In this document: piece after piece, positions 1 to 64,000 of the stretch | Numbering within the stretch: position 1 is the first letter of the stretch | How the letters are laid out: the number at the start of each line of letters is the position of its first letter | Origin: Pedosphaera sp. | GTDB taxonomy: Bacteria > Verrucomicrobiota > Verrucomicrobiia > Limisphaerales > Pedosphaeraceae | DNA: 64,000 bases | Assembly: GCA_028293325.1 (NCBI GenBank) | Contig: JAQGPA010000074.1 | Span: forward strand, 1 to 64,000 | Reading direction: 5' to 3' | Program-made: the position numbers and the translations under genes | Notes under the pieces: generated by a model | What the model saw: the letters and a program-made list of their open reading frames with translations, nothing else | The model's database searches: none | Told to the model about the DNA's origin: nothing

Positions 1-512
1 TTGGAATCGACCCCCTGGAGGAACTTCCACTCCAGTGAGCCCCAGAAGCCGTTGCCGGTGCTGGCGTGAAAGGCGATGCTGTAGCCGCACAGCCACCACA
101 AGATGGTGACCAGCCCGGCAATGCCCAGGCACTGGGCCATGACCGAGAGGACGTTCTTGCGCCGGACCAAGCCGCCGTAGAACAGGGCCAGCCCGGGCAG
201 GGTCATGAAGAGCACCAAGGCGGCGCAGACCATCTGAAAGGCGTTGTGGCCGGGACCCGAGCCGCTGACCTTGGAGACCACGTTGGTGTCGGTGGCCGTG
301 GCACGGGCGGCGTTGTTGACATACGCCTCCAGGTCCGCCACCCGTTGGTCCAGAGTGGGATCCTTGGGGGCGGGTGCCGCGGCGGGCGCGTTGGTAGCGG
401 CGGCGACGACGGCGGCCGCAGCATTGGTGGCGGGCTCATCAGCCGCGCGCAGAGTGGCGCCGGTGAAAAGCAGGCCGGCCATTAAACTGGTTACGAGGAG
501 TAAATTTTTCAT
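1..512 (-). CDS. amt: Ammonium transporter Amt, N-terminal part (cut by window start)
   Basis: Membrane channel for ammonium uptake. Translating the minus strand from the ATG at 512-510 gives a signal-peptide-like start (MKNLLLVTSLMAGLLFTGA), then an Ala/Pro/Asn-rich linker, a short helical segment (DQRVADLEAYVNNAAR) and the first Amt membrane segments, including MTLPGLALFYGGLVRRKN, the hallmark Amt/MEP/Rh sequence. The reading frame runs off the window edge, so about 170 residues are seen of a family usually 400-500 long. The roughly 60-residue linker between signal peptide and first channel helix is longer than in E. coli AmtB. It lies 45 bases downstream of the PII gene on the same strand, the usual glnK-amtB order, so co-transcription is likely. 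Confidence 0.93.
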   Translation of the reverse strand, partial: MKNLLLVTSLMAGLLFTGATLRAADEPATNAAAAVVAAATNAPAAAPAPKDPTLDQRVADLEAYVNNAARATATDTNVVSKVSGSGPGHNAFQMVCAALVLFMTLPGLALFYGGLVRRKNVLSVMAQCLGIAGLVTILWWLCGYSIAFHASTGNGFWGSLEWKFLQGVDS

Positions 513-557
513 GGTTAAGTTAAGTTGAAAATTCTGATTGGTGAATTGGGTGGTGGG

Positions 558-1619
<1,062 letters not shown>

Positions 1620-2264
1620 TTACCGCGCCCGTGTTTCTGAAATATTTTCCGGCAAGCCAAACAGTTGCTCCGCTTTGACTTTCTCCGCCACCCGCAATGA
1701 CCGCTGGATGTTGGCGAACTCACGACGCAAGCGCGCCAGTGGATGATCAGGGAACCATTCATCATGTTGTTTGGCATCCGGATTCCAGTCGCCGTTAATC
1801 ATCTTGCCATCCGCGCCAAGCTTTACCCGGCCCTCGTTTCGCGCCTGCGCGAGCAGGAAAGTTTCGCGGATGCCGGTGATGCCGCGCTCCGCGCATTGAA
1901 TCTTGAGAATGAAACTGAATTCAGCAAATGGAATGGCGAGCGATCCCAGGTAATTCATCCCACGCGGCTGATGCGGCCGTTTCAAGATGGTCCAAATGCA
2001 AGGAATGCCGTCCAACTCCAGCAGGCTGAACTCGACCATTTGCACCCGCCCATTGCCGATGCGTCCGCGATAATATTCCTGCAAGTCGGCGGTGTCTCGC
2101 GCTTCCCGGGGCAGTTCGGGCGGGCCGGGCAGAAAGTAAACAATGATGCCGTCGCCGCGCGCCGTCAGCCAGGTGCGTTGCCGTTCCGTCTCGTTGCGAA
2201 AGGTGTATCGGGATGCGTCAAATGAAATGGATTCAAGAGTTGCTCGTGAGTTTTCAGTGATCAT
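1620..2264 (-). CDS. Hypothetical protein
   Basis: Unrecognised protein of about 214 residues, likely cytoplasmic: no signal peptide or membrane segment is seen. The centre mixes strand-like hydrophobic stretches (IIVYFLPGPPELP, VQMVEFSLLELDGIPCIWTI, PFAEFSFILKIQCAERG), followed by a charged helical C-terminus ending in FGLPENISETRAR. The pattern recalls small alpha/beta proteins but no family motif is evident. The frame is open to a GTG at 2291, but that codon lies in a strong 7-bp dyad (2280-2298, CCGGACG/CGTCCGG), so the ATG at 2264-2262 (MITENSRATLES) is a more likely start. It stands alone on the minus strand. Confidence 0.7.
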   Translation of the reverse strand: MITENSRATLESISFDASRYTFRNETERQRTWLTARGDGIIVYFLPGPPELPREARDTADLQEYYRGRIGNGRVQMVEFSLLELDGIPCIWTILKRPHQPRGMNYLGSLAIPFAEFSFILKIQCAERGITGIRETFLLAQARNEGRVKLGADGKMINGDWNPDAKQHDEWFPDHPLARLRREFANIQRSLRVAEKVKAEQLFGLPENISETRAR

Positions 2265-2514
2265 GCGCCCAAACTTGTGCCGGACGCCCACCGTCCGGAG
2301 CGGAGACAGTTACCATCTTGTTGTTTGCAGTCAAGCGCAGGATTCATTTCTCTGCGTTATCCGTCCTAATTTGTGTTGGCCGCGCTATTACCCTGCTGAC
2401 ACCAAACTGAGTCCATGGGCCTCGCGCCGCAATGATCGGAATCGGCTTGCGTCTGCCGACTTTGCCCGGCTTGCCAGCCAATAGCGCGCAATTCCTGAGC
2501 CCGCCCGGATTTGA

Positions 2515-2542
2515 TTGACTTTTTAAATCTTATTAAGATAAC
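2515..2542 (+). promoter_or_regulatory. Possible sigma-70-type promoter of the haloperoxidase gene
   Basis: TTGACT at 2515-2520 is followed after 16 bases by GATAAC at 2537-2542, in a locally AT-rich stretch 30-50 bases before the ATG at 2571. The -35 matches 5 of 6 consensus bases and the -10 matches 4 of 6. Plausible but unproven. Confidence 0.3.
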
Positions 2543-2570
2543 GTCTGCCCTTACTCAGACTGAATAAACC

Positions 2571-4607
2571 ATGAGGTTTCTCCGGCTTATTTTGTTGCTC
2601 GCGTGCAGCTTTGGCGTTGCTACGCGAGCATCCTGCTCTTCCGGTATTGCGCGCGTCTGGGACGAACAAATCCTTTCCGCCATCCGCATCGATCTCCCCA
2701 ATCCGCCGGTACACGCGCGAAATCTCTTCCACCTCTCCACGGCCATGTACGATGCGTGGGCCGCGTATGACACCAACGCCGTCGGTTACATTTATCATGC
2801 TAAATCCACGGCCGTTGACGTGGCCGCCGCCCGTCGCGAAGCAATCAGTTATGCCGCGTATCGGATACTCCGCGAACGCTACCAACTTTCCCGCAACGCC
2901 TCCACCACCCTGGCCGCGCTCGACGCCCAAATGGCCACGCTTGGCTACGACCCCAATAATCTTTCCACCGACACCGCGACTCCCGCCGGCGTGGGCAACT
3001 CGGTGGCGGGCGCCGTGTCTGCCTATTTTATTCAAGACGGCGCGTTGCAAACGGGATTCTATCAGGATTACCCGCCCGACCAAGGCGGTTATGCCCCGGT
3101 TAATCAACCCTTGGTCACGGCCGATAGCGGCACCATCGCCGTGGACCCGAATCGTTGGCAGCCGTTGTCCATTACCAATGGCGCAACGCAAAACGGCCTG
3201 CCCGTTCCGTCGATTCAAACATTTCTCGGCTCACAGTGGAAAGCCGTGCGACCATTCGCTCTGGCGCGCTCGGATACCAATTTGCCGTGGATCGATCCCG
3301 GCCCGCCACCGCAACTGGGCGGTGTCGGTGATGCGCAGTATCGCAGCGAGGTGGTCGATATCATCAGCCACAGCAGCCAGATGACGCCGGATGATGGCGT
3401 GGTCATTGATATTTCACCCGGCGTATTCGGCAACAACAGTCTCGGCACGAACGATGGCACCGGCCACGCCGTCAATCCCGCCACCGGCCTTCCGTATCCG
3501 TCGAATCCCGTCAAGCGCGGCGACTTCACACGCGTGCTCGCTGAGTTCTGGGCCGATGGTCCCAACTCCGAAACTCCGCCCGGCCATTGGAACACCATCG
3601 CAAATGCCGTCAGCGATAATCCTTCTTTTTCCAAACAATTCGGCGGCGTGGGACCGGTGTTGAATGATCTGGAGTGGGAAGTAAAACTTTACTTCGCCCT
3701 CAACGCCGCCGTCCATGATGCCGCCTGCGCCGCTTGGACGCTCAAACGCCAGTACGATGGCTGGCGTCCCGTCGAAGCCATTCGTTACATGGGCCAACTC
3801 GGCCAATCCAGTGATCCGAATGGAGCCTCCTATAATACGAATGGGCTCCCAATAGTGCCGGGACTCATTGAAGTGGTCACCGCCGAAACGTCCCAGACGG
3901 GTGGACGCCACGAGGGATTGCCGGTCGGTGCCGTCGCTATTTTCGCGTGGCCCGGTCAACCGGCGAGTCCGGCAACCCAATACAGCGGCGTTCACTGGAT
4001 ACTGGCCGCGAATTGGCTGCCGTATCAGAAGAAGACTTTTGTCACGCCGGCGTTCCCCGGTTACATCTCCGGCCACAGCACCTTCAGCCGTTCCGCTGCG
4101 GAAGTGCTTACGGGCATTACCGGGTCGCCCTTTTTTCCCGGCGGCCTCAGCTTTTTCATCTCGCACGCCACCAATTCCCTCACGTTCGAGCTTGGCCCCA
4201 GCCAGGATGTGCAGTTGCAATGGGGCACTTACTTCGATGCGGCGGATCAGGCCGGGTTGTCGCGGCTGTGGGGCGGGATTCATGTTTCGGTGGACGACTT
4301 GACGGGGCGCAAGGTCGGCTCGCAATGTGGACAAGCCGCGTGGGCGCTGGCGCAAAAATATTTTGATGGTTCCATCACGCAGACCCCCGTTGCGCTCACC
4401 ATCCAACCGGCAAATTCCGGCGGGTGCGCTGTGCGTTACAACACGCTGCGCGGATTTTTCTACAAAGTGCAATCCACCACTGATCTCCTCCAACCATTCA
4501 CCGATGAGCCCGCCGGATTTGTCCAGGCCCTCGATTCATCGATGCTGTTCACGGATAATGTGGGTCCCTGCAAATTCTTCCGCGTCGTCAGCACTCCTAC
4601 ACCGTAA
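2571..4607 (+). CDS. Secreted vanadium-dependent haloperoxidase (PAP2 superfamily)
   Basis: 678-residue exported enzyme expected to use vanadate and H2O2 to oxidise halide, or to act as a related acid phosphatase. The N-terminus (residues 1-24) is a typical signal peptide. All three PAP2/vanadium-peroxidase motifs are present: KX6RP at 392-400 (KRQYDGWRP), SGH at 500-502 (His502, acid/base) and SRX5HX3D at 564-575 (SRLWGGIHVSVD, with His571 the expected vanadate ligand). The last ~75 residues form a separate beta-rich module (YKVQSTTDLLQPF ... CKFFRVV) that resembles the C-terminus of the cyclophilin at 25395-26237 and may be a surface or sorting domain. Halide preference and true activity cannot be told from sequence. 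Confidence 0.9.
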   Translation: MRFLRLILLLACSFGVATRASCSSGIARVWDEQILSAIRIDLPNPPVHARNLFHLSTAMYDAWAAYDTNAVGYIYHAKSTAVDVAAARREAISYAAYRILRERYQLSRNASTTLAALDAQMATLGYDPNNLSTDTATPAGVGNSVAGAVSAYFIQDGALQTGFYQDYPPDQGGYAPVNQPLVTADSGTIAVDPNRWQPLSITNGATQNGLPVPSIQTFLGSQWKAVRPFALARSDTNLPWIDPGPPPQLGGVGDAQYRSEVVDIISHSSQMTPDDGVVIDISPGVFGNNSLGTNDGTGHAVNPATGLPYPSNPVKRGDFTRVLAEFWADGPNSETPPGHWNTIANAVSDNPSFSKQFGGVGPVLNDLEWEVKLYFALNAAVHDAACAAWTLKRQYDGWRPVEAIRYMGQLGQSSDPNGASYNTNGLPIVPGLIEVVTAETSQTGGRHEGLPVGAVAIFAWPGQPASPATQYSGVHWILAANWLPYQKKTFVTPAFPGYISGHSTFSRSAAEVLTGITGSPFFPGGLSFFISHATNSLTFELGPSQDVQLQWGTYFDAADQAGLSRLWGGIHVSVDDLTGRKVGSQCGQAAWALAQKYFDGSITQTPVALTIQPANSGGCAVRYNTLRGFFYKVQSTTDLLQPFTDEPAGFVQALDSSMLFTDNVGPCKFFRVVSTPTP

Positions 4608-4788
4608 AAAAATTCAGTGGGGTTGTTACCCTATTACAGGTCAGGTGCGGCATCGTTATTGTACACGGCGAACAGCAAACATGCTGGCCCAAAATGAGGG
4701 GTTGTCTGATGGTCCAACCGTCAACCGCTCCCTCCTTTGTCCGCTGTGGAAAGCATGAATTAACACATGTTGGCCTTGAAAATGGGAA

Positions 4789-4825
4789 GGGCAGGCTCCG
4801 GTCGTTTCGGAGCCTGCCCTTTTTT
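4789..4825. terminator. Strong rho-independent terminator between convergent genes
   Basis: A perfect 12-bp stem (GGGCAGGCTCCG / CGGAGCCTGCCC) with a 7-base loop is followed by six T on the plus strand. It lies 180 bases after the haloperoxidase and 27 bases beyond the end of the minus-strand gene at 4852. The plus-strand T tract is good. The minus-strand tail (CTTCCCATTTTC) is weaker, so it probably serves mainly plus-strand transcripts. Confidence 0.85.
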
Positions 4826-4851
4826 GCCAATTAAAAATTAAACCAGCCGTT

Positions 4852-5247
4852 TTACTGCCACTGAGGTCTCAAAATAAGAGTTTCCCGCTTTGCCTCCGCC
4901 GCCAGTTGAACATCAATGGGCATATGCACATCGCCAAAGCGCACTTGCATTTTACCGGTCTGGTTTAAATTCGGCAGGATGGACATTCCTGATAATATTC
5001 TGATTCGACGCAGAGCAACGGGAGGATCAAAACCCATTTGCGGTTTCAGCGGGAAGGTTGCTCCGCGTTTGACATAATTGACGGAGACAATATGTGCGCC
5101 GGTTTCAGCAAGAAAGACAGACAGCCTTATCTCTTCTGCTCTGTCCGTAAAACCAGGTAACAAGGTCGCAAAAAAAGGGGTCAGAATTTGCACCAACACC
5201 CGGGTTCCGTCTTCGTTGACGGCATGCAATACAACTTCTTTAGGCAT
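4852..5247 (-). CDS. Hypothetical protein
   Basis: 131-residue protein that I do not recognise. No signal peptide or membrane helix. The sequence is beta-rich with regularly spaced hydrophobic strands (VVLHAVNEDGTRVLVQILTP, IRLSVFLAETGAHIVSVNYV, GKMQVRFGDVHMPIDVQLA), compatible with a small all-beta domain. It begins with an ATG at 5247 and stands alone, converging with the haloperoxidase across a shared terminator region. The 228 bases between it and leuC hold nothing I can identify. Confidence 0.6.
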   Translation of the reverse strand: MPKEVVLHAVNEDGTRVLVQILTPFFATLLPGFTDRAEEIRLSVFLAETGAHIVSVNYVKRGATFPLKPQMGFDPPVALRRIRILSGMSILPNLNQTGKMQVRFGDVHMPIDVQLAAEAKRETLILRPQWQ

Positions 5248-5475
5248 TTTATTTAAGCGGCTTTGCTCTCCAAACGCGCCAACTCGTGCCGGAACCGTTC
5301 CCGTCCGAGCTTTCGTCCGACAGATTACGGGTTGGCGAGCTCATGGTCAACCGCGTCAGGTCCCTTTTCTAGGGCTGTCCCATTCAAGAGCAGAAAACGC
5401 CCGGTCCGGTGTTTCCCCAGTCGAATTCTTCCCTGTTGAAGTTGACGGGGTCCTGAATTAAGATTTCCCCTCTTT

Positions 5476-6846
5476 ATGACGTTGACCGAGAAAATATTGG
5501 CGCGCGCGGCGGGCAAGGCCCGGGTTGAGGCGGGGGATAATGTCTGGGTGCAGGCGGACGTCCTCATGACGCACGATGTCTGCGGGCCGGGCACCATCGG
5601 CGTTTTCAAACGCGAATTTGGCAAGACCGCCAAGGTCTGGGACCGCCAAAAGGTGGTCATCATTCCCGACCATTACATTTTTACCGCGGATTCCAAATCA
5701 AACCGCAATGTGGATATTCTGCGCGACTTCGTCAGGGAACAAGACCTTCCCTATTTCTACGACGTTATCGACGATCCGTCCGGTCATTGGGTGTTTGATC
5801 CCTCCAAGGGCGCGCTCAACCGCCAGTACGGTTCCAACTACGCCGGTGTTTGTCACACCGCGCTGCCGCAGAAGGGCCACACGCGGCCGGGAGAAATTTT
5901 GTTCGGCACGGATTCCCATACCTGCATGGCGGGCGCGTTCAACGAATTCGCCACGGGCATCGGCAACACCGACGCCGGTTTCGTGATGGGCACGGGCAAG
6001 CTGCTGATCAAGGTGCCCGAGACGATGCATTTCCGGCTGGAAGGCAAGTTGCAGCCGGGCGTCATGGCCAAGGACATCATCCTGCATTGCATCGGCGAGA
6101 TTGGTTTCGACGGCGCCACCTATCGCGCGATGCAGTTCGACGGTTCCGCCATTGAGAACCTTTCGATGGATGACCGCATGACCATCGCCAACATGGCCAT
6201 TGAGGCCGGCGGCAAGAACGGCATTTTTGAATTCGACGCGCAGACCAAGGCGTTCGTGGATCACCGTTGCCGCTTGAACGGCACCAAGGCGACCTACAAT
6301 CCCGTCGAGCGCGACAAGGATGAAAAGTTCGTTTACGAAATGACCGTGGATCTTTCTCAACTGGAACCGACCGTGGCGTGTCATCCCGACCCCGGCCAGC
6401 GCAAAAAGGCGAAGGACATGGGCGACGTCAAATTGGATCGCGCCTACATCGGCTCCTGCACCGGCGGCAAGACGAGCGACTTCCTGGAATTCGCACGCGT
6501 GTTGCGCGGCAAGCGCGTGGCCATCGACACCTTCGGCGTGCCCGCGACGCCGGAAATCGTCCATGACCTGCAAACCGCCAAATGGGGCGACAAGACCGTG
6601 TGGCAAATCCTGGTGGATTCCGGCGTGCAAATGACGGAGAACGCCGGTTGCGCCGCCTGCCTGGGCGGACCGGTGGATACCTTCGGCCGCATGAACACGC
6701 CGATGAAATGCATCAGCGCCACGAACCGCAATTTCCCCGGACGCATGGGCCACAAGGAATCGCAGGTGTTCCTGGCTTCGCCCGCCACCGTGGCAGCGAG
6801 CGCGCTCACCGGCAAGATTACGGATCCGCGCGAATACTGGAGTTGA
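5476..6846 (+). CDS. leuC: 3-isopropylmalate dehydratase large subunit
   Basis: 456-residue aconitase-superfamily enzyme that isomerises 2- to 3-isopropylmalate in leucine synthesis, working with a small LeuD subunit. Typical stretches are MTHDVCGPGTIGVFKRE near the N-terminus, LFGTDSHTCMAGAFNEFATG, and the three [4Fe-4S] cysteines: one in YIGSCTGGKTSDF and two in ENAGCAACLGGPVDTFG. Length and the short N-terminus resemble the archaeal-type/homoaconitase subgroup. No leuD or other leu gene lies next to it: the next gene is convergent. A role in a related pathway such as homoaconitate or methylthioalkylmalate hydration cannot be excluded. Confidence 0.9.
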   Translation: MTLTEKILARAAGKARVEAGDNVWVQADVLMTHDVCGPGTIGVFKREFGKTAKVWDRQKVVIIPDHYIFTADSKSNRNVDILRDFVREQDLPYFYDVIDDPSGHWVFDPSKGALNRQYGSNYAGVCHTALPQKGHTRPGEILFGTDSHTCMAGAFNEFATGIGNTDAGFVMGTGKLLIKVPETMHFRLEGKLQPGVMAKDIILHCIGEIGFDGATYRAMQFDGSAIENLSMDDRMTIANMAIEAGGKNGIFEFDAQTKAFVDHRCRLNGTKATYNPVERDKDEKFVYEMTVDLSQLEPTVACHPDPGQRKKAKDMGDVKLDRAYIGSCTGGKTSDFLEFARVLRGKRVAIDTFGVPATPEIVHDLQTAKWGDKTVWQILVDSGVQMTENAGCAACLGGPVDTFGRMNTPMKCISATNRNFPGRMGHKESQVFLASPATVAASALTGKITDPREYWS

Positions 6847-6871
6847 TTAATCCAAGGCGCCGCCGCCGCGT

Positions 6872-8725
6872 TTAGCGTGGCGGTACGTTGGCAGCGGAAG
6901 GGGAAACACCCAACCGCTCCACGAGCGGCAGCAGGCCGGCCTCGCACTTTTGGTAAGCGGACGGATACACGTGCAGCGTGTCGCGGTAATCCGCCGGAGT
7001 GATGAATTTCCCCGGCTCAAAAACGGCAACCCCCGCGACCTGCTCAAACTGGCGCGCCAGCTTTCCATTCACATCGTCCACGGCGGTTTCAATTTTATCC
7101 GACCAGACCAACCGCCGCGGGAACGACACTTTTCCCGAGGGAATGATCAAGGTCAAAACCACGCCTGCATTGTGCTGACGGCAGAGATGGATGATCTCGC
7201 TAATATTGGCGGTGCATTGCTCCTGGATCGCCCCGGCCACCTGGGGCACCACGCCGATGGTTTTCAGATCGTTGATGCCGACTTGCAACACCACGACATC
7301 CGGTTTTTCAATCAGTAAAACTTGTTCCGCGCGCAACCGAACTTGGGCGGTCGTGGCGCCGGGCACACCCGCGTTGATGGTGCAGAAACGATTGGTCGGC
7401 AGGGCGGGCCATTGCGCCGCACGGGAATCGCCCAGGAACAAAACCCGCAAGCCGTCGGTCTTGCCGGAATGACTGACGACCGATGGGCCTTCCGGTTGCA
7501 AGCGCACCAGGAGCTCGCGCGCATAAAATTGCCGTGCGAGATAGCACAGCCCGATATTCAGGCCGAGCGACGCGATGAGCACCAGGATGAACGTCCGCGC
7601 CAGCAGCGAACGGCGGGGCGCCGTGGGCGGGGCTTGCCTGTTGTACTTGGACATGTAAGGGAGTTCCAAAAAGTGGAAACTCAATGCGCCGACGGGAATC
7701 GCCAGCAGGCTGCCCAGCGGATGGAATGCGGGCGGCACAAAACCACCCAGGGTCAGCGGTTGCTGCCATAAATAAATGGAGTAAGTGCGATTGCCAAGAT
7801 AATGAAAAACATTGCCGAGCCAGCCGCGTGGCGCGATGCCTTCCAGATAACAACCCAGGCAACCGGCCACCAGCAGCGTGCCAGCCAGAATCACCACTTG
7901 TTTTTGCACGGTCAACATGGCCAGCGCCAGGACCACCAGCGAAACCGCGCCGCACCACGTCAGCAACCTGCCCCACGCGCCGACCTGTTTGGGAAAAGTG
8001 GTGCGCAGGAATTCCACGAAAAAGCCGGCCATCATTGGCCACGCCGCCACGCCAAAAGTGTATTGGCTATAGTTTGTTTTGCCCACCACCGACAGGCCGC
8101 CGACCAGCAGCAAGCCCAGCACCACGCCATAGACGCCGAGCCGCCGGGCGATTGATTTGCCACCCGCAAAAAAGATCAGTGGCGCCAGCAAATAAAACTG
8201 CATTTCACACGCCACGCTCCACAAATGCGAAGTGAGGTTGTCCTCCGACCCAAAATAATTGCGGTAGTATAAAAGCGAACTCGGCAGCGCGCTGAAAAAG
8301 GCTTCACGGGCGGCGGGTGAGATCAGGCGCGGTACGGCAATCAAAACGAGCAACGCCATGCCGAACAAATAGAAATATTTTGCCGGCACGAGCCGTTTTG
8401 TCCGTCGCACCCAGAAATATTTTGCGCCGGCCAGCTTTCCCTGCGGTCCGCGCGAGAGTGTTCGGAAAACCAATATGCCCGAGATGAAAAAGAAAAGATT
8501 TACCCCCGCGCGACCAATGCCCGGCACGCGCCCCGTCACATGATACGCATGGGAAATCAGCACGAGCACCAAAGCCAGCCCGCGCCATTGGTCCAGCGAG
8601 CGGTCGGGCGCTGATTGCGCGAACGAAACCGCGGACTTCGTTTTGACCGATATATCTGCAGGCGGAGCGATTGGCATCGCCACTTCGGCGGTCGCGCTGC
8701 CAGCGGCTCTCGACGGGTCAATCAT
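6872..8725 (-). CDS. Acyltransferase family 3 (OafA-like) membrane protein fused to an SGNH domain
   Basis: About 617-residue inner-membrane O-acyltransferase. The N-terminal ~380 residues carry the acyltransferase_3 signature (DQWRGLALVLVLISHAYHV, NLFFFISGILVFR) and some ten membrane helices. The C-terminal ~230 residues are an SGNH-hydrolase-like domain with the block I motif FLGDSRAAQW, the block III-like QVGINDLK and a terminal DTLH (Asp-x-x-His). This layout is known from enzymes that acetylate O-antigen or peptidoglycan, with the SGNH domain in the periplasm. The open frame extends to a TTG at 8791. I prefer the ATG at 8725 (MIDPSRAAG). The O-antigen polymerase gene lies divergently next to it, supporting a role in surface polysaccharide modification. 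Confidence 0.88.
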   Translation of the reverse strand: MIDPSRAAGSATAEVAMPIAPPADISVKTKSAVSFAQSAPDRSLDQWRGLALVLVLISHAYHVTGRVPGIGRAGVNLFFFISGILVFRTLSRGPQGKLAGAKYFWVRRTKRLVPAKYFYLFGMALLVLIAVPRLISPAAREAFFSALPSSLLYYRNYFGSEDNLTSHLWSVACEMQFYLLAPLIFFAGGKSIARRLGVYGVVLGLLLVGGLSVVGKTNYSQYTFGVAAWPMMAGFFVEFLRTTFPKQVGAWGRLLTWCGAVSLVVLALAMLTVQKQVVILAGTLLVAGCLGCYLEGIAPRGWLGNVFHYLGNRTYSIYLWQQPLTLGGFVPPAFHPLGSLLAIPVGALSFHFLELPYMSKYNRQAPPTAPRRSLLARTFILVLIASLGLNIGLCYLARQFYARELLVRLQPEGPSVVSHSGKTDGLRVLFLGDSRAAQWPALPTNRFCTINAGVPGATTAQVRLRAEQVLLIEKPDVVVLQVGINDLKTIGVVPQVAGAIQEQCTANISEIIHLCRQHNAGVVLTLIIPSGKVSFPRRLVWSDKIETAVDDVNGKLARQFEQVAGVAVFEPGKFITPADYRDTLHVYPSAYQKCEAGLLPLVERLGVSPSAANVPPR

Positions 8726-8866
8726 GCAGCTTACACTAACTTTGCCGCCGGACAGGTCAATCGCATTTAGCACAACCTCGTTTCCCGGCAAAATCCCTTT
8801 ACTTGCGGGCGTGAGCTCTTCATTTTAGCGATGGCTGGCATTGGCAATTGCGCCCGCCCCTGACAA

Positions 8867-10753
8867 ATGGATCGTGAAAAATTGGATAATTGGTGTGAAA
8901 AGGCCATCCTGGGCCTGGTGCTCGCCATTTTGGTTATCGGGCCGCTGGCCATTGGCGCGGTGGGCGACTGGCAGTTTCTTGTGCTCCAAGGCTTGACGCT
9001 CGTGGTGATCCTGATTTGGGGTGTGCGGCTCTGGGCCAGCCCCCGGGTCAAATTGCTCTGGCCGCCGATCTGCTGGGCGGTGCTGGCGTTCGTGGCGTAT
9101 GCCATGGTCCGCTACTGCCAGGCGGATATTGAATATGTGGCGCGGCAGGAGTTGATTAAAATCCTGGTCTATGCATTTCTCTTTTTTGTCATCCTCAACA
9201 ATTTGCACCGGCAGGAATCGACCCAGATCATCGCCCTCACGCTGATCTTTCTGGCGTTGGGAATTTCCGGGTATGCCATTTACCAATTCCTGGCCAAGTC
9301 GGACAAGGTTTGGAATTTGACCCGCGTGGCACTGTATCATGGCCGCGCCAGCGGAACCTTTTACAATCCGAACAATCTGGCCGGCTTCCTGGAAATGATT
9401 CTGCCCCTGGGCCTCGGCTACATGATGGTGGGGCGACTCTCTCATATCACCAAAATCTTCCTCGGCTACGCCTCCCTGATGATACTGGTCACCATTGGCT
9501 TCACGGTCTCGCGCGGCGGCTGGATTGCGACCGGACTGGTGCTGCTCGGGCTGTGCGGCGCGCTTTTATTCCATCGCAATTACCGCCTACAGGCATTGGT
9601 CCTGCTCGTGGTGCTCATGGCAATAGGCGGTTTGCTCGCGCCCAAATTGCAACTGGCCCAGGAGCGCTTCAAAGTCATCCTCTCCGATGGCCGGCATGGA
9701 GACATGCGGTGGTCCATCTGGGGGCCGGCGGTGCGCATGTGGGAGGACCACTTTTGGCTGGGCGTGGGCCCGAGTCATTTTGATTACCAGTATCGGCTCT
9801 ATCGCCCGGCGGAAGTGCAATTGCGCCCCGATCGCGCACACAATGATTACCTGAACACACTGGCCGATTATGGTGTGGTGGGTACGGCGCTGGTCGCCGC
9901 CGCGTGGGGGCTGTTGCTCCTGGGCGCGTTTAAGACCTGGAAATACGTGCGGACGGCGGAGGACGATTTTGCGCGGAAGAAAAGCAACAAGTTCGCCTTC
10001 CTGTTGGGCGCTTCCCTCGGCCTGATGGCAATTCTTTTTCACTCCCTGGTGGATTTCAATATGCACATTCCGGCGAATGCAATTCTGGGAGTTACCTTGA
10101 TGGCGCTGCTCAGCAGCCAATTGCGGTTTGCCACGGAACGCCACTGGTTCACTGCCGGCCGGTGGACGAAAGGCGCCGTCACCGTCATCATTATGGCCGG
10201 AGCGGTTTGTTTCGCCTATACCGGTTGGCGCGGCGGGACGGAGTGCTTCCGTTTGCGACAGGCGGAGCGACAGCCGGTCTTTTCCTATGCCCGCATCGAC
10301 AAGCTAAAACAGGCTTGGCAGGTGGAACCGATGAATCCTGCCACCACTTTTGCCATCGCCGAGTGTTATTGGATGAAAAGCCGGGCGGGGAGCAATGAAT
10401 ATGTGGCTTTGGCGAAACAAGCCATGGAATGGTATCAACGGGGTATGAAGACCAATTCTCACGACGGTTATAATTGGCTGGGATATGGTCGGTGTCTGGA
10501 TTGGATCAACTCGCCAGACGATGGGAAACAGGAGGATTCCATGCCTTATTATCAGCGAGCCAATGAGTTAGACCCAAATGGGTATTTTACAACGGCTTAC
10601 ACCGGCTGGCATTACGTGCAAACCGGGGATTATGCCGCCGCTCGCAGTTGGTTCGAACGTTCCCACCGGCTTGAGTGGAAGGATAACGAAATCTCGGACA
10701 ACTACTTACCGATTGTGGAACGGCGTTTGCAGGAGGCGACTACGGGTCATTGA
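8867..10753 (+). CDS. O-antigen ligase/polymerase (Wzy_C-like) family membrane protein
   Basis: 628-residue multi-spanning membrane protein with about ten helices in the first 440 residues. The periplasmic loop has the family pattern GVGPSHFDYQYRLYRP ... PDRAHNDYLNTLADYG, typical of O-antigen ligase and Wzy polymerases. After the last helix (~residue 455) the C-terminal ~170 residues look like TPR helices (PATTFAIAECYWMKSRAGSN, YTGWHYVQTGDYAAARSWFE). Substrate cannot be told. The neighbouring acyltransferase and the FecR/cyclase pair suggest a cell-envelope polysaccharide locus. Confidence 0.85.
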   Translation: MDREKLDNWCEKAILGLVLAILVIGPLAIGAVGDWQFLVLQGLTLVVILIWGVRLWASPRVKLLWPPICWAVLAFVAYAMVRYCQADIEYVARQELIKILVYAFLFFVILNNLHRQESTQIIALTLIFLALGISGYAIYQFLAKSDKVWNLTRVALYHGRASGTFYNPNNLAGFLEMILPLGLGYMMVGRLSHITKIFLGYASLMILVTIGFTVSRGGWIATGLVLLGLCGALLFHRNYRLQALVLLVVLMAIGGLLAPKLQLAQERFKVILSDGRHGDMRWSIWGPAVRMWEDHFWLGVGPSHFDYQYRLYRPAEVQLRPDRAHNDYLNTLADYGVVGTALVAAAWGLLLLGAFKTWKYVRTAEDDFARKKSNKFAFLLGASLGLMAILFHSLVDFNMHIPANAILGVTLMALLSSQLRFATERHWFTAGRWTKGAVTVIIMAGAVCFAYTGWRGGTECFRLRQAERQPVFSYARIDKLKQAWQVEPMNPATTFAIAECYWMKSRAGSNEYVALAKQAMEWYQRGMKTNSHDGYNWLGYGRCLDWINSPDDGKQEDSMPYYQRANELDPNGYFTTAYTGWHYVQTGDYAAARSWFERSHRLEWKDNEISDNYLPIVERRLQEATTGH

Positions 10754-10869
10754 GAGGAAACATCAACGGGGCCGTTGAGGCTCAAATTGGCAGGCCGGAA
10801 AGGGCTGGAATTTCAAGCCATTGAATATGGGCATCTGCATGGGGCGGAAGAAATTAACCCATTAATAGG

Positions 10870-10898
10870 TTGACAGGGCGGCTCCCAAACGCTAAACC
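10870..10898 (+). promoter_or_regulatory. Possible promoter of the FecR-cyclase pair
   Basis: A perfect TTGACA at 10870-10875 is followed after 17 bases by TAAACC at 10893-10898, about 50 bases before the FecR start codon. The -35 box is ideal but the -10 box is weak, so this is only a candidate. Confidence 0.3.
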
Positions 10899-10946
10899 AT
10901 CGGGGTAAGCTGAAATAAATTTTTAGGACCTAAAACAGCAATATTT

Positions 10947-11759
10947 ATGAAAACGATCCACCGTCTTGCCCGCAAGCTGCTCACCAGCGCCATCGTCCTC
11001 AGTGTGGTTGGTTTGGCAGCCCAAGCCATGGCCGACTCTGTCGTCGCCAAAGTCATTGGCGTGAAAGGCGCGGCGCGCTGTTCCATCAATAATAAGGATT
11101 GGAAAAACGTGAATGTTGGCGATGTTTTGAAGCCGGGCACGGTCATTCAGACGGCGGAAAAATCGCATGTAGATATCCAATTGGGCGTCAATGAAAGCGG
11201 TGGTGTAAAGCCGATTTCCAACAGTGGTGCCAGCGGCAGCGGACTTTATGATCCTGAAGAACAGACTGGCAATGTGGTGCGTCTTTCGGAGAGTTCCGTA
11301 TTGAGCCTGGACAAACTGACTTCGAGCCAGACCGGGGCCGATGCGGTGGAAGAAACCCAGTTGGATTTGCGCGCGGGCCGGATCATGGGCAACGTCAAGA
11401 AATTAAGCGCCGCCTCCAAATATGAAGTCAAGATCCCGAACGGCGTCGCCGGCATCCGCGGGACCATTTACCTGATCAGCTCCTCCGGGTTTGTTCAGGT
11501 GTTGGCCGGTTCCGTCGTGGTGGCCGTGGTGGGCGCGGATGGTTCGGTGGTGACGCAGGTGATTGGGCCTTGGCATCAGTATGATCCGACGACCGGCTCC
11601 ATTACCGAGATTCCGCCGGGTCAGCGTGGTGACCTGATCCACGAAGCAAACGACCTGCACCACGGGCAGACCCCGCCGACCTCTTATCCGTTGGACCACA
11701 CCATCGTTTATGTCACGCCAACCGATGGGAACGGCCAGGGACAGAATAATAATAAATAA
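10947..11759 (+). CDS. Exported FecR-domain protein
   Basis: 270-residue periplasmic protein. Residues 1-30 are a signal peptide (ends in ...LAAQAMADS). The rest is a FecR-type beta-helical domain: GDVLKPGTVIQTAEKSHVDIQLG, VVRLSESSVLSLDKL, LDLRAGRIMGNVKK and KIPNGVAGIRGTIYLI. Unlike true FecR it has no membrane anchor to a sigma regulator, and no sigma-factor gene is near. It is followed by its own terminator and then by a CHASE2-cyclase gene, and I recall FecR-like proteins and CHASE2 sensors occurring together in other bacteria. It may be the periplasmic partner or ligand-binding protein of the cyclase (inference). Confidence 0.87.
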   Translation: MKTIHRLARKLLTSAIVLSVVGLAAQAMADSVVAKVIGVKGAARCSINNKDWKNVNVGDVLKPGTVIQTAEKSHVDIQLGVNESGGVKPISNSGASGSGLYDPEEQTGNVVRLSESSVLSLDKLTSSQTGADAVEETQLDLRAGRIMGNVKKLSAASKYEVKIPNGVAGIRGTIYLISSSGFVQVLAGSVVVAVVGADGSVVTQVIGPWHQYDPTTGSITEIPPGQRGDLIHEANDLHHGQTPPTSYPLDHTIVYVTPTDGNGQGQNNNK

Positions 11760-11808
11760 TAACCAGGGACAGAATAACAACGCTCCTTAGTCCAGTCTTA
11801 CTCTTTTG

Positions 11809-11843
11809 AAACCAGAGCAGCCTTGTGTTGCTCTGGTTTTTTT
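11809..11843 (+). terminator. Rho-independent terminator after the FecR gene
   Basis: An 11-bp perfect stem (AAACCAGAGCA / TGCTCTGGTTT) with a 9-base loop runs into a T tract ending at 11843. The structure rules out translation of the cyclase from a TTG at 11823 and sets its start downstream at GTG 11859. Some read-through into the cyclase is possible since the start codon is only 16 bases away. Confidence 0.88.
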
Positions 11844-11858
11844 GTGTACCTTGCCGCC

Positions 11859-14210
11859 GTGAACCTGAAACCTTTCACGCGTGCGCCCATTCTGATTGCC
11901 GCTGGAATCATCGGGTTGGTCTGCCTGGTGCAAATTATTCGGTTCTCCCAAATCGAGCGTCTCGAATGGATGACTTACGATTTGCGCGTGCGCGAGGCCA
12001 TCAAACATCCCGTCACCACCGCCACCAACCTGGGTTTTGTCGATATCTCGGATAAAAGCATCGAGGCGTTGAATGATGGTTCCTTGGGCAAGGGGTTCAC
12101 CTATGGGTTGTACTGGCCACGCCATATTTACGGCCGGGTGGCGCGGGAATTAACCATCGAAGGGGCCAAGGTGGTGGCCTTCGATGTTCTTTTCGGCGAT
12201 TTGCGCCCCGACCATGCGGCGGTTCCCATATCGGACCAGATGGCGCTCGGGTCGGATGAGTATTTTGGCCGGCTGATGGGAAAGATGAGCAATGTGGTGC
12301 TGGCGGCGGAGCGAGGCACCGTTCCCCCGCCCTTATTTCGCACGAACGCGCTGACGCTGGGGGATATTTCCGCCGACCGGGATGCCGATGGCATTTTGCG
12401 GCGCGCCAAGGCGTTTCAGACCTATCACAAATGGCATCGCGCCTTTCAGCAGTTGGAGGATGACCCGGATTACGGCGTCAATCTGAGCAAGGCCGTCATC
12501 GAGCCAAAGCGCATAATCTTACCGCGCGCGGGCGCCGCTCCCATCATTTTCCCGATCGACGCCGATGGCCGGTTCGACCTGGCGGATTTCGCCGGTGACA
12601 AGATTCCCCCCGGCGTGGAACGGCATCCAAAAGCATTCACCGAAGATCGCATCTGGCACATGGGCATTGTGCTGGCCGCGCGGGAATTAAAGCTGGATTT
12701 GGACAACGCGTCGGTGGAATTGAACAAGGGACGTATTATCCTGCGCGGTCCGGGCGGCGTAGCGCGCACCATTCCCGTGGATGCCAGGGGCTATTTTTAC
12801 ATCAATTGGCGATTGAAGGTGAATGACCCGCATCTGACTGAATCCGCGTTTGAGCATCTGCTCCAAAAGGATTTGCAGCGATTGCGCGGCGAGACGAACG
12901 GTTTGGCAAATGAATGGCAGGGCAAACTGGCCATCATCGGTTCCTCCACCACGGGGAATGATCTGACCGATCATGGCGCAACGCCGCTGGAGGAAAACAC
13001 CTACCTGGTCAGCAAACATTGGAACGTGGCCAATTCCATTCTGACGAATCACTTCATCCGTCGCGCCGGTTTGCCGGTCGAACTGCTGCTCATTTGCCTG
13101 CTCGGTGCCACCGCCGTTTTTCTTAACTCGAAGCGGCGTCCTCTGGTGGCATCGATTTGGATCCTGGTGGCCATGACCGGCTACGTGGCGCTGACGTTTG
13201 CGGTTTTTATCTGGTTTGGTTACTGGCTGCCCATGGTCCTGCCCCTGCTCGGCGGCCTGCTCGTCACCCATGCCTGCCTGCTGACGTACCTGGTGGTTTT
13301 CGAACAGGCGGAACGACGCCGCGTCAGATCCGTATTCACCAAGATCGTTTCACCCAATGTCGTCAATGAATTGCTCAAGACGGAAAAGCTGCCGCTGGAT
13401 GGCGCGCTGCGGAACATCTCAGTGTTGTTCGCCGATATCCGCGGGTTCACGGAAATGACCGATGTGAACCGGGAAAAAGCGGCGGAGCACGTCAAACAAT
13501 TCAGCCTGGTGGGCGAAGCGGCGGAAGCGTGCTTTGAAACCCAGGCGCGGGAAACGCTCGATACGGTCAACCTCTACCTCTCCACCATTGCCGAACAGGT
13601 CATTCTCAATGACGGCACCATTGATAAATTTATCGGTGACTGCGTCATGGCTTTTTGGGGTGCGCCCATACCGAATCAGCAGCATGCGCTCTGCTGCGTG
13701 CGTGCCGCCATCAGCGCGCAGCGCGCGGTTTACACTTTAAATCGAAAACGCGAAGCGGAAAATCTCCTGCGCGAGGCGGAGAATGTGAAGCGGGCCGAAG
13801 CGGGCCAGCCTTTACTGCCGCTCCACGCCATTCTCTCCGTGGGCAGCGGCATTAATACCGGCGTGGTGACGGTGGGGTTGATGGGCTCGGACAGTCATTT
13901 TTTAAATTACACCGTCTTTGGCCGGGATGTGAATTTGGCCAGCCGTCTGGAGACGGTCTCCGGCCGTGGCCGCATCATCATCAGCGAGGCGACACTGGCG
14001 GAAATCATTCAGGACGATCCTGACCTGGCCTTGTCCTGCGCGGAATTGCCGCCGGTCACGGTAAAAGGCATTCGGACGGCGGTGCGCATTTATGAAGTTC
14101 CGTGGCGCACGGGAGAGTATGCCGCGCCCGCGCCGGAGGCGGCGCCGTCCGCCGCCATGTCCGGCTACGACACGATTCACATTACCGGCACCAGCCAACC
14201 CTCGGCTTAA
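11859..14210 (+). CDS. CHASE2-domain adenylate/guanylate cyclase
   Basis: About 783-residue membrane sensor that makes a cyclic nucleotide. One helix at the N-terminus (LIAAGIIGLVCLVQII) leads into an extracytoplasmic CHASE2 domain (WMTYDLRVREAIKHP ... VAFDVLFGD ... LAIIGSSTTGND), then three closely spaced helices (roughly residues 405-485) and a class III cyclase domain. The two metal-binding aspartates are in LFADIRGFTEM and FIGDCVMAFWGAP, and the later GINTGVVTVGLMG and GRDVNLASRLE motifs are intact, so catalysis is likely. An insertion after the first metal site (QFSLVGEAAEACFETQ) is notable. The start is GTG 11859, because the upstream frame lies in a terminator. ATP or GTP preference is not clear. 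Confidence 0.9.
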   Translation: MNLKPFTRAPILIAAGIIGLVCLVQIIRFSQIERLEWMTYDLRVREAIKHPVTTATNLGFVDISDKSIEALNDGSLGKGFTYGLYWPRHIYGRVARELTIEGAKVVAFDVLFGDLRPDHAAVPISDQMALGSDEYFGRLMGKMSNVVLAAERGTVPPPLFRTNALTLGDISADRDADGILRRAKAFQTYHKWHRAFQQLEDDPDYGVNLSKAVIEPKRIILPRAGAAPIIFPIDADGRFDLADFAGDKIPPGVERHPKAFTEDRIWHMGIVLAARELKLDLDNASVELNKGRIILRGPGGVARTIPVDARGYFYINWRLKVNDPHLTESAFEHLLQKDLQRLRGETNGLANEWQGKLAIIGSSTTGNDLTDHGATPLEENTYLVSKHWNVANSILTNHFIRRAGLPVELLLICLLGATAVFLNSKRRPLVASIWILVAMTGYVALTFAVFIWFGYWLPMVLPLLGGLLVTHACLLTYLVVFEQAERRRVRSVFTKIVSPNVVNELLKTEKLPLDGALRNISVLFADIRGFTEMTDVNREKAAEHVKQFSLVGEAAEACFETQARETLDTVNLYLSTIAEQVILNDGTIDKFIGDCVMAFWGAPIPNQQHALCCVRAAISAQRAVYTLNRKREAENLLREAENVKRAEAGQPLLPLHAILSVGSGINTGVVTVGLMGSDSHFLNYTVFGRDVNLASRLETVSGRGRIIISEATLAEIIQDDPDLALSCAELPPVTVKGIRTAVRIYEVPWRTGEYAAPAPEAAPSAAMSGYDTIHITGTSQPSA

Positions 14211-14238
14211 AAGCTGCCGCCGATTTCGGCGCGGACGA

Positions 14239-15402
14239 TTACTTCTTCAATCCGACGCTGCTGGCCCGCTTGGCGATTTTGCGGCTGGTCTTGATTTTCG
14301 TCACGGTGCCAATCTTCAAATACTTTTGCCGGATGGTTTCGTAAATCTCCTCGCGGCGTTGATGGAGGCGCTTGAGTTTGCGCGGCTTGACCCGGCTCAG
14401 GCAATACGCCGTGAGCAACGGCAATGCAATCGTGGAATCGACATAAGCCACGACGCAATCCGGGAGCGAGTCCGGATCCACCTTGCCCCAACTGACAGCC
14501 TCGGCCGGTGTGGCACCGCTCAGGCCACCGGTATCGGGACGCGCATCGGTGCATTGCAGGAAATAATCGTGCCCCTTCTCCTGGATGCCCATGACCTCCT
14601 GGATTTGCGGCTCGGTCTGGAGCATGAAATTCTTGGGCGAACCGCCACCGAGGATGAACACGGAGGACTTGTGTCCGCTTGACTTGGCTTCATACACGAT
14701 GGCGGCGGTCTGATTGACGTCGCGATTGACATCCAGCAGCAGTTGGGAATCGCGCATGGCCATGGCGGCCACGTTCATGCCGATGGAGCTGTCCCCGGGG
14801 CTGCTGGTAAAGATGGGGATGCCGCACTCGTAGGCGGTGGCCAGCATGGAACTGTCCTTCAAGCCCAGCTTCCGCCCGCGTTCGTAAATATATTTGCCGA
14901 GCAGATAGTGAAATTCATCCGTGCCCATCGTGCGCTGAAATTCCGGGCCGCGAATCACTTCGCGCACGAACGCATCGGTATCGAGCAGCACATTGTAATC
15001 AAAAAGAATGTCGTAGATGCGGATGACGCCATCGCGGTGGAGATCGACGTCATTGAGGAACGGCGACCCGGCGTAGAGCTTCATGTTCAGCCCGTAATGC
15101 AGGTCATGGTAAAGATTCGCGCCGGTGGAGACGATCCAATCGATGAAGCCCGCTTTCATGAGCGGGATGAGGCAGGATTTTCCCAGGCCGGCCGGCGTCA
15201 ACGCGCCGGTCAGGCTCATGCCGATGTAGCCATCGTGCGGCAACATCTTTTCGACGAGCAATTTTGCGGCTTCGCGCAAACGTCCGCCGTTGTAGGCGAG
15301 AAAAGTCTGGTCGATGAGGTCGGCGGCGGAAATATTTTTACCCACGCCCAGGGGATTGAGGCGCGGGTAGGCGGCAAATTTACGAGATACTGATTTACTC
15401 AT
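14239..15402 (-). CDS. Deoxyhypusine synthase-like protein
   Basis: 387-residue NAD-dependent enzyme of the deoxyhypusine/homospermidine synthase family, which moves an aminobutyl group from spermidine. The family core is clear: [18 protein letters not shown] near residue 60, [18 protein letters not shown] near 88, [13 protein letters not shown] near 198 and [12 protein letters not shown], in which Lys307 matches the active-site lysine of eukaryotic DHS (Lys329 in human). Bacteria lack eIF5A, so a polyamine product such as homospermidine, or another protein target, is more likely. The C-terminus (361-387) is a strongly basic tail. It converges on the cyclase gene with 28 bases between. Confidence 0.88.
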
Positions 15403-15490
15403 GCGCGCAGTGTTACGAAAACCGCGCCAAAGGCAAATTTATTTTTGACGGGCGCTGTGAAAAACCGGTTGACCGGGAGCCTGCCGCCAC

Positions 15491-16102
15491 CTAGTCCACC
15501 GTGGCGAATTTGGGCAGGCTGGGCTTGCGGACGCGGGGCTGCACATTGGGCACCGCGGGTCCTTCGGCTTGCTTGAAATGGACCTTGGAGCGCAGGAGCA
15601 GGGTACCCAGGCAGAGATCAGCGAGCGGGAGCACGACGTTGAAATTTTTGTGCATGTAACGGTGGTGCAACAGATGGTGGCCGTTCAGGCGAAAATAAAT
15701 ACCGGAGCGCTCAATGTCGCGCTTCTTTGGCAGGTGCATGCACCAATGGATATATTCATAAGCACCGTAATAGCTCACGAAAGCGAGCAAAGCCCCGCAG
15801 ACAACGCCCCAACTTCCCAGCAACCAGGTGGCGAGTAAAAACGGCGTGATGCCTACCGCAATGAGCACCGGGCCATTCCACCAGGCCATGGGAATGGTTT
15901 CTTTGTCCTTGTCATGGATCAAATGATAGGTGTGATCGGCCTTGAAGGTCTGGTGATGTACGATGGCATGGGCGCGAAAGGCATAATCAAATTTGCCGAC
16001 CGGCCGGTGCATGAAATAACGGTGCAACGCCCATTCAAAAAATGAGGCAAAAACCACGGCCACCACGAAACTGGCCGACATCCAAAAAACAAATGAGTGC
16101 AT
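15491..16102 (-). CDS. Fatty acid hydroxylase/sterol desaturase superfamily membrane protein
   Basis: 203-residue membrane di-iron enzyme. The histidine boxes are visible in order: HRYFMH, HAIVHH, HWCMH and HHLLHHRYMH, set between four hydrophobic segments. This is the pattern of the fatty acid hydroxylase superfamily, which includes carotene hydroxylases and lipid hydroxylases. The length fits the short bacterial members. The gene stands next to lipid A genes on the opposite strand, so a membrane-lipid substrate is reasonable but unproven. The C-terminus (PNVQPRVRKPSLPK) is an extended basic tail. Confidence 0.85.
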   Translation of the reverse strand: MHSFVFWMSASFVVAVVFASFFEWALHRYFMHRPVGKFDYAFRAHAIVHHQTFKADHTYHLIHDKDKETIPMAWWNGPVLIAVGITPFLLATWLLGSWGVVCGALLAFVSYYGAYEYIHWCMHLPKKRDIERSGIYFRLNGHHLLHHRYMHKNFNVVLPLADLCLGTLLLRSKVHFKQAEGPAVPNVQPRVRKPSLPKFATVD

Positions 16103-16348
16103 AATCAGGTTGTGCTAAAACGCCGACGGACAGCATGAGTGTTCCACCCGGAAAACATGATCCAATGCCAGCTTTTAGGGTGCCAAGTTCGATGCGTTTG
16201 TGAAATTCGTCAAATGGTTTTTTAATTTTTGTTTGACCAAAATTGTTCACGGAGGAATTTAAGACGGATTCGCCTCATTCCGGGACAATGCCCGGCATTT
16301 CAAGGGTTCGCTTGCCCTTGTCCCGTTCACTTGGCACACTGTGACGGC

Positions 16349-17521
16349 ATGCGTGAGACATTCCGTATTTGGAGAGAAAATCTCGAACCGTTCTTTTTGG
16401 ACGTGATTTTCGAGCAGCGCCAGGGTTACCGGGCGTCACTGATCCGCTCGGTGCTGTACCTCTCTTCCCTTCTGTTCCAAGCCGGCGTCAAAACCCGTCG
16501 CTTTCTTTACAACGTCCGCATCCTGCGCGATTCCACACTGGGAGTGCAGGTCATCGCCATCGGCAACCTGACCCTGGGTGGCACCGGCAAGACACCGGTG
16601 GTGGAAAAATTCGCGCGCGCCTTGCAGGACGAGGGCCGCACCGTCGCCATTCTCTCCCGCGGTTATCGCTCCAAGCCGCCGCCCTTGCAAAAACGGCTCC
16701 TGAACAAACTGCTCTTTCGCGACGACAGCAATCCGCCCCGCGTAGTTTCCGACGGCAAATCGTTGCTGCTCGATTCCGAAGCGGCCGGCGATGAACCGTA
16801 CATGCTCGCCTCCAATCTCAAGGACGTGGTGGTACTGGTGGACAAGGACCGCGTCAAGAGCGGCCGCTACGCGATCGAAAAATTTGGCTGCGACACCCTC
16901 CTTCTCGACGATGGGTTCCAATACTGGAAGCTGCGGGGCCGGCGGCAGGACATTGTTTTGATTGACCGCCAACAACCTTTTGGCAACGAGCACCCGTTCC
17001 CGCGCGGCACGTTGCGCGAACCGCCGTCCCAGCTGGCGCGCGCCAGCACCATTTTCATCACCAAGAGCGATGGCAACACGCAGGAGTTGCGCCGGCGCAT
17101 CGCCGAGTACAATCCCACCGCCGGCATCATCGAGTGCATCCATCACCCGCTCTATTTTGAGGACGTCTTCACCGGCGAACGGCACGGGTTGGACCTGATC
17201 AAGGACCGCAAGGTGGCATCGCTGAGCGGGATTGCGCAGCCGGAGAGTTTCGAGCAAAGTCTGGCTGGCCTGGGCGGGGCGGTGGTCTATTCGAAACGCT
17301 TTGCGGACCATCACCGGTTCTCGCAGCAGGAAATTCTCAATACCATTAATCGCAGCAAAAAGCGGCAGGCCGAGTTGATCATCACGACGCAAAAGGACGC
17401 CGTGCGTTTTCCGAAAATTGACCGGCGCGACCTGCCGATTTATTTTATGCGCGTGGAAATCAAGATCCTGAGCGGCGCGGACGGCTTTGAGGACTGCGTG
17501 CGCAAAATCTGTTTCCGTTAA
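16349..17521 (+). CDS. lpxK: Tetraacyldisaccharide 4'-kinase
   Basis: About 390-residue inner-membrane kinase that adds the 4'-phosphate of lipid A. Seen are the N-terminal membrane anchor (SLIRSVLYLSSLLFQAG), the P-loop GNLTLGGTGKTPVVEKFA, SRGYRSK, GDEPYMLA, LLLDDGFQYWKL, ILITTQKDAVRF-like ELIITTQKDAVRFP and the RGTLREP segment, all family features. The frame is open from 16229 but the first 40 codons are poor and the ATG at 16349 (MRETFRIWRENLEP) matches the usual start. It begins a run of lipid A/LPS genes: the lpxL-type gene follows after 3 bases. Confidence 0.94.
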   Translation: MRETFRIWRENLEPFFLDVIFEQRQGYRASLIRSVLYLSSLLFQAGVKTRRFLYNVRILRDSTLGVQVIAIGNLTLGGTGKTPVVEKFARALQDEGRTVAILSRGYRSKPPPLQKRLLNKLLFRDDSNPPRVVSDGKSLLLDSEAAGDEPYMLASNLKDVVVLVDKDRVKSGRYAIEKFGCDTLLLDDGFQYWKLRGRRQDIVLIDRQQPFGNEHPFPRGTLREPPSQLARASTIFITKSDGNTQELRRRIAEYNPTAGIIECIHHPLYFEDVFTGERHGLDLIKDRKVASLSGIAQPESFEQSLAGLGGAVVYSKRFADHHRFSQQEILNTINRSKKRQAELIITTQKDAVRFPKIDRRDLPIYFMRVEIKILSGADGFEDCVRKICFR

Positions 17522-17524
17522 GTC

Positions 17525-18472
17525 ATGGACCGATTGCTCTACTATGTGGCGCTGTGCCTGATAAAATTTCTACAGGCCCTGCCGGTCGTTTGGGTGGCGC
17601 GGGTGGGCCGCGCGGGTGGAGCGCTGTTTTATTGGGTCGATGCCCGGCATCGCCGCGTGGTCACCGGGAATCTCACCATGTGCTTCGGCCAGGAGAAATC
17701 GCCGGCGGAAATTCACGCGCTCGCGCGGGAAAATTTCCGGCGCATTGGGGAAAATTTTGCCTGTGCGGTGAAAACGGCCTCCATGGAGCTCGAGTCGTTG
17801 AAACAACACATGGAAGCGGTGGGGGTGGAAAAGCTGAAGCTGACGGGCGGGCCCGAGGCCGACACCAGCCGGGTGTTTGCCATTGGCCACTTTGGCAACT
17901 TCGAAATATTCGCGCGTTCCATTCAATTGCTGCCGCAGTATCAGGGCGCCACCACGTATCGCGCGTTGCGCAGCCCGGCGTTGAATCACCTGCTGCTCTC
18001 GATGCGAGAGAAGAGCGGCACCTTGTTTTTTGAACGACGCCTGGACGGCGCGGCGCTGCGCGCGGCCATCAACCGGAAGAATTTGTTCATCGGTTTTCTC
18101 TCGGACCAACATGCGGGCGACAACGGATTGCGGCTGCCTTTTTTAGGTCATGATTGTTCGACCACCAAGGCCGCGGCGGTTTTTGCAATGCGGTACCAAC
18201 TGCCGCTGCACACGGCCATCTGCTATCGCACGCGCCCCGGCTATTGGCGCATCGAAGTGGGCGATGCCATCCCCACGCATGAGCAGGGGGAAATGCGCAG
18301 CGCGGAAGCAATCATGCTCGACGTGAATCGCGCCTTTGAAGTCGCCGTCCGGCGCGATCCCGCCAACTGGTTCTGGGTTCATAAGCGGTGGAAACCCGCG
18401 CCAAAAAAAGTTGCCGTTCCCAAACCGGCAGCGGAGTCGTCCGGCGTGATGAAAACCGGGGATGCGGTCTAG
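17525..18472 (+). CDS. lpxL: Lipid A biosynthesis lauroyl-type acyltransferase
   Basis: 315-residue membrane acyltransferase of the LpxL/HtrB family that adds secondary acyl chains to lipid A. Features: an N-terminal hydrophobic anchor (LLYYVALCLIKFLQALPVVWV), the catalytic HX4E motif in GHFGNFE, FLSDQHAGDNGLRLPFLG and the terminal NWFWVHKRWKP, both typical of the family. The start ATG lies 3 bases after the lpxK stop, so translational coupling is likely. LpxL, LpxM and LpxP types cannot be separated here, and the symbol is for the family. Confidence 0.9.
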   Translation: MDRLLYYVALCLIKFLQALPVVWVARVGRAGGALFYWVDARHRRVVTGNLTMCFGQEKSPAEIHALARENFRRIGENFACAVKTASMELESLKQHMEAVGVEKLKLTGGPEADTSRVFAIGHFGNFEIFARSIQLLPQYQGATTYRALRSPALNHLLLSMREKSGTLFFERRLDGAALRAAINRKNLFIGFLSDQHAGDNGLRLPFLGHDCSTTKAAAVFAMRYQLPLHTAICYRTRPGYWRIEVGDAIPTHEQGEMRSAEAIMLDVNRAFEVAVRRDPANWFWVHKRWKPAPKKVAVPKPAAESSGVMKTGDAV

Positions 18473-18488
18473 CACCCAGGAACGCGCC

Positions 18489-19640
18489 ATGCCTTCCAAC
18501 TCTCCCCAACGGATTTTGGTGCGCGGCGTCAATTGGCTCGGAGACGCGGTGATGTCCACCTCTGCCCTGCAACGCTTGCGCGAGGCGCGGCCGGCCGACC
18601 ATATCACGCTGCTCACCCATGAGAAACTGAAGGACATCTGGGCACGCCATCCCTCCATCAATGACATGCAGACTTTCGCGCCGAATGAAAGCGCGTGGAG
18701 CGTGGGCCGCCGCATGCGCCGGGAAAAATTTGATATAGGTTTGGCGCTGCCCAATTCCCCGCGCTCAGCGTTGGAACTTTGGCTGGCCGGCATTCCGCAA
18801 CGTGTCGGTTATGTCCGTTCCTGGCGCAATTGGTTTTTGACGCAGCGCATTCAGCCCCGTCCCGGCTCGGTAGCCATGCACAAGCGTTCGGCGGCTGAGA
18901 TTAATGGATTAATTCGAGCGACAACCACTCAATTAACGCCAGCGCTACCGGCGAACGCCCATCACATTCACCAATACCTGCACCTGACTGCCGCGTTAGG
19001 CGCAAATCCCGAGCCGTTGCCGCCACTTTTGGCAGTCCCGGACAAAGCGCTCGCCCAATTCATCGAACGGTTTGCGCTGTCGCCAGCGTCCTCGGAAAAC
19101 CCGGTTTGGTTCGGGCTCAATGCCGGGGCGGAATATGGTCCCGCCAAACGCTGGCCGGAGGAGCACTTCACGACAGCCGCAATTGAAATCCAGCGGCGTA
19201 CAAAATGTCGCTGGTTGGTCTTTGGCGTGAAGACTGAACTGGAATCAGCCATGCGCATTGCGACCAATATCTATCGCGCCACCGAAGCGGAGTTTGGCCG
19301 GGAGGCCGCAGCCAGGAATCCGCATGTGATCAATTTGGCCGGCAAGACGAGCGTTCGGGAATTATGCGCCGCGCTCAAGTTTTGCCGGGTGCTGCTCACG
19401 AACGATTCCGGGCCGATGCATGTTGCCGCCGCATTGGGAACGCCCGTGGTGGTGCCGTTCGGCAGCACCTCACCGGAGTTGACCGGTCCTGGCCTGCCCG
19501 GCGATACCCGCCATCAATTGCTGCGCGCCAACGCTCCCTGCGCTCCCTGTTTTCTGCGCCAATGCCCCATCGACTTTCGCTGCATGACCGGCATCAGTGT
19601 GGAACGCGTTGTGGCGGCGGTTTTGCGGGTCGCCGGTTAG
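18489..19640 (+). CDS. waaF: Glycosyltransferase family 9, heptosyltransferase II type
   Basis: About 383-residue GT9 enzyme of the LPS inner core (ADP-heptose to LPS). Motifs: ILVRGVNWLGDAVMSTSALQ at the N-terminus, FDIGLALPNSPRSALELWLAG, the nucleotide-sugar site GLNAGAEYGPAKRWPEEHF and LLTNDSGPMHVAAALGTPVV, ending with a CAPCFLRQCPIDFRCM cysteine cluster common in WaaF. The start is taken at ATG 18489 rather than the upstream GTG/TTG frame overlapping lpxL. It sits 16 bases behind lpxL, in the same operon. Confidence 0.9.
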   Translation: MPSNSPQRILVRGVNWLGDAVMSTSALQRLREARPADHITLLTHEKLKDIWARHPSINDMQTFAPNESAWSVGRRMRREKFDIGLALPNSPRSALELWLAGIPQRVGYVRSWRNWFLTQRIQPRPGSVAMHKRSAAEINGLIRATTTQLTPALPANAHHIHQYLHLTAALGANPEPLPPLLAVPDKALAQFIERFALSPASSENPVWFGLNAGAEYGPAKRWPEEHFTTAAIEIQRRTKCRWLVFGVKTELESAMRIATNIYRATEAEFGREAAARNPHVINLAGKTSVRELCAALKFCRVLLTNDSGPMHVAAALGTPVVVPFGSTSPELTGPGLPGDTRHQLLRANAPCAPCFLRQCPIDFRCMTGISVERVVAAVLRVAG

Positions 19641-19658
19641 CTTGCCTTTCCGGGTCAG

Positions 19659-20594
19659 GTGCGGAATACTGGCCTTGTGCAAGTCACGGTTACACAACTC
19701 ACCGAACAGTTGGTCGCGTCGTATGCGCGGCTCGGAGGCATTAATCATCTGGATGGAAAGAATCTTCCGTCCAAGCGGGCGATTGCGCTGATCACGGTGG
19801 ACCTGCTGCGCCTGCTCTTCCCCGGTTTCTTTGACGAGAAACTTATCCACTCATCGGAAATCAAGGTGGAGACCGCCACGCTCATGGATTCGGTGCTCGA
19901 ACATTTGGAGGACGAAATTTACAAGAGCCTGGAGTATCGTCCGCCGGAGAAGCTGGCTAAAAAGGATTTTCGGTCCACGGCGCATGAGCTGACGTTGGAG
20001 TTGCTCGGCAAACTCCCCAGGATTCGCGAACTGCTGCAATCAGACACCGAAGCGGCTTACAACGGCGACCCGGCGGCCTTGAGCAAGGAAGAGATCATCG
20101 TGGCCTATCCGTTTATTGAGACGATTGCCGTCCAACGCCTGGCCCATGAGTTATACAAAAAGCATATCGCGCTCATTCCCCGCATCATGACCGAGTGGGC
20201 GCACGGACGCACTGGCATTGACCTGCATCCGGGAGCCAAGATTGGCTCGCACTTTTTTATCGATCACGGAACCGGCGCGGTGGTGGGCGAAACCGCCGAG
20301 ATCGGGAACCATGTTAAAATGTATCAGGGCGTCGGCTTGGTGGCGCGCTCGCTGGCCGGCGGCCAGCAATTGCACGGACAAAAGCGTCATCCCACCATTG
20401 AGGATCGCGTGACGATTTATGCGAACGCCACCATCGTGGGCGGAGAAACGGTGATCGGCGCAGGCAGCACCATCGGCGCAAACGTATTCCTGATGCAGAG
20501 CGTCGGGCCCAATTCGCTGGTTCTTCAGGAAGATGTCAACGTGAAGGTCATCAGCAAGGCCGATCGGGCCAAAAAAGACGACTTCCAGATTTGA
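19659..20594 (+). CDS. cysE: Serine O-acetyltransferase (CysE/EpsC-like)
   Basis: About 311-residue enzyme making O-acetylserine for cysteine synthesis. The N-terminal half is helical (AYPFIETIAVQRLAHELYKK) and the C-terminal half is a left-handed beta-helix: TGIDLHPGAKIGSHFFIDHG, GAVVGETAEIGNHVKMYQGV, RHPTIEDRVTIYANATIVGG. His in the FIDHG motif and the preceding Asp/Glu match the serine acetyltransferase active site. The long N-terminus (~200 residues before the helix) and the QLHGQKRHPTIED insertion fit the plant/EpsC-like serine acetyltransferase subgroup. Two GTG starts are possible, 19659 and 19677. It follows waaF after 18 bases and may be co-transcribed, though unrelated in function. 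Confidence 0.88.
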   Translation: MRNTGLVQVTVTQLTEQLVASYARLGGINHLDGKNLPSKRAIALITVDLLRLLFPGFFDEKLIHSSEIKVETATLMDSVLEHLEDEIYKSLEYRPPEKLAKKDFRSTAHELTLELLGKLPRIRELLQSDTEAAYNGDPAALSKEEIIVAYPFIETIAVQRLAHELYKKHIALIPRIMTEWAHGRTGIDLHPGAKIGSHFFIDHGTGAVVGETAEIGNHVKMYQGVGLVARSLAGGQQLHGQKRHPTIEDRVTIYANATIVGGETVIGAGSTIGANVFLMQSVGPNSLVLQEDVNVKVISKADRAKKDDFQI

Positions 20595-20609
20595 GCGGCG
20601 ACCGGCCGA

Positions 20610-21512
20610 TTAAAACCGCGTCAGCTTTTCCAATTCCTTGTAACGCGTCTCAATGGCGCGACGCGTGACGCGGGTGGTGAATTTCAAGCCGAAGCCTTCG
20701 CAGCAGAACGAAGCCACCACGCTGCCGTAAATCATCGCGCGACGCAAATTGGCGTCGATGGAACCGCGCGCCGTGGAGAGATAACCCATCATGCCGCCGA
20801 CAAATGAATCACCGGCGCCGGTGGGGTCCACCACGCGATGCAAAGGATAGGCGGGGGAGATAAACAAACCATTATTGCGCGTGGAAAGAATTGCGCCATG
20901 CTCGCCTTTTTTGATGATGACATATTTCGGCCCCAGCTTGTGGATCTTCTTGAGCGCGGTGACCAGGTTGTCTTCCTGCGTCAATTGGCGCGCTTCGCTG
21001 TCGTTCAGCACAAAGCCATCGACGCGTTTGAGCAATTGGATCAAATCGGGCATCGCGATGTTCAGCCAGAGGTCCATCGTGTCGGCGACCACGAATTTGG
21101 GCCGGCGCATCTGGTTGAGCACATGGCTTTGCAGTGACGGCGCGATATTGGCGAGCAGCACGAACGGCGAAGCAAGATAGGAGACGGGCAGCTTGGGCGT
21201 GAACGATTCGAAGACGCCCAACTCGGTGGCCAGCGTCCGGCGGCTGTTCATGTTCACTTCGTACTCACCCGACCAATGGAAGGTTTTGCCGGCGGCGATT
21301 TGCAATCCCTCCAAGTCCACGTTGTGCCGCTTATAGAGGTGAACATAGCGCTTGGGAAAATCTTCGCCGACAATGCCCACGAGTTTCACGGGCGCAAAAA
21401 AGCTGGCCGCCACCGCCGCGTGACTGGCCGAGCCGCCCAGCAGGCGGGGATTTTCCGCCTTGGGAGTTTTAATGGAATCCAATGCTGTCGAGCCAACAAT
21501 TAATACACTCAT
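20610..21512 (-). CDS. PfkB-family carbohydrate/nucleoside kinase
   Basis: About 300-residue ribokinase-fold kinase. The N-terminal strand MSVLIVGSTALDSIKTP, the GGSASHAAVAASFF glycine motif and the C-terminal PfkB signature DPTGAGDSFVGGMMGYLS (catalytic Asp in GAGD) are all present. Start taken at ATG 21512, since the 26 upstream codons do not fit the family. The substrate is not clear: related sequences are often annotated as adenosine or sugar kinases. It lies 99 bases downstream of thiE on the same strand. Confidence 0.88.
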   Translation of the reverse strand: MSVLIVGSTALDSIKTPKAENPRLLGGSASHAAVAASFFAPVKLVGIVGEDFPKRYVHLYKRHNVDLEGLQIAAGKTFHWSGEYEVNMNSRRTLATELGVFESFTPKLPVSYLASPFVLLANIAPSLQSHVLNQMRRPKFVVADTMDLWLNIAMPDLIQLLKRVDGFVLNDSEARQLTQEDNLVTALKKIHKLGPKYVIIKKGEHGAILSTRNNGLFISPAYPLHRVVDPTGAGDSFVGGMMGYLSTARGSIDANLRRAMIYGSVVASFCCEGFGLKFTTRVTRRAIETRYKELEKLTRF

Positions 21513-21611
21513 TAATTTTAAATTGTGAATTTCGCGTTTCAGTTCGAATGAACGACCGGGGAAGTTACGCACTAGGAGGGTGCCTGACAAGCCTGACCTC
21601 GAAATATTAAT

Positions 21612-22250
21612 TTAAGTAAGACGCTTATGGAATTGGCGGCAAGCCTGCGCGATATCCGGCGCATTCAAAATGGCCGAGACCACGCAAACTCTTCGTGCGC
21701 CGGCAGTTAGGACAGCGTCAAGCGTCTCCAGATTGATGCCGCCGATGGCAAACCAGGGAATGGTGACGTGGGCCGCCGCCCAACGGACGTAATCGAGCGT
21801 CACCGGCCGGGCGGTCGGTTTGGTGCCGGTGGCATAGACGGGGCCGATGGCAATGTAGGCCGGTCCGGCGGCCAACGCGCGTTCGGCCTGCGCGGGCGCG
21901 TGAGTGCTGAGGCCGATTTCGACGGGTGAATTTTTATTTTTAATTTCGGACACCTGAGTGTGGCCCGCATCAAAAAAATCCTCCTGGCCGAGATGGCAAA
22001 ATTCCGCGCCGACTTCCATGGCGATGGCAAGATGATCATTGATCACCAAGCCGACGCCCGCGCGACGGGTGACGGGAAGAATCGCCTCCGCCAAGCGGCG
22101 GACTTCTGCGGGCGGGGAATACTTGGCGCGCAATTGAATCAGGTCCGAGCCGCCATCACAAAGCTGCTGCGCGACCCACTCCGGCTTGCGTCCATGCAGG
22201 TAGGCCGTATCAACAAAGGTATAAAGCCGGCAATCCAAAAGCGATTTCAC
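21612..22250 (-). CDS. thiE: Thiamine phosphate synthase
   Basis: 212-residue TIM-barrel enzyme joining the pyrimidine and thiazole halves of thiamine. Motifs in order: LIQLRAKYSPPAE, VINDHLAIAMEVGAEFCHLG with QED, LSTHAPAQAERAL, IAIGPVYATGTKP and PWFAIGGINLETLDAVL, ending VCVVSAILNA. These match the pyrophosphate, pyrimidine and phosphate binding loops of ThiE. No other thi gene is adjacent and I see no THI-box riboswitch in the 186 bases upstream. Confidence 0.93.
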   Translation of the reverse strand: MKSLLDCRLYTFVDTAYLHGRKPEWVAQQLCDGGSDLIQLRAKYSPPAEVRRLAEAILPVTRRAGVGLVINDHLAIAMEVGAEFCHLGQEDFFDAGHTQVSEIKNKNSPVEIGLSTHAPAQAERALAAGPAYIAIGPVYATGTKPTARPVTLDYVRWAAAHVTIPWFAIGGINLETLDAVLTAGARRVCVVSAILNAPDIAQACRQFHKRLT

Positions 22251-22436
22251 GCCATCAGCCTAACGAAGTCCGGTCTGATAAAGAAGCGAGAACGCGCTGG
22301 ACGTTATTTACAATTTTCGCGCCGAGGCGGACCCGCCCGGACTGCGCCTATTACGATGATGGCGAATGTTATCAGAAAACCTTTCACGGTTCCACACTCT
22401 GGCGAAAACCGTGAAGTTTTGGCTACAAACCGTCAG

Positions 22437-23480
22437 TCAGCGAGTCCGTTCGAGCAGCAGGCGCCACAGCCATTGCCAGCGCGGCGTCAAGAGCACCAGG
22501 GCATCCTGAAAACGATCCAGAAACATCAAGCGTTGCAGGGCACGTGCCCAGGCGAGCCGCCGGGCAAATTGTTCGTCGCAATGGCGGGCGACGGTTTGTT
22601 GCGCCTCAGGCCAAGTCATCTCGCCACGGCTGTACGCGGCAATCGGTTCAATGGCCAGTTCGGCAGACTCAAAGGCCATCGACATGCCGTTGCCGGTGAC
22701 GGGTGGAATCATGGTGATGGTGTCACCAATGCAACATTCACTGGAGGCCACGGCCCGTTGCGGTGCCAACGAAAGCCCGGCCACGGAACAAAAAGAGTTT
22801 TCGTCGAACACGGCATCAGCGAGGCGGCCATGCCGGAGCGAGCCCATCGCGCCACGCAAAGTTTCCTGCCAGCGGAGCGGAGCCTCCGCCGTGGTGACGG
22901 GCCGGCGAAAGAGGCCGCAGATGTTTACTTCCCCGTCTGTCAGCCGGCTGATGCCGACATAGCCGGCCGGAGAGAGATGCATTTCCAGATCAGCGGCAAG
23001 CTGGACGTTGCGGGCATGGACCTTCAAACCGAACCAGCGCCAGCCGTCGGCCACTGGTTGAACCCGTCGTCCAGTGGCGCGCACGATGCCGGCGGAAAAA
23101 TCATCGGCGCGCCAACGCTCGTTCTCGCGCAGCTCGCCGCCGAGTTGGCGGTATTGCGCGGCCAACAGTGCGTCGAGCACAAAGCGGGAGACCAACATGG
23201 CCGGCTCGGACAATTCACGAATGGGAGATTTCCGGCGCGGAGAAAAGAACGCGGCGGTGTGCCCGGAGATTGCGCCGGCCGCCATGAGCGGTTCGCGCAG
23301 GCCAAGACGGGCGAGCGTGGCCTGGCCGCGACCGCTGATAAATTCGCCGCACACGCGATGCCGCGGATAATGCCCGGCTTCCCAAACCGTCACGGGAATG
23401 GAACGCTGGCGCAGGCCGATGCCGAGCGTGAGTCCGGCCAGGCCGCCGCCAACGATGGTGATGGGCTTTTTATCGGGCAT
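22437..23480 (-). CDS. FAD-dependent oxidoreductase in the type III PKS operon
   Basis: About 347-residue flavoprotein of the geranylgeranyl-reductase/aromatic hydroxylase fold. The N-terminus has the Rossmann motif ITIVGGGLAGLTLGIGLRQR, then RHRVCGEFISGRG (the C-G-E pattern common in GGR-like enzymes) and a second FAD motif CIGDTITMIPPVTGNGMSMAFESA. The C-terminus is a basic amphipathic segment that might touch the membrane. The start is ATG 23480, two bases after the stop of the methyltransferase gene, so the three genes T3PKS-methyltransferase-oxidoreductase form one operon. It probably hydroxylates or oxidises the polyketide product (inference). Confidence 0.86.
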   Translation of the reverse strand: MPDKKPITIVGGGLAGLTLGIGLRQRSIPVTVWEAGHYPRHRVCGEFISGRGQATLARLGLREPLMAAGAISGHTAAFFSPRRKSPIRELSEPAMLVSRFVLDALLAAQYRQLGGELRENERWRADDFSAGIVRATGRRVQPVADGWRWFGLKVHARNVQLAADLEMHLSPAGYVGISRLTDGEVNICGLFRRPVTTAEAPLRWQETLRGAMGSLRHGRLADAVFDENSFCSVAGLSLAPQRAVASSECCIGDTITMIPPVTGNGMSMAFESAELAIEPIAAYSRGEMTWPEAQQTVARHCDEQFARRLAWARALQRLMFLDRFQDALVLLTPRWQWLWRLLLERTR

Positions 23481-23482
23481 GT

Positions 23483-24184
23483 TCAACCTGCCTGGCTCCG
23501 CTCTGCCATGAAAGCGTGCGTAAACAACCCTGCGGTTCGCTCCCGCAACTGCCATTGCGGACGGGCCGGCCAGAGGCTGGAAAGTTCCTGGTCCGCGAAA
23601 CCGGCGCGGACGCTTACCACGGCATCGTGGCGCGTGACTGCGTTGCAACCGATCAAGCCCAACATCCGGCTAAACGCGAGTGCGAATTGCGAACGCCATG
23701 GCTCGCACGCGACGAACACGCGAGTGCGGTCCGCAGCGAGATGCAGCAACTCGGAAAGTTGCGGGCTCGAAAAGTGATGCAGGAACAAATTGGCGATCAT
23801 GGCATCCGCCGGTTCCGTCGCGGGTTGGCGCAGCCAGTCGAAGACGTCAGCGGTCACAATTTCCACGGACCAACCCAAGTCCTGGAATCCAGCGCGCGTC
23901 TCGACGGCGACGGCATGCTTGCCGTCCACGAGCACCACTTGCACGCCTGGCCATTTCGGAGCGAGTTGGCGCGCAAGCCGCAGCATCAAGGTGCCATCCC
24001 CCGCGCCGAGTTCAATCATCCGGCGCGGCGGCTGTGAACGCTCCGCTGCTTGCAAGAGTTGACGCAAGCTGGTGACGTGACCCATTAAACTATTAAGACG
24101 ACGTAAATCCTGACGCGAGCCGACCGCGCCGGGGTCGTCGGGCGGAAGATCATCCAGCCACTCAGGTTCAATGACGCGTTTCAT
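23483..24184 (-). CDS. SAM-dependent methyltransferase in the type III PKS operon
   Basis: About 233-residue class I methyltransferase. Motif I is MIELGAGDGTLMLRLARQL, followed by the acidic strand end VVLVDGK, VEIVTADVFDWL and the FLHHF segment after motif IV. The correct start is ATG 24184 (MKRVIEPEWLDDLPPDDPG): the frame upstream runs through the T3PKS gene and is a shadow. It starts 11 bases after the T3PKS stop and ends 2 bases before the oxidoreductase start. A role in O- or C-methylation of the polyketide product is likely but not proven. Confidence 0.85.
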   Translation of the reverse strand: MKRVIEPEWLDDLPPDDPGAVGSRQDLRRLNSLMGHVTSLRQLLQAAERSQPPRRMIELGAGDGTLMLRLARQLAPKWPGVQVVLVDGKHAVAVETRAGFQDLGWSVEIVTADVFDWLRQPATEPADAMIANLFLHHFSSPQLSELLHLAADRTRVFVACEPWRSQFALAFSRMLGLIGCNAVTRHDAVVSVRAGFADQELSSLWPARPQWQLRERTAGLFTHAFMAERSQAG

Positions 24185-24195
24185 TGACGACACGC

Positions 24196-25254
24196 TTACT
24201 TGACCTGGAGCAGAGCGCCGTGGCAACTGAACCCCGCACCGAAGGAGGAGAGCCACCAAAATCCTCCCGGAGCGTTTTCGGCCAGCGCAGACTGCAAGGC
24301 AAAGTAAACGCACGGGCTGCTGATGTTGCCAAAATCGCGGAGCACGGCCGCGCTCCACTGCACATCCGCGGCGGACAACCCGAGCCGTTCCTGCAAGGCC
24401 AGCAGGACATCGCGTCCGCCGGCATGCCAAATCCAGCCGGTGATTTGATTCCGCGATACGCCAGCATCGGTGAGCACATCATGCAGCAATTTTTCCGCGT
24501 GGCGGGAGGCCAACTCCGGCACCGCGGGGCTGAGGATGTTGCGCAACATGCCATTTTTTTGTTCGAAGCGGAGCAGATCCCGCTCAGGCGCGGAGAGCAC
24601 GGAGCCAGCCCGATGCCAGGCCACGGCGCGGCCGGCTGGGTTGGGTTCGCTGGCCAAAACAGCGGCACCCGCGCCATCGCCAAAAAGGCAGGCGCTGATT
24701 AATACACCAGGATCATCATCGAGGTAAAAGGCGGCGCTGCAAATTTCCACGCAAATGGAGAGAACGCGACGGCAGCGGCCCGAGGTTAACAAGGCTTCGC
24801 CGGTGCGCAAATTCGGCAACGCCGCGCCACACCCCTGCCCCACCAAATCCAATCCCAACACATCCACGCGCAAGCCGAGTCTTTCGCTGACATAGCTGGT
24901 CAAGCCGGGACAGAGATACCCGGTGCAAGTGCTGATGACGATGGCATCGATTTCGTCGGCCGGGGTTCCGGAATTCGCCAATGCTTTTTGGGCGGCCTCG
25001 GTGGCCAGCAGGGGCGCGTGGCGGGAAAACCGGGCGTGGAGAACGTCGGGATTGAGATCGAACGCTTCGTGCAATGAATCAAAAGCAAGGTGTCGGGTAT
25101 CGATGCCATTATTGCCCGTGAGCACTTTTCGAAGAATGGCATGGGAACGAGTGGAGAGGCGGGAGAATTGCGCCGATGCCTGCAAAGCTGCCCAACATTC
25201 GCTTTGTTTATAGCGTTGCGGTGGTGCTGCTGTTCCAAGTCCCGTAATAAACAT
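24196..25254 (-). CDS. Type III polyketide synthase (chalcone/stilbene synthase family)
   Basis: 352-residue homodimeric condensing enzyme that extends a starter acyl-CoA with malonyl-CoA. The catalytic triad is complete: Cys142 in LDLVGQGCGAALPNL, His277 in WIWHAGGRDVL and Asn310 in RDFGNISSPCV. Also seen are STCTGYLCPGL near residue 110 and the terminal GGFWWLSSFGAGFSCHGALL. Length is at the short end of the family (350-400). The start is ATG 25254. It opens a three-gene operon with a methyltransferase and an FAD enzyme, and is divergent from the cyclophilin gene 140 bases away. The product could be an alkylpyrone, alkylresorcinol or similar phenolic lipid. Confidence 0.93.
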   Translation of the reverse strand: MFITGLGTAAPPQRYKQSECWAALQASAQFSRLSTRSHAILRKVLTGNNGIDTRHLAFDSLHEAFDLNPDVLHARFSRHAPLLATEAAQKALANSGTPADEIDAIVISTCTGYLCPGLTSYVSERLGLRVDVLGLDLVGQGCGAALPNLRTGEALLTSGRCRRVLSICVEICSAAFYLDDDPGVLISACLFGDGAGAAVLASEPNPAGRAVAWHRAGSVLSAPERDLLRFEQKNGMLRNILSPAVPELASRHAEKLLHDVLTDAGVSRNQITGWIWHAGGRDVLLALQERLGLSAADVQWSAAVLRDFGNISSPCVYFALQSALAENAPGGFWWLSSFGAGFSCHGALLQVK

Positions 25255-25394
25255 GTTGGATAGTAGCGCGTTTTTTGAGCAAAAGCCAGTCTTGGTATGA
25301 GGCACGAAAGGGAGTTTTATTCACGAAGAAAATGCCCACCCGGATTGCGATTGGAAACCCTTGCGCAGACGAATCAATCTGCTACTTTCGCGCC

Positions 25395-26237
25395 GTGAAG
25401 GCCATTCCCTTCCTGTTATGTTTGATGTTTGCGGCCTTTAGTCCGACCCCGGGCCTGGCGGATGCGCTTCCCATTGTCAGATTTCACACTACCTTCGGCG
25501 ACATTGACTGCCAACTGCGGTCGGATGTTGCCCCGAAAAATGTTTCCAATTTTTTGGCTTACGTGGATGGCAATTACTATACCAACAATCTGATCCACCG
25601 CTCCATTCCCGGATTTATCTTCCAAGGCGGGGGCTACGACGTGCTGAACGGAAATATAGTTGCAATTCCGACTGGCCCACCGGTTACCAACGAGTTTTCC
25701 CTTTCAAATAAACGGGGGACACTGGCCATGGCAAAGTTACCCGGTGACCCAAACAGCGCCACCTCCCAATGGTTTTTCAATGAGTCGGACAACAACGCTG
25801 CCTCACTGGACACACAGAATGGAGGCTACACCGTGATTGGGCAGGTTACGCCCGCCACGATGGGTGTAATGGATGCCATCGCCGCCGTGCCGGTCCCCAC
25901 TCCCCCACCTTTTGGACCGCCGCTGGATCAAATGCCCTTGCGCAACTACACCCAAGGCAATCCGGTCAGCACCACCAATATGGTCTTTGCTCTTTCCATT
26001 GTGCGGGTCGTGTCGCCGCCCCAAATCAGCATGACCGTCACGGGGACAAATATCGCGATCCTCGTCAGCAGTTTTTCGCGCCACACCTATCAACTCCAAA
26101 GTAGCAGCCAGCCGGTAAGCGGCACCTTCACCAACGTTGCCGCGCCGCAGAATGGCGTTACGGGCACAACGCTCACCTTCACTGCAACCACCATGAGCGG
26201 CACCAATGGCTTCTATCGTATTGCGATTTTCCCTTGA
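25395..26237 (+). CDS. Secreted cyclophilin-type peptidyl-prolyl isomerase with C-terminal module
   Basis: About 280 residues from the GTG at 25395. A signal peptide (AIPFLLCLMFAAFSPTPGLADA) precedes a cyclophilin domain: FHTTFGDIDCQLRSDVAPKN, NLIHRSIPGFIFQGGGYD, FSLSNKRGTLAMAKLPGDPN, SATSQWFFN and YTVIGQV. The catalytic Arg in HRSIPGFIFQGG and the SQWFFN substrate-binding segment are kept. The last ~75 residues form an added beta-rich module (YQLQSSSQPVSGTFTN ... GTNGFYRIAIF) similar to the end of the haloperoxidase. The upstream 40 codons in frame lack family similarity and are not counted. Confidence 0.9.
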   Translation: MKAIPFLLCLMFAAFSPTPGLADALPIVRFHTTFGDIDCQLRSDVAPKNVSNFLAYVDGNYYTNNLIHRSIPGFIFQGGGYDVLNGNIVAIPTGPPVTNEFSLSNKRGTLAMAKLPGDPNSATSQWFFNESDNNAASLDTQNGGYTVIGQVTPATMGVMDAIAAVPVPTPPPFGPPLDQMPLRNYTQGNPVSTTNMVFALSIVRVVSPPQISMTVTGTNIAILVSSFSRHTYQLQSSSQPVSGTFTNVAAPQNGVTGTTLTFTATTMSGTNGFYRIAIFP

Positions 26238-26270
26238 GCCGTTTTGCTCCGCAGACGTTTCGGATAAAGG

Positions 26271-26939
26271 TCAGCCGGCCAATCCACGAATGAGAGCGGT
26301 GCCAATGATGGTGCCGAGGCGGTTGGCGCCGGCATTCATCAATGCCAGGGCGGTGGCGGTGTCACGGATACCACCGGCGGCTTTGACACCAAATTGTTCG
26401 CCCACGGTTTCGCGGAGCAATTTTACGTCGGCAAGGGAAACATCCGGCGAATGGAAATCGGTGGCGGTGCATACGAACTGCGCTCCGGAATCCAGGGCCA
26501 GCTGGCAGGCGAGGATTTTTTCGTCGCGTGTGAGCAAATGAGTTTCGAGGATGACTTTGACGGGGCGTTCATCGGCAGCCTCGGCGATGTCGCGCAACTC
26601 ACGCAGGACATACTGGTGGTCGCCATCCTTGAGCCGGCCAACGTTCAGGACCACATCGATTTCATGCGCGCCGAGGTCCACGGCGATTTCCGTTTCGTAA
26701 CGCTTGGCGTCGGCATCCACTGCACCGAGCGGGAAACCGACGAGGGCGACGACTTGAACATTGCTCTCTTCCAACAGCGAATAGGCCAACGCCACCCGCG
26801 AGCCATTGACACAGACCGCGTGAAAGAAATGTTCCTGGGCTTCAGCGCAGAGTTGCTGGATGTCCCGTTGCGTCGCTGCTGGCGCAAAGAGCGACTGCTC
26901 GATGCACAAAGCCAGGTCTTTGGCGGAAGGTGTAGTCAT
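26271..26939 (-). CDS. DeoC-like aldolase homologue lacking the Schiff-base lysine
   Basis: 222-residue protein that follows the deoxyribose-phosphate aldolase fold from end to end: CVNGSRVALA, VVALVGFPLGAVDADAKRYE, EIDVVLNVGRLKDGD and GVKAAGGIRD. The Asp of IDVVLNVG (Asp95) and the Lys of VKAAGG (Lys186) are kept. But the KTSTG motif that carries the Schiff-base lysine (Lys167 in E. coli) reads CTATD, with Cys157 in the lysine's place, and the phosphate-binding GTSSG reads GTIIG. The normal aldolase reaction therefore looks impossible. The gene follows mdh after 46 bases and is near a short ALDH-like gene. It could be a non-catalytic or repurposed protein. Confidence 0.85.
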   Translation of the reverse strand: MTTPSAKDLALCIEQSLFAPAATQRDIQQLCAEAQEHFFHAVCVNGSRVALAYSLLEESNVQVVALVGFPLGAVDADAKRYETEIAVDLGAHEIDVVLNVGRLKDGDHQYVLRELRDIAEAADERPVKVILETHLLTRDEKILACQLALDSGAQFVCTATDFHSPDVSLADVKLLRETVGEQFGVKAAGGIRDTATALALMNAGANRLGTIIGTALIRGLAG

Positions 26940-26985
26940 AACCGGTGGGGCTGGTGATTTTGCATGCCTGCCAACCTACCACTTA

Positions 26986-27975
26986 TTATTTGGGCAACAA
27001 ATCGGCGACGAGGGCTTTTTCTTCCTTCAATTCAGCCACTGTGGCGTTGATTTTCGTGCGGCTAAATTCATCCGTGGCCAGGCCCTGAACAATTTGCAGC
27101 GTCTTGCCATTACTGCGAACGGGGAACGAGCAAATGAGATCCTTTTCAATGCCATAGCTGCCATCTGACACAACACAAACGCTGTGCCAATCGTTGGCGG
27201 GCGTGGGATTCACGATGGAGGCGACGCTGTCCACGATCGCATTGGCGGCGCTGGCCGCGCTGGAAGCACCGCGGGCCTTGATGATGGCCGCGCCGCGTTG
27301 CTGCACGGAACTAATGAACTCGCCCTGAAGCCAGGCGTTGTCCGAGATGGCCTGGGTGACCGGCTGGCCGTTGATTTTGGCATGAGTGAAATCGGGATAT
27401 TGCGTGGCGGAATGATTGCCCCAGATGGCGACGTTCGTGACGGCGGTGACATCCACACCCGCTTTTTTGGCGAGCTGCGACTTGGCGCGATTTTCATCGA
27501 GGCGGGTCATGGCGAACCAGCGGTCGCGCGGCACCGACGGCGCGTTGTTCATGGCGATGAGGCAATTGGTGTTGCACGGATTACCGACCACATGAATGCG
27601 GACATCGCTGGCGGCGTTCTTCTGGATGGCCTGGCCCTGACCGATGAAAATCTTGCCGTTGATGCCGAGGAGGTCCTTGCGCTCCATACCCGCTTTGCGC
27701 GGCACGCTGCCGACGAGCAAGGCCCAGTTCACGCCGCGAAAACCTTCGTCAAGGCTGGCGGTGGGGACGACGCCCTTGAGCAGCGGGAAGGCACAGTCGT
27801 CGAGCTCCATCACAACGCCGTTCAAGGCCGGCAGCGCGGGCTCGATTTCAATGAGATGCAGGATGACCGGTTGCTGGGGGCCGAACATCGCGCCGGAGGC
27901 GATGCGAAAGAGCAATGAGTAGCCGATTTGACCGGCAGCGCCGGTGACCGCGACACGGATTGGAGATGTATTCAT
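26986..27975 (-). CDS. mdh: Malate dehydrogenase
   Basis: 329-residue NAD-dependent cytosolic-type malate dehydrogenase of the TCA cycle. Motifs: [21 protein letters not shown] at the N-terminus (nucleotide binding), [45 protein letters not shown] (catalytic Asp/Arg region) and [13 protein letters not shown] (catalytic His). Length and the NPCNTN pattern fit the MdhA group common in many Gram-negative bacteria. It lies between the short ALDH-like gene and the DeoC-like gene on the same strand. Confidence 0.96.
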
Positions 27976-28081
27976 TTATCTTAAAAAGTTTCCCAACTAT
28001 GGAATGGCATTAGATAATCTGCAAGGGTGGAATCGACGCAGCATCACGGGCGAACGCGGCGGCCCAGAGAATCCGGCCACC

Positions 28082-28954
28082 TTAAATTCCGATGGGATGC
28101 CAGGCGGTCTTGAACTCGACGGTATCGAGAATCTTGTAGGGGTCCTCGGCTTTGGCGGTGAACCAATCGGCGGGGGCCAGCGGGTTGACGCTGTAACGCT
28201 TGAGGTTATGAGCGGCGCCGGCCTGGAGGATGGCGCCGAGTTCAGGCAGGCCGGAGCCATCGACCACGGCGTTGATGTCCATGTGACTGGCGATGTGCGG
28301 GGCGAGTTCGGCGCGTTTGCCGGCGAGCAGGTTGACCACGCCGCCAGGGAGATCGCTGGTGGCGAGAATCTCGGCGAACGTAAGGGCCGGGAGCGGATAC
28401 TTCTCGGAAGCAACGACCACGGCAGAATTGCCGCTCAGGATGACCGGGGCCATGAGCGAGACGAGCGAGACCAAAGAAGGTTCATCGGGCGCGAGGACCA
28501 CGACGACGCCGGTTGGCTCGGGGACGGTGAAATTAAAATGCGAAGAGGCAACGGGATTAACACTGCCGAAAACCTGGGAATATTTATCCGTCCAACCGGC
28601 ATAATAAACCAGGCGATCAATGGCCAGTGTGACTTCCGCGCGCGCGCGCGCCGGACCGACGCCGGTGGAACGGACGATTTCAGCGGTCAATTCCGCAGCG
28701 CGATTTTGGAGCATTTCCGCGGCGCGATACAAAATCTGGCCGCGCAGGTAGGCGGTTTTTTTGGCCCAGCCATCGAAGGCCGGGCGGGCGGCGACCACGG
28801 CATCACGCAAGTCTTTGCGCGAAGCATGGCAATAATTATCCAGGCGCGCGCCAGCGGCGGATTGGGCCGGAAGATAACGGCCGCTCTCGCTGCGGACGAA
28901 ATTGCCACCAATGTAGAGCTTGTAGGTCTTATGGACTTCGAGATGCGTATTCAT
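28082..28954 (-). CDS. ALDH-like protein with only the N-terminal (NAD-binding) domain
   Basis: 290 residues that match the first half of aldehyde dehydrogenases (KLYIGGNFVRSESGRY, NFTVPEPTGVVVVLAPDEPS, LPALTFAEILATSDLPGGVV) but stop before the catalytic cysteine, which lies in the missing half. The protein ends naturally with a divergent tail (NLKRYSVNPLAPADWF), so it looks like a genuine short form rather than a frameshift: no ALDH C-terminal half follows in any frame. From memory, similar short ALDH-like proteins sit beside full-length ALDH and deoC in actinobacteria. Here the full-length partner is absent from the window while a DeoC-like gene is two genes away. Confidence 0.8.
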   Translation of the reverse strand: MNTHLEVHKTYKLYIGGNFVRSESGRYLPAQSAAGARLDNYCHASRKDLRDAVVAARPAFDGWAKKTAYLRGQILYRAAEMLQNRAAELTAEIVRSTGVGPARARAEVTLAIDRLVYYAGWTDKYSQVFGSVNPVASSHFNFTVPEPTGVVVVLAPDEPSLVSLVSLMAPVILSGNSAVVVASEKYPLPALTFAEILATSDLPGGVVNLLAGKRAELAPHIASHMDINAVVDGSGLPELGAILQAGAAHNLKRYSVNPLAPADWFTAKAEDPYKILDTVEFKTAWHPIGI

Positions 28955-29052
28955 TGATCAATCGATTTCAATCCAGTTGATAGCACCTGGCGCGCGGCGT
29001 CGCAATCCCAAAGCAGGGAAAAAAAACAGGGGTAAAAGCGGTCCGGTGGTAA

Positions 29053-29070
29053 ATGGGGTGTTCACCCCAT
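29053..29070. promoter_or_regulatory. Perfect dyad in front of the large sensor kinase gene
   Basis: ATGGGGTG TT CACCCCAT is an 8-bp perfect inverted repeat with a 2-base centre, ending 4 bases before the ATG at 29075. It may be an operator or a hairpin that limits translation. If the real start is the ATG at 29168, it would be further upstream in the leader or promoter. No matching site is seen before the other kinase genes. Confidence 0.4.
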
Positions 29071-29074
29071 AACA

Positions 29075-32000
29075 ATGGCGGGGCAATACCCCCGACTATT
29101 TCAAAGTATCGAATTCCAACAAAGAGTGAGCCATACCGTTCCGGCAGGGAACGGCAGTGGAACATTTATGCCGGATGGACCGCAGGGAAGCACTATTGAA
29201 GGAAATAAATTGAATCTGAACTTTCGCCAATCAGCGTTGCTCCGGTACGGCTTTGCCGTGATGTGTGTTGAACTGGCGACGATCGCGCGCGGGCAACTGG
29301 ACCCCATCCTGGGCAATCACGCCGTCCATGTGACCTTTTTTCTGGCGGTGATGCTCAGCGTGGCGGCCGGGGGTTGGAAGCCGGGTTTGCTGGCCATGAT
29401 TTTGAGCGAGCTCACCGCAGCTTATCTTTTTGTTCCGCCCCGTTACACCTTCTCCCTGGGCGATTTGAGCCAGCAGATTGGGACCGCCTCGTTTTGGCTG
29501 GTGGGACTGTCGATCATCTGCCTGGGTGAGGCGCAGCGCATAGCCCAACAGCGGGCGGAAGCGGGGGTCTGGCGATTGCAGAAAGAGATTGAGGAACGGC
29601 GGCAGGCGGAGTTGGCACGATATGAATTGCTGGTGGAATTGGAGGAGGAAAAGATCCGTCTGAACGCGATCCTGCAACAGTTGCCGGTGGGGGTGATGAT
29701 TGCGGAGGCGCCTTCGGGAAAAGTGCTGTTCGGCAACGAGGAGGTCAGCCGCGTTTTAAACAGAAGCTTCCACACCTCGATTGAATTGCGGGAATGCAGC
29801 GATGCCTGGCAGGCGTTTCATCCGGACGGACGGCCTTATCTCCCGGAGGAATGGCCCCTGACGCGGGCACTGGCAACCGGGGAAGTGGTGGAGAATGAAG
29901 AGTTGCGGCTCGCCCTCGCCGACGGCACGAGCATCCAGGTTTCCGTAAATGCCGCGCCGCTGGAGGATGCCCACTGCCGGATTGTGGCCGGCATCTTGAC
30001 CCTGAAGAACATCACGGCGCGCAAGGGGGCGGAACAGAAACTGGTGGACAGCGAGGCGCGTTACCGCTCGCTGTTCGAGAACAATTCCGACGCGGTCTTC
30101 ACGGTCGATCTGCTGGGCCACTTTGTCACCGCCAATCCCGCCGCCATCAAGCTTACCGGGTATGCCTTGGAGGAACTGAACGACATGGTGTTCACGGATA
30201 TCTGCGCTCCGGAAAAAAGGGAGATGACGATGCGCCATTTCAAGCTGGCGCTGGGCGGCTCACCCGAAGTCTTGGAGACGGTGCTCATCACGAAGGAGGG
30301 TCGGCGCCTGGATTTGGTGGCCATGGGCGGGCCGGTGGTCATGAAAGGCGAAACGGTGGGCGTGTTTGCGGTGGCCACGGATGTGACCGAGCGCAAACGG
30401 GCGCAGGCCCAACTCTCCGCGTTCTCGCAACTGGGACAGAGTTTGAGTTCCGTGAGCACGCCGGTGGAGGCGGGGCGAATCATCGGCGATGTCTCGGGCA
30501 ACCTGTTCGGATGGGACGCCTTCAGCCTGAATCTGTGCTCGCTGGAGCGTAATGAAATCCAATGCGTGGTGCAGGTTGATACGCTCAATGGCGAGCAGAC
30601 CGAAATGCTGCCCTCCCAGCAGGAGTCCGGCATACCATCCGGGATCCGCCGAATCCTGCAACACGGCGCGGAATTGATTTTGCAGACAGAGCCGGGCGGG
30701 CGGGCGCCCGATTGCGATCTTTTTGGGGACGCGACCCATGCCGGCGCGTCACTGATGCTGGCGCCAATCCGAAACAAGGCGCGGAGCATTGGTGTGATTT
30801 CAATCCGGAGCTATCAACCGCGCGCCTATGATCAGCGGGATTTGGCGATGCTACAAAGCGTGGCGGATTATTGCAGCGGAGCGTTGGAACGCATCCGCGC
30901 GGAGGAGGCCTTGCGGCAGAGCGAGGAGGAGTATCGGACCATGTTTGATTTGGTCGGGAGCGGCACGGCGCAACTGGATCCCGGCACGCGGCAATATGTG
31001 CGGATAAATCCCAAATTTTGCGAGATCACAGGTTATGGGGCGGAAGAGCTGGTGGGGAAAACGTTCATGGAGATCACCCATCCGGAGGATTGCGCGGCGG
31101 ACGTGGTCCGCTATCAAGCATTAATGGAGGGGAAGATTCCGCATCTCCGGTGCGAGAAACGTTACGTAAGGAAGGACGGCACTTTACGCTGGGTGGATGT
31201 GAACTCCACGATGCTGCGGGACAAGGAAGGCCGGGCCCTCCGCAGCCTGGCGAGCATTATTGACATCACGGAGCGCAAGCAGGCGGAGGTGGCGTTGCGG
31301 GAAAGCGAGCAGCGCTTTGCTGCGTTCATGCAGCACCTGCCGGGGATTGCGTGGATGAAAGACACGCAGGGGCGTTATCTTTACGCCAATGCAGGCAATC
31401 AGCGGATGATTGGCCGGCCCTTGGAAGAGATTTACGGGCGGACCGATGCGGAATTATTTCCGGAGGCGTCCGTGCGGCAATTCCAGGAGGGCGACCAGAC
31501 CGTGCTGACGACCGGCAAGGATCTGCAAGCCATCGAAGCCATCCCCGGCAATCAAGGAGAACGCTTTTGGCTGGTGAGCAAATTTCCGATTCTGGACCAG
31601 GAGGGCAACATCGTGATTGTGGCCGGCACGGCGATCGACATCACCGAGCGCAAGCAGGCGGAGGCGGCGCTGGCGGTATCGAACAACCGTCTAAGTTTGA
31701 TTGCCCAGGTGACGGACACGGTGGTGGGGACACGGCGGTTGCAGGAACAGATGGGACAACTGGCCGAGGCGGTACGCACGGCTTATGGGGTCAGCTCGTG
31801 CGTGATCCGGGTTTTGGAAGGGGCGGAGCTGGTTTTGCTGGCCAATGCCGGACGGCGGGAAGAGCATTTGCCGCCGCGTCTGCCCATGCTGGCCAGCTTT
31901 GGGCGAACGGTTATCCAACGGCACGCGCCGTTCACCGTGGAGGACGGGCGCAGGGAACCGCTGCCAATGGCGCTGGCCGAAGTGGTGCCCCATCCTTATT

Positions 32001-32989
32001 CTTTTATTTCCTACGCGGGGGCGCCGTTGCTGGCGCAAGACGAGGTCATTGGGGTGTTGGGAATTTACACAGAGCAGGATGTGCGGAAATTCACCGCTGC
32101 GGACTTGGAGCAATTGCAAATCATCGCGAACCATGTGGCCGTGGCCATCGTGAACGACGGTTTATTCAAGGAGGTAAACCGGCAGAAGCAACAGTTGGAG
32201 GAGGAGATTACCGAACGGCGGGAAGCAGAGCAGGAAGTGCAACGGTTGAACGCCGGCTTGGAGCGGCGGGTGCAGGAAAGAACCAAACAATTGGTGATGG
32301 CCAACCAGGAACTGGAGGCCTTCTGCTATTCGGTGTCGCATGATCTGCGGTCGCCATTGCGGAGCATCATGGGTTTTGCCCAGGCGGTGGCGGAGGATTG
32401 CGAGGAGCAACTGGCTGGCACCGGCCAGGACCACCTGCAGCGGGTAATCCAGGCGAGCCAGGAGATGGACCAATTGATTGATGACCTGTTACATCTCTCG
32501 CGGCTGACCCGGAGCGACATGAAATTGCATGCGGTGGAACTGAGCGACCTGGCGCGCGAGCTGGCGGGGAATTTACAGCGCGACGGGCGGGGCCGCGTGG
32601 TGGAGTTCAGGATCGCGCCGGGATTGAAGGCGCAAGGGGACGGCAGGCTGCTGCGGATCGCGCTGGAGAATTTGTTGAACAATGCCTGGAAGTTCACGGG
32701 AAAGCAGGCGGAGGCGCGGATTGAATTTGGCCTGGAGCGGCGGGCGGAGGGTCCGGCTTATTTTGTGCGTGACAACGGGGCGGGTTTTGACATGGCATAT
32801 GCGGGCAAGCTGTTCGGGGCGTTTCAGCGCCTGCACAACCTGGCGGACTTTCCGGGACATGGGATTGGGCTGGCGACCGTGCAGCGGGTAATCCACCGGC
32901 ACGGCGGGCGAACCTGGGCGGTGGGCGAAATCAACGCGGGGGCGACTTTTTATTTTACGTTGCCGAGCCAAAGAAACAACGATGACTAA
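29075..32989 (+). CDS. Large membrane PAS/GAF sensor histidine kinase
   Basis: 1304-residue kinase. Domains in order: four close membrane helices in residues 55-155 (DUF4118-like, as in KdpD), PAS ~190-315, PAS ~325-440, GAF ~450-605, PAS ~615-735, PAS ~742-860, GAF ~870-1030, a coiled coil, HisKA with His1089 in YSVSHDLRSPLRSIMG, and HATPase_c ending near 1297 (ENLLNNAWKF, DNGAGFD, GHGIGLATVQ). The catalytic end is very like that of the kinase at 41916-44513. The next gene overlaps its end by 8 bases and encodes its probable response regulator. Start ATG 29075 or 29168: neither has a clear ribosome-binding site. Confidence 0.92.
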   Translation: MAGQYPRLFQSIEFQQRVSHTVPAGNGSGTFMPDGPQGSTIEGNKLNLNFRQSALLRYGFAVMCVELATIARGQLDPILGNHAVHVTFFLAVMLSVAAGGWKPGLLAMILSELTAAYLFVPPRYTFSLGDLSQQIGTASFWLVGLSIICLGEAQRIAQQRAEAGVWRLQKEIEERRQAELARYELLVELEEEKIRLNAILQQLPVGVMIAEAPSGKVLFGNEEVSRVLNRSFHTSIELRECSDAWQAFHPDGRPYLPEEWPLTRALATGEVVENEELRLALADGTSIQVSVNAAPLEDAHCRIVAGILTLKNITARKGAEQKLVDSEARYRSLFENNSDAVFTVDLLGHFVTANPAAIKLTGYALEELNDMVFTDICAPEKREMTMRHFKLALGGSPEVLETVLITKEGRRLDLVAMGGPVVMKGETVGVFAVATDVTERKRAQAQLSAFSQLGQSLSSVSTPVEAGRIIGDVSGNLFGWDAFSLNLCSLERNEIQCVVQVDTLNGEQTEMLPSQQESGIPSGIRRILQHGAELILQTEPGGRAPDCDLFGDATHAGASLMLAPIRNKARSIGVISIRSYQPRAYDQRDLAMLQSVADYCSGALERIRAEEALRQSEEEYRTMFDLVGSGTAQLDPGTRQYVRINPKFCEITGYGAEELVGKTFMEITHPEDCAADVVRYQALMEGKIPHLRCEKRYVRKDGTLRWVDVNSTMLRDKEGRALRSLASIIDITERKQAEVALRESEQRFAAFMQHLPGIAWMKDTQGRYLYANAGNQRMIGRPLEEIYGRTDAELFPEASVRQFQEGDQTVLTTGKDLQAIEAIPGNQGERFWLVSKFPILDQEGNIVIVAGTAIDITERKQAEAALAVSNNRLSLIAQVTDTVVGTRRLQEQMGQLAEAVRTAYGVSSCVIRVLEGAELVLLANAGRREEHLPPRLPMLASFGRTVIQRHAPFTVEDGRREPLPMALAEVVPHPYSFISYAGAPLLAQDEVIGVLGIYTEQDVRKFTAADLEQLQIIANHVAVAIVNDGLFKEVNRQKQQLEEEITERREAEQEVQRLNAGLERRVQERTKQLVMANQELEAFCYSVSHDLRSPLRSIMGFAQAVAEDCEEQLAGTGQDHLQRVIQASQEMDQLIDDLLHLSRLTRSDMKLHAVELSDLARELAGNLQRDGRGRVVEFRIAPGLKAQGDGRLLRIALENLLNNAWKFTGKQAEARIEFGLERRAEGPAYFVRDNGAGFDMAYAGKLFGAFQRLHNLADFPGHGIGLATVQRVIHRHGGRTWAVGEINAGATFYFTLPSQRNNDD

Positions 32990-33434
32990 AAAATTTATTT
33001 TGCTCGTGGAGGACAACAATAACGATGAGTTGCTGACGCGGCGCGCCTTTGACAAGAACGACATGGGCGACCAGTTGCGGGTGGCGCGCGACGGCGTGGA
33101 GGCACTGGCCTTTTTGCTGGGCACGGCGAACCAACCGCCGAGCGCGGACGGACTGCCGGCGCTGGTGCTGTTGGATTTAAAGCTGCCGCGGCTGGATGGG
33201 CTGGAGGTGTTGGAACGGCTGCGGACCAACGAACGGACCCGATTGCTGCCGGTGATTATCTTCACCTCTTCGGACGAAGAACAGGACCGGCAAAAAGGAA
33301 TGGGATGGCAGGTCGCCGGCTACGTCCGCAAGCCGCTGGATTTTAACGCTTTTGTGGCCATGGTGCGGGAACTGGGTTTGTGCTGGTTGCAAACCGATGG
33401 TAAGGTACCCTCCGATAAGGACATGCAAGCGTGA
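32982..33434 (+). CDS. Single-domain response regulator (Rcp1-like)
   Basis: 150-residue receiver domain with no output domain. Acidic pocket VEDNNND near residue 10, phosphoacceptor Asp65 in VLLDLKLPRLDG, the T/S switch in IFTSSDEEQD and Lys117 in VRKPLD are all there. The longer alpha4-beta5 and C-terminal region and size fit the CheY-like Rcp1 group that pairs with phytochrome-type kinases. It overlaps the kinase before it by 8 bases and the next gene by 4, so the three are translationally coupled. Confidence 0.93.
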   Translation: MTKKFILLVEDNNNDELLTRRAFDKNDMGDQLRVARDGVEALAFLLGTANQPPSADGLPALVLLDLKLPRLDGLEVLERLRTNERTRLLPVIIFTSSDEEQDRQKGMGWQVAGYVRKPLDFNAFVAMVRELGLCWLQTDGKVPSDKDMQA

Positions 33435-35509
33435 GCCGGCCCATTCAAGTTTTGTTGGTGGAAGATTCGGAAAACGACGCCGCCCTGTTAATGCTGGAAT
33501 TGCGGCAGGGAGGCTATGCACCCGATTGCGAACGCGTGGAGACGGCGGCGGCGATGGCCGAAGCCCTCAACCGGCGGCGGTGGGACGTGGTCATTGCCGA
33601 TTATGTGTTGCCCCGGTTCAGCGGACCGGCCGCCTTGAAATTGTTGCAGGAACGGGGGCTGGATCTGCCGTTTATCATTGTGTCCGGGCACATTGACGAG
33701 GACACGGCGGTGGCCTCGATGAAGGCGGGAGCGCACGATTACGTGATGAAAGACCGGTTGACGCGGCTGGTGCCGGCGATCGAACGGGAAATGGAGGAAG
33801 CGGAAGTGCGGCAGCTGCGGCGGCACTCCGAGGAAAAATTTGCCCGCGAACAAACTTTTCGCCATGTGATCGAGGAGTCCATTCCCTCGGGCATCGCGGT
33901 GGTGGATAGCGAGGGACGGCTCAGTTATGTCAACCCGTCCTACTGTGAAATGGTGGGCTGGAGTGAAGCGGAGCTATTGGGCTCAAAACCCCCATTTGTC
34001 CACTGGCCGGCGGAGGAAATGGAAAAAATCAAGGCGGCTTACGCCAGGATACGCGCCGGGCAGTCGCCACCGGGCGGATTTGAGTTGCGCTTTCAACGGC
34101 GCAACGGACAACGGTTTGATGTTCTGTTGCAAACAAAGCCAATTCATGATGCCCAAGGCAGCGGGACCGGCTGGCTGGCTTCCATCACGGACATTACGGA
34201 ACGGCGGGAGGCGGAAAAGCGCCTGCGCGTGCAGTATGCCGTGGCGCAGACGTTGTCAGAGGCGCGCTCGTTACGGGCGGCGGCGCCGGAGATCCTGCGA
34301 GCCATCGGGCAAACCATGGGCTGGAGCGCGGGCGCGCTGTGGCGGGCCCGAGCGAGCGGAATGGAACTAAGCTGCGTGGAAGTCTGGCACGGAGAGTCGG
34401 CGCAAGTGGCGGCGTTTGAGGCCATGAGCCGGCAGAAAATATTTGCCAAGGGCGAGGACTTGCCGGGCCGCGTCCTGAGCGTTGGCCAACCCATCTGGGT
34501 GGCCGATATTACGAAGGAAAAAAATCTTCCGCGCGCACAGAAGGCAATCCAGGAAGGTCTGCGGAGCGGATGCGGTTTTCCGATCCGGTTGGGGAATGAG
34601 GTGTTGGGCGTGATGGAATTTTTCAGCCACGAATTGCGGGAGTCAGACGAAACCTTGATGCAGTGGATGGTGTCCATCGGCAGCCAGATTGGACAGTTCA
34701 TGGAGCGGGAAATGGCGCAGAACGCCCTGCTGCGGGCGCATGATGAATTGGAGCAACGGGTGCGGGAGCGGACGGTCGATTTGATGGCGGCCAACGCGAA
34801 CCTGGAAAACGCGATTCAAGAGCGGCGGCGGCTGGAACATGAATTGCTGGAGATCACGGAGAAGGAGCGGCGACGCATCGGGCTGGATTTGCACGATGAC
34901 CTGGGCCAGAAACTGGCGGGCATGACGCTGATGATGAAAGGGCTGCAATTGAGCCTGAACAAGAAACATCTGCCGGAAGCGGAGGATGCGCAGCGGATTG
35001 CCGAATTAATCCACCAGACCATGGAGCATGCGAGCGGCCTGGCGCGCGACCTGACCCTGGGCGAGCTGGAGGAGGAGAATCTGCCCTCGGCCCTGCGCGG
35101 TCTGGCGGTAAATGTGAAGAACCTGTTTGATATTTCGTGCCGGTTCAAAACCGAAGGGTCAATTCCGCCACTGGACAAAAACGTCATCACGCAATTTTAC
35201 AAGATCACGCAGGAAGCAGTGACCAATGCCGTGAAGCATGGCAAGGCCAGACAGGTGGGCATCAACCTGGTCAAGGAATCCGACCGGCTGGTGCTGACCG
35301 TGCGCAACAACGGGCTTTCCTTTCCTTCCATGATTGATCAGGCCCGGGGCATGGGGCTGCGGATCATGAATTACCGGGCGAATGTGATTGGCGCGTCATT
35401 GAATGTGAAACGCAACCGGCCCACCGGCACGGTGGTGACCTGCTGCCTGCCCACCCTGGTCCTGAAGCCCGGCAAGAACGGCGCCCGGGCCAAGGTGCCG
35501 ACGAGGTAA
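33431..35509 (+). CDS. Hybrid REC-PAS-GAF-HisKA_3 sensor kinase
   Basis: 692 residues starting with GTG at 33431 (overlap of 4 bases with the regulator gene). REC domain at 5-120 with Asp57 in VVIADYVLP and Lys107, PAS ~138-260, GAF ~270-430, coiled coil, then a HisKA_3 (NarX-like) dimerisation domain with His488 in RRRIGLDLHDDLGQKLAG and a HATPase_c with the TQEAVTNAVKHGKA N-box. The catalytic glycine box reads VRNNGLSF instead of the usual DNG(K/R)GF. It has a different catalytic class from its neighbour kinases and no membrane segment. A phosphorelay through the receiver domain is likely. Confidence 0.9.
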   Translation: MSRPIQVLLVEDSENDAALLMLELRQGGYAPDCERVETAAAMAEALNRRRWDVVIADYVLPRFSGPAALKLLQERGLDLPFIIVSGHIDEDTAVASMKAGAHDYVMKDRLTRLVPAIEREMEEAEVRQLRRHSEEKFAREQTFRHVIEESIPSGIAVVDSEGRLSYVNPSYCEMVGWSEAELLGSKPPFVHWPAEEMEKIKAAYARIRAGQSPPGGFELRFQRRNGQRFDVLLQTKPIHDAQGSGTGWLASITDITERREAEKRLRVQYAVAQTLSEARSLRAAAPEILRAIGQTMGWSAGALWRARASGMELSCVEVWHGESAQVAAFEAMSRQKIFAKGEDLPGRVLSVGQPIWVADITKEKNLPRAQKAIQEGLRSGCGFPIRLGNEVLGVMEFFSHELRESDETLMQWMVSIGSQIGQFMEREMAQNALLRAHDELEQRVRERTVDLMAANANLENAIQERRRLEHELLEITEKERRRIGLDLHDDLGQKLAGMTLMMKGLQLSLNKKHLPEAEDAQRIAELIHQTMEHASGLARDLTLGELEEENLPSALRGLAVNVKNLFDISCRFKTEGSIPPLDKNVITQFYKITQEAVTNAVKHGKARQVGINLVKESDRLVLTVRNNGLSFPSMIDQARGMGLRIMNYRANVIGASLNVKRNRPTGTVVTCCLPTLVLKPGKNGARAKVPTR

Positions 35510-35523
35510 GAATCGCAAAGGCG

Positions 35524-35572
35524 GTGGCAGGCAAGATGCCTGCCACTACACACGTCAGGCGGAACGCCTGAC
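35524..35572. repeat. Pair of palindromic repeats between kinase and regulator genes
   Basis: Two hairpins side by side: GTGGCAGGCA AGA TGCCTGCCAC at 35524-35546 (10-bp stem) and GTCAGGCG GAA CGCCTGAC at 35554-35572 (8-bp stem). The first is repeated in inverted orientation at 37618-37642 and the second type recurs three more times up to 38182. They look like a dispersed REP-like family rather than a terminator: no T tract follows. Confidence 0.8.
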
Positions 35573-35679
35573 GCCAGCCACTAAGCCAAGGAAGAATTCT
35601 GCCCGCCGAAACACCGGAAAACGGGTGTCGGGAAAAAAAGATTTGCCCAAAGCGCAATAGAAATGAAAAGTAGTTCCGT

Positions 35680-36132
35680 ATGGGACTTGTTAAAATACAC
35701 TCCGTGCTGATGGCGGAGGATGACGATAACGATGTGTTCTTTATGGAACGAGCCTTCAAGCAGGCGCAGGTAATCAATCCGCTGCATCGGGTGAAAGATG
35801 GCGAAGATGCCATCAGTTATCTGAAGGGAGAGGGAGTATTCGCGGACCGCGAACAACATCCCCTGCCCTACCTGATTTTATTGGATTTGAAGATGCCGCG
35901 CAAAAACGGTTTTGAGGTGATTCAATGGGTGCGGGAGCAGCCGGTTTTGAAGCGGCTGCCCATCGTGGTGCTGACCTCCTCCAAGGAAGACCCGGATGTG
36001 AACCGGGCCTATGAATTGGGAGCGAACACTTACCTGGTGAAGCCGGTGAAGTTCGAAGGGCTGCTGGAGATGTTAAAGACGCTGAACATGTATTGGTTGA
36101 TGTTGGCGGAAAAGCCCTCGTTGGAGCATTGA
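35680..36132 (+). CDS. Single-domain response regulator
   Basis: 150-residue receiver domain. MAEDDDNDVFF acidic pocket, phosphoacceptor Asp69 in YLILLDLKMPRKNG, VVLTSSKEDPD switch and Lys121 in YLVKPVKFEG. No DNA-binding domain, so it acts by protein contact or as a phosphate relay. Same size and type as the regulator at 32982-33434 but clearly diverged from it. It stands between palindromic repeats and converges on the minus-strand CheB gene. Confidence 0.93.
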   Translation: MGLVKIHSVLMAEDDDNDVFFMERAFKQAQVINPLHRVKDGEDAISYLKGEGVFADREQHPLPYLILLDLKMPRKNGFEVIQWVREQPVLKRLPIVVLTSSKEDPDVNRAYELGANTYLVKPVKFEGLLEMLKTLNMYWLMLAEKPSLEH

Positions 36133-36194
36133 AGATCACCGAGGGGCACGAATCCTTTTGAGAGAGAAGTTGCGACAGCGCCCCGGCGGCGTAA

Positions 36195-37235
36195 TCATAA
36201 GGGGGACTTAACGAGCATATTGCGGAGGGTCTTGACGGAGGGTTTCAATTCGCAGACTTTTTTCTCAAACTCAAGGGCGGTGAGCGAATGCCTTTGTTTG
36301 CGGGCGCGGGCGGCGAGCTGACGTAACAAAGCCGCTTTTTCCTCCAAGGCGCGGAGCGCGGACCAAAGCGCAATCTCGGACTGCTCGGATTGCGCGACTT
36401 CGAGGTTCTCCGCCGTGAACGCATGACCAACCCGGCAACGAAAACGTAGCAACTTGCCGTCCATCATTCCCCAAAGGACGCCGTGACAGTGGGGACAGGT
36501 GAGGTCGGAGGATTTGCCGAGGGACTCCATCTGGTTCATCGGCTTTTTCATTTCGTCAACCAGCGTTTCGATGGCGACGCGCGGAGGAGCGCGGTGGCTC
36601 TTGCGCCGCCGTTGCCGTTCGTTTACCAGATTGACCAGTAACGCCGGCATTTGTGCCAACGGCACGGTGTAATCGACTTTAAGATTTTCCAAGGCGTGGC
36701 GCGGCATATCGGGATAGAGGGCATCGTTGGGATCCTGAACGATGGCGATGCCGCCACATTGCTTGATGGCCGATAATCCGGCGGTGCCGTCATCGAGGTT
36801 GCCGGTAAGCAGCAGGCCGATGACTTGGCGGTCATACGCATGCGCGGCGGAACGAAAGAGCGGATCGATGGCCGGACGATGGCGGTTCTCGGTGGGGCCG
36901 CGGACCAGATGCAGGCAACGGGGTTCCAGGAGCAAATGAAAATCGGGCGGAGCCACATAAATATGGCCCGGCTTGATGCGCGTGCCATCCTCGACTTTCT
37001 CGACCACCGGCATGCGGGTGACGCGGCTAAAAATTTTAGGCAACGGGCTGGGCGAAGCGGGAGAAATATGGATGACCACAAAAATTGCCGCGGGAAAATC
37101 GGCGGGCAGGCTGCGAATCAAGGTGCGAAACGCCTCAACGCCACCGGCTGAGGCGCCGACGACAACGACATCAGGGTGCTTTATCCGTTGCGGTTTACGA
37201 CGACGCCAATTGACTTTTGGCACAATCGTCCTCAT
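36195..37235 (-). CDS. Stand-alone CheB-type methylesterase with C-terminal zinc-ribbon-like motif
   Basis: 346-residue protein. The CheB catalytic domain (20-200) has its triad: Ser29 in GASAGG, His56 in VIHISP and Asp149 in TGNLDDGTAG. There is no receiver domain at the N-terminus, so control by phosphorylation is not direct. The C-terminal half has CPHCHGVLWGM ... FRCRVGHAFTAENL (CxxC ... C...H), a zinc-ribbon-like pattern followed by a helical segment. No chemoreceptor, CheA or CheW gene is in the window. A role in modifying soluble or other receptors, or in a non-chemotaxis pathway, is possible. Confidence 0.9.
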   Translation of the reverse strand: MRTIVPKVNWRRRKPQRIKHPDVVVVGASAGGVEAFRTLIRSLPADFPAAIFVVIHISPASPSPLPKIFSRVTRMPVVEKVEDGTRIKPGHIYVAPPDFHLLLEPRCLHLVRGPTENRHRPAIDPLFRSAAHAYDRQVIGLLLTGNLDDGTAGLSAIKQCGGIAIVQDPNDALYPDMPRHALENLKVDYTVPLAQMPALLVNLVNERQRRRKSHRAPPRVAIETLVDEMKKPMNQMESLGKSSDLTCPHCHGVLWGMMDGKLLRFRCRVGHAFTAENLEVAQSEQSEIALWSALRALEEKAALLRQLAARARKQRHSLTALEFEKKVCELKPSVKTLRNMLVKSPL

Positions 37236-37392
37236 TCACAAAACATGGTTTAGCCTTCCGGCTTTGCAAGCCGGAGATTGGCGTTTGCACTATCGGAAGG
37301 ACAACGCGCGGGGTCAGTGGGGCGTTTTTCTCGGTGGATGGTTTGTTTTATTCAAAAGGACTGATATTTCGTGGATTTTCTTCCGAATAGTG

Positions 37393-37418
37393 GAGCGACA
37401 CGAGCGACACGAGCGACA
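37393..37418. repeat. Short tandem repeat, 9-bp unit
   Basis: Nearly three copies of GAGCGACAC in direct order (two exact and one lacking the last base). A simple tandem repeat in non-coding DNA. No function is evident. Confidence 0.85.
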
Positions 37419-37557
37419 GCTAAGAGGATTGGGTTTGTGGTGAAATGGAAACCATGAACAGACATAAGTTCGGAATGTGGAAGTCGGAGTGCGGAATTGG
37501 GATAATGGAATCGAGGACGACGACGAGCACGATGGGGGAAAGCAGCCGCCCTTACCC

Positions 37558-37574
37558 TCAGGCGAGACGCCTTA
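37558..37574. repeat. Palindromic repeat, TCAGGCG type
   Basis: TCAGGCG AGA CGCCTTA is a shorter copy of the GTCAGGCG-xxx-CGCCTGAC family, followed by CACCACAT, which resembles the CACTACAT that follows the copies at 37762 and 38164. Confidence 0.7.
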
Positions 37575-37617
37575 CACCACATCGGAGGAGTGCTTGCGCT
37601 TTGGACGGCGGTGATTA

Positions 37618-37642
37618 TGTAGTGGCAGGCATCTTGCCTGCC
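37618..37642. repeat. Inverted 25-base copy of the repeat at 35526-35550
   Basis: This stretch is the exact reverse complement of 35526-35550 over 25 bases and is itself a hairpin (GGCAGGCA TCT TGCCTGCC). The two copies flank the response regulator and CheB genes in opposite orientation, 2.1 kb apart. Confidence 0.9.
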
Positions 37643-37740
37643 GTAGAGCCGTGGCGTCCCGCCCGGCGGGAAAAAAGCGCGTTGTGGCTGGGGTGCGGGT
37701 GGTTTCCGTACCGATGGAAAAGTTTTGGCTCGGCCCGGAG

Positions 37741-37876
37741 GGCGGAACGCCACCCCTCACCGTCAGGCGAGACGCCTAACACTACATCTACATGTCCTTC
37801 CGGACGGGTCTTCATGGTGTGCTTTCACACGGGTGGCCTAGCGGACAGCCATTGTGGGGACAAGGTAAAACAAGGT
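37741..37876 (+). repeat. Repeat element, copy A (~135 bases)
   Basis: Begins GGCGGAACGCCACCCCTCA, contains the hairpin GTCAGGCG AGA CGCCTAAC at 37762-37780, then CACTACAT, TGTCCTTCCGGACGGGTC, TAGCGGACAGCCA and ends in GGGACAAGGT followed by more CAAGGT words. Copy B at 38143-38274 has the same blocks in the same order with scattered changes and one 6-base gap. No open frame or transposase is linked. Confidence 0.85.
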
Positions 37877-38142
37877 GGTGACCTTAAGCCTAGTCAAGGC
37901 AAGTCAAGGTGGCCTTAAGGGTAGATAAGGTAAATTGAGGTAATTTGAGCCTTAATTTTTTATGAGACGCCTTTGGACATGGTTCTGCCACGCCCTCCGG
38001 GGTGGTGGGAGTTTGGGATGGTTTCCGGAGGTGTCGCCGCGCTCAACCTCCGGCTACTGTCTGGCAATCCTTCAGATTGCGCGGGGGAAATTTCGCCAGG
38101 TGCCAGTATTGGATCAGCGGGTTCCTGGGCTCGGACCCGGGG

Positions 38143-38274
38143 GGCGAGATGCCACCCCTCAACGTCAGGCGGGACGCCTGACACTACATGTCCTTCCAGA
38201 CGGGTCCCTATGGGGTGCTTCCGCACCGGGTCTTAGCGGACAGCCACCATAGGGACAACAAGGTCAGTCAAGGT
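38143..38274 (+). repeat. Repeat element, copy B (~130 bases)
   Basis: Same block order as copy A: GGCGAGATGCCACCCCTCA, hairpin GTCAGGCG GGA CGCCTGAC at 38164-38182, CACTACAT, GTCCTTCCAGACGGGTC, TTAGCGGACAGCCA and CAAGGT words. Its hairpin is a perfect 8-bp stem, while copy A has one changed arm base, so B may be nearer the ancestral form. Confidence 0.85.
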
Positions 38275-38613
38275 ATCGCAAGGTAATTTTTTTCGGCATA
38301 ATGAAAACTAATTTAATGAGGCGGGTGTTTGGCGCCCTTACTCCGCCTGGACGGTGGACAGGTCCTGCCGGACGGGGGGGAGCCAGATACGCGAGGGGAA
38401 AAGCCTGACAATGTTATTTGGGATTGAAAAATATGGCGGGACGTTTAGGCTGATTTTTATCAGTGGTTCGCTGATGACTTCACATACCAGCCATTTACGT
38501 TTAAAAAAATAAGGTCGCAGGGGAATCGAGATGACCCCATGCTATTGCACACGACCCAGTTAGGGTAGATTCTAGGTAGCAGAACAGGGTTCAGCAGTGA
38601 ACCCCAATAACGG

Positions 38614-38632
38614 GGACGGTTTGAAACCGTCC
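38614..38632. promoter_or_regulatory. Perfect dyad just upstream of the cheB-cheR fusion gene
   Basis: GGACGGTTT G AAACCGTCC is a 9-bp perfect dyad with a one-base centre. It is followed at once by AGAAGAGG, a good ribosome-binding site 2-9 bases before the ATG pair at 38643. It could be an operator or a translation-controlling hairpin, or another dispersed palindrome. Confidence 0.5.
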
Positions 38633-38642
38633 AGAAGAGGAC

Positions 38643-41600
38643 ATGATGCGAAAGAAAAAGAATTCCAAGGCGTCGGCAAGGAAACCGGAAGCCCAGCAGC
38701 ATACCAAACCGCGCCGGCAACACAGTCGCGCGAAGACCACCCCTGCCCCAACGCTATCGGCGGGCGATGAAGATGCGGGCGAGGGACGCAGTGAGGCGGC
38801 GAAATTTACCGTGGTGGGCATTGGGGCTTCCGCGGGGGGTTATGAAGCGTTTCTACAAGTATTGGAGCAATTGCCGGAAGACACCGGGATGGCGTTCGTG
38901 CTGGTGCAACATTTGGATCCGAAACACTCGAGCATGTTAAGCGAACTGCTGGCCCGCTCGACCCACCTGCCGCTGCAAGAAGCCAAGAACGGGATGACAC
39001 TGGCACCGAACCATATTTACGTAATTCCCCAGAACGTCAATTTGGGCGTCGAAAACGGCCAAATACGACTTCATCCCCGCCGGCCCAATGTGCCGCATAT
39101 GCCGGTCGATTTCTTCTTTCGTTCCCTGGCGCAGGACCGGGAAAACCGGTCCATCGGGATCGTGCTTTCGGGCACCGGCTCGGATGGGACGCTCGGTTTG
39201 CAGGCCATCAAGGGAGCGGGCGGGATCACGTTTGCGCAGGACGAAAAAACGGCCAAGTATTTTGGGATGCCCGGGAGCGCGATCACGGCGGGCTACGTCG
39301 ATCTGGTGCTGCCACCGGCGGAGATGACGCGGGAATTGAAGCGGATAGCGCGTCATCCGTACATCGGCCCATCCTGGAAGCCGAAAGCGGCGCGGACACC
39401 GGTGGAGACGCAGGAAAATGAGAAGCTGTTCCGGGACAAGGATGAGGAGTTGAGCGCGCTGTTCGCATTGTTGCGGGCGCGGACGGGGGTGGATTTTTCA
39501 TTGTATAAGCACAGCACCCTGCGCCGCCGGATCATGCGGCGGATGCTGCTGCACAAAATCGAAGCGCTGCCAGCGTATTTGAATTATTTGCGGATCCACC
39601 TGGTGGAGGTGGATGCGCTGTTCAACGATTTGCTGATCAATGTGACCGGGTTTTTCCGGGACCCACAAGTGTTCCAGGCCTTGAAGCGGCGCATTTTTCC
39701 CAAGCTGCTGAAAGACCGGGGGAATGACAATCCGCTGCGCATCTGGATATGCGGTTGCGCGACCGGGGAAGAGGCGTATTCCATGGCGATCAACCTGGTG
39801 GAATTCTTTGAGGCGACCCAGTCCCATATTAACGTGCAAATCTTCGCGACGGACATCAGTGAGACCGGGCTGGAGAAGGCGCGGGCGGGCATTTACCCGG
39901 AGAACATTTCCCAGGATGTGTCACCCGAGCGGCTGCGGCGGTTTTTCGTGAAGACCAATGGACATTACCAGGTGAGCAAGTCGATCCGCGATATGTGCGT
40001 TTTTGCGCGGCAAAACATCATTGTGGATCCGCCCTTCTCGAACCTGGATCTGGTGAGTTGCCGGAACGTGCTGATCTATCTGGGACAGGTATTGCAAAAG
40101 AAAGTCATGCCGATGTTTCATTATGCCCTGAAACCGCATGGCTATTTGATGCTGGGAGCGTCGGAGGCGATCGGGTCATCCACGGATTTGTTTTCACTGA
40201 TGGATAAGAAGCACAAGTTTTACGCGAAGAAAGCGGGCCAACATCGCACCGTGTTCACGGGTGTGACCAAAACAGCCATGGAAAAAGGAGAGGGACACCG
40301 GCCGGAAGCCGGCCCGTTTAAGGCCGAAGCCAAGGTACCGGACCTGCAACAGTATGTGGACCGGCTGATACTATCGCGGTGGAGTCCGGCCGCAGTCGTG
40401 ATCAACGCGCACATGGACGTGTTGTTATTTCGCGGACGGACGGGGTCTTTCCTGGAGCATGCGCCGGGGAGCGCGAGCCTGAATTTGCTGAAGATGGCGC
40501 GTGAAAGCCTGGTGCTGGACTTGCGGACGGTGATTTCCAAGGCCATCAAACAGGATGCCCCCGCGATGCAGGAGAATGCCACGCTGCGGCGCGAGGACCG
40601 GGTGCAATTCGTGAAGATCGAGGTCCTGCCGTTTCAGCTTACGCCGGCCAGCGAGCGATTCTTCCTGGTGCTGTTTGACGAAACAATCCCGGCAGTGACG
40701 GAAATTCACGGGGAACGAACCGGAGCCGCCAGCACCCGCGGCCGGCAGGAGATTGAGCGGCGGGAACACAACAAGCTGCGCCAGGAACTGGCCAACAGCA
40801 AGGAATCGCTGCAGGCCATCATCGAGGAGCAGGAGGCGACGAACGAGGAGCTCAAATCGGCGAACGAGGAGATTCAGTCCAGCAACGAGGAATTGCAGAG
40901 CACCAACGAAGAGCTGGAGACGGCCAAGGAGGAGCTGCAATCCACCAATGAGGAGTTGACCACGCTCAATGAAGAACTCCAGACACGGAACAGCGAACTG
41001 AGCCAGGTCAACAACGACCTGACCAATCTGCTGGCCAGCGTGAACGTGGCGATCATCATGTTGGGCAATGACCGGACCATCCGGCGGTTCACGCCGATGG
41101 CGGAGCGTATCTTCAACCTCATCCCCTCGGATGCGGGTCGGCGGCTGAGTGATTTGAACCGCAACATCATTGTGCCCGATCTGGATGAATCGATCGAAAG
41201 CGTGGTGGAGAATTTAACGTCCGTGGAACGGGAAGTGCAGGACCGGGATGGGCGGTGGTATTCACTGCGCATCCGGCCCTACCGGACGCGGGAAAACAAG
41301 ATTGACGGGGCGGTGCTGCTGCTGGTGGATATCGATGAACATAAGCGGGCGGTGGAACTGGTGATGTCGGCGGTAAAAAACCCGTTGATCGCTTTGCAGG
41401 CTGACCTGCGGGTAAAGCGGGCCAACAAGGCGTTTTACCGGATGTTTGAGATCGCGCCGGACGAGACGGAGAACCGTTACATCTATGATCTGGGCAACGG
41501 TCAGTGGAACATTCCGCGGCTGCGAACGCTGCTGGAGGAAATTCTGACCCGGCAACATGAAGTGAATAATTTTGAAATGGAAGCTGAGTTTCCAAAGATT

Positions 41601-41699
41601 GGCCGGCGATTGATGCGGCTGGATGCGCGCAGTTATTCCGAGGATGGGCGCGGGAATAAGTTTATTCTCCTGGCCATCCAGGATGTGACGCCGGTTTAA
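38643..41699 (+). CDS. CheB-CheR-PAS fusion protein
   Basis: 1018 residues. A basic N-terminal tail (1-50), a CheB methylesterase domain (55-235; Ser63 in GASAGG, His90 in VQHLDP, Asp181 in GTGSDG), a CheR methyltransferase domain (262-525; SAM motif WICGCATGEEAYS near 370, NVTGFFRD, SCRNVLIYL), a long coiled coil with NEEL-type heptads (705-790), a PAS domain (~795-905) and a second PAS-like part (~910-1015). No kinase domain follows the PAS. Such fusions are common in soil and aquatic bacteria and usually lie beside large sensor kinases, as here. Strong ribosome-binding site AGAGG before the ATG. Confidence 0.95.
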   Translation: MMRKKKNSKASARKPEAQQHTKPRRQHSRAKTTPAPTLSAGDEDAGEGRSEAAKFTVVGIGASAGGYEAFLQVLEQLPEDTGMAFVLVQHLDPKHSSMLSELLARSTHLPLQEAKNGMTLAPNHIYVIPQNVNLGVENGQIRLHPRRPNVPHMPVDFFFRSLAQDRENRSIGIVLSGTGSDGTLGLQAIKGAGGITFAQDEKTAKYFGMPGSAITAGYVDLVLPPAEMTRELKRIARHPYIGPSWKPKAARTPVETQENEKLFRDKDEELSALFALLRARTGVDFSLYKHSTLRRRIMRRMLLHKIEALPAYLNYLRIHLVEVDALFNDLLINVTGFFRDPQVFQALKRRIFPKLLKDRGNDNPLRIWICGCATGEEAYSMAINLVEFFEATQSHINVQIFATDISETGLEKARAGIYPENISQDVSPERLRRFFVKTNGHYQVSKSIRDMCVFARQNIIVDPPFSNLDLVSCRNVLIYLGQVLQKKVMPMFHYALKPHGYLMLGASEAIGSSTDLFSLMDKKHKFYAKKAGQHRTVFTGVTKTAMEKGEGHRPEAGPFKAEAKVPDLQQYVDRLILSRWSPAAVVINAHMDVLLFRGRTGSFLEHAPGSASLNLLKMARESLVLDLRTVISKAIKQDAPAMQENATLRREDRVQFVKIEVLPFQLTPASERFFLVLFDETIPAVTEIHGERTGAASTRGRQEIERREHNKLRQELANSKESLQAIIEEQEATNEELKSANEEIQSSNEELQSTNEELETAKEELQSTNEELTTLNEELQTRNSELSQVNNDLTNLLASVNVAIIMLGNDRTIRRFTPMAERIFNLIPSDAGRRLSDLNRNIIVPDLDESIESVVENLTSVEREVQDRDGRWYSLRIRPYRTRENKIDGAVLLLVDIDEHKRAVELVMSAVKNPLIALQADLRVKRANKAFYRMFEIAPDETENRYIYDLGNGQWNIPRLRTLLEEILTRQHEVNNFEMEAEFPKIGRRLMRLDARSYSEDGRGNKFILLAIQDVTPV

Positions 41700-41915
41700 A
41701 GGGAAACCGGAAGCCATGGTTCCGAAGCACATATGAGTGCAAACTTGGAAATCAACCGCAAGGTTTGGGCGTGGCAATTACTCGCAAATGCGAGGTGGCC
41801 ACTGGCCGCAAATTGTCACTGGCATTTGGCGATAACGGCACCGCTAGTACCGGTGCGATTGGGCAGCACCACCATCGCGCGGTCAGATTAAATTGAATCC
41901 ACCCAAAAAAGCCTG

Positions 41916-44513
41916 ATGCCGAGAACGCACAAACTGGTATCGAAGAAAAGACGGGTGACGAAGCCTGACCGGCCGTCGCCACCGCCGTCCCTTGCCGTGG
42001 ACCGGGAGGAATTTTATGCGGACCGGGAGCGATTAATCGGGGAACTGGAATTGCAGTTGACGCAACTGCGCATGCAGGAACAGGAGTTGCGGCACGCGCA
42101 AGGCGAGGTGGAAAAGTCATCTCAACATTATGCCAATCTCTTCAACTCCGCGCCGATCGGTTACGTGGTGCTGGACTCAGTGGGGACGATTTTGGAAATC
42201 AACGAGGTGGGGGCGGCGCTATTGCATCACAAACGACAGCGGTTGCTGACCGAATCATTCACCCGCTTCGTGCCGAAACACGCGTTGCCGGATTTTCTGA
42301 AGCATCTGCGGCTGTGCCGATCCTCGCAAAGGCAGGTGACGACGGAGTTGCTGCTGCAAACGCACGAGGGCCCGACGATTCCCGTGGAGCTGGTCAGCGC
42401 CTGTTTCACCAGCTGTGGCCGGGCGCCGTGTTATCGCACGGCCATCCTGAACATCTCGGAACGGCGGCGGGCGGAACAGACCCTGGAACAAACCGAGCAG
42501 AACTACGGTGCACTGGTCAATTCCATTGATGGGATTGTCTGGGAGGGCGATGCCCGGACGGGCGAGTTCAGTTTTGTAAGCGAGCAGGCAGAACGGTTGC
42601 TGGGCTATCCCGTGGAGCGGTGGCTGCGGGAGCCGGATTTCTGGGTCAGTCACATTCACCCGGACGACCGGCAACGGGTATTGGACAACCGCGAAAAGGC
42701 GGTGGCGGCCGAAAAAGGATTTGTGGAGGAGTTCCGGATGACGACCATTGAGCGGCGGGTGCTCTGGCTGCGGAACAGCGTAAGAATTACCCGGGACAAC
42801 AAAGGCCGGATGAAACTGCTGGGGGTGATGGTCAACATCACCGAACTGAAAGAAGCGGAGCAGGCATTACGGGAGGAAAGCCGGGCGTTGGAAACATTGA
42901 ACCGGATCGGCACCTCGCTGGCAGCCGAACTGGATGTGCAAAAGCTGGTGCAGGTGATCACCGAGGCCGGCAGGGAAGTGACCGGGGCGCAGTATGGCGC
43001 ATTTTCCTACAAACACCTCAACGGGAACGGTGAGACTTTCGCGTGGCACACCACTTCCGGCGCTTCGCGTGACACGTTTGAAAAACTGCCGCGGCCGCAG
43101 CATAGCCCGTCCATTCCCCTGGCGGAAGCCGAGCGCGAAATCATCCGGATTGACGATGTGCTCCATGACCCGCGGTCGTCGCCAGCGCTGGCGCGCGCCC
43201 GCAACACCCGTCCCTTAACGCCGGTGCGGAGTTACCTGGCGGTGCCGGTAATATCGCGCTCCGGGGAAGTGCTCGGCGGGCTATTATTCGGGCATCCCGC
43301 GCCCGGGGTGTTTACAGAACGGGCGCAACATTTGCTGGCCGGCATTGCGGCGGAAGCGGGCGTGGCGCTGGACAATGCCCGGTTGTATAACGCGGTGAGC
43401 AAAAGCGAGGCGCATTTTCGGGAGCTGGCGGATGCCATGCCGCAGATTGTGTGGACGGCGCTGCCGGATGGACGTTTTGATTATTATAATCAGCGCTGGT
43501 ACGATTACACCGGCACGGCGGAAAACGGCGCGACGGAAGAGAGTTGGTTGGCGTTCGTTTACGGTGAGGATTTCGCCCGTTGCATGAGCGGTTGGAATGC
43601 CGCCCTTAAAGTGAACGAGCCCTTCCAGGTGGAATGCCGGCTTAAGGAACATAAAACCGGCGAGCATCGCTGGCACCTGATCCGGGCGGTGCCGATCAAA
43701 GATGCCGCGGGTCATGTCCTGCGCTGGTTTGGGACAGCGACGGACATTGAAGACCAGAAGCGGGCGGAGGCGGAAGTGCGCGAGTTGAACGCGGCGCTGG
43801 AACGGCGCGTGGCGGAACGCACTTCGCAGCTCCAGGCTTCCAACAAGGAACTGGAGGCGTTCAGTTACTCGGTCTCGCATGATTTGCGGGCGCCGTTGCG
43901 GAGCATCGACGCTTTCAGCCAGTTGGTGCGGGAGGATTACGAGGACAAACTGGACGAGCAGGGCAGGCAATATTTGGGGATTGTGGGGGAAGCGAGCCGC
44001 CAGATGGCGCGGCTGATCGATGACCTGCTGCATTTGTCGCGCGTGACCCGCAGCGAACTGCGCCACGCGCCGGTGAACGTGAGCGACCTGGCCGGAAAGA
44101 TTGTCACCAACTTGCGGCAGATCGAGCCGCAGCGGCAGGTGGAGGTAAGCATCAGTCCGGATTTGAAGGCGACGGGGGATGAGCGACTGCTGCGAATCGC
44201 GCTGGAGAACCTGATCAATAACGCGTGGAAGTTCACGAACAAACGACCGCAGGCGCAGATCGAAGTGGGCGCGGAGATGCAGGAAAGCCAGCGGGTGTTT
44301 TTTGTGCGGGACAATGGAGCCGGTTTCGACATGGCTTACGCGAACAAATTGTTTGGCGCGTTTCAACGACTGCATTCCAACAGCGAGTTTCCGGGGCACG
44401 GCATCGGGCTGGCGACGGTGCAGCGGATTATCAACCGGCATGGGGGACGGATTTGGGCGCGGAGCGAGGTGGACCGGGGGGCGACGTTTTATTTTACGTT
44501 GCCGCAGGAATGA
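41916..44513 (+). CDS. Soluble PAS/GAF sensor histidine kinase
   Basis: 865-residue cytoplasmic kinase: N-terminal basic tail and coiled coil, PAS ~70-185, PAS ~195-312, GAF ~325-490, PAS ~497-615, coiled coil, HisKA with His655 in YSVSHDLRAPLRSIDAF, and HATPase_c (ENLINNAWKFTNK, DNGAGFDMAYANKLFGAF, GHGIGLATVQRIINRHGG). The GAF domain lacks an evident phytochrome-type chromophore cysteine in the usual place, so light sensing cannot be claimed. The catalytic end closely resembles the kinase at 29075-32989, pointing to duplication. No response regulator gene follows it. Confidence 0.93.
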   Translation: MPRTHKLVSKKRRVTKPDRPSPPPSLAVDREEFYADRERLIGELELQLTQLRMQEQELRHAQGEVEKSSQHYANLFNSAPIGYVVLDSVGTILEINEVGAALLHHKRQRLLTESFTRFVPKHALPDFLKHLRLCRSSQRQVTTELLLQTHEGPTIPVELVSACFTSCGRAPCYRTAILNISERRRAEQTLEQTEQNYGALVNSIDGIVWEGDARTGEFSFVSEQAERLLGYPVERWLREPDFWVSHIHPDDRQRVLDNREKAVAAEKGFVEEFRMTTIERRVLWLRNSVRITRDNKGRMKLLGVMVNITELKEAEQALREESRALETLNRIGTSLAAELDVQKLVQVITEAGREVTGAQYGAFSYKHLNGNGETFAWHTTSGASRDTFEKLPRPQHSPSIPLAEAEREIIRIDDVLHDPRSSPALARARNTRPLTPVRSYLAVPVISRSGEVLGGLLFGHPAPGVFTERAQHLLAGIAAEAGVALDNARLYNAVSKSEAHFRELADAMPQIVWTALPDGRFDYYNQRWYDYTGTAENGATEESWLAFVYGEDFARCMSGWNAALKVNEPFQVECRLKEHKTGEHRWHLIRAVPIKDAAGHVLRWFGTATDIEDQKRAEAEVRELNAALERRVAERTSQLQASNKELEAFSYSVSHDLRAPLRSIDAFSQLVREDYEDKLDEQGRQYLGIVGEASRQMARLIDDLLHLSRVTRSELRHAPVNVSDLAGKIVTNLRQIEPQRQVEVSISPDLKATGDERLLRIALENLINNAWKFTNKRPQAQIEVGAEMQESQRVFFVRDNGAGFDMAYANKLFGAFQRLHSNSEFPGHGIGLATVQRIINRHGGRIWARSEVDRGATFYFTLPQE

Positions 44514-44564
44514 TGAGTCACCTGACGAAACCGCTTGACCGGGCCTGCCGGAGCAGATTGGTTC

Positions 44565-45353
44565 ATGGGCGTCATGAACGCCACATCTGCCATCACCCTG
44601 CCCTTTTGGATGATTCTGGCGTTGTTCGGCACGGGATTGGTCGCGGGGTTTGTGGATGCCATCGCGGGCGGGGGCGGATTGATCACACTGCCGGTGATGT
44701 TGAGCGTGGGGTTGCCGGCGCAATTGGCACTGGGGACGAACAAACTTCAGGCCACCTTCGGCTCGGGGAGTGCCACGTGGCATTACGCGAAGTGCGGCGT
44801 GGTGTCGCTGCCGGAATGCAGGCGCGGGGTGCTGTTCACTTTTCTAGGCGCCGCGGCCGGGACCTGGCTGGTGCAACAACAGGACCCCGCCTTCCTCAAG
44901 CATTTCATCCCGATCATTCTGCTGGCTGTCGTGGGCTATGTATTGTGGCGACCGGAACTCGGCGCGGCGGACATTCATCCACGGATGTCGCCGGGGACAT
45001 TCTACGCGGTGTTGGGATTGGGGCTGGGATTCTATGATGGATTTCTGGGGCCGGGCACGGGAAGTTTTTGGACGATGGCGTTCATGCTGGGCTTGGGCTT
45101 CAACCTGACCAAGGCGACGGGTTTTACCAAGGTGATGAACTTCACCAGCAATGTGGTTTCGTTCGTGTTCTTCGCGGTGGCCGGGAATGTGCATTATGCG
45201 GCAGGGCTGAGCATGGGGGCGGGACAATTGATTGGCGCGAAGGTGGGATCCGGAATGGTGGTGACGCGCGGGACGAAATTCGTGCGGCCGGTGTTTATCA
45301 CCATGGTGCTGGCGGTGACGCTAAAACTGCTTTACGACGCCTTTCAAAAGTAG
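44565..45353 (+). CDS. TSUP-family (TauE/SafE, YfcA-like) permease
   Basis: About 262-residue membrane protein with eight helices. Family patterns: GFVDAIAGGGGLITLPVML with LALGTNKLQATFGS in the first half and GFYDGFLGPGTGSFW with KATGFTKVMNFTSN in the second, the internal repeat of sulfite/organosulfonate exporters. The frame is open from a TTG at 44535, but the ATG at 44565 (MGVMNATSAIT) is the better start. Substrate unknown: YfcA-type members are implicated in sulfite or sulfonate export. The BNR-repeat gene follows after 13 bases. Confidence 0.9.
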   Translation: MGVMNATSAITLPFWMILALFGTGLVAGFVDAIAGGGGLITLPVMLSVGLPAQLALGTNKLQATFGSGSATWHYAKCGVVSLPECRRGVLFTFLGAAAGTWLVQQQDPAFLKHFIPIILLAVVGYVLWRPELGAADIHPRMSPGTFYAVLGLGLGFYDGFLGPGTGSFWTMAFMLGLGFNLTKATGFTKVMNFTSNVVSFVFFAVAGNVHYAAGLSMGAGQLIGAKVGSGMVVTRGTKFVRPVFITMVLAVTLKLLYDAFQK

Positions 45354-45366
45354 CTTAATTTGGTGC

Positions 45367-46443
45367 ATGAAAAAGACCTTACTCATCGCCGGGACAAAGA
45401 AGGGATTGTTTCTGTTTACCAGCACGGACCGCAAACAATGGGAATTGCACGGACCATTTCAGCCGGGCCGGGAAATTAATCACGCCGTGTACGACGCGCG
45501 GAACAGCCGGCTTTACGCCACGGCGAATGACGCGTGGTTTGGCTCGGAAATAGCATCCTCGCCCGACCTCGGCAAAACCTGGGAGATGGCGAAGCTAGGG
45601 CCGGCGTTTCCGGAAAACTCGGGGTTGAAGCTGGAGCGCATCTGGCACATTGAACCAGGCCGGGCGGAAGAACCGAACGTGCTTTATGCGGGAGTGGCGC
45701 CCGCGGCGTTGTTTCGTAGCGAGGACGGCGGCCAGACGTGGCGTGAGATGACGGAGTTGACCGCGCATCCATCACGCCCGAAATGGCATCCGGGCGCGGG
45801 CGGTTTGTGCCTGCATTCCATCACGCTGGATCAGACAAATACGCAGCGCATGTATGTGGGCATTTCGGCGGTGGGTGTGTTTCGCACGGACGACGGCGGC
45901 AAGACCTGGAATCCGCGGAACAAAGGGACGCGCGCGGAATTTATGCCGGACAAATACCCGGAGTTCGGCCAATGCGTGCACAAACTTTTGCTGGCAGATG
46001 GCAAGTCTTCGCTGTTGTTCCAGCAAAATCATTGCGGCGTTTATCGCAGCGCGGATGCCGGGGAGACGTGGCAGGAAATTACGGCGGGGTTGCCGTCGGA
46101 CTTCGGTTTTCCGCTGGCGATCCATCCACGGCAGCCGGAGACGATTTATGTCATTCCCCTGAAAGGGGCGGAGTTTCGTTGCCCGCCGGCGAACCAGTTG
46201 CAGGTGTTTCGGAGTCGCGATGGGGGCAAGTCATGGGCGGCGCTAAGTAAGGGATTGCCGCAGACGAATGCGTTCATGTCGATTTACCGCGAGGGGATGG
46301 CCGTGGACCAGGCGGATCCGGCGGGGATTTATTTCGGGACGAATACGGGAAAGATATTTGCGTCCAGCGACGAAGGGGATTCGTGGCAAGTGCTGGCGGA
46401 TAATTTGCCGCCGGTTTACTCGGTGGAAACGGCAACTTTGTAA
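45367..46443 (+). CDS. BNR/Asp-box beta-propeller protein
   Basis: 358-residue protein with six Asp-box repeats (SPDLGKTW, SEDGGQTW, TDDGGKTW, SADAGETW, SRDGGKSW, SSDEGDSW), the hallmark of sialidase-like propellers. There is no signal peptide (it starts MKKTLLIAGTKKGLFLF), so it is probably cytoplasmic, and the sialidase FRIP motif is not visible, so glycosidase activity cannot be claimed. Often annotated as exo-alpha-sialidase or WD40/YVTN/BNR-like. It lies 13 bases after the permease gene and is followed by a tRNA gene. Confidence 0.85.
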   Translation: MKKTLLIAGTKKGLFLFTSTDRKQWELHGPFQPGREINHAVYDARNSRLYATANDAWFGSEIASSPDLGKTWEMAKLGPAFPENSGLKLERIWHIEPGRAEEPNVLYAGVAPAALFRSEDGGQTWREMTELTAHPSRPKWHPGAGGLCLHSITLDQTNTQRMYVGISAVGVFRTDDGGKTWNPRNKGTRAEFMPDKYPEFGQCVHKLLLADGKSSLLFQQNHCGVYRSADAGETWQEITAGLPSDFGFPLAIHPRQPETIYVIPLKGAEFRCPPANQLQVFRSRDGGKSWAALSKGLPQTNAFMSIYREGMAVDQADPAGIYFGTNTGKIFASSDEGDSWQVLADNLPPVYSVETATL

Positions 46444-46504
46444 CGAATCGTCCAAACCACCGCCCATGGCAATGAGGCGGCATTTACCGGGCAAAAATTT
46501 TCCT

Positions 46505-46533
46505 TTGCGCTGGAGGCGCGGGAAAGCTATTTT
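46505..46533 (+). promoter_or_regulatory. Possible promoter of the tRNA-Gln gene
   Basis: TTGCGC at 46505-46510 and TATTTT at 46528-46533 are 17 bases apart, which would start transcription about 4-6 bases before the mature tRNA. Only 3 and 4 of 6 consensus positions match, so it is a guess by position. Confidence 0.3.
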
Positions 46534-46543
46534 CATTCCGGTT

Positions 46544-46617
46544 TGTCCGATGGTGTAATGGTAGCACAAGGCCCTTTGGAGGCTTTTGTCATGGTTCGAA
46601 TCCATGTCGGACAGCCA
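46544..46617 (+). tRNA. tRNA-Gln (anticodon UUG)
   Basis: 74 bases fold as a cloverleaf: acceptor TGTCCGA/TCGGACA, D-arm with GTG...CAC and GG, anticodon stem AGGCC/GGCTT around CTTTGGA with anticodon TTG at 46576-46578, T-arm CATGG TTCGAAT CCATG, discriminator G and an encoded CCA end. The anticodon stem includes one G-U pair. Reads CAA (and CAG by wobble) glutamine codons. Confidence 0.95.
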
Positions 46618-46794
46618 CTTTCCCGTTGGCGATTTCCCTGCACAGGCCCCACAGCGCAAGACAAAGTTGCTGATTGACCATGCCAACGGCGCTGTTTTCA
46701 GCTCACACCAACCGACTCCATGAGGAAGACTGCACCCCTGAAAAAGTTTCTGGTCATTGCGGCACTCAATCAAGCTGACCAGCAACTGAAGATT

Positions 46795-49700
46795 TTATTC
46801 CTCGGAGAAGAGGTATTCGAGGTCGGTCTTTGACAAGCTGCGCGCGAAGCCTTCTTCGCCGAGAACGTCGGCGATGGTTTGGGCCTTGCTCTGTTGGAGC
46901 TCCCAAATCTTTTCCTCGACGGTGCCGGGCGCAATGAGCCGATAGGCATTGACCGTATTGACCTGGCCGATGCGGTGCGAACGGTCGATGGCTTGCGCCT
47001 CGACGGCGGGATTCCACCACGGATCATAGAGCACGACGTAACTCGCGTTGGTCAGGTTCAATCCAGTGCCGGCCGCGCGCAGACTCAGCAAAAAGACCGC
47101 AGCATTGGGATCGCTTTGGAATGCATTCACCACTTCCTGCCGCTGCTTGGTCTGGCCGGTGAGCAAATGAGTTCTGATCTGGCGCTGCTGGCATTCCTGT
47201 TCGAGGAGCTTGAGCACCTGCACGAACTGGCTGAACACCAGAACCTTTTGGCCCTCGGACAAAAGCGGCTCGAGCAATTCAAACAAGGTCTCGGTCTTGC
47301 CGGATACCGCGTCATTGCCGACGAGTTGCGGATGGCAGCAAATCTGGCGCAAGCGCGTCAGCGCGGCGAGCACGTGAATCTTGCTTTGGTTAAGGCCTTT
47401 TTCCGCCACTGTCTGGAAAACCTGTTCACGGCTGCGGCGCAATTCGGCCAGATAGAGTTTGCGCTGGTCATCGCCGAGTTGGCAATCCCGGCGCTCCTCA
47501 ATGCGGTCCGGCAGATCCTTGGCGACCCGCTGCTTGAGCCGGCGCAGCATCAACGGACGCAACTTGGCCGAGAGCCGGCGGCGGGCAATGCGCTGGGCGC
47601 TCTCCGCATCTTCGCCGCGCGGTTCGTAGGTCTGGGTAAAATGCTCCTGATTGCCGAGATACCCGGGTTGGATAAAATCAACAATGCTCCACAAATCAAG
47701 CAGCCGGTTTTCCAGCGGCGTCCCCGTCAGCGCCAGCAGATGGTCGGCGCGCAATTGTTTGACCGATTGCGTCACCTGCGCGGTGGGATTCTTAATGAAT
47801 TGGGCTTCGTCCAAAATCACCGCATGAAAGGCAAATTTCTGCAACGCCTCAAGGTCGCGCCGCAGCAATGCATAATTGGTGACGATCAAATCGTGTTGCG
47901 GAATCTGTTTGCGCAGGTTGTGCCGGGCCGCGCCGCTTTCCAGGACGAGCACCTTCAAATGCGGCGTAAACCGGTTTGCCTCGCGTCGCCAATTATGGAG
48001 GACGGAAGCAGGACAAATGACCAGCGAGGGCTTTGGATTCTTGACATTGCGTTCCTGTAGCCACGCCAGCCAGGCCAGCGTTTGCAGGGTTTTGCCCAAC
48101 CCCATGTCGTCGGCCAAAATCCCTCCCAGCTTGAGCTGGGCGAGATGGCACAAAAAGTCGAACCCTTCCTTTTGGTAGGGGCGCATTTCCGCCTTCACGG
48201 AATCGGGAAGTTCGGTGGCGGGCGTGCCCTTGAACTCTTTCAAGCGTTCGCGCAAAGCCTGCGCCTGCGGGCTGTCGCCAAAGCGCTGCAAACCCTCTTC
48301 ATTCAAATGCGCGGCTTGTTCGATGCCAATGCGGTGCGGCACAGGAATCAATCCGTCCACACCCAGATCAGCCATGGCTTCATGTGCAGTTTGAACGGCG
48401 CCCGAATCCAACTCCACCCAGCCTGAATCCGGCAACTTGACGAAACGCCCCGTGGCCGTCTGCAATCGCTGCAAATCAGCCTGGGTCAGTTTGAGCCCTT
48501 CCTGTTCCCATTCAGCGGAAACCGAAAGCCAGTCGATGCCGCTGCCCTTCACAACGACGCGCGGGCGCAGTTGTCGCGGGGCGAGAAACAGTCGATGAAA
48601 GGCAGGATTTCCCAAATATTCAGCGCCATCCGGCCGGTTTGCCCAGGCGGCGGCGAGTGTGCTTAAGAAACTCTCGTTGGCATCCCCCACCCACAAGCCA
48701 GGCTCGGGCGTGAACCAATCCAATTGGCGCAACCAATGGGTCACCGGCTCCAGGCGGGGATCATCGAGAATTTCCGGCTTTTCGGTCTGCGGCTTGCGCG
48801 GCTCGTTGGGCTGCCATTCATGCCCATTCCAAAGCCAGACACTCTGGTCGCGTTCACTGCGGGCCAGGAGCCGCAAGCGCACGACCTCGTCCATCAATTC
48901 AAAGATGAACTGGGGCACGGCGAGATGCGCCACGCACAATTGCTCCCAGTCCACGCCAAGCACGGACTTGGTCTTGCGCAATTGCTTCAGCAAACGGTGC
49001 GTGAGCTTGCGCACCGGCATGGCGGGCTTCCTCGCCCAATGCTCCAGCAAGGCCGACGGCGGCGCGTTGCGCAGGAGATAGAAAGTATTGCCAACAAGCA
49101 CCAGAGGCGGCCGACTGGAAAAGAATTGGACGTTGCCCAGCGGCTGAACTTCGCCCGTGGACAAGGTCAGTCGGTGAGTGAAAGAAAGCTCGGTACCGCC
49201 ATTTTCCAAGTCGGGTGTTAATTCCGCCACCTGGCCTTGGAACTTCAATGCGCCCGGGCCGGTGGCCCATTCGAGACGTGAACCCTGCCCCCAACGCGCC
49301 AGCCATTGCAGCAACTCCAACTCGGATAAAATCAGCAGTTCCTCGTCATCAGTGCGGCCCGCATGCGTTTCCGTCAGCCATTGAATGAATTCCCAATCGG
49401 CGGGCTGAAACAGTTCCTGTTCATGCGCCGCGCGCGTGGTCAATTCAAGAATTTCGTGCAGTGTCTTATGCTTCTCGCCAGTGCGCGAGCGAAACAAATG
49501 GAATTGCACGCCGAGGCGATGCAGCGCCGGTTGGTCGGCATCCGGTTGCGTGCGGCAAATCACCCGCAAGGCCGCACGCGGCGAATCCAGGTGGCCAAGA
49601 GTCGGCGGAAAAAGCCAATGCTCCAGTTGTTGTACGAGCTTTTGTTCCTGCTCTGCCTCTTCCACTTCCGCGAAATGGTCGAGGTTGGCGTAGGTCATTA

Positions 49701-50061
49701 GTTCGGTCGGCAGCGGACGATGGGCGCGCAAAAACAGAAAGGCGAGCTGCTCCAACCGGGCCTTGCCTTGCACCGACATCAAACGGGGCCACCAATCCTC
49801 GCCGGCAAAATCCTTGCGGGAGAGCGACAGTTGTTCGAAATAATCCTCCAGGGAAAGCCAGGCGCGCTGGGAATCGGCACAGTTTGAAAATTGCGTCAGG
49901 ATTTCCGTGCGGTGCGCGACAGCGGCCCTGGAGTCAGCCAGTTCTCGACGCAAATCCGCAAGCGCACCGTAGGTCTTGGAAAGGACCGTATGATGCGCGT
50001 CATACTTAGTTGTCGTGGGAGAACGCAAGGCGTTCCCGCTTCTGACCGAAACTTTTGCCAT
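46795..50061 (-). CDS. SNF2-family DNA helicase/translocase
   Basis: About 1088-residue SWI2/SNF2 ATPase. The C-terminal half has all helicase motifs: Walker A in ADDMGLGKTLQTLAWLAW, VICPASVLHNW, DEAQ in VILDEAQFIKN, LALTGTPLENRLLDLWS, VFSQFVQVLKLLEQ, LSLRAAGTGLNLTNASYVVL and DPWWNPAVEAQAIDRSHRIGQ. The N-terminal ~600 residues have no clear SWIM zinc finger and are unrecognised, beyond being helical and acidic. The start is unclear: the frame is open to 50121 through a TTG and ATGs at 50094 and 50061, and a GAACGC AAG GCGTTC palindrome lies at 50021-50035. No defence genes are adjacent, so a general DNA or transcription role is likelier. Confidence 0.9.
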   Translation of the reverse strand: MAKVSVRSGNALRSPTTTKYDAHHTVLSKTYGALADLRRELADSRAAVAHRTEILTQFSNCADSQRAWLSLEDYFEQLSLSRKDFAGEDWWPRLMSVQGKARLEQLAFLFLRAHRPLPTELMTYANLDHFAEVEEAEQEQKLVQQLEHWLFPPTLGHLDSPRAALRVICRTQPDADQPALHRLGVQFHLFRSRTGEKHKTLHEILELTTRAAHEQELFQPADWEFIQWLTETHAGRTDDEELLILSELELLQWLARWGQGSRLEWATGPGALKFQGQVAELTPDLENGGTELSFTHRLTLSTGEVQPLGNVQFFSSRPPLVLVGNTFYLLRNAPPSALLEHWARKPAMPVRKLTHRLLKQLRKTKSVLGVDWEQLCVAHLAVPQFIFELMDEVVRLRLLARSERDQSVWLWNGHEWQPNEPRKPQTEKPEILDDPRLEPVTHWLRQLDWFTPEPGLWVGDANESFLSTLAAAWANRPDGAEYLGNPAFHRLFLAPRQLRPRVVVKGSGIDWLSVSAEWEQEGLKLTQADLQRLQTATGRFVKLPDSGWVELDSGAVQTAHEAMADLGVDGLIPVPHRIGIEQAAHLNEEGLQRFGDSPQAQALRERLKEFKGTPATELPDSVKAEMRPYQKEGFDFLCHLAQLKLGGILADDMGLGKTLQTLAWLAWLQERNVKNPKPSLVICPASVLHNWRREANRFTPHLKVLVLESGAARHNLRKQIPQHDLIVTNYALLRRDLEALQKFAFHAVILDEAQFIKNPTAQVTQSVKQLRADHLLALTGTPLENRLLDLWSIVDFIQPGYLGNQEHFTQTYEPRGEDAESAQRIARRRLSAKLRPLMLRRLKQRVAKDLPDRIEERRDCQLGDDQRKLYLAELRRSREQVFQTVAEKGLNQSKIHVLAALTRLRQICCHPQLVGNDAVSGKTETLFELLEPLLSEGQKVLVFSQFVQVLKLLEQECQQRQIRTHLLTGQTKQRQEVVNAFQSDPNAAVFLLSLRAAGTGLNLTNASYVVLYDPWWNPAVEAQAIDRSHRIGQVNTVNAYRLIAPGTVEEKIWELQQSKAQTIADVLGEEGFARSLSKTDLEYLFSEE

Positions 50062-50158
50062 CTGATTAGTTGCCTGTGGGCAACGGTCTATCATAACCGC
50101 ATAAATGCCCTCAATGGTCAATCAGAAAGCGAGGAAATGTGGCAATGCAGAAGACTTT

Positions 50159-51199
50159 TCAGGGCTTTTCCGGAGAATCCGGACCCGCAGCAAGGCCCAG
50201 CTTTTTCTCCAGTTCCCGGACGCGCCGCAACAGCTCCGGCAATTTTTGCAGGGCCAGTAATTGCCGCTTGGTTTGGCGGTCGGGCAGGGCCGGTGAGCCA
50301 AAGACCTTTTCGCCGTCCTGAATGTTGTGCATCACGCCGGATTGGGCGGCGACTGTAACGCGGTTGCCCAATCTCAAATGACCCGCCACTCCCGACTGTC
50401 CGCCTAAGATTACGTAATTGCCCAACCGGGTGCTGCCGGCAATGCCAACTTGCGACACAAGAAGGCTGTGCTCGCCAATCGTCACGTTATGCGCCACTTG
50501 GACCAGATTGTCGATTTTTGTCCCCTTGCCAATGGTGGTCGGTCCCAGAGCGCCGCGATCCACGGCAACATTGGCGCCAATTTCAACATCATCACCGACA
50601 ATGACATTGCCAATCTGCGGAACCTTGCGATGCAATCCTTCGTCAAAAACATAGCCAAAACCATCCGAGCCAATGACTGTCCCTGAATGAATGCGCACCC
50701 GGCGGCCAATCTGGCTGCCGGGATAAAGGGTAACATTCGGAAAAATATTAGTGTCGTCCCCCAACTCAGCTCCCGCGCCCAGGTAATCACCGCCCTGCAA
50801 CACAACGCGCGCACCAATCCGCACCTGCTCGCCAATAATACAATGCGGCCCAATATGGGCGGTGGGATCAATTTTAGCCGACTTGGCCACCACCGCGGTC
50901 GGGTGAACGCCGGGCGCAAATGTCGGCTCTGGAAAGAACAGCGGCAGGACCTTGGCAAAAGCCACGCGGGCATTGGGAACGCGAATCAACACCTTGCTGG
51001 CAGAAGTGAAATTACCGGCCACCAGAATCGCGGAAGCGGCACTCGACTCGGCACGAGCGAAATACGTTTCGTTTTCCGCGAAGGTAAGGTCACCCGGTTG
51101 GGCGCGGTCAGCGGGCGCAAAGCCGCTCAGCAGCAGCGAACCATCTCCGAGCACTTCGCCCGAAAGCTGTTTGGCAATATCAGCGGCAGTAAGCGGCAT
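50159..51199 (-). CDS. lpxD: UDP-3-O-acylglucosamine N-acyltransferase
   Basis: 346-residue acyltransferase of lipid A synthesis. N-terminal uridine-binding domain ([32 protein letters not shown]), then a left-handed beta-helix of hexapeptide repeats from ~110 to 310 ([53 protein letters not shown]) with the catalytic His in [13 protein letters not shown]. Ends with a coiled-coil helix ([14 protein letters not shown]). Not linked to lpxK, so lipid A genes are scattered in this genome. Confidence 0.95.
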
Positions 51200-51336
51200 A
51201 ATCTAAATATAGGCTTTGGCGGCCAGCGGCCCGTTTGACATCGAGCACCCTCGGGTCGTTGCAAGTCATCCGTTGACTTGAAATCGCAGGCCACTATAAA
51301 GTCGCTGTCGTCTAATTCAACACCTACTTTAATTCT

Positions 51337-52500
51337 ATGGCCAGCACGTTACGCGTCGGAATGATCGGTTATCGCTTCATGGGCAAGGCCCATTCCAATG
51401 CCTGGCGTCAGGCGCCCCATTTCTTTCCCCTCCAAGCCGGAGTGGAAATGCACACTATTTGCGGTCGTGATCCCGCCGGTGTGGAAGCCGCCCGCGCCCA
51501 ATTCGGGTGGGAGCATGCCTCCACGAATTGGCGTGAAGTCATCAGTTCCCCTCACATCGACATCATTGATATCAACACGCCCAATGATTCGCATGCGGAA
51601 ATTGCCATCGCCGCCGCGCAAGCCGGCAAGCATGTCCTGTGCGAAAAACCGCTCGCCCTTACCGTGAAGCAGTGCGAACAAATGGTTGCCGCGGCAAAAA
51701 AGGCCGGGGTGGTCAACATGGTCTGCCATAATTACCGCCGCATTCCCGCCATCGCCCAAGCCAAAAAGATGATTGAGGAAGGGTCCATTGGTCAGGTGTT
51801 TCACTTTCATGCCCGCTATGCGCAGGACTGGATTGTGGACCCCCAATTCCCGCTCGTATGGCGTTTGCAGAAGGGTGTCAGCGGTTCCGGCGCCCACGGG
51901 GATATCAACGCCCACATCATCGACCTGGGGCGACACCTCGTGGGCGAGTTTGCGGAAGTCTCGGGTCTGATGCACACCTTCATCAAACAGCGTCCGCTCG
52001 TGGATGCCCGCGGCAAAGGCCAGGGCCTGACCGCCAAGTCGAACCAAAAAATGGGCAAAGTGACCGTGGATGATGCCGCCATGTTCATGGGTCGCTTTAA
52101 AAATGGCGCCTTGGCAAATCTGGAAGCCACCCGCTTTGCGCTCGGGCGCAAGAACCACATCGAAATCGAAATCAACGGTTCCCAAGGCTCGCTTCACTTT
52201 GATTTCGAAGACATGAACCGGCTCAAGTTTTTCGATAATACCAATCCCGGCGACCGGCAGGGTTTTCGGGATATCTTGGTCACCCAACCCAACGGCATTC
52301 ACCCTTACGTGGGCCAATGGTGGCCGCCCGGCCATATCATTGGGTACGAGCATACCTTCGTGCATACCGTTGCCGATTTCGTGAACGCCTGTGTCAGCGG
52401 CAAATCCATTCATCCCACTTTTGAGGACGGCCTCAAAAACCAGCGCGTGATGGCCGCCGTGCAGCAATCGGCCCAGACCCGCCGCTGGGTGAAGGTATAG
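51337..52500 (+). CDS. Gfo/Idh/MocA-family oxidoreductase
   Basis: 387-residue NAD(P)-dependent dehydrogenase. Rossmann start LRVGMIGYRFMGKAHSNAWR, CEKPLALTVKQCEQMVAAA (the EKP motif), and GAHGDINAHIIDLGRHLVGE, the DxxxH-like active-site motif of the family. The C-terminal part has the beta-sheet dimer domain (FKNGALANLEATRFALG). Substrate unknown: sugar, inositol or sugar-phosphate oxidation are typical. It stands alone between lpxD (divergent) and a TMTC-like gene. Confidence 0.92.
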   Translation: MASTLRVGMIGYRFMGKAHSNAWRQAPHFFPLQAGVEMHTICGRDPAGVEAARAQFGWEHASTNWREVISSPHIDIIDINTPNDSHAEIAIAAAQAGKHVLCEKPLALTVKQCEQMVAAAKKAGVVNMVCHNYRRIPAIAQAKKMIEEGSIGQVFHFHARYAQDWIVDPQFPLVWRLQKGVSGSGAHGDINAHIIDLGRHLVGEFAEVSGLMHTFIKQRPLVDARGKGQGLTAKSNQKMGKVTVDDAAMFMGRFKNGALANLEATRFALGRKNHIEIEINGSQGSLHFDFEDMNRLKFFDNTNPGDRQGFRDILVTQPNGIHPYVGQWWPPGHIIGYEHTFVHTVADFVNACVSGKSIHPTFEDGLKNQRVMAAVQQSAQTRRWVKV

Positions 52501-52578
52501 CGAGTCTCGTTTGATTCCTCCTTCAAGTATTTTCCTTTTGCCAGGGCATGTTTTCTGGCATGGAATTCCATTAACGTG

Positions 52579-54762
52579 ATGGAAAGTTCCAAAGAGAAAA
52601 ACCGCTTTTGGTTGATCTGCCTGGCATTGTTTCTGGGTTCGCTGGCCGTTTATGCCCGGGTCGGCGGATTCGAATTTGTTGACTATGACGACCCCGCGTA
52701 CGTGATTGAGAATCCGCGCGTGGCCGGCGGCTTTACCTTGGACAATATCATCTGGGCCTTCACCACGGGTTATAATTCCAACTGGCATCCCTTGACCTGG
52801 CTCTCCCACATGCTCGATTTCCAGCTCTACGGTCTCTTTGCGGGTGGACACCACTTGACCAACCTGCTCCTGCACATCACCAATGCGCTGCTGCTCTTTG
52901 GCATCTTGCACCGCATGACCGGGGCCATGTGGCGCAGTGGCCTGGTGGCCGCGCTCTTTGCCTGGCATCCTTTGCATGTCGAATCGGTGGCTTGGATTTC
53001 CGAACGCAAGGATGTGTTGAGCACCTTTTTCTGGCTCTTGACCATGGCGGCTTACCTGCGCTACGTGACGAAACCAACACCCCGCCGCTATCTGCTTACC
53101 CTGTTGTTCTTCACCTTGGGCCTGATGTCCAAACCGATGGTGGTGACCCTCCCTTTCGTGCTGCTCTTGCTGGATTTTTGGCCGCTCCAACGCATCGCGG
53201 ACTTTGGCTTGTCGCTCAATGCTGGAAAAAACGCAAAAGCCTCCACCCAACCCCTGCTCCGTCTCATCGTGGAGAAGATTCCGTTTTTTATCCTGACTGT
53301 GGCAGCAAGCGTTGCGACTTTTATTGCGCAGCAGCGCGGCGGGGCAATGGTCGGTTCGCAAACTCTTTCCGAACGAGCTGCCAACGCCTTGATTTCTTAC
53401 ATTCGTTACCTGCGAAAGATGATTTGGCCAACTGACCTCGCTGTCTTTTATCCTCATCTTCAAAATTGGACGGCCTTGGAGGTAACGGGTGCCATCCTGC
53501 TGCTGCTGGGCGTGACCATTGCCGTAATTGGCGGCCGAAGGCGCCAGCCCTGGTTGTTGGTCGGCTGGCTTTGGTTTCTAGGCACACTGGTGCCGGTGAT
53601 TGGTTTGGTACAGGTGGGCATGCAATCCATGGCTGACCGTTATACTTACGTTCCCCTCATTGGTATTTTTATCATGCTGGCTTGGGGCTTGAACGATCTG
53701 ACGCAGCGCTGGCCGCAATACTTCCGCATGGCGCTGAGCGCGGGCACCGCTCTCATTCTCGCGGCCTGCCTCGCCCTCACCTGGTTTCAAGTTGGCCACT
53801 GGCGCAACTCCCTTACTCTCTTCAACCACGCGCTGAAGGTCACCCCCAACAACTTCATTGCCCACCAATGCCTTGGTGTCGCCTTGGGCCGGCTCGATCG
53901 CTATGATGAGGCCGCCGATCATTTCAACGCTGCTTTGCAAATTGAACCCCGCACCTACGCCAGCCTTTTTGGTCTCGGAATAACCCGCGCTGTGCAGGGC
54001 CGCACTCAGGAAGCCGTGGACAATTTCGAGGCAACTTTGCGTGTTCGGCCTGATTTTTATCTGGCGCACCTCAACCTCGCCGAAGCGCTCGCTACTCAAG
54101 GCAAACTGCCGGAAGCCATTAATCATTATAAAGAGTGCCTGCGACTTGATCCCAATTCGGTCGAGGCCCATAGCAGTCTTGCCCTCATCTTGGTCCGTCT
54201 CGGCGCGTTGCCTGAGGCGGTCGATCAATTTAAGGGCGCCTTGCGCTTGGAACCGGGCTTTGCGGAACTCCACGAGCAATTGGGCGAGGCGTTGGCGAAG
54301 CTCGGCAATCGCGACGCTGCCCAGGCCTCCTACCTCGAAGCCCTGCGACTCAACCCTGACCTGGCGAGCGCCCATCTTCAACTCGGTTTACTCCTCGGCG
54401 AGCAAGGCAATTACGCCGATGCCCTCGTTCATTTTTCCAACGCGGTCAAACTCGAACCGACCAATCAGACCGCTTGCATCAACCTAGCCGGCATTCTGGC
54501 CACCAACCCAAAAGCCGAACTCCGCAACGGCCCTGAAGCCGTCCAACTCGCCGAGCGCGCCAATGCCCAGACCGGCAATCACGATCCCTACGTCCTCACC
54601 GCATTGGACGAAGCCTATGCCGAAGTCGGCCGCTTCGATGACGCCATTAGAACTGCTCAGCAAGTCCAGCAACTCGCCGCTTCCAATCAGCAACCCGCCC
54701 TCGTGGAAAAGGCCGCTCACCGCCTGGAGCTGTATCGCTCCGGCAAACCTTTTCACGAGTAA
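52579..54762 (+). CDS. TMTC-like membrane protein with C-terminal TPR repeats
   Basis: 727 residues from ATG 52579 (a GTG at 52576 is also possible). About ten membrane helices up to residue ~440 with the GT-C-type acidic pair in FEFVDYDDPAYV near 37, NWHPLTWLSHMLD, HPLHVESVAWISERKDVLS and LFFTLGLMSKPMVVTLPF, all shared with eukaryotic TMTC O-mannosyltransferases and bacterial TPR proteins like them. The C-terminal ~280 residues hold about seven TPRs (NFIAHQCLGVALGRLDRYDE, EAHSSLALILVRLGALPEAV). A protein glycosylation role is plausible but untested in bacteria. Confidence 0.85.
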   Translation: MESSKEKNRFWLICLALFLGSLAVYARVGGFEFVDYDDPAYVIENPRVAGGFTLDNIIWAFTTGYNSNWHPLTWLSHMLDFQLYGLFAGGHHLTNLLLHITNALLLFGILHRMTGAMWRSGLVAALFAWHPLHVESVAWISERKDVLSTFFWLLTMAAYLRYVTKPTPRRYLLTLLFFTLGLMSKPMVVTLPFVLLLLDFWPLQRIADFGLSLNAGKNAKASTQPLLRLIVEKIPFFILTVAASVATFIAQQRGGAMVGSQTLSERAANALISYIRYLRKMIWPTDLAVFYPHLQNWTALEVTGAILLLLGVTIAVIGGRRRQPWLLVGWLWFLGTLVPVIGLVQVGMQSMADRYTYVPLIGIFIMLAWGLNDLTQRWPQYFRMALSAGTALILAACLALTWFQVGHWRNSLTLFNHALKVTPNNFIAHQCLGVALGRLDRYDEAADHFNAALQIEPRTYASLFGLGITRAVQGRTQEAVDNFEATLRVRPDFYLAHLNLAEALATQGKLPEAINHYKECLRLDPNSVEAHSSLALILVRLGALPEAVDQFKGALRLEPGFAELHEQLGEALAKLGNRDAAQASYLEALRLNPDLASAHLQLGLLLGEQGNYADALVHFSNAVKLEPTNQTACINLAGILATNPKAELRNGPEAVQLAERANAQTGNHDPYVLTALDEAYAEVGRFDDAIRTAQQVQQLAASNQQPALVEKAAHRLELYRSGKPFHE

Positions 54763-54765
54763 AGT

Positions 54766-55578
54766 CTAACCTCCCAGCAACTCGGCCACCTTCGCCTGGA
54801 TGCTCGCGTGCCGCATCAACGACTCGCCCACCAAAATAACTTGCGCGCTGCAATTCGCCAATCGTTCCACATCCGCACGCGTGTGAATGCCGCTCTCCGC
54901 CACCAGTAATTTCTCCTGTCCGTCCTCTCGTCCACGCAGCTTGGCCGCCAGTTGTTCGGTCGTCGCCAAATCCACCTTGAACGTTTTCAAGTTCCGGTTG
55001 TTGACGCCAATCACCTGCGCTCCCGCTGCCAGCGCGCGCTTCAACTCCGCCTCGTCATGCACTTCCACCAACGCCGTCAGTCCCGCCTGCGTCGCCAGCT
55101 CATGAAAATGTTTTAACTGTGCATCGCTCAAAATCGCCACGATCAACAGCACCGCATCCGCGCCCCACTCAACCGCCTCCAATATCTGGCGTTCATCAAT
55201 GATAAAATCCTTGCGCAACAACGGCAGTTTCACCGCCTGGCGAATCGCCTTCAAATACTCCAACGAACCCTGGAAAAATTTCTCGTCCGTCAATACGGAC
55301 AGGCAATCCGCCCCGGCCGCCTCATATTGCCGCGCAATTCGCACCGCGTCGAAATCCGCGCAAATAACCCCTGCGGATGGCGATGCCTTCTTGACCTCCG
55401 CAATGAGCGACACCCTGCCGCCGCGCCGGGGCTGCCTTAACGCCGCCGCAAAATCACGCAACCCACCGCGCGCGGTGAGCGCCGTCTTCAAATCGCCCAA
55501 CGCAATTGCCCGCTGCGGCAACCGGGCCACTTCCAGCTTCTTCTGCTCAACAATGGTATCAAGAATGTTCACTCGCAA
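54766..55578 (-). CDS. trpC: Indole-3-glycerol phosphate synthase
   Basis: 270-residue TIM barrel of tryptophan synthesis. Motifs: SLIAEVKKASPSAGVI (catalytic Lys), LPLLRKDFIIDERQI (second Lys), ALVEVHDEAELKRAL, VIGVNNRNLKTFKVDL, LVAESGIHTRADV and LVGESLMRH. Full family length with ATG 55578 as start. No other trp gene is adjacent. It lies 13 bases downstream of prfB on the same strand and converges with the TMTC-like gene. Confidence 0.95.
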   Translation of the reverse strand: MRVNILDTIVEQKKLEVARLPQRAIALGDLKTALTARGGLRDFAAALRQPRRGGRVSLIAEVKKASPSAGVICADFDAVRIARQYEAAGADCLSVLTDEKFFQGSLEYLKAIRQAVKLPLLRKDFIIDERQILEAVEWGADAVLLIVAILSDAQLKHFHELATQAGLTALVEVHDEAELKRALAAGAQVIGVNNRNLKTFKVDLATTEQLAAKLRGREDGQEKLLVAESGIHTRADVERLANCSAQVILVGESLMRHASIQAKVAELLGG

Positions 55579-55591
55579 AATCGTCGCTCCA

Positions 55592-56735
55592 TTATTCCTC
55601 GTCGTCCTTCACCGAAGCCATCCGCTTCGCCGGACATCCTGCGCGCAGCCACCCGTTCACAAACGGATCCAAATCGCCATCCATCACCGCCTGCACGTTG
55701 CTGGTTTCCACGCCGGTCCGCAAATCCTTCACCATGCGATATGGCTGAAAAACGTAACTGCGAATCTGGTTGCCCCACGACACGCTTCCCTTCTCGCCGT
55801 AAAATCGTTCCATGTCCTGCTTCGCCGCATCCAGCCGTTGCGCAAAAATTCGCGAGAGCAGCAACTTCATCGCCGTCGCCCGGTTTTGATGCTGTGAACG
55901 CTGGCTTTGCGACGCCACCACCAACCCCGTCGGCATGTGCGTGATGCGCACCGCGGTTTCCACTTTGTTCACGTTCTGACCGCCTTTGCCGCCGGACCGA
56001 AACGTGTCCACTTGAAATTCATTCGGCGGAATTGGCACCTCGGCTTCTTCCGCAATTTCCGCAATTGCATCCACACTCGCAAAACTCGTATGCCGCCGTT
56101 TGTTCGAATCGAAGGGCGAGATGCGCACCAAGCGATGCACCCCGCGCTCCGCCTTGCAAAAGCCGTACGCGTTCTCGCCGCTGATCAGCAGCGTCGCGCT
56201 CTTGATGCCGGCGGTTTCCCCCGCCAGCGCATCGGTCATTTCCACCTGCCACCCGCGCGATTCCGCCCAGCGCTGGTACATCCGCAGCAGCATGTTCGCC
56301 CAATCACACGATTCCGTTCCTCCCGCGCCCGCGTTGATGCTCAGGATGCAATTATTCTTGTCGTGCGGCCCGTTGAGAAACACCCGCAGTTCGAGGCTCT
56401 CCAACTCCTTGGAAAATTGCGCCAGTTCGCGCTCCATTTCCCGCTCCATTTTCGCCTGCTCGGCTTCCGGTTCCCCCGCGGCCAGTTCAATCATCACGTG
56501 AAAATCCTCCACCTGCTTCTCCGCCTTGAGCAGTGGATCAATTTTTTTGCGCAGGGAATTGGACTCGTCGATGAGCTTTTGGGCCTGCTCGCGATTATTC
56601 CAAAACGTGTCCACCGCCATCAAGGAGTCCAGCTCCGCCAGTCGCTTCTGCACACTGGCGACGTCAAAGAAACCTCCGCAAATGCGCAAGTTTCTCCACC
56701 ACAGCTTCCAATTGAACTTTGATGACATCGAACAT
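55592..56735 (-). CDS. prfB: Peptide chain release factor 2, with programmed +1 frameshift
   Basis: RF2 of about 380 residues that reads UAA and UGA. The start is ATG 56735 (MFDVIKVQLEAVVEKLAHLR), followed by an in-frame TGA at codon 24 (56666-56664). Shifting +1 at CTT TGA C continues as DVASVQKRLAELDSLM to the stop at 55592. Downstream are the SPF tripeptide in ISPFDSNKRRHTSFASV (RF2 specificity) and GGQ in RSGGKGGQNVNKVETAV (peptide release). A reading that ignores the shift would wrongly extend the frame to 56851 or call a pseudogene. RF2 feeds back on its own synthesis through this site. Confidence 0.95.
56663..56678 (-). promoter_or_regulatory. Programmed +1 frameshift site in prfB
   Basis: On the minus strand CGGAGG TTT CTT TGA C: an internal Shine-Dalgarno-like CGGAGG, three bases, then the slippery CTT, the in-frame TGA and C. 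The spacing is the same as in the E. coli site (AGGGGG TAT CTT TGA C). When RF2 is scarce the ribosome slips to GAC and completes the protein. Confidence 0.95.
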
Positions 56736-56977
56736 ATCGCCAATATAGTGGAGAGCGATTTCAGAATCCAGAGTTGATTCTCTGCCTGGGCGCTCCGGCA
56801 AAATAGCCGGTCACGCCTCGCCGGTTCGCCTCTCCTTTCTGCTTGCTCCATACCTTTGCCCCTATATCGTGGGAAATGCAGCGTTAACCATGGCTTTTAC
56901 CTGGCCTGCCTGTCGAAGTTCAGTGCGCTGCGAATGAATATCAGTTTAATGCCAGTTTTTCGAATGCCTTTTTTATT

Positions 56978-58510
56978 ATGAGTGAAAAGCGGGCTCCGGC
57001 CTGGAGTAACTTTCAGTTGTTGGCCCTGGCAGCTTGTCTGCTTGGCGCCAGCGCCGTGTTTCATCTGTTCTGTGCCGCCACCGGCAAATCTTTTTACCGC
57101 GATATCCATCTCGGTGCCGCGCTCGAATATGCCCGCACCCGCATCGATCTGTTCCACCCCATCATCATCGGCTTCAACGCCACCCAAACCCCCACCCCGC
57201 AGGAATTGCCGCTCTGGCAGGCCGCCGCCGCCGTGGCTTTCAAGCTTTTCGGGACCTGGATCGGCTGGGCGAACCTGACCTCTCTATTCTTCTTCAGCAC
57301 CGGCCTGTTCCCGCTGTACCAACTCGCCAAAATCTATTACGGTTCGCGTTGCGCCTGCTGGACGCTTGTCTTCTTCCTCGCTCAACCGCTCATCTTTCTG
57401 AATGCGGGACTCGGCAGCACCGATGGCTTCTCGCTGACCAGTTCTATCTGGTTCCTCTTCTTTGCCGTTAAATTGCTCCAGAAACCCACCCTCCTCTGGT
57501 GGCTGTTGACTTGCGCCTCCGGCATCGTGGCCGCGCTTTCCAAACTCCCGTTTTTTATGGCCGCCGGCCTGGCCGTGGTTTTCCTGACCGTCGCCTTCCA
57601 TCGCACCTCCTTGCGCGCCTGGCTCCTCATGGGAGGGGTTGCCGTCACTGTGGGAGCGGTTTTCCTTGCCTGGACGGTTTATACCGGCCGCTGCCTGGCG
57701 CTGGCGGAATTCCCCCTGGTCGATTTGCGCATGTCGAACCCCGACATGCGCTTCTGGTATTTTGGCGACCTCCATTATCGGCTCTCCCCCATGAACTGGC
57801 TTAAGGGCGGCTGGCGCATTCTCAACGCCTGTTTCGGCAGCATCGCACTGGCCGGCCTGTTCATTGCCTCGCTGGCATTCCTCCGCCAAAATGTGTTTGG
57901 AAAATTGTGGCTCATCGGCGCATTCCTGACCACGCTCATATTCACGCATCTGATCCTCCATCACTGGCATTACTTCCTCATGTTCACTCCCGCCGTTGCC
58001 CTCGTCACCGCGCAGGCCGCGCTCGCCTGGGAAAAACATCTCGCCTTTGAAAGCCGCTGGAAATCGCTCTTGGGTATGGGTGTCGTCGTCCTGATCCTGT
58101 CCCTCTCCATCGTGCAAGGCATGGCCGGGATGAAAGTCTATCTGATCAACGATCCCTACCGCCTTGGCATGGTCAAACTCATCCAACAACACTCCACGGA
58201 ATCCGATAAATTGCTGATCCAAGGCGGCGGCTGGGGCGGCGATGAACTCTTTCTCGCCCATCGGCTGGGACTCTCCATTTGGGACACCAAACTCCTGGAA
58301 AAACCCGAATCTCTTCAGCGTCTGAAAACGCTCGGCTACAACAAGCTCGTCATGATTGCCCAATCCCCCCTGATGGCCACCGCGCATGCCGGCGTCCCCG
58401 GCGACAAAGGACTGATACGCGAAAGCTACCGCCAATATATGACTCCCGCAGTCGAAAACTGGCCCGTAATCTATCAGGACGAAAACATCCTGATTAAAGA
58501 AATCCCCTGA
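56978..58510 (+). CDS. GT-C-type glycosyltransferase (ArnT/PMT-like) membrane protein
   Basis: 510-residue protein with about ten membrane helices and a C-terminal periplasmic part (from ~390). The first loop has YRDIHLGAALEYARTRID, an acidic loop as in GT39/GT83 enzymes, then LFFFSTGLFPLYQLAKIYYG and LNAGLGSTDGFSLTSSIWFL. The C-terminal part (SDKLLIQGGGWGGDELFLAH) resembles the soluble tail of dolichyl-phosphate-mannose-type transferases. Substrate unknown. It starts the glycosylation cluster of the window end and is divergent from prfB. Confidence 0.75.
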   Translation: MSEKRAPAWSNFQLLALAACLLGASAVFHLFCAATGKSFYRDIHLGAALEYARTRIDLFHPIIIGFNATQTPTPQELPLWQAAAAVAFKLFGTWIGWANLTSLFFFSTGLFPLYQLAKIYYGSRCACWTLVFFLAQPLIFLNAGLGSTDGFSLTSSIWFLFFAVKLLQKPTLLWWLLTCASGIVAALSKLPFFMAAGLAVVFLTVAFHRTSLRAWLLMGGVAVTVGAVFLAWTVYTGRCLALAEFPLVDLRMSNPDMRFWYFGDLHYRLSPMNWLKGGWRILNACFGSIALAGLFIASLAFLRQNVFGKLWLIGAFLTTLIFTHLILHHWHYFLMFTPAVALVTAQAALAWEKHLAFESRWKSLLGMGVVVLILSLSIVQGMAGMKVYLINDPYRLGMVKLIQQHSTESDKLLIQGGGWGGDELFLAHRLGLSIWDTKLLEKPESLQRLKTLGYNKLVMIAQSPLMATAHAGVPGDKGLIRESYRQYMTPAVENWPVIYQDENILIKEIP

Positions 58511-58718
58511 TCCAACCATCCCCCACTCACGCCTTGCGTGCCACCGCAAAAAACCGCTTCCCCGGCACACACCACGCCGGATGCAGCTTCAAATAAAGCC
58601 GCAGAAAAATTTTAAAAAAAGTCTTTCAGCAGCGCTGATCACGCCCGGTTGCGATAAGCCAGGTTATTCTCAAAACGCGCCTTGTAGATGCGGTGCAAGT
58701 CAGCAGGGCCGCTGGCGC

Positions 58719-59483
58719 TCATTTTTTCTTATAATCCCCCCGGCTGAAATATTTCTCGAGCCAGATGTACAGGCAAATGAAAAGATACCGGCTTCCCATT
58801 TCCGTGATTTTCAATTTGGCTTCACCGGTCCGCCGGTTGCGCCAGGTAATCGGTATCACCGTCCAACTGAAGCCGCGCACGATGGCCTTGAGTGGCAGCT
58901 CCACCGTCAAATTGAAATGCGGCGCTATCAACGGCCGGCAGCCGTCAATCACCTCTTTGCGATAGGCCTTGAACGCATTCGTGGTGTCATTAAGGCGAAC
59001 GGCGAACATCGTCTTGATGAAAAAATTCGCCATGCGATTCAGCAACAGCTTGATCCGGGGATAATCAATCACCCCGCCGCCCTTCATGAACCGGCTGCCA
59101 AAAACACAATCGTAACCGTCATTCAACAGCTTCCAATAGCGCACCACGTCGCGGGAATCATCGGATTCATCGGCCATCATGATGACGACCGCGTCGCCCT
59201 TCATGTTATTCAACCCGTGAATGATGGCCCGGCCAAAACCATGCAAACCGGTGTTCTGCACCGGTGCCAGCGCCGGAATCTTTTCCTTCAACGCCGTCAG
59301 CAATTCCCAGGTCGTGTCCGTGCTGCCATCATCCACCACCACGATTTCGTGCGGGATATTGTGAATGCGCAGTTCCACGTGCAGATGTTCCACCGTAGAG
59401 CAGATGCAGCCCTCCTCGTTTCGCGCCGGCAGGACAATCGACAGCAGCGCAACCGGACGCGGATTGGGTGGCGGCGAAATCAT
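58719..59483 (-). CDS. Glycosyltransferase family 2
   Basis: 254-residue GT2 enzyme from ATG 59483, overlapping the stop of the upstream epimerase gene by 4 bases (ATGA). Motifs: LSIVLPARNEEGCICSTVEHL, the first acidic motif IVVVDDGSTDTTWEL, VIMMADESDDSRD and CVFGSRFMKGGGVIDYP. These match the dolichol-phosphate-mannose-synthase-like group, and the C-terminus (YLFICLYIWLEKYFSRG) is amphipathic rather than fully transmembrane. Likely moves a sugar to a polyprenyl phosphate. Confidence 0.9.
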   Translation of the reverse strand: MISPPPNPRPVALLSIVLPARNEEGCICSTVEHLHVELRIHNIPHEIVVVDDGSTDTTWELLTALKEKIPALAPVQNTGLHGFGRAIIHGLNNMKGDAVVIMMADESDDSRDVVRYWKLLNDGYDCVFGSRFMKGGGVIDYPRIKLLLNRMANFFIKTMFAVRLNDTTNAFKAYRKEVIDGCRPLIAPHFNLTVELPLKAIVRGFSWTVIPITWRNRRTGEAKLKITEMGSRYLFICLYIWLEKYFSRGDYKKK

Positions 59484-60547
59484 GCGTCGTTGGATACCTC
59501 CAGCCAATCCGGATGGCTTTCCGCGTGACGCGCAATTTCATCCAAAATGTTCTCGAGCGAAGTCGCCGGCTGCCAGCCCCAAATCTGCTGCGCGCGTTCC
59601 GCATTCAGAATCAGCCAGGGAACATCGTACAACCGGTCTTGCGGCTCGCGTTTCACCTCGTGCGGGCCGAATCGACGGGCGCACCAATCGGTCAGTTGCG
59701 CCAGGGACATTGCCTGATCCGTCCCGCCGCTGACATTCAACACCCCGCCATTTTTTCCGGAAGCATTCATCTGCTTGAGCAGTAGTGAAACCAGGTCGCG
59801 GGGGTGAAGGCAATCCCGCACCTGATACCCCGTCCCGCCAAAGCCGATGTATTTCAGCGGCCGCTTGCGGCAATGCGAATGGATCCAAAACGAGAAGATT
59901 CCCTGGTCCGCCTTGCCAAACTGTCCCGCCCCGGCCAGCACTCCGCAACGATTCACATAAACCGGCAAACCAAACGCCGCCCCGTATTCCAACACCATGA
60001 TTTCGGAAGCGAGCTTGGACGCCCCGTAAAGCGACAGCGGCGGCTCCGTGGAAAATTCCTCCGTCACCCCTTTTGTCGTCAATCCCGGTCCTTTGAAATC
60101 CTGCCACACCGGCACCAATGCGTTCCCCTTGGTTTCCATCTTCAACCCGGCCAGGCGTGGCAGGGAATAAACCCGGCTCGTGCTCAACATGAGGAAACCG
60201 CACTTGGCCCGTTTGCAGTATTCCAGCAGGTTGATCGTGCCCACCAAATTGTGCTCAATTAATTGCCGGCTGCTCGTCTGCCCTTGCACCCCCGCGAGCA
60301 CGCTCGGATTCGCCGCGGCGTCAATAATCCAATCCACCATCGGCAACGCTTCCAAATCGCTCGGATTACGAATATCCCCGTGCCACAGTCGCACCCCATG
60401 CTGCTTCCAAATTTGCCGGTTGAGCTCACTGCCGGGACGACTGAGATTGTCGATGCCAATGATCTCCAGACCGGGAGTCTGGCGCATTAATTCGATGGCG
60501 AGCGTGCTGCCCACAAACCCGCAGATGCCCGTGATTAAAATCTTCAT
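59480..60547 (-). CDS. NAD-dependent epimerase/dehydratase (CDP-paratose 2-epimerase-like)
   Basis: 355-residue extended SDR from ATG 60547. Nucleotide motif MKILITGICGFVGSTLAIEL, acidic GIDNLSRPGSELN after strand 2, GDIRNPSDL, AAANPSVLAGVQG, LMLSTSRVYS and the catalytic YGASK. NRCGVLAGAGQFGKADQG is like the CDP-tyvelose/paratose epimerase substrate loop. Overlaps the GT2 gene by 4 bases and follows a second epimerase after 94 bases. Confidence 0.88.
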   Translation of the reverse strand: MKILITGICGFVGSTLAIELMRQTPGLEIIGIDNLSRPGSELNRQIWKQHGVRLWHGDIRNPSDLEALPMVDWIIDAAANPSVLAGVQGQTSSRQLIEHNLVGTINLLEYCKRAKCGFLMLSTSRVYSLPRLAGLKMETKGNALVPVWQDFKGPGLTTKGVTEEFSTEPPLSLYGASKLASEIMVLEYGAAFGLPVYVNRCGVLAGAGQFGKADQGIFSFWIHSHCRKRPLKYIGFGGTGYQVRDCLHPRDLVSLLLKQMNASGKNGGVLNVSGGTDQAMSLAQLTDWCARRFGPHEVKREPQDRLYDVPWLILNAERAQQIWGWQPATSLENILDEIARHAESHPDWLEVSNDA

Positions 60548-60641
60548 GCCGGTACAATATTTACCGAATGCGCCAAACCCCGGATAAATCTTAAGCTGCG
60601 GCGGTGTACCGTTGCGGAATTCATGAACCAATTCATGACCC

Positions 60642-61742
60642 TTATGCCGCCAGCCGTTGCTGCCACGATTTCACGATTTCAGAAACAATTTGTGGCAGGC
60701 TCCGCGTGATCGACCATTTCGGATAATGCGCCTTCATCTTGCGCAGGTCGCTGTAATAGCAAATGTGGTCCCCCACCCGGTTCTGATCCAGGTAAGTGTA
60801 TTTCTGGTGCTTGCCGCTGAAACTTTCCACCAGCTCCATCGCTTCCAGGATGGAACAGGAATTATCCTTGCCGCCGCCCAGGTTATAAACCTCCGCGCAA
60901 CGGGGATTCAGGTAAAATTGATACATGAACGCCGCCACATCCTCGGAATGGATGTTGTCCCGGACCTGCTTGCCCTTGTAACCGTAAAGTTTGTATTCCT
61001 GCCCCTCGACATTGCACTTGATCAAATAACTCAGGAACCCGTGCAACTCCACGCCCGAGTGATGCGGCCCGGTCAGGCATCCGCCGCGCAAACAGCACGT
61101 CGGCATGTCAAAGTAGCGCCCATATTCCTGCACCAAAATATCCGAAGCCAGCTTGGAAGCGCCAAACAGCGAATGCTTGGACTGATCAATCGTAAACGAT
61201 TCCGGAATGCCGTTCTGGAAATTCGCGTCATCGTATTCCCAACGCTTGGCCAATTCCTTCAGCGGAATGCGGTTCGGCGCGTCCCCATACACCTTGTTCG
61301 TGGACATGTGAATGAACGGCGATTCCTTGCAATGCCGCCGCGCCGCTTCCAGCAAATTCAACGTTCCCACCGCGTTGGTATCAAAATCATCAAACGGAAT
61401 CGCCGCCGCGCGGTCGTGCGAAGGCTGGGCCGCCGTGTGCACAATCAGGTCCGGGTTGATCTGCTTGACCACCGCCTCGATGCCTGCGCGGTCGCGCATA
61501 TCGACTTCGTGATGGTGGAAATGGGAGATATTTCCCTCCAGTCGGCGTTGGTTCCAGCGCGTGTCCCCCTGCGGACCAAAGAAAACCGCCCGTTGGTTAT
61601 TGTCGATTCCGTGGACCTCAAAACCCTGTCCGCCGAAATATAAACAGACTTCGGACCCAATCAGTCCATTGGAACCAGTCACCAAAATTCTTTTTTTCGT
61701 CGAATTTTGCAATGGGTCAGTATTGTCAAGACCCTGCTCCAA
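60642..61742 (-). CDS. NAD-dependent epimerase/dehydratase, SDR with Phe in the YxxxK position
   Basis: 366-residue extended SDR. Rossmann motif [112 protein letters not shown]. The usual catalytic tyrosine of YxxxK is Phe (FGASK). The only start at the right place is TTG 61742. Close to CDP-paratose/tyvelose epimerases in layout. With the neighbouring epimerase it may make an unusual deoxysugar. Confidence 0.85.
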
Positions 61743-61793
61743 CGCAAGCCCATTAAGCTGGCAGCCTCGTGCTAAACGCCCCTCGTTCCCAGC

Positions 61794-62903
61794 TTACTTG
61801 ACGGTCTCCACGCGGCCGGTCTGCCGCATGTTGCCACGAAACACCGGCCAGGAACTATTCGCCGGTTGGTTGGTTCCCTTGATGGCATAGAATCGGTTAT
61901 TCCCGCCAATATAAATTGTCCCGTCGGGCGCAATCGCCGGCGCGGCGCTAATCTGCCCCAGAAATGCCCCCCATTTTGATTCGTTGCCGGCAAAGCAATA
62001 AAGCGCGCCGTAATGTGAGCCAAAGATAATCGCGCCGTCCGCCGTCGCCGCCGGCGCGGCATCCATTGTCTCCACGCAAAAATCCCATTCCACTTTCTTC
62101 CCCTCCGGAGTGATTCGCCACATGCAGTTGTTCACGCCAATGTCAATCATCCCCGCGGCATCGATGATCGGAGAAGCCGGCCGCGTGCCCCCGGTGTGGA
62201 GCTGCCATTTTTTTACGCCCGCCGGAGTCACCGCATAAAGATTGCCGTCCACGGAACTGAAATACAGCGTGCCATCCGCCCCAATCGCCGGTGACGCAAT
62301 AATCGCCCCCCCGGTTGCAAACACCCACTTCCGGCTGCCGTCCGGATTCAGCGCATAAAACTTTTTATCGTGTGACCCAATATAAACCGTCCCGTCCGCG
62401 CCAATCACCGGCGAGGAATCAATCGCTCCATCGGTCACCAATTCCCATTTCTTATTTCCCGCCGGATCCAGCGCGTAAAACTTTTTGTCCCACGAGCCAA
62501 AATAAATCGTCCCATCCCCGCCGATCGCCGACGAGGAATCCACCCAGGCGCCGGTCGCAAACGACCACTTCTCCTTGCCTTGCGGCGTCACGGCGTAAAA
62601 TTTCCGGTTCCGGCTCCCAAAATAGATTGTCCCGTCACTCCCAATCGCCGGCGATGATTTAATGTCCATGCCGGTGGGGAACGACCACTTGCTGCGCCCG
62701 CCTGGCTCAAACGCATCCAACCGGGAATTGAATGAGGTGATGTAAATGGTGCCGTCCGCTCCAATCGCCGCAGAAGCATCAAACGCATGCGCCAGCGGCA
62801 CACTCCACAGAATGGCTCCCGGTTCCTGCGCGGACAGCGCCAGGGTTGCCAGCAGCGGCAGGCCCGCGACAAAAAATCGCTTGGTTATATTCGCAAAAAA
62901 CAT
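61794..62903 (-). CDS. Exported eight-repeat PQQ-like beta-propeller protein
   Basis: About 369 residues from ATG 62903 with a signal peptide (MFFANITKRFFVAGLPLLATLALSAQEPG). Eight repeats of about 40 residues follow the pattern SSPAIGxDGTIYFGS-x-KFYAL-x-P-x-G-x-KKW, one per propeller blade: the last two are more diverged. Ends with SSWPVFRGNMRQTGR, a typical PQQ-like/BamB-type closing. No PQQ ligands can be assigned. It is 51 bases upstream of the epimerase on the same strand. Confidence 0.87.
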   Translation of the reverse strand: MFFANITKRFFVAGLPLLATLALSAQEPGAILWSVPLAHAFDASAAIGADGTIYITSFNSRLDAFEPGGRSKWSFPTGMDIKSSPAIGSDGTIYFGSRNRKFYAVTPQGKEKWSFATGAWVDSSSAIGGDGTIYFGSWDKKFYALDPAGNKKWELVTDGAIDSSPVIGADGTVYIGSHDKKFYALNPDGSRKWVFATGGAIIASPAIGADGTLYFSSVDGNLYAVTPAGVKKWQLHTGGTRPASPIIDAAGMIDIGVNNCMWRITPEGKKVEWDFCVETMDAAPAATADGAIIFGSHYGALYCFAGNESKWGAFLGQISAAPAIAPDGTIYIGGNNRFYAIKGTNQPANSSWPVFRGNMRQTGRVETVK

Positions 62904-63027
62904 TTTCAGGCTGGTCACACTGCTATGTTTGCCACCTTTAGGCAAGTTTCGATTCCACCCACCAACCCACCGGACGCCCAGCGAAACTAGTTGCCCGCTT
63001 TCTCATTAAAAAGCTAGATTCGCCGCG

Positions 63028-64000
63028 ATGAAAGTCCTGTTCAACCACGACGACCCGTTCCTGCTCATGCACGGTGGCTTTCAGATTCAGATCGAGCAAA
63101 CCAAGACCGCCCTCGAACAAGCCGGCGTCGAGGTGGAATATTTGCGTTGGTGGGACGATGCCCAACGCGGGGACATCCTGCATTTCTTCGGCCGCCCGCG
63201 CCAATCTCACGTCGAATTCGCGCACAAAAAGGGTATCAAGGTCGTGATGACCCAACTTCTCACCGGCCTCGGTTCGCGCGGCGCCGGGCAGCGACGCCTC
63301 CAAAAAATCGTCATCGGTGCCAGCGAAAAGCTTCTCCCCGCCATGTTCACTGCCCCGTTCAGTTGGGACGCCTATCGCTCCGTAGACGCCGCCATTCTGC
63401 TCACGCCGTGGGAGGCCCAATTGATGCGCGAGATGTTCTCCGTGCCCCGCGAAAAAATCCATGTCATCCCCAACGGCGTCGAAACCGTCTTTCTGAACAG
63501 CCAACCGCTGCTGCGCGGCCCCTGGCTGGTCTGCACTGCCACCATCACCGAACGCAAACGCGTGGTGGAACTGGCCGAGGCCGCCGTCGTCGCACAAACC
63601 CCGCTTTGGATCATCGGCAAGCCCTACTCCGACTCCGATCCCTATGGGCAACGCTTCCTCCAAATCGCCCGCCAAAATCCCAAGCTCATCCGCTACGATG
63701 GCCCCATTTACGACCGTGCCAAACTCGCCGAAGCCTATCGCACCGCGCGCGGGTTTGTGCTGTTAAGCACCATGGAAAGCCTCAGCCTCTCTGCCCTCGA
63801 AGCTGCCGCCTGCGAACTCCCCTTGCTCCTCAGTGACCTGCCGTGGGCCCGAACTGTCTTTCAACAAAACGCTTCCTACTGCCCCGTCACTCCGAGTGCC
63901 GGCCGCACCGCCGACGACCTGCAAAAATTCCACGCCGCCGCGCCCAGTCTTTCCATCCCACCCAAGCCCATGACCTGGCTCGAAGTCGCCACGCAATTAA
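63028..64000 (+). CDS. Glycosyltransferase, GT4 (GT-B) type, C-terminus cut by window end
   Basis: 324 residues seen from ATG 63028 to the window end without a stop. N-terminal domain: MKVLFNHDDPFLLMHGGFQI, QTKTALEQAGVEVEYLRWWD and GDILHFFG. C-terminal domain: IHVIPNGVETVFL (GT4 signature), VCTATITERKRVVELAEAAV and the E-x7-E motif in STMESLSLSALEAAACELPLLLSD. A transferase using a nucleotide sugar for surface polysaccharide is likely. Divergent from the propeller gene. Confidence 0.9.
   Translation, partial: MKVLFNHDDPFLLMHGGFQIQIEQTKTALEQAGVEVEYLRWWDDAQRGDILHFFGRPRQSHVEFAHKKGIKVVMTQLLTGLGSRGAGQRRLQKIVIGASEKLLPAMFTAPFSWDAYRSVDAAILLTPWEAQLMREMFSVPREKIHVIPNGVETVFLNSQPLLRGPWLVCTATITERKRVVELAEAAVVAQTPLWIIGKPYSDSDPYGQRFLQIARQNPKLIRYDGPIYDRAKLAEAYRTARGFVLLSTMESLSLSALEAAACELPLLLSDLPWARTVFQQNASYCPVTPSAGRTADDLQKFHAAAPSLSIPPKPMTWLEVATQL

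Follow-up and report, generated by a model that had tools for sequence, protein, structure and literature searches.

A widespread type III polyketide synthase, methyltransferase and FAD oxidoreductase operon of Verrucomicrobiota with a putative phenolic lipid product

In Streptomyces griseus, the srsABC genes encode a type III polyketide synthase (T3PKS), a methyltransferase and a flavoprotein hydroxylase, which lead to methylated alkylquinones. The hidABC operons of Cyanobium and its relatives, which make hierridins, likewise combine a T3PKS with a methyltransferase and an oxidoreductase; a hidC>hidA>hidB arrangement has also been described, and how one of the products, hierridin C, becomes chlorinated is not known (PMC8086630). 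In Planctomycetota, Milke et al. found that T3PKSs encoded by operons of the MT-FAD-T3PKS type and its variants make 5-alkylresorcinols from fatty-acyl starters, the products being 5-pentadecyl- and heptadecyl-resorcinols. When the methyltransferase (MT) and FAD genes of G. maris were added, methylated products were obtained, and the role of the FAD enzyme stayed open (PMC10896814). In the characterised operons of this kind, no gene for a dedicated ligase is included, and the starters are long-chain fatty-acyl units (PMC10896814, PMC8086630).

An operon of the same composition was found in a window of 64,000 nucleotides from Pedosphaera sp. (contig JAQGPA010000074.1), of the Pedosphaeraceae (Limisphaerales) in Verrucomicrobiota. 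On its minus strand, the genes for a T3PKS (24196-25254, 352 aa), a class I SAM-dependent MT (23483-24184, 233 aa) and a FAD-dependent oxidoreductase with a PHBH/GR2 fold (22437-23480, 347 aa) follow each other, all three with ATG starts as read from the sequence. The first two are separated by 11 bases (24185-24195) and the last two by 2 bases (23481-23482). Direct reading of the minus-strand open reading frames thus matched exactly the layout and spacing given in an earlier, sequence-only reading of this DNA. Its claim that no activating enzyme or transporter adjoins the operon also held, the neighbours being thiE and the genes for a PfkB kinase, a cyclophilin, deoC, a malate dehydrogenase and an aldehyde dehydrogenase.

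The three genes are co-directional, as in hidABC, and their order is one of the two described for that operon: PKS>MT>FAD in the window corresponds to hidC>hidA>hidB, and the order found in Opitutae to hidA>hidB>hidC (PMC8086630). In contrast to hidABC, the window belongs to another phylum and its PKS to a separate clade, as judged through planctomycetal operon PKSs. With the Planctomycetota operon the window shares a compact form and three gene families, homologous by profile, whereas the PKSs are only about 30% identical and fall into separate clades (AU p = 4e-5), and the gene order is PKS>MT>FAD instead of MT>FAD>PKS (PMC10896814). The gene content and order of the window also occur in plasmid PKS-MT-FAD sets of Deinococcus proteolyticus, Paenibacillus cellulosilyticus, Microvirga terrae and Caballeronia sp. 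SBC2. Unlike that of the window, the PKSs of Deinococcus, Paenibacillus and Microvirga share a clade with the planctomycetal operon PKSs, whereas the Caballeronia set differs from the window in its distant FAD protein and in its extra genes for an ACP and a ketosynthase (KAS). No description of the operon in Verrucomicrobiota was found in the literature searched, coverage of which was partial, and at the level of titles and abstracts T3PKSs of this phylum appeared only in connection with general genome or metagenome cluster surveys. As such operons have been described before in cyanobacteria and planctomycetes, the window mainly extends them to another phylum with an enzyme lineage of its own.

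Conservation of the three genes was followed by running profiles built from the window proteins over the fetched loci. All three genes were present together on one strand in 68 of the 80 best named loci; a further eight were cut by contig ends, and four had full context but lacked one or both partners. Co-occurrence in relatives, the loss of which had been named beforehand as the result that would refute the proposal, was therefore kept. The order PKS>MT>FAD was found in Limisphaerales and several other lineages and MT>FAD>PKS in Opitutae, with the MT adjoining the PKS in nearly all relatives. The MT and FAD genes, 2 bases apart in the window, overlap by 4 bases in many relatives, which suggests translational coupling. 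Compared with four relatives, pN/pS values were 0.20-0.32 for the PKS, 0.29-0.45 for the MT and 0.23-0.39 for the FAD gene; the operon is under purifying selection. Synteny, selection and motif conservation rule out chance open reading frames.

The nearest named relatives of the PKS were from metagenome-assembled genomes (MAGs) of Pedosphaera sp., with 82% identity in RYN_620, and the gene was present in all eight genomes of the family examined (that of the window plus seven others). Of 286 genomes sampled from the class, a PKS of the window clade was carried by 110 (about 38%), taking E values under 1e-60 as the limit; no values fell between there and 1e-38. Some hosts are named strains, among them Opitutaceae bacterium EW11 (L075), in which the operon has the order MT>FAD>PKS, and the operon is widespread rather than unusual.

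In close relatives, the operon is flanked by deoC upstream and thiE downstream, as in the window, which identifies it as an inherited chromosomal locus. Recent horizontal acquisition is ruled out for the family of the window by these shared flanks in Pedosphaera relatives and by the presence of the PKS in all family genomes; the operon is chromosomal and vertically maintained. In the window, a gene for a cyclophilin-type prolyl isomerase (25275-26237) sits between deoC and the operon; the close relatives with the same deoC-operon-thiE surroundings (L032, L034) gave no match to this gene. Elsewhere in the window, positions 14239-15402 encode a deoxyhypusine synthase family protein (PF01916, 231 bits), here in a bacterium.

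Both chalcone/stilbene synthase domains, N and C (PF00195/PF02797), were detected in the T3PKS above the Pfam cut-off. The triad Cys142/His277/Asn310, claimed to be intact in the sequence-only reading, was indeed aligned and conserved in 98-99 of 99 homologues, with alignment gaps as the only exceptions. The AlphaFold model (pLDDT 88.6) had M. tuberculosis PKS11 as its best PDB match (TM 0.90), a fit that hardly exceeded those to plant stilbene and chalcone synthases. The enzyme is the one T3PKS of the genome, the sole other match being a FabH-like gene. The domains, the triad, the fit to PKS11 and the separation from the FabH-like gene place the enzyme among the type III PKSs. A function like that of PhlD was rejected, as PhlD belongs to a different clade and its partners are missing.

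In the tree, the Verrucomicrobiota PKSs formed a clade apart from the planctomycetal operon PKSs. Grouping both in one clade was rejected (AU p = 3.8e-5), with planctomycetal operon PKSs as the only representatives of the HidC/planctomycetal lineage. Genomes drawn around G040 were taken here as Planctomycetota, since many of their operon PKSs group with the named Paludisphaera sequence. Within that scope, membership of the window PKS in the HidC/planctomycetal clade was ruled out; the enzyme would work like the planctomycetal lineage without being a member of it. As the clades are separate and identity is about 30%, the homology is not close enough to carry over product specificity. We infer the starter, the product, the order of tailoring and the reaction of the flavoenzyme by analogy with the described operons.

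Outside Verrucomicrobiota, homologues of the PKS, MT and FAD genes were found in various orders on plasmids of the planctomycete Paludisphaera borealis and of Deinococcus proteolyticus, Paenibacillus, Microvirga and Psychrobacter. The MT>FAD>PKS set of P. borealis was homologous to the window operon by profile (E values of 4e-22 for the MT, 6e-35 for the FAD protein and 9e-65 for the PKS). On the Caballeronia sp. SBC2 plasmid, a PKS that is 58% identical and lies inside the window clade is followed by an MT, a distant FAD protein and then the ACP and KAS genes, the latter KAS-II-like (L114, 12192-13708). On the Novosphingobium plasmid pLA3, ACP and KAS genes precede the T3PKS (L168, 1811-3243). 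The ACP and KAS genes near both T3PKSs hint that starters are bound to ACP or that the chain is extended further.

The distant FAD type of Caballeronia was also found in MAGs labelled as Proteobacteria, the PKSs of which nest among Limisphaerales sequences; this suggests a transfer in which the FAD gene was swapped. PKS and MT of the window type were seen with the distant FAD subfamily at loci L114, L038, L044, L045, L054, L055, L057, L061, L062 and L074. In this subfamily GN-AAGEAHP replaces GDxxTMIPP and GYGGM replaces GYVGI, and these loci suggest that PKS and MT stayed together while a different FAD gene took the place of the original one. A different arrangement was observed in three genomes from the phylum of G040, which carry a T3PKS about 38% identical to that of the window (L170, 3533-6058; L171, 3529-6025; L172, 5054-7563). 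This T3PKS is directly preceded by a conserved protein of about 475 aa, the start of which (MNVLIVITNRY...VLDLMF) resembles that of a B12-binding radical SAM enzyme; the two apparently form a different, conserved two-gene pair.

The gene families and the conserved three-gene set support the earlier proposal of a type III PKS operon, the product of which is probably methylated and oxidised. We consider it moderately probable that this product is an alkylresorcinol-like phenolic lipid built on a fatty-acyl starter. The T3PKS would take a long-chain fatty-acyl thioester that ordinary fatty-acid metabolism supplies on CoA or ACP, add three malonyl units and cyclise the tetraketide to a 5-alkylresorcinol. 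The MT would then methylate a ring carbon or a phenolic oxygen, and the flavoenzyme would oxidise, probably hydroxylate, the ring, giving a hierridin-like methoxyphenol or an alkylquinone. A lipid starter is made more likely by the characterised ligase-free operons together with the ACP and ketosynthase genes downstream of the Caballeronia set, and the closeness of the T3PKS model to PKS11, a long-chain alkylpyrone synthase, also supports a lipid product. No measured product was found for any PKS of the window clade. A more tentative idea is that the Verrucomicrobiota PKS clade gained or retained MT and flavoenzyme partners of these kinds separately from the HidC/planctomycetal lineage. It would then make a phenolic lipid with a scaffold of its own or employ a flavoenzyme reaction that hierridin biosynthesis is not known to use, the product being a widespread lipid of Verrucomicrobiota.

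The sequence-only reading had instead proposed a small product, a phenolic or pyrone that is then methylated and oxidised, with a starter probably drawn from central metabolism; such a small starter would be acetyl-, malonyl- or aryl-CoA. Neither the small size nor this starter source fits well with the described operons with MT and FAD partners, which make lipid resorcinols from fatty-acyl starters and are ligase-free (PMC10896814, PMC8086630), or with the ACP and ketosynthase genes in Caballeronia. A small phenolic or pyrone of this kind is thus unlikely, although no acyl-activating enzyme lies nearby and the best NCBIfam match of the T3PKS was DpgA, which forms 3,5-dihydroxyphenylacetyl-CoA from malonyl-CoA. 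This match was far under the cut-off (159 vs 425 bits), there are no dpgBCD neighbours and DpgA lies in another clade, so that a DpgA function was rejected.

Many bacterial T3PKSs make pyrones, and PKS11, the best structural match, is an alkylpyrone synthase. The enzyme of the window could accordingly use a long-chain acyl starter and release alkyl-pyrones by lactonisation, to be methylated and oxidised afterwards. We regard this as rather improbable, as the edge of PKS11 over stilbene synthase was marginal and the characterised T3PKSs from operons with an MT and a FAD oxidoreductase made resorcinols (PMC10896814).

As regards the enzymes that would modify the alkylresorcinol, the MT matched Methyltransf_25 (Pfam) and was PRK06202-like but under the cut-off. 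The oxidoreductase has a PF01494 FAD-binding domain (Pfam), and its GxGxxG, YPRHRVCGEF and GD motifs are present, whereas the DG motif appears degenerate. Its best family match was TIGR02032, geranylgeranyl-reductase-like, with 52.8 bits against a cut-off of 158.8, compared with 21 bits against 224.65 for UbiH (TIGR01988). Therefore, the earlier description of this enzyme as geranylgeranyl-reductase-like and not UbiH-like was right in the ranking of the two families, but both scores are below the curated cut-offs. The label is also too specific, since the top Foldseek matches of the AlphaFold model (pLDDT 83.4) were the flavin-dependent halogenases PltA, ChlB4, Mpy16 and PltM, with the geranylgeranyl-reductase-like 3oz2 and phenol hydroxylases close behind in the PDB; 3-hydroxybenzoate 6-hydroxylase and PqsL were matched as well.

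In the motif survey, neither the halogenase motif WxWxIP nor the reductase motif YxWxFP was present in the FAD enzyme or in any of 85 homologues. At the equivalent place, which was located from its position and from a partial MenJ match beginning at residue 173, the enzyme reads GYVGISR. Assignment as a geranylgeranyl reductase was rejected on the TIGR02032 score and the missing YxWxFP, and assignment as a halogenase on the missing WxWxIP despite the nearest fold. A halogenated phenolic end product is thus very improbable, even with halogenases as the top structural matches and a chlorinated hierridin C (PMC8086630), the fold being common to hydroxylases and reductases. The enzyme is best called a PHBH-fold flavoprotein (PHBH/halogenase/geranylgeranyl-reductase fold) that probably acts as a ring oxidant.

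Members of Verrucomicrobiota abound in soils and waters, and to our knowledge few natural products are known from them. The presence of the PKS clade in about 38% of the sampled genomes of the class suggests that a common phenolic lipid has gone unrecognised in these bacteria, and this frequency, together with hosts that are named strains, makes the pathway testable. The operon also bears on whether such operons spread by transfer of the whole cassette or by repeated assembly with different PKSs and FAD enzymes.
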